From Candidatus Sumerlaeota bacterium (GTDB lineage: Bacteria; Sumerlaeota; Sumerlaeia; Sumerlaeales; Sumerlaeaceae), in assembly GCA_026398535.1 (NCBI GenBank), contig JAPLSQ010000019.1, positions 1-36,092 on the forward strand: a DNA stretch of 36,092 nt, read 5' to 3'. Shown in pieces: positions 1 through 36,092 of the stretch. Each line of letters begins with the position of its first letter. Positions within the stretch are counted from its first letter, which is position 1. The translations under genes were made by a program, and so were the position numbers. The notes under the pieces were generated by a model that had not been told where the DNA came from, ran no database searches, and worked only from the letters and a program-made list of their open reading frames with translations.

Positions 1-1500
1 CCCCTTGAGCGTAAAATCTGTCAGGTAAGCGCTCTGGTAGATGTCATGGATGGATGATGACGCAAGGTAAAGCGTGCCATTGGCGTTGTTGCGCACGCAC
101 TGGTAGGCGCTGTTCTGCTCAAGCCCGGCGTAATCGAACGACCATGAAGCCCCGCCATCGGTGGTGCGTGTGGCGCGGATATCGCTGAAGCATGCGAAAA
201 TGTTGTTAGGGTCCGACCATGTGAGCCACCAGCAGGATGTGTTCTCAAATCCGACACCGCGATAATATTTGCGCTTGGGCGTCAGCGCGCCCTGCGGATT
301 CTGGTCGGCCGGATTGAGGTAGGCTTGGCGCCATGTGGTTCCGCCGTCTGTTGTGAGATGCAGGAATCCCAAATCAGTAAAAGCCGCGTGCGTGGCGTCA
401 TTCGGCGCGACGGCGAGACCGAGCGTTTCGGCGCCATAATCCCACCCGCGGTCGCCCCCGTCGCCGTCCCAGCCCGTCGACACGTTCGCGTTATTCTGCG
501 TGGTCAGCACGCTTTGCCACGAAGTGCCCCCATTCGTGGTCTTGTAGATACTCGGCCGGTAATTCGCATCCTGGCCTGAAGCATACGCCGTGGCAATATT
601 GTTCAGCGCTGTCGCCACGAAGGCCAGTCCGTTGCCGTCGCCCGTCGGCAGACCCGTGCTTCGCAACACCCAGTTGGTCTGCGGTGAATCGAGCGTGTAG
701 GCATCCTGATGCGTCCAGAACAAATCCTCGGGCTGCATGCCGGCATACGATGTGGCGGAAACAAGCGCGAAAAACCGGCGGGTGGTTCCCTGCCTTGCCC
801 CCGTGAATGCGCAGATTTTCTTTCCAAAGGGGAGACCCGACGCGGCCGCAAGTGCAAATGTCACGCCGCCGTTGGTCGAGTAAACAACGCCGGCATTCGT
901 CCCGAGATAAATATTATTCCCGTCATAAAACGCTCCCGCCACATAAAGACCGTCCGTATCGCTTCCATATGTGTATTTGACGGAAAATATGGTTCCTCCG
1001 TCGCTCGAGAAATACAGCGTGTCATAGCTCGTGACAATCAGGCGGTTATAATTCGCCGGATCGGCAAAAAGGCTGTAAGTGTATCCATCCGCTGGATCGG
1101 CAACAAGCGACGCCCATGTGACGCCGCCGTCATTGCTTCGCGCCGGGCGCACAAGATCGGCGCCGTCAACCGGCGAATAATCAAGCGCGTAAAGGATGTT
1201 CGGATCGTTGGTGAACTGAACATGGCATCCGCGGCCGCCGTGGATGTTAAGAAAGCTGATCGTAGACCATGAAGCGCCAAGGTTGTTTGACTGAAACAGG
1301 CCGCCCATGTCGCTGGCAGCGAACATCTGGTTGGGATTGTGGGGGCTGAAACTGGGGCTGAACATCGCCCCGCCGCCGCCGACGCCAACAGAATACCACT
1401 GAAGCGGCGGAGCCGCCGTCACACACGGAATCGAAATAAACAGCGAGATTGAAACCGCCAACGACTGAAACAACAACGAACGACCATGGTTGTTATGCAT
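1..1500 (-). CDS. Secreted Asp-box (BNR) repeat protein, GH74/sialidase-like propeller, 3' end outside window
   Basis: The minus strand reads open without a stop from ATG at 1500 to the first base, giving 500 codons; the C-terminus lies outside. Residues 1-30 form a signal peptide (basic start, hydrophobic core, ending near VTAA). At least six Asp-box motifs of the type S/T-x-D/N-G-G-x-T/S-W/F are visible near residues 122, 165, 208, 321, 383 and 446 (for example SNDGGVTW, TTDGGTTW, TTDGGASW). The mature start has a GGGG stretch and a DMGG motif resembling GH74 xyloglucanases. Asp boxes mark beta-propeller proteins such as sialidases, GH74 enzymes and Ycf48-like factors. Export suggests an extracytoplasmic glycan-binding or glycoside-hydrolase role, but no catalytic residue can be assigned. 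No strong ribosome binding site is seen (only AGAG before the ATG). Confidence 0.8.
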   Translation of the reverse strand, partial: MHNNHGRSLLFQSLAVSISLFISIPCVTAAPPLQWYSVGVGGGGAMFSPSFSPHNPNQMFAASDMGGLFQSNNLGASWSTISFLNIHGGRGCHVQFTNDPNILYALDYSPVDGADLVRPARSNDGGVTWASLVADPADGYTYSLFADPANYNRLIVTSYDTLYFSSDGGTIFSVKYTYGSDTDGLYVAGAFYDGNNIYLGTNAGVVYSTNGGVTFALAAASGLPFGKKICAFTGARQGTTRRFFALVSATSYAGMQPEDLFWTHQDAYTLDSPQTNWVLRSTGLPTGDGNGLAFVATALNNIATAYASGQDANYRPSIYKTTNGGTSWQSVLTTQNNANVSTGWDGDGGDRGWDYGAETLGLAVAPNDATHAAFTDLGFLHLTTDGGTTWRQAYLNPADQNPQGALTPKRKYYRGVGFENTSCWWLTWSDPNNIFACFSDIRATRTTDGGASWSFDYAGLEQNSAYQCVRNNANGTLYLASSSIHDIYQSAYLTDFTLKG

Positions 1501-1543
1501 CTCTATGACAGTCAGCCTTTTGCCTTCTTCCCTTTCAAAATCT

Positions 1544-1560
1544 CCGGTCTTGATGACCGG
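1544..1560. promoter_or_regulatory. Small perfect dyad in the divergent rbsK / Asp-box intergenic region
   Basis: CCGGTC at 1544-1549 pairs with GACCGG at 1555-1560 around a 5-nt loop. It lies about 100 bases before the ribokinase start and 44 bases before the Asp-box protein start, so it could be an operator or a leader hairpin for either gene. There is no T-run that would make it a convincing terminator. Confidence 0.3.
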
Positions 1561-1661
1561 AATCACTTAACATCAGTTCAAAGCGATATATTTTCATTTT
1601 CTTTGGCTTTTACGGGACAAATCATTTAGTGAGAGTTTTCCATTCCCGAAACGGAGGACTC

Positions 1662-2573
1662 ATGAAAAAACGAATCGTCGTGATCGGCAGTTCAAACACC
1701 GACATGGTGGTCAAATCCCAACGGTTGCCGCACGCGGGCGAGACAGTGATTGGCGGCGTGTTCCAGATATTCCCCGGCGGAAAAGGCGCCAATCAGGCCG
1801 TGTCGGCAGCGCGGGCGGGCGGGGATGTGACCTTTATTGCCGCGCTTGGGCGCGACGCCCTCGGCGATCAGGCAGCGGCCAACTTCAGCCGCGAGGGCAT
1901 CGACATTTCCCTTATCAAGCGCGTCGAAGGCGCGGCTTCGGGCGTGGCGTTGATTCTTGTGAATGAGGCTGGCGAGAACATCATATCGGTGGCGCCGGGC
2001 GCCAACTTATGCCTGGCGCCCACCGATCTCGACAGTGTTGATTTCACGAATTATGGTTTCGCCGTCTTCCAGCTCGAAATCCCGGTCGAAACGGTGGCGC
2101 GCGGACTGGAACTGGCGCGCAAGGCGGGATGCGTCACCGTGCTCAATCCCGCGCCCGCCCATCCCCTGCCGCCGCGGATGTTCCATAATATAGATTGCTT
2201 CACGCCAAACCAGCACGAAATCGCCATGTATGCGGACGGAACGGAAGACGCCGGGAAGACGATCGAAACGCAGGCGCGCGCCCTGCTTTCTCTCGGGTGC
2301 CGGCGCGTGATTGTGACCCGGGGGGCGGAGGGCGTGGTCATTGTGGACAAGGACGGGGCGCAACGTGTCGCTGCGCCTCAGGTGAAAGCCGTCGACACGG
2401 TGGGCGCGGGCGATTGTTTCACGGGCTGTTTTGTCGCGTCGCTGAGCGCGGGATCAGCCACGCCGGATGCCGCCCGCTACGCATGCCATGGCGCGGCTCT
2501 TTCCGTGCAAAAACCGGGCGCCCAGACGTCATTCCCAGCGGACGATAAAATACGCGCATTCATGAACCGATAA
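1662..2573 (+). CDS. rbsK: Ribokinase (PfkB family sugar kinase)
   Basis: A 303-residue PfkB-family kinase, the usual length for ribokinase. It phosphorylates D-ribose (or a related sugar) at O5 with ATP in the cytoplasm. The N-terminus has the ribokinase start GSSNTDMVVK. PfkB signature 1 is GGKGANQAVSAARAG near residue 40, and signature 2 is DTVGAGDCFTG near residue 247, which carries the catalytic Asp and the anion hole. The ATG at 1662 is preferred over an in-frame ATG at 1629 because GGAGG lies five bases before it and the protein starts cleanly with MKKRIVV. No ribose transporter is adjacent, and the gene appears monocistronic. Specificity for ribose rather than another pentose or nucleoside is inferred from overall likeness. 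Confidence 0.9.
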   Translation: MKKRIVVIGSSNTDMVVKSQRLPHAGETVIGGVFQIFPGGKGANQAVSAARAGGDVTFIAALGRDALGDQAAANFSREGIDISLIKRVEGAASGVALILVNEAGENIISVAPGANLCLAPTDLDSVDFTNYGFAVFQLEIPVETVARGLELARKAGCVTVLNPAPAHPLPPRMFHNIDCFTPNQHEIAMYADGTEDAGKTIETQARALLSLGCRRVIVTRGAEGVVIVDKDGAQRVAAPQVKAVDTVGAGDCFTGCFVASLSAGSATPDAARYACHGAALSVQKPGAQTSFPADDKIRAFMNR

Positions 2574-2606
2574 CCGGCATGGGCAGGCGCGGCGGAGAGT
2601 CTTTGT

Positions 2607-2645
2607 AAAAAAAAATGGCCAAGGCAGTTCTTATGCCCTGGCCAT
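2607..2645 (-). terminator. Rho-independent terminator of the SYLF gene
   Basis: A 12-bp stem (2615-2626 with 2634-2645, one G-T pair) with a 7-nt loop is followed on the minus strand by a run of nine T (2607-2615). It starts 25 bases after the SYLF stop codon. It is also just downstream of the converging rbsK stop, but lacks a T-run in that direction. Confidence 0.85.
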
Positions 2646-2669
2646 ATCATGTATCCGATTTGCCTTGTG

Positions 2670-3449
2670 TCAGGAGGCTTTTTTCGCGGCGGGTTTTGTC
2701 TTCTCCTTGGATTTCTCCTTGGCTGGTTGCTGCTCCGTCGCGGCGGGCGGCCTGGGTTCGGGGGTGCGGGTCCATTTGTATATCTGCTTGACAAGATCCG
2801 ACGCTGCCGGGGGCATCCTCACATTGCCTCCCGCAAAGAGTATTTGGGGGGTAATGTCCTGCGCCTGATAATAGGAACAATTGGCGGCGTTTTCAATGCT
2901 CATTACGGCGCCGTTCAGGGCGAGTCCCACAAACAATCCGCGCGTTTGCGAATACGAGAAAACAGACGCGTCCAGATTCAGGTTCGTGGCGGCTGTGGCG
3001 TCGCGTCCCAGCGGGCCCGCGGCCACTGATGCATCAGCGCCAAGTGTTGTTGAACCCTTGAGCAGCGATTCAATGCCGCGGCGGTTGCGGAACACGAGGA
3101 TCAAATCCATGGATTCAACCCCGATCTGCCAGCCAAAACTGCCGCCTATAATCGTCAGGAACGCCGGCGGCGACCATGTCTTGTCCTCACGGCGCACAAA
3201 CAGCACACCTTCACCGCGCTGCGCGCCGAAAATAAATCCCGCGCGAATCACGTTCGGAATAATCGCCACGCCCGAGGCATCCTTCAGCAGAAATTCCGGA
3301 ATCGCCTTCGCCGGCATGCCAGAAACGGAGGCCAGCACTTCCGTGGCGTTGTTGATAATCTTGTCTTGCTTTGTCTGAGCCAGGCCAGCCGAGGGCATCG
3401 CGCACAACACAGCAAGAGCTACAGCGGACAACTTGCACATTTTGATCAT
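2670..3449 (-). CDS. Secreted SYLF-domain (Ysc84/DUF500-like) lipid-binding protein
   Basis: 259 residues when started at 3449 (MIKMCKLSAVAL...), which has AAGGAG nine bases upstream and begins a standard signal peptide cleaved near GLAQ; an upstream in-frame ATG at 3491 would bury that peptide. The body matches the SYLF family: ASGVAIIPNVIRAGFIFG, then GEGVLFVRR, GGSFGWQIGVES and DLILVFRNRRG. SYLF domains bind phosphoinositides in eukaryotes (Ysc84, SH3YL1), while bacterial members are exported proteins of unclear, probably membrane- or lipid-related, function. The tail (residues about 232-259) is low-complexity and rich in K, E, A and P. It is a single gene with its own terminator. Confidence 0.85.
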   Translation of the reverse strand: MIKMCKLSAVALAVLCAMPSAGLAQTKQDKIINNATEVLASVSGMPAKAIPEFLLKDASGVAIIPNVIRAGFIFGAQRGEGVLFVRREDKTWSPPAFLTIIGGSFGWQIGVESMDLILVFRNRRGIESLLKGSTTLGADASVAAGPLGRDATAATNLNLDASVFSYSQTRGLFVGLALNGAVMSIENAANCSYYQAQDITPQILFAGGNVRMPPAASDLVKQIYKWTRTPEPRPPAATEQQPAKEKSKEKTKPAAKKAS

Positions 3450-3601
3450 CTTGATCTTCTCCTTCACGAGAATGATATCTATGAACATCATATTCCCACA
3501 ACGATGATGATAGTCAACTGCTGAATCCGTATAAATGCGATTCCCCTCAGATGGCGCCCATTTGTCACTGCCAAAATCGGACGCGCACGGAGCGTGTGTT
3601 C

Positions 3602-5038
3602 TTAATAGCGGTAGTGCTCATCTTTGTAGGGGCCGTCAACCGGCACGCTGATGTAGCCGGCTTGCTCGGGCGTGAGCCTGGTCAGCTTCACCCCGAGCTG
3701 GTCAAGATGCAAACGCGCGACTTTCTCGTCGAGCACCTTGGGCAAACGGTAGACCTGCCGTTTGTACTTCCCGCTCTCGCGCTCTTTCCAAAGCTCAATT
3801 TGCGCAAGCGTCTGGTTGGTGAAGCTGTTGCTCATGACAAAACTCGGATGCCCCATGGCGCAGCCAAGGTTCACAAGACGTCCCTTGGCCAGCACCGTCA
3901 GGCGTTTGCCATTGGGCCATTCAATCTGATCAACCTGCGGCTTGATCTCGTGCGCCTTGAGTCGCGGGTCGGTATAGAGCGAATTCACCTGGATTTCCGA
4001 GTCGAAGTGGCCGATATTGCAAACGATGGCCTCGTGTTTCATCTTGTCCATGTGTTCGCGGGTGATGACATCGACATTGCCCGTAGCCGTGACAAAAATG
4101 TCGCCCCATGAGCAAGCATCATCCATCGTGACCACCTGGTAGCCTTCCATGGCGGCCTGAAGAGCGATAATGGGATCGATCTCGGTGACAAACACAACGG
4201 CGCCGAGACCGCGAAACGCCTGGGTGCAGCCTTTGCCCACATCGCCATATCCGCACACGACGCACTTCTTGCCCGCGATCATGACATCCGTGGCGCGTTT
4301 AATGCCGTCCATGAGCGATTCGCGGCAGCCGTAAAGATTGTCGAATTTGCTCTTGGTCACGGAATCATTCACATTGAACGCCGGAAAAAGCAACTTGCCT
4401 TCCTTGGACATAAGATAAAGGCGATGGACACCGGTCGTGGTCTCCTCGCTGACGCCCACAATGCCGGCGGCCATGACGCGCCAGAAGCGGGGATTTTCAT
4501 CGAGCGTGCGATTGAGCAGACGGTCGATGATTTCGATCTCCTCATTGTCAGTGCAGACGGCGGGCTTGCGGCCGGTCCGCTCGAATTCGATCTCGCGCTC
4601 GCAGCCGCGATGCACGAGCAGGGTGGCGTCGCCGCCGTCATCAACGATAAGCGTGGGGCCGGCCTCATGCGACAGGGCAAGCTTTGTGAACTCCCAGTAT
4701 TCCTCCAGCGTCTCGCCCTTGCAGGCAAACACTGGAATCCCGGTTGCCGCGATTGCCGCCGCCGCGTGATCCTGGGTTGAGTAGATGTTGCAGCTTGCCC
4801 AACGCACTTGAGCGCCAAGCTCGACGAGGGTCTCGATGAGCACGGCCGTTTGAATCGTCATGTGAAGCGACCCCGAAATGCGCGCGCCCGCCAGAGGTTT
4901 CAAGGGACCATACTCTCTGCGGGTGGCCATGAGACCGGGCATCTCATGCTCGGCCATGCGGATTTCATCCCTGCCCCAGCGGGACAGCGAGATGTCCTTA
5001 ATGCGATACTCGGAGGTTGCTGCTGCGACTGTTGACAT
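3602..5038 (-). CDS. ahcY: S-adenosyl-L-homocysteine hydrolase
   Basis: 478 residues, the long bacterial form. The enzyme splits S-adenosylhomocysteine to adenosine and homocysteine using bound NAD, clearing the product inhibitor of methyltransferases. Visible hallmarks are the substrate-site motif [16 protein letters not shown], the Rossmann NAD motif CGYGDVGKG near residue 263, the [14 protein letters not shown] block with the substrate-binding Lys/Asp, [10 protein letters not shown], and the conserved C-terminal KDEHYRY that reaches the NAD of the neighbouring subunit. GGAGA lies upstream of the ATG. It stands alone on this strand. The left copy of a 37-bp repeat begins 42 bases upstream, so its promoter must lie in or beside that repeat. 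No SAH-riboswitch-like structure is evident in the short AT-rich leader. Confidence 0.97.
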
Positions 5039-5079
5039 TCTTGTTTTGTCTCCTTTTATAATATTAAATGTTTATCATA

Positions 5080-5116
5080 CTAAAAGCTGTAACACGGAGT
5101 TGCGCAGAGGAGGCGC
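5080..5116. repeat. 37-bp direct repeat, left copy
   Basis: These 37 bases are identical to 5562-5598. The core has an internal period of about 12 bases built on CGGAGTTGCGCAGAG-like units and continues less exactly to about 5130 (GCAGAG repeats followed by an A-run). The copy lies between the 3' end of the GxxExxY gene and the 5' end of ahcY. Confidence 0.9.
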
Positions 5117-5159
5117 AGAGAGCCGCAGAGAAAAAAACGACGCGGTAAAAGTTTTTCTC

Positions 5160-5543
5160 TCAATCCAGAACATAGCGTTTGATGCCATCCTTCATAAGCA
5201 GAACGTTGAAATTCAGGAGCAGGCATATATGCTTGCGGCTGAAACGCAGATACGTCAGGCACTGAGCCTCGTGAACGGGGGAGATTGAATCTGCTACTTT
5301 CAGTTCAATCACAACGTTGTCATCCACAACGAAATCCATGCGGTAGCCGCAGTCGAGCTTGAGTCCCTTGTACTCGATCGGCAACGGCAATTGGCGTTCG
5401 TATCGTAGGCCAAGAATATTAAATTCATGCGCAAGACATGCCTCGTACGCCGATTCAAGCAGACCGGGGCCAAGTTCCCTGTGCACCGAGATCGCAGCTC
5501 CGATGACGGCCCAGGTTATCGCGTTTTCCGGTCTATCTTGCAA
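5160..5543 (-). CDS. GxxExxY protein (PD-(D/E)xK-like fold)
   Basis: 127 residues, typical for the family. The name-giving motif is at G27-LL-E30-SA-Y33 within GPGLLESAYE. The region D70-FVVDDNVVI-E80-L-K82 has the spacing of a PD-(D/E)xK nuclease core (D, then ExK), with E30 as a possible first acid. The C-terminus has the usual YLRFS...LLLNFN block. The family is widespread, often multicopy, and of unknown biochemical function; nuclease activity is only suggested by the fold. The gene is enclosed by identical 37-bp direct repeats (5080-5116 and 5562-5598), the right copy starting 19 bases before its start codon. The start is preceded by AGAT-rich sequence without a clear Shine-Dalgarno. Confidence 0.85.
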   Translation of the reverse strand: MQDRPENAITWAVIGAAISVHRELGPGLLESAYEACLAHEFNILGLRYERQLPLPIEYKGLKLDCGYRMDFVVDDNVVIELKVADSISPVHEAQCLTYLRFSRKHICLLLNFNVLLMKDGIKRYVLD

Positions 5544-5561
5544 GATTGATATTTTTTCTTT

Positions 5562-5598
5562 CTAAAAGCTGTAACACGGAGTTGCGCAGAGGAGGCGC
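5562..5598. repeat. 37-bp direct repeat, right copy
   Basis: Identical over 37 bases to 5080-5116 and in the same orientation. It lies immediately upstream of the GxxExxY start, so it probably contains part of that gene's leader or promoter. After the match the two copies diverge into different A-rich tracts. Confidence 0.9.
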
Positions 5599-5620
5599 TG
5601 AAAAAAAAAACGATGCTTCT

Positions 5621-5665
5621 TTTCTCCGTGGTCCTCTGTGCCATCTTCGTGGTTCTCCGTGTCAC
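5621..5665. repeat. Related CTCCGTG/CTCTGTG repeat tract in inverted orientation
   Basis: The stretch carries CTCCGTG, CTCTGTG, TTCGTGG and CTCCGTG units about 10-13 bases apart. These are the reverse complement of the CACGGAG / GCAGAGG units in the right direct repeat, so 5576-5598 and 5621-5665 can form an imperfect long hairpin. It marks the right edge of the repeat nest around the GxxExxY gene. Confidence 0.6.
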
Positions 5666-5856
5666 TGTATTTTTCTCCCGGTCACGCAGTACAACTCTGG
5701 CAGCGGAGGCAGAGGATGTTCCGGACGCGGGAGGCGCGGCAATGGCCATGAAAGGATATAGGCGTTACTGACGCGATTCGTCATTTATTCGTCGGCGGCA
5801 GAATGCATCGATCCCCCCCGCAACCAAATCAAGATGCGCCTGAAGAAACGGCCGGA

Positions 5857-7728
5857 TCAGGCTTTGCGCTTGAACTGGCGGTCAAGCTGGTCGCGCGTGA
5901 GCATGATCATGGTGGGGCGGCCGTGGGGGCAGGTGAAACCGAGTTGCGCGCCGCCGAGGTCGCGTATGAGCGCGCGCATTTCGGGGGGTTGCAACTGCTG
6001 ACCCGCCTTGATGGCGGAACGGCACGCCATGCGGGTGATGACGCGGTCGCGCAACTCGGCCGCATCAGCGCTCTTGCCGAATGTCTCGCAGTCCTCGATA
6101 AGATCAGAGATTACGGCTGCCGCGTCGAGGCTGGGCAGGTCGGCCGGGATGGAGTGAACGAGGAAAGTTTGCCCGCCGAATGGTTCGACATTCAGTCCCA
6201 GCTCAGCCAGCTCCGGCAGAAGTTTGTTCATGAAAGCCAGGGCGGGCGCCGGCACATCAACGGATACGGGGATGAGCAACGGCTGTGCGTTTGGCGAGAT
6301 TTGTCCGCGCGACAGGCGCGCGTGAATCAGGCGCTCGTGCGCGGCATGCTGGTCAATGAGCAGAAGATCGTCGCCGCACCGCGCGACGATGTAACACTGG
6401 GCGATCTGTCCCAGCGGCTCAGGCATGACGGCGAACGGCATGGGCGCGGTGTGATCATCAGCATCCGCTGCCGGAATTGTCCCCGTTTCATCCGCCGGCG
6501 CGTTGTCCACGCTGGAAGAAGAGGGAAAATCTGGATGTCTGAATTCAGGGAACTGTTTTGCCGCGCCGCTGGAAGCCTCCCGCCCGGCAAGGGGCGGTTG
6601 CAAGCTCTGCGTGAACATGCTGAAATCAACAGGAATGACATTTGCGGATCGTGAATCCCGCATCGGCGGCGCGCCGGGCGGCAGTGGCGGCTGCACGCCG
6701 CGCTCCCCCGCGCTGTCATCCCCGCCAAATTCAATGGCAGGCATCAGGTTGGCCGCGGCAAGGGTTTCGCGTATGGCGCGATGCGCAAGTCCACTGATCA
6801 TGTTTTCGTTGCGGAAGCGCACCTCATCCTTTGTGGGATGCACATTGACGTCAACCTCGCCCGCCGGCACGACGACATCAAGCACGGCCACAGGGAAGCG
6901 CCGGGTCATGACAAGCCCTTTGCAGGCTTCCTGAAGCATAAAGGAAAGCTGGCGGCTGACGATGGGCCGCCCGTTGACGAAGAAGAATTGATGAGCACGA
7001 TCCTTGCGTGTGACCGATGGGCGGACAACAAAGCCTCGCACAGCGACGCCGTGGCGCCCGGCATTCACCGCGAGCAGGTTGCCCGCGATCTGTGAACCCA
7101 GCAGCATCGTGATGCGTTCCTCCCATGGCTGGCGGGCGGGCAGATCAACGAGCGCGGATTTGCCGGCCGTGAAGGTGAAGGCGATTTCGGGTTCGATGAG
7201 AGTCTGACGGGTGAAGACAGTCATCGCCTGGTGGAGTTCGGACGCGGCGCTTTTCATGAACTTGAGCCGCGCGGGGGTGTTGAAGAAAAGATCGCGCACA
7301 CGGACGTCGGTTCCCTCGGGGGCGCCGGCGGGTTCGACAAAGGGTTCACCCGCTCCCTCGGCGCGGATGCGCGTTCCGGCCACGCTGCCGCGTCTGCGGG
7401 TGAGAATTTCGACGCGCGCGACGGCGGCGACTGAAGCAAGCGCTTCCCCGCGGAACCCGCGCGTCGTCAGGCTCCACAAATCCTCGAATTCGCTGATTTT
7501 GCTAGTGGCATGGCGCACAAAGGCCAGCGCGGCCTCATCGCGGTCCATGCCGCAACCGTCGTCGCTCACGCGGATGTCGCGGCAATCATTGCCCAGTTCC
7601 ACGCGTATGCGTTGCGCGCCGGCGTCGATGGCGTTCTCCACGAGTTCCTTGACAACCGATGCCGGACGCACAATGACCTCGCCCGCGGCAATCTTGTTGA
7701 CCATGGATTCCGGCAGAACGCGGATCAT
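5857..7728 (-). CDS. mutL: DNA mismatch repair protein MutL
   Basis: 623 residues. The N-terminal GHKL ATPase has KIAAGEVIVRPASVVKELVEN (catalytic E28, Mg-binding N32), DDGCGM and TRGFRGEAL, followed by the S5-fold domain (FVNGRPIV, VNVHPTKDEVRF). A variable acidic linker covers residues about 340-430. The C-terminal dimerisation/endonuclease domain has DQHAAHER (D459-E465), ACRSAIKAGQQ and CPHGRP. MutL links MutS mismatch recognition to strand incision. The DQHA(x)2E(x)4E motif, conserved in MutL proteins that nick DNA, ends here in Ala470 instead of Glu, while the other metal-site motifs remain. It is in the same direction as proB but 122 bases downstream of it, so it may be co-transcribed. 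Confidence 0.96.
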   Translation of the reverse strand: MIRVLPESMVNKIAAGEVIVRPASVVKELVENAIDAGAQRIRVELGNDCRDIRVSDDGCGMDRDEAALAFVRHATSKISEFEDLWSLTTRGFRGEALASVAAVARVEILTRRRGSVAGTRIRAEGAGEPFVEPAGAPEGTDVRVRDLFFNTPARLKFMKSAASELHQAMTVFTRQTLIEPEIAFTFTAGKSALVDLPARQPWEERITMLLGSQIAGNLLAVNAGRHGVAVRGFVVRPSVTRKDRAHQFFFVNGRPIVSRQLSFMLQEACKGLVMTRRFPVAVLDVVVPAGEVDVNVHPTKDEVRFRNENMISGLAHRAIRETLAAANLMPAIEFGGDDSAGERGVQPPLPPGAPPMRDSRSANVIPVDFSMFTQSLQPPLAGREASSGAAKQFPEFRHPDFPSSSSVDNAPADETGTIPAADADDHTAPMPFAVMPEPLGQIAQCYIVARCGDDLLLIDQHAAHERLIHARLSRGQISPNAQPLLIPVSVDVPAPALAFMNKLLPELAELGLNVEPFGGQTFLVHSIPADLPSLDAAAVISDLIEDCETFGKSADAAELRDRVITRMACRSAIKAGQQLQPPEMRALIRDLGGAQLGFTCPHGRPTMIMLTRDQLDRQFKRKA

Positions 7729-7850
7729 CGGAGGCGGATGCCTGTTTGTAAAATAAGCGCAGAGCGCAAAGTCATATCAGACGGGCCGGACGGGTTGGAC
7801 ATATGCGTCCTGTCAATATTCCCCATGCCCATTTTCTCTGTCACCTTGCC

Positions 7851-8999
7851 TCACATCAGCGCCAGGTTGTCGCGGTGAATGGCTTCGTCATAGCTTTTTG
7901 AGCCGAGGATCGCCTCGATTTCCGATGACCGATGACCGGCGATCCGCTCCAGTTCTTCGGCGTTGTAATTGACGATGCCGCGCCCGAGCACCCGCCCGCT
8001 GGAGTCGACAATCTCGGCGACATCGCCAGCATCGAAGTTCCCCTCGACCCTCGATATCCCCGCAGGCAGCAGCGATTTATTGTTCTTGAGCAGCGCATTT
8101 CGCGCTCCCTCGTCGATGTGCAGGCGGCGTCCGGCGGCGCTTCGCTTGCTGAGTATCCAATGACGCCAGCTTGAATGGCGGCGCGGCTGTGCCGGGAAAT
8201 AGGTGCCGCGGAAATCTCCTGTGAAGATGTGCTCGAGCTTGCCGGGTTGCCGGCCGTTGGCAATGGCCACGCACACGCCCTGAGTCGTTGCCAGCCGCGC
8301 CGCGGCCAGCTTGCTCCTCATGCCGCCGCTGCCGACCGTGACGTCCGGACCCGGCGGCGGGCACATCTGTTCGATGAGCGCGGGAGTGAGCCGTTCGACG
8401 CGCTCGATAAGTTTCGCGCCCGGATTGCTCTTGGGATTGCTGTCATAGAGCCCGTCAACGTCGGAGAGCAACACCAGCGCCTCGGCCTGCATGCCCACGG
8501 CCACCAGCGCCGCAAGACCGTCGTTGTCGCCGAACTTGAGCTCGTCCACGGTTGTCGTGTCATTTTCGTTGATGATCGGCAGACATCCGAGCCGCAGAAG
8601 ATGACTGAGCGTATAGCCGGTGTTGAGGTAGCGGCGCCTGTCCTCCATGTCGCCGTGGGTCAGCAGCATCTGGCCGACCACGATGCCGTGCTCGGCGAAA
8701 ATATCCGAATAAAGGCGCATGATGCGCGATTGTCCGACGGCGGCAAGCGCCTGTTTTTCGGCGATGGTCAATTTGCGTGAGGCCGGTATACCGAGCGCGC
8801 TGCGCCCTGAGGCCACGGCGCCCGAGGTGACGACGATGGGGCTGTGTTTGCCGCGCACAAGGCCGGCGAAAGAACCGCACAGACCGCGCAGTATGGCGGT
8901 GTCAATTTCGCCGGATGCGGTCGTCAAAACCGCGGAGCCGACCTTGATGACCGCCGTGCGCGCCCGCGCGAAAGGCGATGGCGACAATTTGGGGCTCAT
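7851..8999 (-). CDS. proB: Glutamate 5-kinase with C-terminal PUA domain
   Basis: 382 residues. It phosphorylates glutamate on the gamma-carboxyl, the first step of proline synthesis. The amino-acid-kinase domain (about 1-265) shows VIKVGSAVLT, VVTSGAVASGRSALGI, INENDTTTVDELKFGDND, LLSDVDGLYDSNP and VGSGGMRSKLAAARLA. A PUA domain (about 290-370, HIDEGARNALLKNNKSLLPAGI onward) follows, as in full-length bacterial enzymes. The ATG overlaps the stop of the EF-G-like gene by the four bases ATGA, which implies translational coupling. proA is not in the window. Confidence 0.96.
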   Translation of the reverse strand: MSPKLSPSPFARARTAVIKVGSAVLTTASGEIDTAILRGLCGSFAGLVRGKHSPIVVTSGAVASGRSALGIPASRKLTIAEKQALAAVGQSRIMRLYSDIFAEHGIVVGQMLLTHGDMEDRRRYLNTGYTLSHLLRLGCLPIINENDTTTVDELKFGDNDGLAALVAVGMQAEALVLLSDVDGLYDSNPKSNPGAKLIERVERLTPALIEQMCPPPGPDVTVGSGGMRSKLAAARLATTQGVCVAIANGRQPGKLEHIFTGDFRGTYFPAQPRRHSSWRHWILSKRSAAGRRLHIDEGARNALLKNNKSLLPAGISRVEGNFDAGDVAEIVDSSGRVLGRGIVNYNAEELERIAGHRSSEIEAILGSKSYDEAIHRDNLALM

Positions 9000-9742
9000 G
9001 ACATTTCTTTCTTGCCGGACGGCGTTGCGCCGCCCGATGTCTGCTGACGCGCGGCCTCGCGGATGAGGCGCTTCTGAAGAGCGGCTGGCGCGCGCTCATA
9101 ATGCGAAAATTGCATGCGGAAATTGCCGCGCCAGTCAAAGACACACGGAGCGGAAGGGGCAAATGACGCGGAGGCCCCTGCCGCATCCTCAAGGGCGCGC
9201 GCCTCCAGCAGCGCATCCAGGGGCAGTGTGGCCTCGATGCGGATGCGGCCCGGTTCGCTTTCCGCGCTGTAAAGCACGATGCCGTTCATGCGGTGAATGT
9301 CGCGCAGAAGCGACGCCTGCGTGCCCATGGCCGCGGTGAATTCAAGCTTCACGACCGGTGTCAGGATGATCGGCGACGCCTTCACGACGGCGTCGTGCAG
9401 CGCGATGGACGCCGCGACGCGGAACGACAGCGGCGTGGAGTGGAGATGATGGTATGAGCCATCGCGCAGGGTCACGCGCAGATCGACAAGAGGGAATCCC
9501 GCCAGGACGCCCTCCTCTATGGTTTCGATGACCCCCTGCGCGATATCGGCGATGAACGGCGCGGGGATGCGTCCGGGATCAAGCGCGTTGGCAAACTCAA
9601 CACCCGTGCCGCGCGCCAGCGGCTCCACTGTAAGCAGCGTGTCGCCGTAGCGGCCGCCGCCCGCCAACTGGCGGATGTGTTTCCCGCGCGCCTCGGCGGA
9701 CACTGTAATCGTTTCGCGAAATGATACACTCAACAAAGGCAT
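8996..9742 (-). CDS. Free-standing elongation factor G domain IV-V protein (no GTPase domain)
   Basis: 248 residues that align by eye with only the last third of EF-G. Domain IV (about 1-115) has FRETITVSAEARGKHIRQ, the tip loop GGGRYGD, FANALDPGRIPAPFI, and the second tip loop DGSYH, which keeps the histidine that contacts the decoding site in EF-G. Domain V (about 120-235) has ILTPVVKLEF, LLRDIHRMNGIV and the EF-G-like ending MQFSHYERAPAALQKRLI. The G domain and domains II-III are absent, and an in-frame TGA lies 12 bases before the ATG, so this is not a fused or misread full-length EF-G. It overlaps proB by four bases. A ribosome A-site-binding or regulatory role is possible but inferred; a relic of a duplicated EF-G is the alternative, although the frame is intact. 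Confidence 0.85.
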   Translation of the reverse strand: MPLLSVSFRETITVSAEARGKHIRQLAGGGRYGDTLLTVEPLARGTGVEFANALDPGRIPAPFIADIAQGVIETIEEGVLAGFPLVDLRVTLRDGSYHHLHSTPLSFRVAASIALHDAVVKASPIILTPVVKLEFTAAMGTQASLLRDIHRMNGIVLYSAESEPGRIRIEATLPLDALLEARALEDAAGASASFAPSAPCVFDWRGNFRMQFSHYERAPAALQKRLIREAARQQTSGGATPSGKKEMS

Positions 9743-9806
9743 GAACCATTTTCATTCCACGGAAGAAGACGCGATGGAAGAAAAAGTTTATACGTTAGGC
9801 GCGCCG

Positions 9807-9830
9807 CGCCGAACACCCTGGTGTTCCGGC
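9807..9830. other. GC-rich stem-loop between the jelly-roll gene and the EF-G-like gene
   Basis: GAACAC (9811-9816) pairs with GTGTTC (9821-9826) around CCTG, extended by GCC/GGC with a one-base bulge. It lies 138 bases past the stop of the upstream minus-strand gene and 65 bases before the EF-G-like start. There is no T-run, so it could be a factor-dependent terminator or a leader structure. Confidence 0.35.
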
Positions 9831-9967
9831 AGGAACAGGCAAGCTGGGCATGCAAACGATAGGAACAATCCTGCCGTGAGCGCCGATTCGCGTAAAACAT
9901 AAAGCAGCATCTGTTGCCCCCAACCTGACGGCGGACTTGAACGATTACCGATTTCCCATCATCACTA

Positions 9968-10750
9968 TCATTCAACGATGAATTCGGAAGCGGTCACCGG
10001 CAGGATATCCGCCCATGTGGTGGCGATGCGGAGCTCGTCAATTTCGATTGTGCCAATGCCCGAAGCCTGACGCAGAGCGAAACGCTCTATTACGCCTGCG
10101 TTGCTGCCCCCGCTATTGGCAAAGGCATTCGGTGTGGCGGGTTCGGATGATACCGGAGAGGGATTAATATATAATGAGGCGGTGTCGGTGGAGCCAAAAG
10201 TATATTTCAAAACAACGAAATAAACTGTATTTAAGGCAAGCGCATCACTTGCCCACGTAGGGCTGGAAGAGCTGGCTCGCGCGACGCCAAGATTAATAGC
10301 GCTGCCATCCAGTCGGATATAAATTCGTCCGGGGAAAATTGACGTATCAGAGGAACTCACCATGAAATGGGCAAAATTCTTACCCCCTGTATCGGGATTG
10401 TCTGTCACCTTCATGATGAATGAAGCATAAATGCTGCCGATGCTGATTGATGACGCAAAATTCAGACCGATATCGTCGCCGCGAGAGGACATCACAACAT
10501 ACCTGTTCCCGGAGGATGTCGGCAAACCCGAATATGAAAGCGATCCCTCTGTTGACGCTGTCCTTGCATCATCTGCTGTGCCACTATGCCTCGTCCAATC
10601 TGATCCGGTAAGACCGACAATGTATGTGTCTACGGAGTAATTGAAATGCTCAGTATAGGGCAGATTGATATTGCCTGGATATACCAAGGCAGGCTGGGAA
10701 AGAAAAGCCCAAATTAACAGTATAAAAGGGTGCGCAATTTTCTTTTTCAT
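9968..10750 (-). CDS. Secreted protein, concanavalin/LamG-like jelly roll predicted
   Basis: 260 residues from the ATG at 10750, chosen because MKKKIAHPFILLIWAFL starts a signal peptide and GGAGAGG lies 12 bases upstream; an ATG at 10771 is possible but almost touches its own Shine-Dalgarno. The mature part is rich in Ser, Thr and aromatic residues and low in Cys. Features such as PYTEHFNYSV, the alternating strands around FAHFMVSSS and RIYIRLDGS, and the closing IEIDELRIATTWADI are common in LamG/ConA-like beta-sandwich modules of exported PVC proteins. There is no sorting signal or anchor at the C-terminus. The specific ligand is unknown. The terminal ATTWADI pattern is the main reason for the family suggestion. 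Confidence 0.65.
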   Translation of the reverse strand: MKKKIAHPFILLIWAFLSQPALVYPGNINLPYTEHFNYSVDTYIVGLTGSDWTRHSGTADDARTASTEGSLSYSGLPTSSGNRYVVMSSRGDDIGLNFASSISIGSIYASFIMKVTDNPDTGGKNFAHFMVSSSDTSIFPGRIYIRLDGSAINLGVARASSSSPTWASDALALNTVYFVVLKYTFGSTDTASLYINPSPVSSEPATPNAFANSGGSNAGVIERFALRQASGIGTIEIDELRIATTWADILPVTASEFIVE

Positions 10751-10914
10751 GGATAAAAAAGTCCTCTCCATTCCTTCTTTTTCGTGTGCCTTTTTGTTCG
10801 ATTATGGTTAGACAAATGCTGAACACACGTCACCGTCCCCAATAATTCATTGCATTCACCTGCCCGGTTGAGGTTGATGGCGCGGAACTGATTATCGTGG
10901 AAAGGGATTAAAAG

Positions 10915-11655
10915 ATGACTTCACATTGTGACCGGGCGGCGTGGTTGCATGGTGGCGAGGTAAAATGCGCAAACGGCGCGGCGGTTCCGGCGCGGCCGTT
11001 CCGGCTGGTGTTGCTGGGCGCGCCTGGCGTGGGCAAGGGGACTCAGGCCGAGATGCTGAGCAGCCGGCTGGGGGCATGCCAGCTTTCGACGGGCGACGTG
11101 TTCCGCGCGGCGAAGTCCGCAGATCCGGCGTCGCTCGGTCCGGTGATGCGCGCGGCCCTGGGCCACATGAAACGCGGCGAGCTGGTGCCGGACGAGACGG
11201 TGATCGACATGGTGCGCGAACGCGCGGCGTGTTTGCGGTGTCCTTACGGGTTCATGCTCGACGGTTTTCCGCGCACGGCGGCGCAGGCGGAGGCGCTGGA
11301 TGACATGCTTCGGGCAAACGGGGTGAAGCTCGATGCCGTGCTTGACTTCGAGTTGCCAATGGAGCATGTGGTGGCGCGGTTGAGCGGGCGGCGCACGTGC
11401 CGCGACTGCAAGACAACATTCCACGTCGAGGGCAAACCGCCGCGCGCGGAGGGTGTGTGCGACCATTGCGGGGGCGAGCTTTATACGCGCGAGGACGACC
11501 GCCCCGAATCAATCCGCGTGAGACTGCAGGCGTATGAGCACAACACGACGCCCCTGGCCGATTATTATCACAAGAAAGGCATCCTGCGCACGGTATCGGC
11601 CGATGGAGCACCCGCGGATGTGTTCGCGAGGGCGCTGGAGGCGCTGGGACTTTAA
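10915..11655 (+). CDS. adk: Adenylate kinase, zinc-binding LID type
   Basis: 246 residues. It interconverts ATP + AMP and 2 ADP. The P-loop GAPGVGKGTQ is at about residues 36-45, then STGDVFR and GELVPDETVI of the NMP-binding domain, FMLDGFPRT, and a LID domain with CRDC...CDHC, a complete four-cysteine zinc site. The first 30 residues form an extension that normal Adk lacks; translation might instead begin later, but no in-frame ATG lies close to the P-loop. AAAGGGA precedes the ATG at a plausible distance. It is isolated from the ribosomal-protein operon where adk often sits, and converges on the methyltransferase gene. Confidence 0.93.
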   Translation: MTSHCDRAAWLHGGEVKCANGAAVPARPFRLVLLGAPGVGKGTQAEMLSSRLGACQLSTGDVFRAAKSADPASLGPVMRAALGHMKRGELVPDETVIDMVRERAACLRCPYGFMLDGFPRTAAQAEALDDMLRANGVKLDAVLDFELPMEHVVARLSGRRTCRDCKTTFHVEGKPPRAEGVCDHCGGELYTREDDRPESIRVRLQAYEHNTTPLADYYHKKGILRTVSADGAPADVFARALEALGL

Positions 11656-11738
11656 GGAATCAGGCGGACGGGCCGGGCAGTTCATGCATCATTAAAGGGA
11701 AGTTGCCGCCAACCATCCCGCCACTGTTCACCGGTTGC

Positions 11739-12809
11739 TCAGAATGTCGGGCATGTGCAGTTCATGAACATGTCCACTTTTTCGCGGATGGTGGATTCGG
11801 CGCCGGGGACGCTGAGCACGTCGCATTCTGACCCGAGGATGTGCGGGTGTCCGGCGGCGTGCATCTTGCCGATGATTTCCCATGTGGAACGTTTGACGGC
11901 CTCCAAAGGCGCGTCGGCGTCGGAATAGAATTTCTTGGTCGGCAGGTTGCCGTAAAGAACGATGCGCGGGCTGACAAGTGAGGCGTCCTCCCAGAGTTTG
12001 CGCGAGCTGCCAAGGCTGAGGATGACAGGTTCGAGGCTTGCGAAGTCGCGCACCATCGAATCGGTAAGGTCTCCGCAGCAGTGGAAGAAGAGGTCAACGC
12101 CGCGCTTTTCGAGAAGTTCGCGGATGCGGCGGTTGGGACGCATGACGCAGCGCTCGTACACGTCGGCGCCTTCCTCAAGCTGTTTGGGCGAGAAGTAGAC
12201 GCGGTTTGCGGCGGGTTCGGCGATCAGGATGATTTTTGCGCCTGCTTTGATCTGCTCGGTGACGGAGCGCAGGATGATGAGCGTGGAGAGTTCGAGCGTT
12301 TTCTCGACGAGCGCCACCTCAGGGTCCTCTTCGGCCGTCGTTCCCGCGCCCGCCATGAAGACGGGCGTGATGGGATCCGCGAGCAGTTTGGTCATGAGGG
12401 AGAACGGGCCGATGGTCATTCCGATGGGAATAAGGCCTGAGGCGCGCCGCGACACGAACGCCACGGCGTCGATGTGCGCCTGAAGCTGGCGGTTGAAAGG
12501 CCCGGCGCCGGGGCCGCTGACTTTCTTAAACAGATGGTCGCCCGGCCATTCATGAAAGTGATAGGTGGGGATGTCGCCCGCCGTGATGCCAAGCATCTCA
12601 AGCATCGCGGATTTTTCGAGCATAAGGTCCATAAGGCCGACAGCCAGCGGCGTGCGGTATCGCACGGCGGCCTCCTCGATGATCCCGCCCAAGCGCTCCC
12701 CGTCGAGTATAATCGCCGCGGCATCGGGCTTTTCATGCAGCACGAGGTCCGTGCCGATCGGCATGCGCAACCCCTTATTGGCGAGGTCAATGTAGAATTG
12801 TCGTTCCAT
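11739..12809 (-). CDS. Uroporphyrinogen-decarboxylase-fold corrinoid methyltransferase (MtaA/CmuA-like)
   Basis: 356 residues from ATG 12809, supported by GGAGAAG six bases upstream. The fold is that of URO-D-like methyltransferases, which move a methyl group between a corrinoid protein and a thiol. The zinc-site motif H-x-C...C is complete: H243-C-C245 in FFHCCGD and C329 in GSECDV. Haem synthesis is unlikely because the URO-D active-site pattern is missing and a corrinoid-binding protein is next door (12902-13534). The thiol acceptor could be coenzyme M, tetrahydrofolate or homocysteine; the sequence does not say. An upstream ATG at 12857 was rejected because it would lie inside the terminator stem. 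Confidence 0.85.
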   Translation of the reverse strand: MERQFYIDLANKGLRMPIGTDLVLHEKPDAAAIILDGERLGGIIEEAAVRYRTPLAVGLMDLMLEKSAMLEMLGITAGDIPTYHFHEWPGDHLFKKVSGPGAGPFNRQLQAHIDAVAFVSRRASGLIPIGMTIGPFSLMTKLLADPITPVFMAGAGTTAEEDPEVALVEKTLELSTLIILRSVTEQIKAGAKIILIAEPAANRVYFSPKQLEEGADVYERCVMRPNRRIRELLEKRGVDLFFHCCGDLTDSMVRDFASLEPVILSLGSSRKLWEDASLVSPRIVLYGNLPTKKFYSDADAPLEAVKRSTWEIIGKMHAAGHPHILGSECDVLSVPGAESTIREKVDMFMNCTCPTF

Positions 12810-12828
12810 CGCAGACTTCTCCGGCAAT

Positions 12829-12859
12829 AAAAATGCGCAGGCGCGGGGCCTGCGCATTT
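12829..12859 (-). terminator. Terminator/attenuator between corrinoid protein and methyltransferase genes
   Basis: A perfect 11-bp stem (12831-12841 with 12849-12859) with a 7-nt loop is followed on the minus strand by five T (12829-12833). It lies 43 bases after the corrinoid-gene stop and 20 bases before the methyltransferase start, so it should lower transcription of the second gene relative to the first. Confidence 0.8.
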
Positions 12860-12901
12860 ATTTGGTGAAACACAAGAGTGTCGTTGATCGATTGAGCGGT
12901 T

Positions 12902-13534
12902 TCAAACCAGACTTTTGCACACATCCACGGCGCTGGCCGCATCGGGCGCATAACCATCGGCGCCTATTTTGTCGGCCCATTCCTGTGTCAAGGGCGCTCC
13001 GCCGACAATGATCTTGACCTTTTCGCGCTGGCCGTCTTTTTCGAAGGCTTTGATGACATCGGGGATGTTGATCATGGTTGTTGTCAGCAGCGCGGACAAT
13101 CCGACGAGGTTCGCGTTGTGTTCTTTCGCGGCCTCGATGAATTTTTCGGGTGTGACATCCACGCCGAGATCGACCACTTTGAAACCCGCGCCCTCGGCCA
13201 TCATGGCCACAAGGTTTTTGCCGATGTCATGAAGATCGCCGCGCACGGTGCCGAGTACGATCGTGCCCGGCGGCTGGATGTCCGCTCCGGCCAGTTTCGG
13301 TTTCAGGATTCCCATGGCGGCTTTCATGCTTCGCGCCGCCACCAGCACTTCGGGAACGAAGAACTCGCCCGCCTTGAATCGCGCTCCCACAACCCCCATG
13401 CCCGCAATCAAACCCTTCTCGAGGACGTCCTTCGGGTTGCAACCAGCGTCGAGCAACTTTGTGGTCAACTCAGCCGCGTCTTTCCTTTTGCCGTCAATTA
13501 CTGCCTGAGCCAATCTTTGCAGATCCGCCTCCAT
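12902..13534 (-). CDS. Corrinoid (B12)-binding methyl-carrier protein, MtaC/MtbC-like
   Basis: 210 residues. An N-terminal helical cap domain (about 1-85, with GLIAGMGVVGARFKAGEFFVPEVL) precedes a Rossmann-like B12-binding domain with D100-x-H102-x-x-G105 in GDLHDIGKN, where His is the lower cobalt ligand, then the usual VDLGVDVTPEKFIEA and LSALLTTTM strands and GGAPLTQEWADKIGADGY. Such proteins carry a methyl group from a substrate-specific methyltransferase to the URO-D-like partner encoded just downstream. AAGGAG is five bases before the ATG. No substrate-specific MttB/MtaB-type gene is in the window. No cobalamin riboswitch was recognised in the leader. Confidence 0.92.
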   Translation of the reverse strand: MEADLQRLAQAVIDGKRKDAAELTTKLLDAGCNPKDVLEKGLIAGMGVVGARFKAGEFFVPEVLVAARSMKAAMGILKPKLAGADIQPPGTIVLGTVRGDLHDIGKNLVAMMAEGAGFKVVDLGVDVTPEKFIEAAKEHNANLVGLSALLTTTMINIPDVIKAFEKDGQREKVKIIVGGAPLTQEWADKIGADGYAPDAASAVDVCKSLV

Positions 13535-13639
13535 ATTGTCTCCTTAGATCATATATTTATCGCATATGGTGTGAGCGACAAAACGCGGTTGGCCGGGCAC
13601 TTTCAACATAAAAAAGAATACTGACGAAACACAGTCTGC

Positions 13640-13679
13640 CAGCCTGCGGCGCAAAGGCGGGCTGGGCCGGCATTTTTTT
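13640..13679 (+). terminator. Hairpin followed by T-run upstream of the lipoprotein gene
   Basis: An 8-bp stem (13640-13647 with 13657-13664, one G-T pair) is followed after eight bases by seven T (13673-13679). It reads as a terminator on the plus strand, although no plus-strand gene ends before it. It may stop antisense transcription from the adk side or act in a leader of the lipoprotein-purN-purB set. Confidence 0.4.
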
Positions 13680-13762
13680 GTTGCGAGAGCGGTGCTTGGT
13701 GGAACTTATAGTGGATGTCTGTTGCACAAAACAATATTACTGAACAAAGGTTGCCGAATCCG

Positions 13763-14212
13763 ATGAAGGCACTGAAAGCAATGTTTCGCGCCGCTGCAGC
13801 AGTTGCCGCGCTTGGCGCGGCGGCGATGCTGTCCGGCTGTGGCAGCGCCGATTCGCGCTGGCGCCAGAGCTTTGATCCGCCCATGAATTACCAGGGGCGC
13901 GAGATGATCTGCCTTTACAACCTTGAGCGCCTGCTCGACGCCAAGCAGGAATGGGCGCGGGAAACAGGCGCGCGCCCGGGGCAGTTGTGTTTGTCGGCCG
14001 AGGTGCTGGCGCACCGGTATTTCCGCATGTATGAGGCCGGGCGGCGCGCGCCATGCGACGACGACACTCAGAATCTGCCCGTGAACCGCGCCATCTGTCC
14101 GCGCGGAGGCCAATACATCATCGGAGCGGTCGGCGAACGTCCCAAGTGCAGCGCCTGCGGCGACCTGTTGCGCGACTACGACCAGCACATTCGCGTGCCT
14201 TTCACCCATTGA
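13763..14212 (+). CDS. Lipoprotein with cysteine motif resembling pilin-like secreted proteins
   Basis: 149 residues from ATG 13763, which opens a lipoprotein signal ending in the lipobox LSGC; an in-frame ATG at 13715 would add 16 residues ahead of it. The mature protein has an ICLYNLERLLDAKQEWA helix, a second helical block, and the motif ICPRGGQYIIGAVGERPKCSACG near the end, with a short Cys pattern that could bind metal or form a disulfide. A CPxGGxYxxGxxGxxPxCS motif also occurs in prepilin-like proteins of PVC bacteria, so this may be a membrane-anchored relative. Function is unknown. Its stop overlaps the proposed purN start. Confidence 0.75.
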   Translation: MKALKAMFRAAAAVAALGAAAMLSGCGSADSRWRQSFDPPMNYQGREMICLYNLERLLDAKQEWARETGARPGQLCLSAEVLAHRYFRMYEAGRRAPCDDDTQNLPVNRAICPRGGQYIIGAVGERPKCSACGDLLRDYDQHIRVPFTH

Positions 14213-14826
14213 GCGCATCGCCTGTCCATCTTGGCGTCCTTGTTTCGGGACGAGGGTCGAATCTTGAAGCCCTGCTGTCCGCGGAGCGGGCGGGCGCTTT
14301 TGACCGGGCACGCATAGTCTGCGTTTTTTCGGACGCGCCCGAGGCGCGCGGGCTGGATGTGGCGCGGAATTTCAGAGTGGCCGCGTATGCTTTCCGCCCC
14401 CGCGATTACCCCTCCAAGGCTGATTACGAAAAAGCCGTCATCAGCATCCTGGAGAGCCACGCCGTTGAATATCTTATGCTGGCCGGCTACATGCGCATCG
14501 TTGGCGCGGCGCTTCTGGCGCGTTATCCGTTGCGCATTCTTAACATTCACCCGTCGCTCCTGCCGTCATTTCCCGGCCTGCACGCGCAAAGGCAGGCGCT
14601 TGAGCACGGCGCGCGGTTCAGCGGATGCACGGTGCATTTCGCGGATGCGGGCGTTGACGCGGGGCCCATTATCGCCCAGCGCGTTGTGCCTGTCCTGCCC
14701 GGCGACACCGAGGACACCCTGTCTGCGCGCATCCTGGAACAGGAACATCAGCTTTTCACCGAGGCAGTGAAGCTCGTCACCGAACGTCCGTGGGAGATTC
14801 ACGGGCGCACCGTCATGTTTTCATAA
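14209..14826 (+). CDS. purN: Phosphoribosylglycinamide formyltransferase
   Basis: 205 residues from a TTG start that overlaps the lipoprotein stop (TTGA). It transfers a formyl group from 10-formyl-tetrahydrofolate to GAR, step three of purine synthesis. Visible motifs are the phosphate-binding LVSGRGSNLEAL at the start, AGYMRIVG, the catalytic NIHPSLLPSFPG (Asn, His) and DAGPII with the catalytic Asp. The family begins only a few residues before the SGRGSN motif and no ATG or GTG is suitably placed, which favours TTG; a start at ATG 14053 would add an unrelated Arg-rich stretch in another frame of the lipoprotein gene. purB follows 15 bases later. Confidence 0.9.
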   Translation: MSASPVHLGVLVSGRGSNLEALLSAERAGAFDRARIVCVFSDAPEARGLDVARNFRVAAYAFRPRDYPSKADYEKAVISILESHAVEYLMLAGYMRIVGAALLARYPLRILNIHPSLLPSFPGLHAQRQALEHGARFSGCTVHFADAGVDAGPIIAQRVVPVLPGDTEDTLSARILEQEHQLFTEAVKLVTERPWEIHGRTVMFS

Positions 14827-14841
14827 CCGGAGGCATTTGAC

Positions 14842-16134
14842 ATGATACCCCGCTACAGCACGCCGGAGATGTGTGAATTGTGGAGCGAGGACGCCAAGTA
14901 TCGCTCGTGGCTGGATGTGGAGCTTGCCGCATGCGAGGCATGGTCGGACGAGGGGAAAATTCCCGCCGCCGACCTCGAGACTATTCGTGCCAAGGCCAAG
15001 TTTGACGCCAACCGGATCGAGGAACTGGAAACCCGTCTGCACCACGATGTCGTCGCCTTCACGACAAACCTTTCGGAGAACATCGGCGAGTCCTCGCGCT
15101 ATGTTCACCTGGGTCTGACGTCGAACGACGTTGTGGACACGGCTCAGGCGTTGCGTCTCAAGCGCGCCGGGGCGCTGATCCTTGATGAGCTCGACGAGCT
15201 CACAGAGGTTGTTCGCCAGTCCGCCGTGAACCACAAGCGCGTCATCATGATCGGGCGAACCCATGGCGTTCATGCCGAGCCGGTGACGCTGGGCCTGAAA
15301 TTCCTCGTATATTACCGCGAATTATTGCGCGACAGGCGCCGGCTTGCCGCGGCATTTGACGAAACGGCGGTGGGCAAGATTTCCGGTGTGGTCGGCACTT
15401 ACGCGCACACCGGCCCGGAGTTTGAAAAGCGTGTCTGCGCCAAACTTGGCGTGGGCGCCGCCGAGGTATCCACGCAGGTGCTTCAGCGTGACCGCCATGC
15501 GGCGCTCATCGCCGCCGCGGCCATCACCGGCGCCACAATCGAAAAAATTGCGACGGAGATACGCGGTCTTCAGCGCACCGAGGTGCGCGAGGTTGAGGAG
15601 CCGTTCACGGCGGGGCAGAAGGGATCGAGCGCCATGCCGCACAAGCGCAATCCCGTGAAATGCGAGCAGTTGTGCGGGCTGGCTCGCCTGCTGAGGGGTT
15701 ATGCCGTGCCCGCCATCGAAAACATCGTGTTGTGGCATGAGCGCGACATCAGCCATTCATCGGCCGAGCGCGTCATTCTCGCCGACGCCACCACCCTGCT
15801 GCACTACATGCTCAGGCAGGCGCGCAAGATCATCAGCGGCCTCCACATCCACCCGGAGAACATGAAGCGCAATCTCGAGCTGACGCGCGGTCTGCTTTTT
15901 TCCCAGCGCGCCCTGCTGGAGCTGGTCGAACGCGGACTATCGCGCGAGCAGGCTTATGAAATCGTGCAGGAGGCCGCCATGCGCACATGGGAAAAGGAAC
16001 AGACAACACTGCGCGACGAGTTGCTGGCCGATAAGAGGCTCACCGCTCACATGAGCGCCGGCGAGTTGGACGCGATCATGGATTATGGCTGTTTTCTGAA
16101 GTATCTGGACGACATCTTTGATAACGCGCTCTAA
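14842..16134 (+). CDS. purB: Adenylosuccinate lyase
   Basis: 430 residues. It releases fumarate from SAICAR and from adenylosuccinate in purine synthesis. The fumarase/aspartase superfamily regions are all present: the ESSRYVHLGLTSNDVVDT block, the GRTHGVHAEP block with the active-site His, and the signature GSSAMPHKRNP with the mobile catalytic Ser loop, then KCEQLCGLAR. GGAGG lies nine bases before the ATG. It forms a purine pair with purN and is followed after two bases by the M20 amidohydrolase. Confidence 0.97.
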   Translation: MIPRYSTPEMCELWSEDAKYRSWLDVELAACEAWSDEGKIPAADLETIRAKAKFDANRIEELETRLHHDVVAFTTNLSENIGESSRYVHLGLTSNDVVDTAQALRLKRAGALILDELDELTEVVRQSAVNHKRVIMIGRTHGVHAEPVTLGLKFLVYYRELLRDRRRLAAAFDETAVGKISGVVGTYAHTGPEFEKRVCAKLGVGAAEVSTQVLQRDRHAALIAAAAITGATIEKIATEIRGLQRTEVREVEEPFTAGQKGSSAMPHKRNPVKCEQLCGLARLLRGYAVPAIENIVLWHERDISHSSAERVILADATTLLHYMLRQARKIISGLHIHPENMKRNLELTRGLLFSQRALLELVERGLSREQAYEIVQEAAMRTWEKEQTTLRDELLADKRLTAHMSAGELDAIMDYGCFLKYLDDIFDNAL

Positions 16135-16136
16135 TA

Positions 16137-17276
16137 ATGGATCTTGAGGCATCAGTCATCGAATCCGTGGACGCGATGCGCGGGGACATTCTGGCCGCGT
16201 CGCGCTGGCTGTATGACCATCCGGAACTGAGCGGAGAGGAGCATGAATCGGCGCGATTTCTCGCGCGATGCGCTGAACTGCGCGGTTTCAAAGTCGAGCA
16301 TGGCGTCGCCGGACTTCCGACCGCATTTGTGGCTGTCAGGCATGGCGGGCGGTGGGGGGACGCGGGGCCGCGCCGGCGCGCGGCCTTTCTTGCCGAATAC
16401 GACGCGCTGCCTGAAATGGGGCACGGATGCGGCCACAACATGATCGGGACTGTCTCGGTTTATGCCGCCATTGCGCTGGCGAACGTGGCGGATGAACTGG
16501 ACGGTGATGTGGTTCTCTGCGGCACGCCGTCAGAGGAAACCATCGGCGGCAAGATCAGCATGCTGGAGGCGGGCCTGTTCGACGGCATCTCCGCCGCGCT
16601 GATGGCGCATCCCAGCTCGCACACGGAAATCGCTTATGCGACGCTGGCCTCCATCCCGCTGGAGGTTGAATATTACGGCAGATCATCCCATGCCGTGTCC
16701 AATCCGGACAAAGGCGTGAACGCGCTCGACGCGATGCTGCATTTGTTTCAATCCGTCAAGGCTATCAAAGCCGTGTTTTCACCGACAGCGCACGCTCCCG
16801 GGGTCATCCTGCACGGCGGCGGCAGGGCGAATGTGGTGCCGCATTACACCAAGGCGGAGTTCTCCATCCGGGGCAAGGACCGCTCTGAAGCGGAAGACGT
16901 CATGAATCGTGTTCTGGCATGCGCGCACGCGGCCGCCAAAGCCACGGGCGCCTCTTTGGGTCACAGGATCAACGGCAACATATACCTCGACATGCGCCCC
17001 GATCCGCGTCTGGCCGAAGTGTTTCGCGGCATCTGGCTCAGGCTTGGCGGCGGCGATCCGCTGACCGAATCGCCGCCCCACGGTTCGATCGACATCGGCA
17101 ACCTGAGCCATGTTTTTCCCTGTCTTCACCCGTCATTTCGCATCACCGGGGCCGAGGGCGTTGCGGGGCACTCGCGTGAATTCGCGGAAGCAACCCTCAC
17201 GCCTTTTGCCGGCGAACAAATGGTTCGCGCCATCAAGGCTCTTGCAACCACAGGGCTGCATGTGCTCAAGGCATGA
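16137..17276 (+). CDS. M20 family amidohydrolase (AbgB / M20D-like)
   Basis: 379 residues. M20D enzymes hydrolyse N-acyl or peptide-like amides, such as p-aminobenzoyl-glutamate, indole-acetyl amino acids or small dipeptides. Metal ligands are visible as C98 and H100 in HGCGHN, E133/E134 in PSEET, the His of AHPSSHTE and the His of GHSREFAE. The dimerisation lid domain (about 175-290) carries GRSSHAVSNPDKGVNALDA. The start is two bases after the purB stop, so it is probably translated from the same mRNA; the link with purine synthesis may be simple operon sharing, or folate-derivative salvage if the substrate is p-aminobenzoyl-glutamate. Substrate is not determined by the sequence. Confidence 0.85.
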   Translation: MDLEASVIESVDAMRGDILAASRWLYDHPELSGEEHESARFLARCAELRGFKVEHGVAGLPTAFVAVRHGGRWGDAGPRRRAAFLAEYDALPEMGHGCGHNMIGTVSVYAAIALANVADELDGDVVLCGTPSEETIGGKISMLEAGLFDGISAALMAHPSSHTEIAYATLASIPLEVEYYGRSSHAVSNPDKGVNALDAMLHLFQSVKAIKAVFSPTAHAPGVILHGGGRANVVPHYTKAEFSIRGKDRSEAEDVMNRVLACAHAAAKATGASLGHRINGNIYLDMRPDPRLAEVFRGIWLRLGGGDPLTESPPHGSIDIGNLSHVFPCLHPSFRITGAEGVAGHSREFAEATLTPFAGEQMVRAIKALATTGLHVLKA

Positions 17277-17293
17277 ATGAGCGCGCGAACAAA

Positions 17294-17327
17294 TTCAAAT
17301 TTGAAAGTGGAAGTCCGCTCCGGCGGA
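17294..17327. promoter_or_regulatory. Palindrome and small hairpin upstream of the first ABC permease pair
   Basis: TTCAAATTTGAA (17294-17305) is a perfect 12-bp palindrome suited to a dimeric repressor, and TCCGC / GCGGA (17314-17318 and 17323-17327) forms a short stem 9 bases later. The pair sits in the 107-base gap between the M20 gene and the permease start and could be an operator and leader of the transporter. Confidence 0.35.
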
Positions 17328-17383
17328 TAGCCTGTTTCCATTGTTGTAAAAAGTTGCTTGCCTGTGGTTAAGGATGTCTGATC

Positions 17384-18301
17384 ATGCGGAAAAAGAACAG
17401 GTGGTTCGGCAGGGCGGAGGTTGTGGGCCTGGCATTCGCCACGCCATGGCTGATCGGTCTGATTGTATTCGGACTATATCCGATTGCCGCGTCGTTTTAC
17501 CTGAGTTTGTGCCGCTACAACATCGTGCGCCCGCCGCTTTTCACGGGGTTGGAGAATTACCGTCTGCTGATATTCGACGATCCGCATTTCTGGAAATCGT
17601 TATGGAACACGCTCTACTTGACCGCGTTCGGGCTGCCGGTGCAATTGATTGCGGCGCTGACCGCGGCGCTGGCGCTGAACGCCCGTGTGAAAGGGCAGCC
17701 GCTTTTCCGCGCGGTGATCTACCTGCCGACGGTCGTTCCGTCGGTGGCCACGGCCATCATCTGGGTGTGGATTCTTAATCCGGAATATGGTCTTTTCAAC
17801 GCGGCGCTTTCGTGGTTTGGCATTAATGGCCCGGGCTGGCTGACCGACCCGGCATGGTCGAAACCGGCGCTGATCATTGTGGGAATATGGGGAATAGGCA
17901 ACACGGCAATCATCTTTTTGGCGGGTCTCCAGCAGGTTCCCCAGTCGCTTTATGAGGCGGCCATCGTGGATGGCGCAAACACATGGCAGCGTTTTCGCAA
18001 CGTGACCATTCCCATCCTCAGCCCGGTCGTTTTCTTCAATCTGGTGATGGGCATCATCGGATCATTCCAGTACTTCACGCATGTCTATGTCATGACGGCG
18101 GGTCTGATGGGCGGGGGACGCGGCGCGGGAGGACCGGAGTTCTCGACGCTTGTTTATCCGCTCTATCTCTACCAGAACGCCTTCCTGTTTTTCAGGATGG
18201 GGTATGCCTCGGCCATGGCATGGATCATGTTCCTGATCGTGGCGCTCATCCTCGTCGTGGTGTTCAGAACATCGAAATGGGTCCATTATGAAAGCGCATA
18301 G
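17384..18301 (+). CDS. Sugar ABC transporter permease, MalF/UgpA-like
   Basis: 305 residues with six predicted membrane helices, beginning FATPWLIGLIVFGLYPIAASF as in CUT1-family permeases. The cytoplasmic EAA loop that contacts the ATPase is EAAIVDGANTWQRFRNVTIP near residue 190. It would form a heterodimer with the next gene to import an oligosaccharide or polyol. AAGGA lies nine bases before the ATG. No binding protein or ATP-binding subunit is adjacent; the partners must be encoded elsewhere. Confidence 0.93.
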   Translation: MRKKNRWFGRAEVVGLAFATPWLIGLIVFGLYPIAASFYLSLCRYNIVRPPLFTGLENYRLLIFDDPHFWKSLWNTLYLTAFGLPVQLIAALTAALALNARVKGQPLFRAVIYLPTVVPSVATAIIWVWILNPEYGLFNAALSWFGINGPGWLTDPAWSKPALIIVGIWGIGNTAIIFLAGLQQVPQSLYEAAIVDGANTWQRFRNVTIPILSPVVFFNLVMGIIGSFQYFTHVYVMTAGLMGGGRGAGGPEFSTLVYPLYLYQNAFLFFRMGYASAMAWIMFLIVALILVVVFRTSKWVHYESA

Positions 18302-19130
18302 CACTATGAAATCGGCAATCAGAAGTGTTCCGGCATACATTGTTCTGCTGTGCCTGTCGGCGGGATTCGTGCTGCCGTTCATCTGGATGGTCAGCTCGTC
18401 GCTCAAGGACACCAACCAGATTTTCCAGTTCCCGCCGAACATTGTGCCGCGCCCGGTGGTGTGGCGCAACTACAGCGATGCCGTCCAGTTCATCCCCTTC
18501 CTGCGCTATCTGTGCAACACGCTCATCATTTGTGTGTGTTGCATCATCGGCAATGTTCTTTCAGCATCGCTGGTGGCGTTCAGCCTTGCCACGCTTCACT
18601 GGCGCGGGCGCGATGTGTGTTTCAAAATACTGGTGGCCTCGATGCTCCTGCCCCCGCAGGTGACGATGATCCCGGTCTTCGTCATTTTCCGCACTCTGGG
18701 AATGATCGACACTTATGGTCCGCTGATCCTGCCCTCCTTTCTCGGCTCCCCGTTTTTCATCTTTTTGCTGAGGCAGTTTTTCATGGGTGTGCCGCGCGAT
18801 CTGCCAGAGGCCGCGCGAATCGACGGATGCAGCGAGTGGGGAATATACTGGCGCATCATCGCGCCGCTTTCCTTCCCCGCCCTCGCTGCCGTTGTGCTTT
18901 TCTCATTTATCTGGACGTGGACCGATTTCCTGACACCGCTCATTTACCTGCAGGATCAGACCAAGTTCACCTTATCGCTGGGTCTGCAGCAGTTCCAAGA
19001 ATCGCATTCCGCGGAATGGGGAATGCTGATGGCCGCTTCCACACTCATCACCATCCCCATGATCCTGTTGTTTGTGGCGGCACAGAAGACATTCGTTCAG
19101 GGGATTGTGACCACAGGACTTAAAGGATAG
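18288..19130 (+). CDS. Sugar ABC transporter permease, MalG/UgpE-like
   Basis: 280 residues, six predicted helices, with the MalG-type start (LPFIWMVSSSLKD) and the EAA loop EAARIDGCSEWGIYWRIIAP near residue 170. The first ATG lies 14 bases inside the end of the MalF-like gene, so the two are co-transcribed and coupled; a second ATG at 18306 is an alternative start six residues later. It converges on the glycosyltransferase fusion, 20 bases away. Confidence 0.93.
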   Translation: MKAHSTMKSAIRSVPAYIVLLCLSAGFVLPFIWMVSSSLKDTNQIFQFPPNIVPRPVVWRNYSDAVQFIPFLRYLCNTLIICVCCIIGNVLSASLVAFSLATLHWRGRDVCFKILVASMLLPPQVTMIPVFVIFRTLGMIDTYGPLILPSFLGSPFFIFLLRQFFMGVPRDLPEAARIDGCSEWGIYWRIIAPLSFPALAAVVLFSFIWTWTDFLTPLIYLQDQTKFTLSLGLQQFQESHSAEWGMLMAASTLITIPMILLFVAAQKTFVQGIVTTGLKG

Positions 19131-19149
19131 GCGGGGACGCCTTTTTGAA

Positions 19150-20559
19150 TCACAATTGATCCGATTGTTGAGGCTTTTCGCCCACACATACGGCGGAAAG
19201 CCCAAACGGAAGCGCGCAGACATTGAGCAGACGGCTGACCGGCATGAGAATTTTCTGCATGGTAATGTGGGATGGTTTGATCTGTTTTGAACAGAATATT
19301 TTTCCTGTCACGAACCAGCCGGCGGCGCCCAGGGGATTGAAATAGAAGGAGTCCGCGATGCGAAAACCGGCATCACGCATCTTCTGGCGCAGGTCCTCAA
19401 GCCCGTAACGGCGACAATGTCCCAGATTCGCATCCATTTTGCAGTAAAGTCCCGGCAGCGCGGGAACAAGCAGGATGCATCGCCCTCCGGGCTGAAGCAA
19501 ATCATAAAGATTCGCGAGGGCGCGCCTGTCGTCCTCGATGTGCTCAAGAACATTCAGGCACACGATCGAATCGGCGGAAAGCGCGCGCTGTTCCGGTGAC
19601 GGGGGCAGGTTGGCATCATAATAAAGAACGCGGATGTTTGACGCAACCGGCAGTTTGGCCCGCAGGCGCTCAAGGTAATCCTCGCGGCAGTCAGTCAGAA
19701 TGAGTTCCCGGCTGCTGTCAGCCCCCCCCTTGGCAAGATTTGGAATATTATTGCCTATTCCGCAGCCGATTTCCATCACGCGCCGTCCCAGGTGCGGCTC
19801 GATGTTGCGGAAGATCCATTGCGAGTAGGCGCCGAACGATTCGAGATTCTGGAGAGTCGTCTTGCCATAATCGCGGTAACGTCCGCGCGAATATTTCAGA
19901 ATGCACCAGATGGCGTTGATACCGTCGCGCCAGCCGACTTTTTTGCCCTCGGCGTAACTGCGGCCGTCATAGCAGATGCCCATCTCGAAAATCCTGATGT
20001 CGAGGCGGGCCAGCTTGGCGGTGATTTCCGGTTCGAAACCAAAACGCTCCTGCTCGATGTTGATCCGCTTGATGATGTCGGCCCTGACCATCTTGTAACA
20101 GGTTTCCATGTCGGTCAGGTTCAGGTTTGTGAACATGTTGGATAGCAGGGTCAGGAACTTATTGCCGACCGCATGCCAGAAATAGAGCACACGGTGGGCG
20201 CGGCCCGACTGGAAACGCGAGCCGTACACAACGTCGGCTTTGCCTTCAAAAATAGGTTGCAGAAGGCGGTGGTATTCCCCGGGATCATATTCAAGATCGG
20301 CATCCTGAATAATCACAACATCGCCGGTGACATATTGAATGCCCGTGCGAATGGCGGCTCCTTTGCCACGGTTCTTCTCCTGCAGGACGATCTTGTCGAC
20401 CAATGGTCGAAGGGAGTCATAGAGATCGCGGGTGCCGTCAGTGGAACAGTCATCGACGAGAATGATCTCCTTTTCGAGATCGACAGCCCGCACGCGTTCT
20501 ATGATTTTGCGCAGCGTGTGCGCTTCATTATAAACGGGGATGATAACACTAAGTTTCAT
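19150..20559 (-). CDS. Fusion of GT2 glycosyltransferase and SAM-dependent methyltransferase
   Basis: 469 residues. The first 225 or so are a GT-A family 2 transferase of the dolichyl/polyprenyl-phosphate mannose synthase kind: [30 protein letters not shown], the metal-binding QDADLEYDP and [10 protein letters not shown]. From residue about 255 a class I methyltransferase follows: [11 protein letters not shown] (SAM motif I), [19 protein letters not shown] and [15 protein letters not shown]. There is no membrane domain, so the enzyme is cytoplasmic or peripheral. It probably moves a sugar from a nucleotide donor to a polyprenyl phosphate; the target of the methyl group is unknown. It is transcribed divergently from the phosphatase-like gene. 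Confidence 0.9.
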
Positions 20560-20648
20560 TGTATTGCAGGAATATCACATTGGTCTTAACGCAAGCCCGT
20601 TGCAAGCAGAAGTATTCAGCGGGAGCAATTTGAAGCTTGCACAAGGGC

Positions 20649-20686
20649 TTGACATCACTTCTGATTGAAACCTGATTGTTGAGGTT
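20649..20686 (+). promoter_or_regulatory. Possible promoter/operator of the phosphatase-like gene
   Basis: An exact TTGACA hexamer is at 20649-20654, but no good -10 box lies 16-18 bases downstream. An inverted repeat AACCT / AGGTT (20669-20673 and 20682-20686) follows. It lies in the 174-base divergent region shared with the glycosyltransferase fusion. This is a weak proposal. Confidence 0.25.
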
Positions 20687-20733
20687 TTAACATGAAGAAA
20701 CATCGAAAATATTTATTTGGAGAACCATAGGGA

Positions 20734-21648
20734 GTGAACATCGACAAATCCGATAAAATCCTCATCCTGTTCATCGATACCGGCGACAACTGCCGGTGCC
20801 CGATGGCAAAAGGCTATTTGCTCAAACTGATTGAACAGCGGCGTATCACGCATATTGACATCCGCACGGCCGGCGTCATGACCCCGCACGGTCTATTACC
20901 CACGCCTGAAGCCGTGCAACTCCTGATGGAGGAGCAGGTCGATATCCGGCGTCACAGGTCAAGACCACTGACTGTTGACATGATCCGCCGGGCTGACCTG
21001 GTTCTCGGCATGACGCCTTTCCATGTTCAGATGGCGTATCGCATGATTGATGATGCCCGCCGCAAAACCTTCCTGCTCAAGGAATATGTCGGATGCGAAG
21101 GGCGCAATGTTCAGATACAGGACCCGATGGGCGGAACCTTGGAGATATTCAAAAAGGTCTTCGGCGCCATCAAAGCCTCGTTACAGAAACTGGTGGAGAT
21201 GGACATCATCAATATTCCGCCAAAGCGGACACAGGAAGCGCCAAGGGTTTCGGTAGCGGTCGTGGCCGTCGAGCAAGAGCAACCCGCGCCGCCGCGCAAG
21301 GCAGGCAGGCCCGGACGCAAACCGGTGAAAAAGGCTTTGAAGGTGAAAAAGGTTTTGAAGACGAAAAAGCCCAAGCCGGCCAAAACCGCACCCAGAAAAA
21401 AAACTGTCAGGGCAGCGGCAAAAGCAAAAGCGCCCCGGAAAAAGCGGGCATCGGCCGCCATAAAACCGGTCAGCGAGTACGCCATCAGGTCCGTCAAGAT
21501 ACCGGCATCGAAAAAGCCCTCAAGAAAGGCATCGCCGCCGGTCAAACCCAAGAAGGTCAAACAAGCAAGGGCGGCAGCGAAAACACCCCGCAAACCGGCC
21601 CCATCGAAAAAGCAAACAACTTCACTCAAGAAAGGAAAGAAAAGGTAA
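20734..21648 (+). CDS. LMW-phosphatase (YwlE-like) domain lacking catalytic Cys, fused to a histone-H1-like basic tail
   Basis: 304 residues from GTG 20734 (GGAGA about ten bases upstream). Residues 8-155 follow the low-molecular-weight phosphatase / arginine-phosphatase family: the P-loop region FIDTGDNCRCPMA, RTAGVMTPHG, LLMEEQVDIRRHRSRPLT, ADLVLGMT, FLLKEYVG and the DP loop D130-P131 in QDPMGGTLE. The family P-loop is C-T/L-G-N-x-C-R-S, and here the nucleophilic Cys is Asp15 while C20 and R21 stay, so normal phosphatase chemistry should be impossible. From about residue 162 the protein becomes a Lys/Arg/Ala/Pro-rich tail like histone H1 or AlgP, with an AT-hook-like AGRPGRKP at 190-197. 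A DNA- or RNA-binding scaffold, or phosphate-sensing pseudo-enzyme, is plausible. The parvulin gene starts one base after the stop. Confidence 0.85.
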   Translation: MNIDKSDKILILFIDTGDNCRCPMAKGYLLKLIEQRRITHIDIRTAGVMTPHGLLPTPEAVQLLMEEQVDIRRHRSRPLTVDMIRRADLVLGMTPFHVQMAYRMIDDARRKTFLLKEYVGCEGRNVQIQDPMGGTLEIFKKVFGAIKASLQKLVEMDIINIPPKRTQEAPRVSVAVVAVEQEQPAPPRKAGRPGRKPVKKALKVKKVLKTKKPKPAKTAPRKKTVRAAAKAKAPRKKRASAAIKPVSEYAIRSVKIPASKKPSRKASPPVKPKKVKQARAAAKTPRKPAPSKKQTTSLKKGKKR

Positions 21649-21649
21649 T

Positions 21650-23479
21650 ATGGCCACAACAACAACAGCCACGGGGAAATTGCTGAGCGGGCGCCTTTGC
21701 ATGGCGCTCCTCATCATGGCGTCGGTGGCGCTGTTTATCGCGCCGGCTGCCATGGCAGCCCCCAAACAATCCACAACTGAGACGAAAGAGGTCGCGGCTC
21801 AACCAGACAACCCGAAACTGGCCAAAATCGGCGATCACCTTGTGACGCAGGACGAGTTGAGCTCGTTTTCGATGCTGATTGAATTCGCGAAGGCGGGTCC
21901 AATGGCGGAATCGGGCGATGCTCTGAGCGATTATGCCCTGGCGATGCTTATCGACGACGTCTACACCACCATCCCCGCACAGATAAAATCTGACACTTCT
22001 GTTCCGTCGAAATACCGTTTTGCCTCGCAGCGCGGGCACCTGTTCAGGGCTATGCGCGAAAAAACGCTCAAATCCATCGATGTGTCGCGGGGGGAAATGG
22101 AGGAATGGTTCAGCAACAATTCCGGCCGTTACCAGGAACCCGAGCGCATCAAGGCGCGCCACCTTTTCATGCAGACATCCAAAGACAATCCCTCCAGCTC
22201 GCCCGAGCGTGTGCGCGAGCGGATGCTTAAGGTGAAACGCGCGGTCGACAAGAACACCACGTTCGGCGAGCTTGCCATGAAGTATTCCGAGGCTGGCAGC
22301 GGCGCCAAGGGCGGCGAAATCGGCTGGGTGTCATATCGCATGCCGATCGGACCGCAGAACAAGCCGATGAACATCGTTCTGGACGACGCGCTTTTCAAGC
22401 TCGAACCCGGCCAGGCCTCAGATATCTTAGAAACATCCTATGGTCTGCACATCGTTTTCGCGGAACAGCGCAACACGACAAGGACGCCCACGCTTGACGA
22501 TCTGATCACAAGCAGGATTTTGCCTTCGGCTGCCGCCAACGAGCGGCTCACCTCGCGCATCATGAGCCTGATCAGCGATACAAAGAAAAAACATAATGCC
22601 AAGGTGCTAGTCACCAGTCCCACGGCGGAACTGACCACCGACACAAAGGCTTTTGAGATCGACGGCAACGTTTTCACGGCTCATGCCCTTGAGCTCATTT
22701 ACGGTCCGCGGTTCACGAGCGCTTTCATGCGCTCGCGAACATCTCCCGAACGCGCCATGAAACTCCTGGAGGACGTGCTGGACACGGAGGCGTACCTGGC
22801 AGCCGCAATCGATGCCGGAGCAGACGCGACACCCGACATGGCGCGCGACTTGAACCTGCTCGGTCGTATTGAAAAAATGCGGACGCGTTTCAACGACATC
22901 GTGGCGCAGGCATACCAGACCAACGATGAGCAGGCGCGCGAACTCTATGAAAAGATGAAAGATCGCCTGCGGCGGCCAGAAGCATCCGGTTACATCATCA
23001 CCATCCAGCCTGAATCGGCCACCGGCACGGGCGCCCAGATGAAAGCCATGGAGGAGGCGCGTGTCAAGGCAGAGGAGACCGCCAGGAAATTGCGTGACGG
23101 CGCCGACGCCGAAAAAATTGCGCACGAGCTTTCAAAGGACAACCGCGCCTCGTCAGGCGGTCTGGTGGAACGGCATGTGATTGGGACAATGAACGATGAA
23201 GCAGGACGAAACTTCGACGGCATGGCCATGCAGCTTCAGAAAAAGGGCGATGTCAGCGATCCTCGTCAATTGCCCAACGGATTCGCCATCGCCGTGCTCG
23301 ATGAGCGCTGGGCTGGCGAGCCAACGCCCTTTGAGGACGCCAAACCAAGACTGATTCGCCAAGCGGCGACACAGAATGAAAACCGCGCCCGCGCCGACAT
23401 GATGAGCATGCTTGAAGCCTCCGGCAAAATCGAATGGCTCGATGGCGCAACAAAATACGGTAAAACACCCTCAAAATGA
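21650..23479 (+). CDS. Periplasmic peptidyl-prolyl isomerase/chaperone with two parvulin-like domains
   Basis: 609 residues. A signal peptide (about 1-37, hydrophobic LLIMASVALFIAPAAMA) sends it to the periplasm. A SurA/PpiD-like helical region leads to a first rotamase domain (about 163-270) with ERIKARHLFMQ, FGELAMKYSE, GGEIGWV and ETSYGLHIVF. A second, more divergent one (about 443-560) has SGYIITIQPE, IAHELSKDNRASSGGLVE and LPNGFAIAVLDE. Such proteins help fold outer-membrane or secreted proteins. Start at ATG 21650, with AAAGG just upstream, only one base past the preceding stop. The next gene, lptB, fits an envelope-biogenesis theme. Confidence 0.88.
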   Translation: MATTTTATGKLLSGRLCMALLIMASVALFIAPAAMAAPKQSTTETKEVAAQPDNPKLAKIGDHLVTQDELSSFSMLIEFAKAGPMAESGDALSDYALAMLIDDVYTTIPAQIKSDTSVPSKYRFASQRGHLFRAMREKTLKSIDVSRGEMEEWFSNNSGRYQEPERIKARHLFMQTSKDNPSSSPERVRERMLKVKRAVDKNTTFGELAMKYSEAGSGAKGGEIGWVSYRMPIGPQNKPMNIVLDDALFKLEPGQASDILETSYGLHIVFAEQRNTTRTPTLDDLITSRILPSAAANERLTSRIMSLISDTKKKHNAKVLVTSPTAELTTDTKAFEIDGNVFTAHALELIYGPRFTSAFMRSRTSPERAMKLLEDVLDTEAYLAAAIDAGADATPDMARDLNLLGRIEKMRTRFNDIVAQAYQTNDEQARELYEKMKDRLRRPEASGYIITIQPESATGTGAQMKAMEEARVKAEETARKLRDGADAEKIAHELSKDNRASSGGLVERHVIGTMNDEAGRNFDGMAMQLQKKGDVSDPRQLPNGFAIAVLDERWAGEPTPFEDAKPRLIRQAATQNENRARADMMSMLEASGKIEWLDGATKYGKTPSK

Positions 23480-23510
23480 TGAGACCTTAAGGCTGATGAT
23501 CCCATAATGC

Positions 23511-23542
23511 GGGGCGCGGCCGGCTTCATGCGGCCGCGCCCC
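23511..23542 (+). terminator. Perfect 12-bp GC hairpin between the parvulin gene and lptB
   Basis: GGGGCGCGGCCG (23511-23522) and CGGCCGCGCCCC (23531-23542) pair perfectly around an 8-nt loop, 32 bases after the parvulin stop and 31 bases before the lptB GTG. No T-run follows, so it may be a factor-dependent terminator, a mRNA 3'-end stabiliser or a leader structure for lptB. Confidence 0.5.
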
Positions 23543-23573
23543 GACTCAGCCTGGATAAGAGCACATAATCATC

Positions 23574-24371
23574 GTGTCGCGAATTACCACAAAAAACCTG
23601 GTCAAAGAATTTGGCGGACGCCGTGTCGTCAACGAGGTGTGCATCAATATTCAAAAAGGCGAAATTGTGGGACTACTGGGTCCCAACGGCGCCGGCAAAT
23701 CAACGACATTCAATATGATCGTCGGCATGATCAAGCCCAACCAGGGCGCCATTTATTTCGACGATCAGGAAATCACGGGCATGCCGATGCATATGCGCGC
23801 GCGCATGGGCATCGGCTATCTGGCGCAGGACATGTCCATCTTCCGCAAGCTCACCGTGCAGGACAATATCATGGCCATTCTGCAGACGACCAAACTCTCG
23901 CGCGTCCAGCAGCGTGAGAAGTTGGACATGCTCATGGACGAACTTGGCATCACAAAACTTGCGCGCAGCATGGCCTACACGCTTTCAGGCGGCGAGCGCC
24001 GCCGCGTGGAAATCGCGCGCGCGCTTGTGCATGAGCCTGATTTTATCATGCTTGACGAACCGTTCTCCGGCGTTGATCCGCGCGCCGTCGAGGAGTTGCA
24101 GGACATCATCTACCACATGCAATCGCGCGGTCTTGGCGTGCTCATCACCGACCACAACGTCCGGGAAACCCTTACCGTGACCGACCGGTCGTATATCATC
24201 TTTGAAGGCAAGGTCATGCTTTCGGGCACGGCCAGCGAGCTTGTGAACAGTCCCGAAGCCCGCCAATATTATCTGGGTGAAAGGTTCACCATGGATACGA
24301 CCGAGGATGAACGCAAGCTGGCGGCGCGGGAGCGCCTTACGGGGCGCGCGGCGGCGGAGCGCCGGCAATGA
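23574..24371 (+). CDS. lptB: Lipopolysaccharide export ATP-binding protein LptB
   Basis: 265 residues. LptB powers extraction of LPS from the inner membrane as part of LptBFG. The Walker A GPNGAGKST, Q-loop YLAQDMSIF with the LptB-like RKLTVQDNI, signature LSGGERRRVEIARAL, Walker B IMLDEPFSGVDP and H-switch ITDHNVRETL are all present, and ITDHNVRETL is diagnostic for LptB. The last 25 residues (MDTTEDERKLAARERLTGR...) form a polar extension. Start is GTG with only a weak Shine-Dalgarno. Its stop overlaps the FHA gene start by ATGA, coupling the two. The lptFG and lptAC genes are not in the window. Confidence 0.94.
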   Translation: MSRITTKNLVKEFGGRRVVNEVCINIQKGEIVGLLGPNGAGKSTTFNMIVGMIKPNQGAIYFDDQEITGMPMHMRARMGIGYLAQDMSIFRKLTVQDNIMAILQTTKLSRVQQREKLDMLMDELGITKLARSMAYTLSGGERRRVEIARALVHEPDFIMLDEPFSGVDPRAVEELQDIIYHMQSRGLGVLITDHNVRETLTVTDRSYIIFEGKVMLSGTASELVNSPEARQYYLGERFTMDTTEDERKLAARERLTGRAAAERRQ

Positions 24372-26467
24372 GTTCCGCGGCCTGTCATCTGGTCCATCTC
24401 TCCGGACCGAGGGCCGGTGAGGCGGTCAACTTCGAGTCCGCGCGCATCACCATCGGCCGCGCTTCCAACTGCGATTTTCAGTTCGACGCGTATCGTGATC
24501 TCGCCGTGGCGTCGCATCATGCCGAAATTCTGCTCGATGACAACACCTTCTATATCCACGATCTTGACACGCGCGGCGGAACCTATGTCAACGGTCAGCG
24601 CGTCACCCAACATCATTCCCTCCAACACGAGGATTACATTCAGTTCGGCAAGAACGGTCCGGAGGCGATCTTCCGCATGGGCGCCGCCCTGCCCGGGGCG
24701 CAACCGTTGCCGCCCGATCCCCCCCAAGCGGGCGAACTGGAGTTGCTGACCGGTTCGGACGCGGGGAAATTGTTCCACGTCCTCGGCAACCAGCAAACAC
24801 GCATCGGACGGCGCGCCGACCTCGAGATACCGCTCGACCCGGCCGGAGACATGGTCGTCTCGGGCAACCACTGCACGATTGTCTTCGAAGGCGGTACGTT
24901 CATCCTGATCGACACAAGCCGCAATGGCACGTTCATCAACGGCCTGCCAGTTGAGGGGCGCGCGCTCCTGCGCGACGGCGACGTGATCACCCTGGGCGAG
25001 GGCGGCCCGCGCGCGCGCTTTCGCCTGCTTCCGCCGCGGCGCAATTATCCCAACAGGACACTTGGTTATCCAGATGTCTTCCGCGCGCCGGCGGCCCCGC
25101 GCCCCCCGGAACGAACACCAGTGCGCGCATCCTATGATGCGGCGCTCGCGGGCGCGCCGCCAAAACAGGCGCGCCTGAGCGAACCACCATCAGACGAATT
25201 ATCAAGAATCCGGCAATCCGCGCCCTCAGAACCTCAGCCTGAGCGCCGATCTTACGAGTCCGGTCAAACGAGTCCCGCGCAATCCCGTCCGCCGGAGGTC
25301 CCGCCGGCGGGCGCGCGCAACTCCGTCATGATTGCCAGCGGCGTGGTAGTTGTTCTGCTCATCATCGGCGGGCTGGCATGGTTCTTCACGCGGGATCGTC
25401 AAAAGACAGGCACAACTCCATCCACCACAGCGTCTCCTCTGACCAGCCACGAAAATGACATCAAGGATGGCGAAATGCTGCGTTGCGCGGGCGGAAACTT
25501 TTCCTACCGTTTGCCTCATGGATGGATCAAGCGCGAGGAAGGCGGTCTGGTCAGCATGGAATCGCCCGACAAGATGATTTCCGTTGATTACGCGCGCGAT
25601 GAACGCATGAACGAGCAGGCCGTCGCGGCGCTGGTCACTCAGGCCGTTGGGGGGGAGGCGAAAAAGCTGACGCAGAACAAAATCGGCGAAGTCACAATGC
25701 TCTCGTACGCGTCGAGGGGCGGCGGAAAAAGCTGCCAGGCCGTTCTGCACCAGCCATCGGGCGACACGCCGGGAATGGCATTTATCGAGGCTCCGGACGA
25801 GGTTTTTCAGAAACTCTCCGACTCGGCGCTGAACGCGTTGACGATGAGTGAGTTCAAAATGCAACGCATCGCCGCGCGCGCCGGCGGATTGCCCGCGCCA
25901 CAGCCCGCCCAGCCGGCTGTTTCGCCGACGCCGGCCCCAACACCGGTCGTCACGCCCGCCCCGGCGCCCGCGCCAACCACAAAACCCGCCGCAATTCCGA
26001 CGCCAGCGCCGGAAACCACAACAGGCACTGAAGGAGCGCAAACGATCGCCAGCAAAACACTTGGCGCGACGCTGTTGCTGCCGAATGACTGGACTGGCAG
26101 CGTGGACGAAAAGCAGGGCGTGATCATCCTCCGCACGCCCAGCGGCGTCGACGTCCGGCTCGCGCGGGATAAAAAACAGGTCAAGCCAGATGAAATATTC
26201 GCGGCCATGAGGAAGGACAATTGGGACATCTTCAAGCGCGAGATCAACCTTGGCCAAAGCAAAAACAAATACAGCATTGCCGAAATGAGGCAGGGCGAGA
26301 TGCGTCTGGTGCTTGTGCTGGTCGCCCAGTCTGACGGTTCGACACTGATTATATACGCGACACACGAAGGAAAGTTCCAGGATGCCGAACGGGCTGACGT
26401 GGCAAAAATCGTGAACCAGTTGACCGTGTCAAAGATGGAAACCGGCGAATCGCAGACACCGCCTTAG
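24368..26467 (+). CDS. Membrane protein with two FHA domains and two periplasmic DcrB/PsbP-like domains
   Basis: 699 residues. Two cytoplasmic forkhead-associated domains come first: FHA1 (about 8-100; IGRASNCDFQFD, VASHHAEI, GGTYVNG) and FHA2 (about 118-222; RIGRRADLEIPLD, VSGNHCTI, RNGTFINGLPVEGRALL). FHA domains bind phosphothreonine. A Pro-rich linker (about 225-317) leads to one transmembrane helix (about 320-342, VMIASGVVVVLLIIGGLAWFF). Outside are two similar modules (about 372-500 and 558-690; FSYRLPHGWI and ATLLLPNDWTG) separated by a Pro/Ala/Thr spacer (about 506-556); the modules resemble DcrB/PsbP-like folds. It may sense phosphorylation inside and connect it to the envelope. Overlap with lptB suggests joint expression. 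No Ser/Thr kinase gene is in the window. Confidence 0.85.
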   Translation: MSSAACHLVHLSGPRAGEAVNFESARITIGRASNCDFQFDAYRDLAVASHHAEILLDDNTFYIHDLDTRGGTYVNGQRVTQHHSLQHEDYIQFGKNGPEAIFRMGAALPGAQPLPPDPPQAGELELLTGSDAGKLFHVLGNQQTRIGRRADLEIPLDPAGDMVVSGNHCTIVFEGGTFILIDTSRNGTFINGLPVEGRALLRDGDVITLGEGGPRARFRLLPPRRNYPNRTLGYPDVFRAPAAPRPPERTPVRASYDAALAGAPPKQARLSEPPSDELSRIRQSAPSEPQPERRSYESGQTSPAQSRPPEVPPAGARNSVMIASGVVVVLLIIGGLAWFFTRDRQKTGTTPSTTASPLTSHENDIKDGEMLRCAGGNFSYRLPHGWIKREEGGLVSMESPDKMISVDYARDERMNEQAVAALVTQAVGGEAKKLTQNKIGEVTMLSYASRGGGKSCQAVLHQPSGDTPGMAFIEAPDEVFQKLSDSALNALTMSEFKMQRIAARAGGLPAPQPAQPAVSPTPAPTPVVTPAPAPAPTTKPAAIPTPAPETTTGTEGAQTIASKTLGATLLLPNDWTGSVDEKQGVIILRTPSGVDVRLARDKKQVKPDEIFAAMRKDNWDIFKREINLGQSKNKYSIAEMRQGEMRLVLVLVAQSDGSTLIIYATHEGKFQDAERADVAKIVNQLTVSKMETGESQTPP

Positions 26468-27552
26468 GGATGGCGGGCGGTCAGTGGCGTATTCCATGGT
26501 GTGACAAGGACCTTGCAGAAGAACTCGACGCCCGCATTCATGCGGGCCAAGAGGCCGGGCGCGTCCGCGAGCGACACCCGGTGCGAAACCAGCGAATCGA
26601 CCACAAGCGACCCCGCAGCCATGGAGCGGAGCACTTCGGCGAAATCGTTGTCGGCGCCCGTCCAGGAATAGGTTGAGTTCCAGACGGCGGAGATGTTCAA
26701 CTCGCGCCGCATGGCCCGCGACAGGAGCGACGCCGGCAGCGTGACATCCTTGGACGGATTGCCCATGATGATGACTTTGCCGTTGTGGCGCGCGCACTCG
26801 ACAGCCTGAAGCAGGGTGGCCGGGACTCCGGCGCCTTCGACGCACACATGGGCCCCGCGACCCGCCGAGAGTTCCATCGTTTTCCCGACCGCATTGACCT
26901 CCCGCGGGTTGAAGACATCGCAAAAGCCCAGTTGCCTGGCCATCTCGAGTTTTCGTTCCACAAGGTCGAACAAGAGCACCCTGCCGGCTCCCATCGTGCG
27001 CGCGAACTGGGCCTGCATGAGGCCGATGGGGCCGACTCCGAAGATGACAACGATGCCGCCGGGAGCGACGCCGCCAGCCCGCCGCAGCGCGTGGAGGGCG
27101 ACAGCCGCCGGTTCGGTAAACGCCGCCTGCTCCGTGGTTACACCCTCGGGCAAGCGCATGAGGTTGCGCCATGGCGCAACCACATACTCGGCGAACGCGC
27201 CGTCGCTGCGCGATCCGATATAGTCGTAATCCTCGCACTGGGCGAAGCGTCCGGCTTCGCAGGCGGGGCATCTGTTGCACCAGATCAGCGGAAACACGGT
27301 GACCGCGTCACCGGATGCGAACCGTTGGACACCGTCACCCACGGTCTCGACGATGCCGGCGAATTCGTGTCCGCAGGCGAGGGGGAACCGGTATGTGCCT
27401 TTTGAGAAAATTCGCGGAAGATCCGAGCCGCAGACCCCGCACGCACTCACCCGCACCAGCACCTCGCCGGATTTTGTGGAAGGGGTTGGGATCTGTTCCA
27501 GGCGCAAGTCGCCCACGGCGTGGAGTCTCAGGCTGTTCATTGTGCCCGCCAT
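26464..27552 (-). CDS. Zinc-dependent medium-chain dehydrogenase, GatD/sorbitol-dehydrogenase-like
   Basis: 362 residues (ATG 27552; ATG 27540, giving MNSLRLHAVGDL, matches the family start better). It oxidises an alcohol, probably a polyol or polyol phosphate, with NAD. Catalytic zinc ligands lie in CGVCGSDLPR and GHEF, and all four structural-zinc cysteines are present in CNRCPACEAGRFAQC. The GSDLPR block and overall pattern resemble galactitol-1-phosphate dehydrogenase. The NAD site is FGVGPIGLMQAQ. The stop shares bases with the stop of the converging FHA gene, and the start is three bases after the stop of the epimerase fusion upstream, so the two form an operon. Confidence 0.88.
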   Translation of the reverse strand: MAGTMNSLRLHAVGDLRLEQIPTPSTKSGEVLVRVSACGVCGSDLPRIFSKGTYRFPLACGHEFAGIVETVGDGVQRFASGDAVTVFPLIWCNRCPACEAGRFAQCEDYDYIGSRSDGAFAEYVVAPWRNLMRLPEGVTTEQAAFTEPAAVALHALRRAGGVAPGGIVVIFGVGPIGLMQAQFARTMGAGRVLLFDLVERKLEMARQLGFCDVFNPREVNAVGKTMELSAGRGAHVCVEGAGVPATLLQAVECARHNGKVIIMGNPSKDVTLPASLLSRAMRRELNISAVWNSTYSWTGADNDFAEVLRSMAAGSLVVDSLVSHRVSLADAPGLLARMNAGVEFFCKVLVTPWNTPLTARHP

Positions 27553-27555
27553 TTC

Positions 27556-29295
27556 TCAGTGGTTATATTGGGGTTCACGGTTGCGGGTCTCCGCCCCCTT
27601 TTCGGCGGCCCGGCGCAGACGGACCATGTTTGTCTTGAGCGTCCCGCCGCGGCGGAAAAGGCTGCTGGTTCCAGCCACGAGCATGTCGGCTCCCGCCTTC
27701 ACCATCTCCGGGATATTTTCGAAGGAGACATTCCCATCCACGGCGACAAGGATGGGGTGGCCGCGTTGCTCAACAAGCCGGCTGCACTCGGCGAGTTTCC
27801 GGATCCCGTATTCCGCCAGTTTTTGGCCGGCAAAGCCCGGATTCACGGTCATCACGAGAATCTGGCCCAGTTTTTCCCAGACGCAATCGAGCACACAAAA
27901 GGGGGTTCCCGGGTTGAGGGCAACCCCGACCCGTGCTCCCGCCGCCTTGATGAGGTCCAGAGTCCGGTCAAGGTGGATGCAGTTTTCCGCGTGAACGCAG
28001 ACCGACTGGACGCCGATCCTGGCGAGCTCGTTCAGGTACATGTCGTAGTTAGAGACCATGAGATGAACGTCGAAGGGCAACGCCGTGAGGGGGCGGATTG
28101 CGCGGACGACATCCAATCCGATCGTGTGGTTCGGCACGAACAAGCCGTCCATGATGTCGAAGTGGAGGACATCCGCGCCGACGGCCTCAAGGCGCCGCAC
28201 GTCGCGCTCGAGATTGGCGAGATCCGCGCACATCATGGAGGGCGCCACAAGCGCGCGGTATTCGCCTTCGAGCGCATCGTAAAAGGCCCATGCACGCCGC
28301 ACTCCATTTGGCTCGTCATGGCCGGTGTTTTCGGGCGCCTCCGCGCGATTCTGGAAAACCGACTTCAGGTACTGGAGCGAGGTTCTCAGCTGGCCGCCAA
28401 GGAGGGGATCGGAATAGTCGCGCCCCAATTTCGGTCCTCCAACCTCGAAATAGCCGACAAGGGAGTCGACCGGCAGGGTGGCGGCTTCTTCCTCGAGCAG
28501 CGCCCTGACCCGGGCCACGTCGATGACGCCGCGCTCGCGCTCCTTCTGTGAGAATCCGAACGTGCTGTTAAACAATTTGTCGGTATTTTTCAGGTGCAGT
28601 TCACACGTCCATGGCAGGGCGGCGCGCAGGAGTTCCATTCCGTCGTAGACCACCGTGGCGCTGGCGTCGGCGTATCCGTGGGCGATGTCGACGCACAGGC
28701 CGACGCGTGCCGTGTCGCCGGGATGGGCAAGGTGGTAGGCGGCGAGTTCCTGGCACATCCGCGCGGTCTCGTCCGGGAGTGTAGGCGGTTCGGCCAGGCA
28801 CGACATGGGCTCGATGGTCAACCACTGCAATCCCATCTCGCGCGCATAATGCATGAGGTCCTTCATGTGGGCAAGATAATTGGCCATTCCCTGGGGCTTG
28901 ACCCCCATGTGATCGCGCCACACCGATCCGGGATTCGATCCGGCGGCTTTGGCGCCCACGAGCGCCGCCACCTCGATGAGCCGCTCGAAATTGGCGCGCG
29001 CAACCTGTGTCCACGCCTCACCGGGCAGGAAGAAGCCCCCGAGTTCGCGATGGGCGGTGAAAACGCTGGAGATAAGGATTCCGCGCTCTTGGGCGGACTC
29101 AGCGAGCGAGAGGAAAAACGAATCGGGCAACTGGTAGAGTTCGAAAAAGGATCCGAGCTGGACGTGCCGAATTCCCTCATCGGCGAGCACGTCGAAGAAC
29201 CACTCGTAGGAGTAGCGGTGTTCGACCGGATCACTTTTCAACCCGAGAAACAGGGCCGGGATAGAAGGGGCTGGCAACGATTGCAAGGGATTCAC
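27556..29295 (-). CDS. Fusion of xylose-isomerase-type TIM barrel and ribulose-phosphate-3-epimerase-type barrel
   Basis: 579 residues. Residues about 15-300 belong to the AP-endonuclease-2/xylose-isomerase-like barrel family (sugar 3-epimerases and isomerases): HVQLGSFFELYQLP, SSVFTAHRELGG, WLTIEPMSC, GLCVDIAHGYAD, ELHLKNTDK, GYFEVGGPK. Residues about 348-565 are a ribulose-phosphate 3-epimerase: APSMMCADLANLERD, LHFDIMDGLFVPN, FDVHLMV, VCVHAEN, VGVALNPGTP, MTVNPGFAGQK and the catalytic VDGNVS. Metal-binding His and Asp positions of RPE are kept (H and D of LHFDIMDG, H of VHLMV, D of VDGN). Both halves handle ketose substrates, so the fusion may carry out two steps of one pathway, together with the neighbouring dehydrogenase. 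The exact sugar is unknown. AAAGG lies close to the ATG. Confidence 0.88.
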   Translation of the reverse strand: MNPLQSLPAPSIPALFLGLKSDPVEHRYSYEWFFDVLADEGIRHVQLGSFFELYQLPDSFFLSLAESAQERGILISSVFTAHRELGGFFLPGEAWTQVARANFERLIEVAALVGAKAAGSNPGSVWRDHMGVKPQGMANYLAHMKDLMHYAREMGLQWLTIEPMSCLAEPPTLPDETARMCQELAAYHLAHPGDTARVGLCVDIAHGYADASATVVYDGMELLRAALPWTCELHLKNTDKLFNSTFGFSQKERERGVIDVARVRALLEEEAATLPVDSLVGYFEVGGPKLGRDYSDPLLGGQLRTSLQYLKSVFQNRAEAPENTGHDEPNGVRRAWAFYDALEGEYRALVAPSMMCADLANLERDVRRLEAVGADVLHFDIMDGLFVPNHTIGLDVVRAIRPLTALPFDVHLMVSNYDMYLNELARIGVQSVCVHAENCIHLDRTLDLIKAAGARVGVALNPGTPFCVLDCVWEKLGQILVMTVNPGFAGQKLAEYGIRKLAECSRLVEQRGHPILVAVDGNVSFENIPEMVKAGADMLVAGTSSLFRRGGTLKTNMVRLRRAAEKGAETRNREPQYNH

Positions 29296-29619
29296 CTTTG
29301 GTGATTGATATGTTTATGAGTCAACCAAGTTGGCGCAAATATCGTGCATGTCAAGAGCGATTTGTGATTGTTTAATGGCTGGTTTTCGCTTGGTCTGGTT
29401 GTGTTTTGCGGAGTCCTGGGGCGCGGCTGTGGAAAGCATTTATCTATAGCGTTGATGGAACGCTCAAAAAAACGTCACGACCATGCACTTTTCGCTTGAC
29501 TGCCCCCGTCATTCCGTCTTTGTTGCGTATTACCTTGCTCCACAATCAGCTTGATTGAGGCTGGGTTGAATACGAATACGGACGGAAACGTCCACATATA
29601 ATTCAGGAGGAGTACAACT
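29296..29619. other. Divergent intergenic region with dyads, no gene seen
   Basis: These 324 bases separate the epimerase fusion from the beta-helix gene and hold no plausible coding frame. Visible elements are a dyad AGCGTT/AACGCT (29448-29464) and a GGACG-GAAA-CGTCC hairpin with a GNRA-type loop (29580-29593) just before the beta-helix Shine-Dalgarno. These could be operators for a LacI-type regulator or a leader stem; no regulator gene is close enough to support a choice. Confidence 0.5.
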
Positions 29620-30834
29620 ATGAAGCTTGGATCTCAATTTATCGTCGGTCTGGCGCTTGCGGCGAGTTGCCCGCTGGCAAGCGCGGCGTTGCTGGAAGTG
29701 ACGAAGTCCCCCGGACCAGGGCAGTACGGCACGGTGAACGCGGCTCTCACTGTTGCGACCAATGGCGACACGGTCGAGATCATCGACAACAGTTTGCCTT
29801 TCGTCGAGCAGGTGATTATCCAGAACAAGAACAACTTCATCCTGCGCGGCAAGGCGGGGCTAAGCCCGCAGCCGACGATCCAGGGCACGGGCACGGCCAG
29901 CCCCTTTGACGCAGGACTCAAGGTCGCGTTCAGCTACAACAACGCCGTGGACAACCTGCTGGTTCAGGACCTCATCATCAAGGCGGGAACGGGCGACGAC
30001 GTGGTCTGCGACGCCCGGTTCTGGAACGGCGCGACGTTCACCAACGTTACGTTCGACGCGACGGGGGCGAACAATGCGCTGCGCAGCCAGGTTGCCAGCA
30101 CCTTCAACAGCTGCACGTTCCTGAACGGCATGTACCAGATCGAGCACTACTTCGGCGGCCCGATCGTTTTCCATGGCTGCACCATGACCGGCGCGACGGG
30201 CACCTGGGGATTTTACATCAGGGGCGGCTCGGCGACCTTCGACCAGGATTGTTTTCTGTCGGCGAAGAATTCCGCTGCCACGATAGCAATCGAACCCGGG
30301 GCTTCGGATTGGGGTGATCCGTCGATCAGCCTGACCAAGTGCATCGTCACACACGAAGACACCACCGAGCACAAGCTGATCATGATTTGGAACGGCAACA
30401 CCAACGAGACGCAGATGAGGCGTCTGAACGCCGACCAGTGCGACTTCGTGGGCCAGTGGGCTACAACCGCCCGTGGCATCGAAGTTGATAGTGGCGTGCG
30501 CAACGGCGGCACGCAGCTGAGCATCCAGAACAGCATCTGGTGGAACGCATTTGTGCAGGTCTACCAGATCGCCGCGGACAAGGTCACCCCGGCCGCCTTT
30601 GAAGACTACAACGTCTTCAAAGAAGCTCCGGCCGGGCTTGACCCCTACTACACCGCGGGTCCGCACGACACGGTGAACCTTGCCCCCGCTGATCTTCTCT
30701 ACGTCAGCCCCCCGACCGACTACCGGGTGTTCAGCGATTCCGTCGCGGCCACAATGAAGACGGGCGCGACGCCGTATTCCGGGTCCAAGGGTGTTGGTCC
30801 CCACTCGGCTGTGGATTTCTGGCCGCTCTACTGA
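29620..30834 (+). CDS. Secreted right-handed beta-helix protein (pectate-lyase-like)
   Basis: 404 residues with a signal peptide of about 22 residues ending CPLASAA. The next block, GQYGTVNAALTVATNGDTVEI, is the typical opening of parallel beta-helix enzymes such as pectin methylesterases and pectate lyases. Repeating short strands follow (FILRGKAG, LLVQDLIIKAG, ATFTNVTFDATG, STFNSCTFLNG, IVFHGCTMTGATG, ISLTKCIVTHED). The last 100 residues resemble the closing region of DUF1565-like exported helices. No catalytic set is obvious, so it may bind polysaccharide. AGGAGG lies nine bases before the ATG. It precedes a sugar ABC operon in the same direction, with a terminator between. Confidence 0.82.
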   Translation: MKLGSQFIVGLALAASCPLASAALLEVTKSPGPGQYGTVNAALTVATNGDTVEIIDNSLPFVEQVIIQNKNNFILRGKAGLSPQPTIQGTGTASPFDAGLKVAFSYNNAVDNLLVQDLIIKAGTGDDVVCDARFWNGATFTNVTFDATGANNALRSQVASTFNSCTFLNGMYQIEHYFGGPIVFHGCTMTGATGTWGFYIRGGSATFDQDCFLSAKNSAATIAIEPGASDWGDPSISLTKCIVTHEDTTEHKLIMIWNGNTNETQMRRLNADQCDFVGQWATTARGIEVDSGVRNGGTQLSIQNSIWWNAFVQVYQIAADKVTPAAFEDYNVFKEAPAGLDPYYTAGPHDTVNLAPADLLYVSPPTDYRVFSDSVAATMKTGATPYSGSKGVGPHSAVDFWPLY

Positions 30835-30852
30835 CGTCCCTGCCGACAGGTT

Positions 30853-30925
30853 GATGCCGGATGGAACACCGGCATCATTGCTCGAGGCCCGCATCCGGAA
30901 TCGTCACCCTGGATGCGGGCCTTTT
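30853..30925 (+). terminator. Two consecutive hairpins, the second with a T-run, after the beta-helix gene
   Basis: Hairpin 1 is a perfect 8-bp stem (30853-30860 with 30869-30876, 8-nt loop). Hairpin 2 is a perfect 12-bp stem (30885-30896 with 30911-30922, 14-nt loop) followed by TTTT (30922-30925). The second is a convincing Rho-independent terminator; the first may stabilise the mRNA end. Confidence 0.85.
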
Positions 30926-31046
30926 CTCCGTCCGAGATTTGATGACAGCATTCGCAGAACGAGGGTTCAAGGTTTGCATTTCCCATTCGAACACCAACCA
31001 CTGAGGCTGGCCCGACGCCTCTTCGCCCACGGCGGGGAGGCGCGAG

Positions 31047-31940
31047 ATGCGGCGGTATGAACGCTGGGGTTACCTGTTTGTTTCGCCGTGGCTGCTTGGG
31101 TTTCTCGCGTTCACGGCTTTTCCCATCGCGTGCTCCCTTTATCTGAGCCTCTGCCGGTGGGAGTTGATCTCGCCCAACGTCACCTTCGTCGGGATGGCAA
31201 ACTACCGGCAGATCGTCGCCGCCGACCCGCAGTTCTGGAATGCGCTCAGGGCGACGGTGTCCTACGTGGCGGGGGCGGCGCCGCTGGTGATGTTTGCCTC
31301 GTTGGGCGTGGCGTTGCTGCTCAACCTTGACATTCCCGGAATGCGGCTGTTCCGGACGATCTTTTTCCTTCCGGCGCTTCTCTCGGGCACGGCGTTCTGC
31401 TTCCTGTGGCTCAACGTTTTCGACCCGCAGAACGGGCTTCTGAATTCGGCGCTGGCGCCCATCTTCAACCTGCTGGGGATCCCTCTGGCCAGTCTCCCCA
31501 AGTGGATCTACTCGAAGGATTGGGCGCTTTTTTCCATGGTGCTGATGAGCCTGTGGGGAATCGGGCCGGGTATGATCGTGTTCCTGGTTGGGCTCCGCAA
31601 TATCCCCGTCGAACTTATTGAGGCGGCGCTCGTTGACGGCGCCGGATGCTGGCGCCGGTTCATCCACATCACGTTTCCCATGATCACGCCGGCGGTCCTC
31701 TTCAACCTGATCACCGGTCTGATCGCCGGGTTCCAGGTTTTTCTCCCCGCGTTCGTCCTGACGCGCGGTGGACCGCAAGATTCCACCCTTTTCTACGCGT
31801 TGTACATCTGGCAGGTCGCGTTCGAGCAGTTTCGCGCCGGCTACGCCTCGGCGCTCGCGTGGATCCTTTTCCTCGTCATCCTGCTGCTCACGCTCGTTTC
31901 GTTTGGGCTGAGCCGGAGGTGGGTCTATTATGAATCGTAG
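31047..31940 (+). CDS. Sugar ABC transporter permease, MalF/UgpA-like (second importer)
   Basis: 297 residues with the CUT1 opening LFVSPWLLGFLAFTAFPIACSL, six predicted helices, and the EAA loop EAALVDGAGCWRRFIHITFP near residue 190. GGGAGG lies seven bases before the ATG. It starts a three-gene operon with the MalG-like permease and a binding protein. It is clearly similar to the permease at 17384 but not identical, so this is a separate importer. Confidence 0.93.
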   Translation: MRRYERWGYLFVSPWLLGFLAFTAFPIACSLYLSLCRWELISPNVTFVGMANYRQIVAADPQFWNALRATVSYVAGAAPLVMFASLGVALLLNLDIPGMRLFRTIFFLPALLSGTAFCFLWLNVFDPQNGLLNSALAPIFNLLGIPLASLPKWIYSKDWALFSMVLMSLWGIGPGMIVFLVGLRNIPVELIEAALVDGAGCWRRFIHITFPMITPAVLFNLITGLIAGFQVFLPAFVLTRGGPQDSTLFYALYIWQVAFEQFRAGYASALAWILFLVILLLTLVSFGLSRRWVYYES

Positions 31941-32763
31941 CAGCCGCGGCGCCCGCCTGCTCGGACACTTGGTCCTTTGCCTTGGAGGTCTGTTTTTCCT
32001 CGTCCCCTTCGCGTGGATGATCCGCGTTTCCCTGACGCCCGAGTGGCAGCTCGCCTCGGGCCTCAAGCTACTCTACGAGTGGAAGGATCTGGCCTTCGCC
32101 AACTACCCCAAAGCCCTCACCCTTCAGCCATTCTGGCTCTACTTCCTGAACACCTATCTGGTGACCATTCTCGCGCTGGCGGGCGAGGTTTTCGTTTCGG
32201 CCCTGGTCGCCTACGGTTTCGCGCGTTTCGCCTTTCGCGGGCGCGAGGCGCTTTTTCTTCTCGTCCTGAGCACCATGATGATCCCCCCGCAAGTCACGAT
32301 GGTGCCCACGTTCATCCTGTTTCGATGGCTGGGCTGGATCGACACTTTCCTGCCGCTTATTGTCCCCTCCTGGGCGGGTTCAGCGTTCGGCATTTTCCTT
32401 GCGCGCCAGTTCGTGCGGGGGCTTCCGCGCGATCTTGACAGCGCCGCGCTGATCGACGGCTGCGGGCCCTTCGAGGTCTTCCGCCACGTCATCCTTCCGT
32501 TGCTCAAGCCGGCCCTGATGGTGATCGCGGTTTTCGGCTTCATTGGCAGGTGGAACGATCTTTTAACCCCCTTGATCTACCTGAACACCCAGGCGAAGTT
32601 CACCATCAGCCTTGGGCTTCTGGCCTTCCAGGGGCAATACTCCACGCAACTCGGCTACCTGATGGCGGTCTCGGTCACGGCCATGATCCCATGCATCGTG
32701 TTGTTCCTCGTCGCGCAGGACTACTTCATCAAGGGGCTCACCCTGGGGGCGGTCAAAGGATGA
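31930..32763 (+). CDS. Sugar ABC transporter permease, MalG/UgpE-like (second importer)
   Basis: 277 residues, six predicted helices, start LVPFAWMIRVSLTP and EAA-loop region SAALIDGCGPFEVFRHVILP, in which the usual first Glu is replaced (SAA for EAA). The ATG overlaps the preceding gene by 11 bases, and its stop overlaps the binding-protein start (ATGA), so the three are translationally linked. Confidence 0.92.
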   Translation: MNRSSRGARLLGHLVLCLGGLFFLVPFAWMIRVSLTPEWQLASGLKLLYEWKDLAFANYPKALTLQPFWLYFLNTYLVTILALAGEVFVSALVAYGFARFAFRGREALFLLVLSTMMIPPQVTMVPTFILFRWLGWIDTFLPLIVPSWAGSAFGIFLARQFVRGLPRDLDSAALIDGCGPFEVFRHVILPLLKPALMVIAVFGFIGRWNDLLTPLIYLNTQAKFTISLGLLAFQGQYSTQLGYLMAVSVTAMIPCIVLFLVAQDYFIKGLTLGAVKG

Positions 32764-34088
32764 GGGCACGACGGATTTCCCTTGGAAGCATCTTCAAGAC
32801 GGGTTGGGTGCTGGTCACGCTCCTGCTCATTCCGGTCTGGGTGGTCTATCATCTCACGCGGGACCGGTTGCCCGAAGGCATGGTGGAACTGCGCTACGGA
32901 ATGTTCGGGACGGACGAACAGAAGAAGCAGGAATACGAACTGATCCGGCGCTTCGAGACCGCCCACCCCAACATTCGGGTCAAGCTCGAGTGGTGCAGCT
33001 CGGGCAACTACCTGCTGAAGCTGAAGACCCAGATCGCCGGCCGCACGGAACCCGACGTCACGTGGATGGGCGCGCAGTACGTCGAGGAGTTTGCCACGCG
33101 CGGCGCCTTTCTTGCACTCGACCCGGTCATCGCCGCCGACCCGTCATTCCGGCTTGACCAGTATTTCCCCGTCATGGTGAACGCGTTCCGGAGCAGCAAC
33201 GGCGCCCTTTACGGGATTCCGAAAGACAACTCGCCAACTGTGCTTTTCTACAACCAGGATGCGTTTGAGAAGGCCGGAATCCCGCTGCCGCACGACGGGT
33301 GGACTTGGGAAGAGTGCATCGCCGCCGGGAAGAAGCTCACGCGCGACACCAACGGCGACGGCATGCCCGACCAGTTCGGCTACATCGCCCTTTGGGACAT
33401 CCTCTATTTCTACCAGCACGGGTGCTGGATTTTTTCCGGTGACGGCAAGCGCGCGCTTTTCGACACGCCCGAGGCCATCCAAGCCATGAAATTCCGGCGC
33501 GATCTGGCCTACACATACAAGATCACGCCGTCGCCCACCCAGACGGCGGTGCTGATGGCGGGCAGTGGCGGCGGACTGGGGCTCGGCGCCTTCGACCTCT
33601 TTCCCGCCGAGCGCGTCATGATGCTTCCATGCAACCCGGCCATCACGCTGTATTTCAACAAGGTGTGCCGCTTCAAGTGGAGTGTCGCGCCGATGCCGAA
33701 GGGGCCGCTCGACCTCACCATCGTCGACGGCGCCGCGTACCCGATTCTCGCGCGCACCAAACACCTTAGGGAGGCTTGGGAATTCGTCAAATTCCTCGCC
33801 GGACCGGAAGTGCAGGAAATGCGCGTCAAGGCCGGCGACTCGCTGCCCTCGCTCAAGCCAATCGCAGGCAAGTATCTGAGCGAGATGCCCGAAGGCCTCA
33901 AGGCGGGTTACCGCGTGCTCGACAGATCGCGGTCCCTGCCCAAGCACGAGAAGTGGGGACGCATGGAGGCCGACATTTTCCGGGCGTTCGAGAGGATCAT
34001 GACCGACGAAAACCCGACGCCGCCCGAAGTGGAGCTTCCGGAACTCAACAAGAAGTTGCAGAAGATCATTGACGACCCGCTCCTGTAG
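32760..34088 (+). CDS. Extracellular sugar-binding protein (family 1), membrane-anchored
   Basis: 442 residues from ATG 32760, chosen because it overlaps the permease stop (ATGA) and puts one hydrophobic helix (about 13-32, VLVTLLLIPVWVVY) at the N-terminus; there is no lipobox or clear cleavage site, so the protein seems anchored. The body is a family 1 solute-binding protein: ELIRRFETAHPNIRVKLEW, DVTWMGAQYVEEFATRGAF, LYGIPKDNSPTVLFYNQDAFEKAGI, and the calcium-loop-like DTNGDGMPDQFGY. The C-terminal half carries KHLREAWEFVKFLAGPEVQ. It captures an oligosaccharide or similar ligand for the two permeases. An ATPase gene is missing from the operon, as with the other importer. Confidence 0.92.
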   Translation: MRARRISLGSIFKTGWVLVTLLLIPVWVVYHLTRDRLPEGMVELRYGMFGTDEQKKQEYELIRRFETAHPNIRVKLEWCSSGNYLLKLKTQIAGRTEPDVTWMGAQYVEEFATRGAFLALDPVIAADPSFRLDQYFPVMVNAFRSSNGALYGIPKDNSPTVLFYNQDAFEKAGIPLPHDGWTWEECIAAGKKLTRDTNGDGMPDQFGYIALWDILYFYQHGCWIFSGDGKRALFDTPEAIQAMKFRRDLAYTYKITPSPTQTAVLMAGSGGGLGLGAFDLFPAERVMMLPCNPAITLYFNKVCRFKWSVAPMPKGPLDLTIVDGAAYPILARTKHLREAWEFVKFLAGPEVQEMRVKAGDSLPSLKPIAGKYLSEMPEGLKAGYRVLDRSRSLPKHEKWGRMEADIFRAFERIMTDENPTPPEVELPELNKKLQKIIDDPLL

Positions 34089-34115
34089 CCCGGTCGGCCC
34101 GCCTCAAGCCGAAAG

Positions 34116-34157
34116 GCGCGCGGGACGCGCGCGGTCCCAGGGGGGCTTTCGCCCCCC
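34116..34157. terminator. GC-rich stem-loops in the convergent gap after the binding protein
   Basis: GCGCG/CGCGC (34116-34120 with 34126-34130) and GGGGGGC/GCCCCCC (34140-34146 with 34151-34157, loop TTTC) lie between the binding-protein stop and the converging SUMF1-gene stop. No T-run follows in either direction, so they are terminator candidates of the GC-rich, T-poor kind. A C-run and a CA dinucleotide run follow to 34171. Confidence 0.45.
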
Positions 34158-34217
34158 CCCCCACACACACCAAGGGATCAAGGCTCCCAGTGGGGTGGGA
34201 GACTTGCGGAACAGAAG

Positions 34218-35342
34218 CTACCGGACAACCCGAAACCCGATGTAGATGCGCCTGTCGTCCGGGTAGGAGGCGAGGCGACTTGCCGAACGGCAGTCCCTAG
34301 GATTGTAGGCCCAATCGCCGCCGCGAAACACGCGATGGCTTCCAGCCGTACTGACCCACGCGCTGCCGTCCGCGGGCGCGCCAGTATAATTTTCATGATA
34401 CCCGTCCTCGCACCAATCCGACACATTACCGTGCATGTCGAACAGGCCGAACGCGTTGGGCAGCTTGCCGCCCACCGGTTTCGTGCCATAGGGCGAGTTG
34501 TTCCCACAATACCAAGCGTAGTCGCCCAAGTTGCACAGCGTACTGCATTGGTAGTCGCTGCAATCGGAATTCCCGAAACAGAACCGCGTCTGGCTGCCCG
34601 CTCGGCAGGCGTATTCCCATTCCGCCTCACTCGGCAGGCGGAAGGTGGCCGGGCCCTGGCTGGTGGAGGCAATGTGAGCGTTCAACTTATCCAGAAAGCC
34701 GTTCGTGCCACGGATGTCGTTCCACGAAACATTGTAAACGGGATAGTTGTCGCCTACGCCTGCATCATGGGCCGGATTTGTTTCCATGAGCGCGACCCAT
34801 TGTCGTTGCGTAACTTTGAACTTGCCCATGCTGAAGCCGTTCGCGAAGGTCACGGTGTGGGCGGGATACTCGTCCGGATCACTCCAACCGCTGTCGTTGG
34901 CGTTGGCGCCCATTTGGAAGTTCTCTGCCGCCACCGAGACCATCTCCAGCGGCACATTGCCCGGCAGGAACACGCCGTCGATGCCGATGACCTTGGCCCG
35001 GGCCTGGGTGGTCACTATTTTCGTCGTCGGGAGGTCGGCTTTGGCGTTGTACGCGATTGTCTTGGAGCCGTCGGTGGTCACCGAACCCGCGTCGCCCGTC
35101 ACGTTCGCGTCCTGGGGAACGATGCTCCACGATATGGCGTCGTCGGTGGAGACCAGGATGGCGACGCGCGTGGCGGCCGTGGCGCCGGTGAGTTCGTAGG
35201 TAATGTCCACCACCAACCCTTCCTCGTGCTGGCTGGCGTGCCCGTTCGAGACGATTGGCTCGGTGGCCGCGGGCGTCGCGCCCAGCCAGGCCACGACGCC
35301 GCAAAGCACCGCCATTGGGAGGAAACGCAAACGAGCCTTCAT
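34218..35342 (-). CDS. Secreted SUMF1/FGE-sulfatase-fold protein with N-terminal Ig-like domain
   Basis: 374 residues from ATG 35342, with GGGAGGG upstream and an ATGA overlap with the stop of the small gene before it. A signal peptide (about 1-26) is followed by an Ig-like domain (about 30-110; VVDITYELTGA, VTTDGSKTIAYNA) found with this fold in exported PVC proteins. The SUMF1 domain (about 125-374) has FQMGANANDS, GKFKVTQRQWVALM, YPVYNVSWNDI, FRLPSEAEWEYACRAG, FGLFDMHGNVSDWCEDGY, HRVFRGGDWAY and IGFRVVR. The catalytic copper-binding Cys pair of true formylglycine-generating enzymes is not seen: only C351 is found in the DCRSASR segment. So a binding or structural role is more likely than sulfatase activation. 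Confidence 0.88.
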   Translation of the reverse strand: MKARLRFLPMAVLCGVVAWLGATPAATEPIVSNGHASQHEEGLVVDITYELTGATAATRVAILVSTDDAISWSIVPQDANVTGDAGSVTTDGSKTIAYNAKADLPTTKIVTTQARAKVIGIDGVFLPGNVPLEMVSVAAENFQMGANANDSGWSDPDEYPAHTVTFANGFSMGKFKVTQRQWVALMETNPAHDAGVGDNYPVYNVSWNDIRGTNGFLDKLNAHIASTSQGPATFRLPSEAEWEYACRAGSQTRFCFGNSDCSDYQCSTLCNLGDYAWYCGNNSPYGTKPVGGKLPNAFGLFDMHGNVSDWCEDGYHENYTGAPADGSAWVSTAGSHRVFRGGDWAYNPRDCRSASRLASYPDDRRIYIGFRVVR

Positions 35343-35575
35343 TTCAGCCCTCCCAGCACGGCGTTGGAAATAGCGTCCCACCGCATGGCCGCGGACGCGA
35401 CCACAGAACCCGGGACAACCCCGACCGCCCGTGAAACCTCGAACATGCTCAGCGTCACGGGGACAAGAAAATCGAACGGGTTCGTCACAGTTTCTGACGC
35501 CCGCGCCGCGCCGGGACTGCCGAGACAAATCACCGCCGCGCCGGCAACAATCGCAAGCCGTGTAAACGATTTCAT
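35339..35575 (-). CDS. Small secreted protein coupled to the SUMF1-fold gene
   Basis: 78 residues. A signal peptide (about 1-27, MKSFTRLAIVAGAAVICLGS, ending ARAS) is followed by a short mature part of about 51 residues, rich in small and hydrophobic residues (FDFLVPVTLSMFEVSRAVG). AAGGAGCG lies six bases before ATG 35575. The stop overlaps the start of the next gene by ATGA. I do not recognise a family. Its position and coupling suggest that it is made with the SUMF1-fold protein and may act with it outside the cytoplasm. Confidence 0.6.
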   Translation of the reverse strand: MKSFTRLAIVAGAAVICLGSPGAARASETVTNPFDFLVPVTLSMFEVSRAVGVVPGSVVASAAMRWDAISNAVLGGLK

Positions 35576-35619
35576 GATACGCGCTCCTTTAATTAATGAT
35601 GATTCTGCTATTAGAGCTA

Positions 35620-35635
35620 CATATATATATATATA
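35620..35635. repeat. AT dinucleotide microsatellite in the likely promoter of the small-protein operon
   Basis: About eight AT units form an alternating tract 45-60 bases upstream of the minus-strand start at 35575, in otherwise GC-rich surroundings. On the minus strand it reads TATATA... and offers several -10-like hexamers. Length changes by slippage could tune expression. Confidence 0.6.
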
Positions 35636-35649
35636 ATACCACTTCTTCA

Positions 35650-35855
35650 GCGGATACTGTACGAATTCGTTACTTTGCGCGCGCCGCCAAAGCACTCGGC
35701 CTCATCACCGACGACCACTGCGTTGTACTAATCTTTACTTTGCGCGCGCCGCCAAAGCACTCGGCCTCATCACCGACGACCACTGCGTTGTACTAATCTG
35801 GGCCGACTCCGACGACGACACCTCCCAAGCAAGCGCCTTCCTCGACAACGTCTAA
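35650..35855 (+). pseudogene. C-terminal remnant of an unidentified gene, broken by the 65-bp duplication
   Basis: If one copy of the 65-bp block is removed, a continuous plus-strand frame reads ADTVRIRYFARAAKALG, then LITDDHCVVLIWADSDDD and ends DTSQASAFLDNV before TAA at 35853-35855. With both copies present the frame is interrupted and the second copy is read out of frame from the first. No start codon or upstream part is found (the AT-rich tract precedes it), so this looks like the tail of a decayed gene. The family is not recognised. Confidence 0.35.
35670..35799. repeat. Exact 65-bp tandem duplication
   Basis: The block 35670-35734 is repeated without change or spacer at 35735-35799. 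Because 65 is not a multiple of three, it shifts the reading frame of anything encoded across it. The exact match implies a recent event, or an assembly artefact. Confidence 0.93.
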
Positions 35856-36092
35856 TACAAAAGCTCGCCGCACAAGCACGGCTCGCACGTCGCTTCGCTC
35901 CGCGGCTGGCTAATCGCTCCTGTCGTTCGTGCCACCATTTATCGCTGTCGCTCTAAATAGTGTCACGCCCGCCAGACGCTGCCAGCCTTAAATGCTTTTT
36001 ATTCAAGGACAGAGTCACAATCAAGGGGGAAATGTGTGTTTTTGGATTGCGAGGGTTGTTTGTTGTTTATGGTTTATCTGTGTTCATCAGCG
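35856..36092. other. Unassigned sequence at the right edge
   Basis: I see no supported gene, RNA or repeat here. A stretch with several CGCT/TCGCT words (35880-35960) has no clear fold, and the last 90 bases are less GC-rich, as in intergenic DNA. Confidence 0.4.

Follow-up and report, generated by a model that had tools for sequence, protein, structure and literature searches.

The gene at positions 20734..21648 of the window (the whole stretch of 36,092 nucleotides that was analysed) encodes a YwlE-like phosphatase domain, in which aspartate stands in place of the catalytic cysteine, followed by a basic tail. From sequence comparison we tentatively predict, at somewhat less than an even chance, that this Asp-type protein is a former eraser that now reads phosphoarginine and is likely tethered to DNA. 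The YwlE-type domain, with Cys exchanged for Asp, would bind phosphoarginine residues of proteins but leave the phosphate in place, and the basic tail would hold the protein on DNA, at the AT-rich minor groove where AT-hooks occur. The former eraser of the McsB mark would in this way associate with marked proteins from its place on DNA, and perhaps gather, protect or signal phosphoarginine-marked DNA-binding proteins at the nucleoid. The features of the window are as follows.

20734..21648, + strand: gene for the Asp-type YwlE-like putative pseudophosphatase with basic tail (304 aa, GTG start, reading frame open)
20764..21192, + strand: LMWPc (YwlE-type) domain, residues 11-153 (PF01451)
20776..20799, + strand: P-loop DTGDNCRC, residues 15-22 (YwlE alignment, 151 aligned domain rows, conservation)
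20776-20778, + strand: codon of Asp15 at the nucleophile position, within the P-loop
21121..21126, + strand: Asp130-Pro131, retained general-acid loop (Asp in 60/60 Asp, 79/79 class Cys and 6/6 Ser rows of the alignment described below)
21199..21645, + strand: basic tail, predicted disordered, residues 156-304 (composition; AlphaFold pLDDT block means 48-68 after residue 170)
21292..21324, + strand: AT-hook-like string PRKAGRPGRKP, not a strict RGRP core (motif search)
21650..23479, + strand: gene for a PpiC-type peptidyl-prolyl isomerase, 609 aa, with a signal-peptide-like start as judged by eye (Pfam match)

Residues 11-153 matched PF01451 (LMWPc) with an E-value of 1.4e-21 and 77.7 bits (cut-off 23.2), and the nearest solved structure was that of B. 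subtilis YwlE (E 6.9e-24), the phosphatase opposing McsB (PMC8370763, accessible part). Alignment of the P-loops (DTGDNCRC in the window protein, CTGNTCRS in YwlE) placed Asp15 at the nucleophile site, with Arg21 and Asp130-Pro131 retained, and confirmed the preliminary description, in which an LMW-PTP/YwlE-like domain with exactly these residues had been proposed. The protein has the LMW-PTP fold, and the catalytic Cys of C(X)4CR(S/T) is absent (Asp15). Two further P-loop residues differ from the Cys-bearing relatives: residue 19, Thr in the relatives, is Asn19, and residue 22, Ser (Gly in some) in the relatives, is Cys22. The PX5 position is described as Thr for phosphoarginine and Ile for phosphotyrosine, and tyrosine LMW-PTPs as having a DPY loop (PMC8001253, accessible part). 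The window protein lacks the Thr of arginine phosphatases at PX5 (Asn19), and this position is Asn in 33, Ile in two and Thr in one of 36 non-redundant Asp rows; no test of such a Thr-to-Asn change at the selectivity position was found in the accessible portion of the literature searched.

Other identities of the window protein were considered. A tyrosine LMW-PTP was rejected, as the protein has DTGDNCRC and DPM and not Cys, Ile at PX5 and a DPY loop, and arsenate reductase ArsC was rejected with 36.9 and 25.1 bits for TIGR02691 and TIGR02689 (cut-offs 174.3 and 157.6). Cys22 lies next to the retained Cys20 (CRC; Arg21-Cys22 at window positions 20794-20799) in 32/36 non-redundant Asp rows; at residue 22 the Cys relatives carry Ser, Gly or Asn. 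A shift of the nucleophile to Cys22 was set aside, since Ala or Gly is found there in 6/60 Asp rows and Asp15 is invariant in the clade.

The distribution of the protein was followed in 40 genomes of the phylum Candidatus Sumerlaeota, 39 of which belong to the class and eight to the family of the window, Sumerlaeaceae (f1). In 31/39 class genomes the match was strong (E at most 5.1e-42). All seven Sumerlaeaceae genomes with the gene, separate assemblies among them, have Asp at the nucleophile position, and the frame is open in each. The gene was also found in 24 class genomes outside this family, with Cys retained in 20 and Ser in four (two in f10, one each in f11 and f3). A sequencing error or single mutant is thereby rejected: homologues with Cys, named in the preliminary description as a sign of such a case, were found in other families. 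The class genomes without a strong match were G006, G011, G018, G020, G025, G027, G035 and G036 (completeness 58-82%), and G006, the eighth Sumerlaeaceae genome (66% complete), gave no match to the Asp-type protein at all. A wider genome collection yielded 14 loci, 12 of them from Sumerlaeota and the others from Bacillus pumilus and an epsilonproteobacterial relative (32-34% identity).

The Ser forms represent a second type of nucleophile loss in the class (STGNICRS, STGDTCRS, STGDTCRA, STGNTCRS) and have basic tails too. They were found in G016, G022, G017 and G009 (L020, L021, L031, L032) and in the proteins P0106, P0107, P0125, P0127, P0141 and P0142; all four genomes possess a McsB-type kinase.

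For comparison of the nucleophile states, 151 rows were aligned, consisting of 37 genome rows (31 class, six outgroup) and 114 proteins from the best 120 of 216; the window protein itself (P0002) and five proteins without a P-loop (P0029, P0031, P0033, P0035, P0037) were dropped. The rows were labelled Asp (60), Cys (85; 79 class, six outgroup) or Ser (6), some genome and protein rows being the same protein. This first protein search took lengths of 0.55-1.75 of the query, a range that tail-less relatives could escape. A second search (alignment A2) took short proteins too (best 120 of at least 281), and the 26 new rows among the matches listed, which were kept outside the trees and motif counts, comprised four Asp, four Ser, 17 Cys and one without a P-loop. 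Among the matches listed, P0124 (158 aa, from a 585-base contig) was the sole new row with fewer than 25 tail residues.

In a 72-row tree built without the P-loop columns, 24 non-redundant Asp rows formed one clade (100/99). A conserved Cys-to-Asp clade with basic tails, the search for which had been suggested in the preliminary description, was thus recovered. A quick 105-row tree agrees, with 34 Asp rows together (SH-aLRT 98), and the C/D/S label needed 6 changes on the 72-row tree compared to 25.5 in shuffles. The Asp rows P0087 and P0096 (DTGDICRC) were placed outside the 24-row clade; a grouping of all 26 was not rejected (AU p 0.238), nor was a grouping of five Ser rows (AU p 0.264).

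The 24-row Asp clade has a tree length of 7.52 changes per average column and a mean of 4.28 changes per column, and 27/150 columns were unchanged, including Asp15, Thr16, Gly17, Cys20, Arg21, Asp130 and Pro131. Mean column entropy was 1.13 in both the Asp and the Cys group (36 and 56 non-redundant rows), and the columns fixed differently between the two groups were 15 (D/C), 19 (N/T) and 139 (F/Y). Arg21 and Asp130-Pro131 were present in 36/36 non-redundant Asp rows. In the domain, pN was 0.17 and pS 0.69 for G000/G005, and 0.09 and 0.77 for G001/G007, with silent sites saturated or nearly so. Since conservation equals that of the Cys group and pN is far below pS, the Asp-type is a maintained protein and not a wreck; it combines what is generally asked of a pseudophosphatase, a phosphatase fold without the catalytic residue that is conserved under selection. 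A neutral remnant, i.e. a decaying phosphatase gene that is being lost, is highly improbable. The loss of the nucleophile, the Ser at the same site in f10, f11 and f3 and the missing match in the incomplete genome G006 would fit with decay, but the frames that stay open in the whole family, the conservation, the low pN, the fixation of Asp alone and the constant partner gene described below all argue against it.

Conservation of the pocket can also be read in favor of an enzyme. Asp15 might act as a weak nucleophile or base together with Arg21 and Asp130, making the Asp form a slow, longer-lasting or oxidation-resistant arginine phosphatase. Although rather improbable in our view, this is the main rival to the reader, given that Asp130 is kept and that Asp is the sole replacement in the clade. 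A slow enzyme would account for a kinase that persists in genomes in which no Cys-bearing YwlE-type copy was found, and is consistent with the retention of the other catalytic landmarks (Asp130 in 60/60 rows) and with the fixation of Asp and no other residue throughout a deep clade. The C215D form of PTP1B reportedly keeps weak activity; its characterisation and crystallisation are on record in the accessible literature. However, the covalent intermediate in the LMW-PTP family is formed by cysteine (PMC8001253, accessible part), and no natural LMW-PTP member with an Asp nucleophile was found in the accessible portion of the literature searched. Moreover, the Ser-type rows keep Asp130 too (6/6), so that its retention alone does not show catalysis. 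For the DNA-tethered reader, we infer that catalysis is lost in the Asp form and that the pocket still binds phosphoarginine, with a polar Asn at the Thr position of arginine phosphatases. Two properties of this pocket speak against a reader: the general acid Asp130, kept in every Asp row, would be superfluous for a pure reader, and Asp at the pocket floor puts a charge where the phosphate should sit (the active Cys, too, is charged, being a thiolate).

The tail of the window protein comprises about 150 residues with 33% K+R and 4% D+E, in agreement with the Lys/Arg-rich tail noted earlier. A tail of at least 25 residues was present in 60/60 Asp, 79/79 class Cys and 6/6 Ser rows and in 0/6 outgroup rows. 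Since Cys and Ser rows of the class have basic tails too, the tail predates the loss of the nucleophile. The preliminary description had treated tail and loss as one combination, and its interpretation is therefore supported in part: both are found together in the Asp clade, but the tail is older and did not arise with the loss. The median net charge of the tail was +30 in Asp and +19 in Cys rows. It exceeded +3 in 57/60 Asp rows (exceptions -5, -2 and +1), which bears out the expected conservation of tail composition, and two exceptions with +3 or less occurred among the Cys rows. The sequence of the tail changes fast and its composition mostly stays (tail pN 0.46 and 0.39 in two Asp pairs).

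Three AT-hook patterns, chosen after the remark in the preliminary description and inspection of the tails, were searched in the aligned rows. The strict RGRP core was detected in 21/60 Asp, 0/79 Cys and 0/6 Ser rows, compared to an average of 0.21 rows in shuffled Asp tails, and often occurred two or three times per tail. On the 72-row tree, RGRP is present in 10 rows and needs 4 changes, the rows being related and not independent. GRP with K/R up to three residues before it was found in 25/60 Asp, 0/79 Cys and 0/6 Ser rows, and the loosest pattern in 25/60, 1/79 and 0/6. The AT-hook-like AGRPGRKP pointed out earlier exists in the window tail and RGRP in part of the clade, but the window tail itself has this weaker form and no RGRP, and RGRP is lacking in 39/60 Asp rows. 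With E-values up to 1 allowed, the window protein was not matched by Pfam AT_hook (3/70 scanned members matched, best E 0.0053), nor by PF07382 (HC2), which matched 4/70 members; elsewhere in the family genomes PF07382 produced weak matches in 4/8, none above the cut-off.

These tails would also suit a pseudoenzyme scaffold with an unused pocket, in which the surface of the fold binds a protein (McsB, a Clp unfoldase or other) and the tail anchors the protein to polyanions in general (RNA, ribosomes or polyphosphate) instead of to DNA. We consider such a scaffold unlikely. The much faster evolution of the tails than of the domain, with mainly composition kept, and the basic tails shared by Cys, Asp and Ser rows point in its direction, and AlgP, which is histone-H1-like, acts on polyphosphate granules according to the accessible part of the literature. 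On the other hand, the pocket residues belong to the unchanged columns, which argues for use of the pocket, and among the rows compared RGRP cores are confined to the Asp group. For the phosphoarginine reader, the tail is inferred to bind DNA. Points against it are that the tails are common to the Cys-bearing cousins and so need not serve DNA, that the window tail and most other Asp tails are devoid of RGRP with few Pfam AT_hook matches, and that three Asp tails have a net charge of +1 or less.

Protein arginine phosphorylation is known mainly from Gram-positives, with McsB as writer, YwlE as eraser and ClpC as degradation receptor. A McsB-type arginine kinase (PF00217) was found in 8/8 Sumerlaeaceae and 34/39 class genomes, and all 11 genomes with Asp or Ser at the nucleophile position carry it. 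In the genome of the window, mcsB follows a McsA-like gene on a contig other than that of the window. The matches to the NCBIfam models lie below the curated cut-offs (McsB: E 6e-112, 374.1 bits, cut-off 385; McsA: 123.5 bits, cut-off 210), and the best solved match of the kinase is the protein-arginine kinase 6fh1. NEEDH is retained in 7/8 Sumerlaeaceae copies; five of these seven carry CPTN or CPSN at the CPTN motif, and the other two (G001, G007) CITN or CTTN. Both motifs were taken as sites of catalytic residues. The McsB of G006 (L061, about 4152-5111, - strand) is the most divergent copy of the family, with 28% identity to that of the window's genome and NGRDH and RPED at these sites. 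G006 (66% complete) is without the Asp-type protein and without its PpiC partner, which hints at a joint loss.

Proteins with a Clp N-domain were detected in 8/8 Sumerlaeaceae genomes by a match that does not separate ClpC from ClpA or ClpB. CtsR, the known DNA-binding target of McsB in Bacillus, was found in 0/8. The 13 other PF01451 matches in the family were sorted by eye into six with C[ML]GNICRS and a DPY loop, which are separate genes in 6/8 genomes and not in G000, and seven arsenate-reductase-like proteins with CVENSNRS or CTGNSCRS P-loops. In G000 (contig C8), an ArsC-like protein of 121 aa (L002, 1375-1740, - strand) has an intact CVENSNRS P-loop and lacks the middle of the domain; its gene is flanked by those of an ArsR-like regulator and an ACR3-like permease (both named by eye). 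No Cys-bearing YwlE-type copy was found in the eight Sumerlaeaceae genomes searched, and the kinase is still present. The ancestor of the Asp form was of the arginine-phosphatase type specifically, and the retained McsB-type kinase points to a likely ligand. The position of mcsB on another contig, the CITN/CTTN motif in two genomes and the lack of CtsR in the family weigh against a reader.

The compact gene run with an adjacent parvulin-type gene, as given in the preliminary description, was corroborated: the PpiC-type gene begins one base past the stop codon of the Asp-type gene. It lies directly downstream of the Asp gene in all seven Sumerlaeaceae genomes with this gene, the window included, and full-length PpiC relatives (E 2.7e-111 or better) are found in exactly these 7/40 genomes, with the next match at 3.1e-15. 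Among the genomes searched, the Asp gene and the PpiC gene therefore constitute a two-gene unit peculiar to Sumerlaeaceae. A promoter/terminator scan gave three promoter-like sites compared to 1.3 in shuffles. The neighborhood was further compared at 20 loci by means of three proteins from L046 that Pfam identifies as LptF/LptG permease, RpiB and serine hydroxymethyltransferase (GlyA). At the 14 loci of other families, two of which (L044, L051) are cut by a nearby contig end, the nearest upstream gene is of the lptF/G type in 12, and the downstream genes include glyA in 10 and rpiB in four. lptF/G, rpiB and glyA are absent from all six Sumerlaeaceae loci in this test, which did not include the window, and Pfam did not detect them among the eight neighboring window genes scanned. 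The Ser-type f10 loci L049 and L050 keep the complete lptF/G-rpiB-glyA set; because they keep the lptF/G-glyA setting, relocation accompanies the Asp form and not the f10 Ser form.

Two other regions of the window were observed in the vicinity. Positions 19150-20559 (- strand) encode a protein that joins a glycosyltransferase family 2 domain and a methyltransferase domain. At 23574-26467 (+ strand) lie two genes that overlap by 4 bases, the first for an ABC ATPase, LptB-like by eye, and the second for a protein of 699 residues in which there are two FHA stretches; the FHA protein had no match in the six other Sumerlaeaceae loci.

Compared to YwlE/PtpB, the Asp-type protein differs by the missing nucleophile Cys, Asn for Thr at PX5, Cys for Ser after Arg, the 150-residue basic tail and a different gene neighborhood. 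With pseudophosphatases of the PTP superfamily (PTPRU, receptor D2 domains) it has in common a phosphatase fold with a broken active site; as far as their accessible literature goes, these are animal classical or dual-specificity PTPs, whereas the Asp-type protein has the bacterial LMW-PTP fold with Asp and a basic tail and occurs in genomes with an arginine kinase. STYX and MK-STYX are further pseudophosphatases of the PTP superfamily. A Lys/Ala/Pro-rich tail is common to AT-hook (HMGA-like) and histone-H1-like proteins (AlgP, chlamydial HC2), and RGRP with basic flanks occurs in about a third of the Asp rows, but in the Asp-type protein the tail is joined to a phosphatase-derived domain, and the window protein has no match to the Pfam models HC2 and AT_hook. 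The N-domain of ClpC is a non-enzymatic phosphoarginine receptor linked to degradation and not to DNA. It would be the nearest functional parallel to the proposed reader, with an unrelated fold. No protein like the Asp-type one was found in the literature on pseudophosphatases, phosphoarginine and Sumerlaeota that was accessible, mostly outside subscription journals, and the main text of the Sumerlaeota paper PMC8092238 does not mention McsB, histone or AT-hook.

An eraser turned reader is the simplest account, because the pocket is constrained as in the Cys forms, the nucleophile is gone, the writer is present and a motif for the DNA minor groove occurs in part of the clade. It is possible, though on balance doubtful, that in the whole family the sole YwlE-type arginine phosphatase became a phosphoarginine reader tethered to DNA, through a Cys-to-Asp exchange, a re-tuned P-loop, AT-hooks added to the older tail and a new PpiC unit, with the kinase kept. 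Database records labelled 'protein-tyrosine-phosphatase' can be proteins without the catalytic cysteine. A little-known phylum possesses the writer, and in one of its families the sole eraser-type gene found has lost the nucleophile, kept the pocket residues and partly carries DNA-binding motifs, which raises the question whether phosphoarginine on DNA-bound proteins serves bacteria as a mark that can be read. If true, the Asp-type protein of Sumerlaeaceae would be the first phosphoarginine reader derived from its eraser and acting at the nucleoid.
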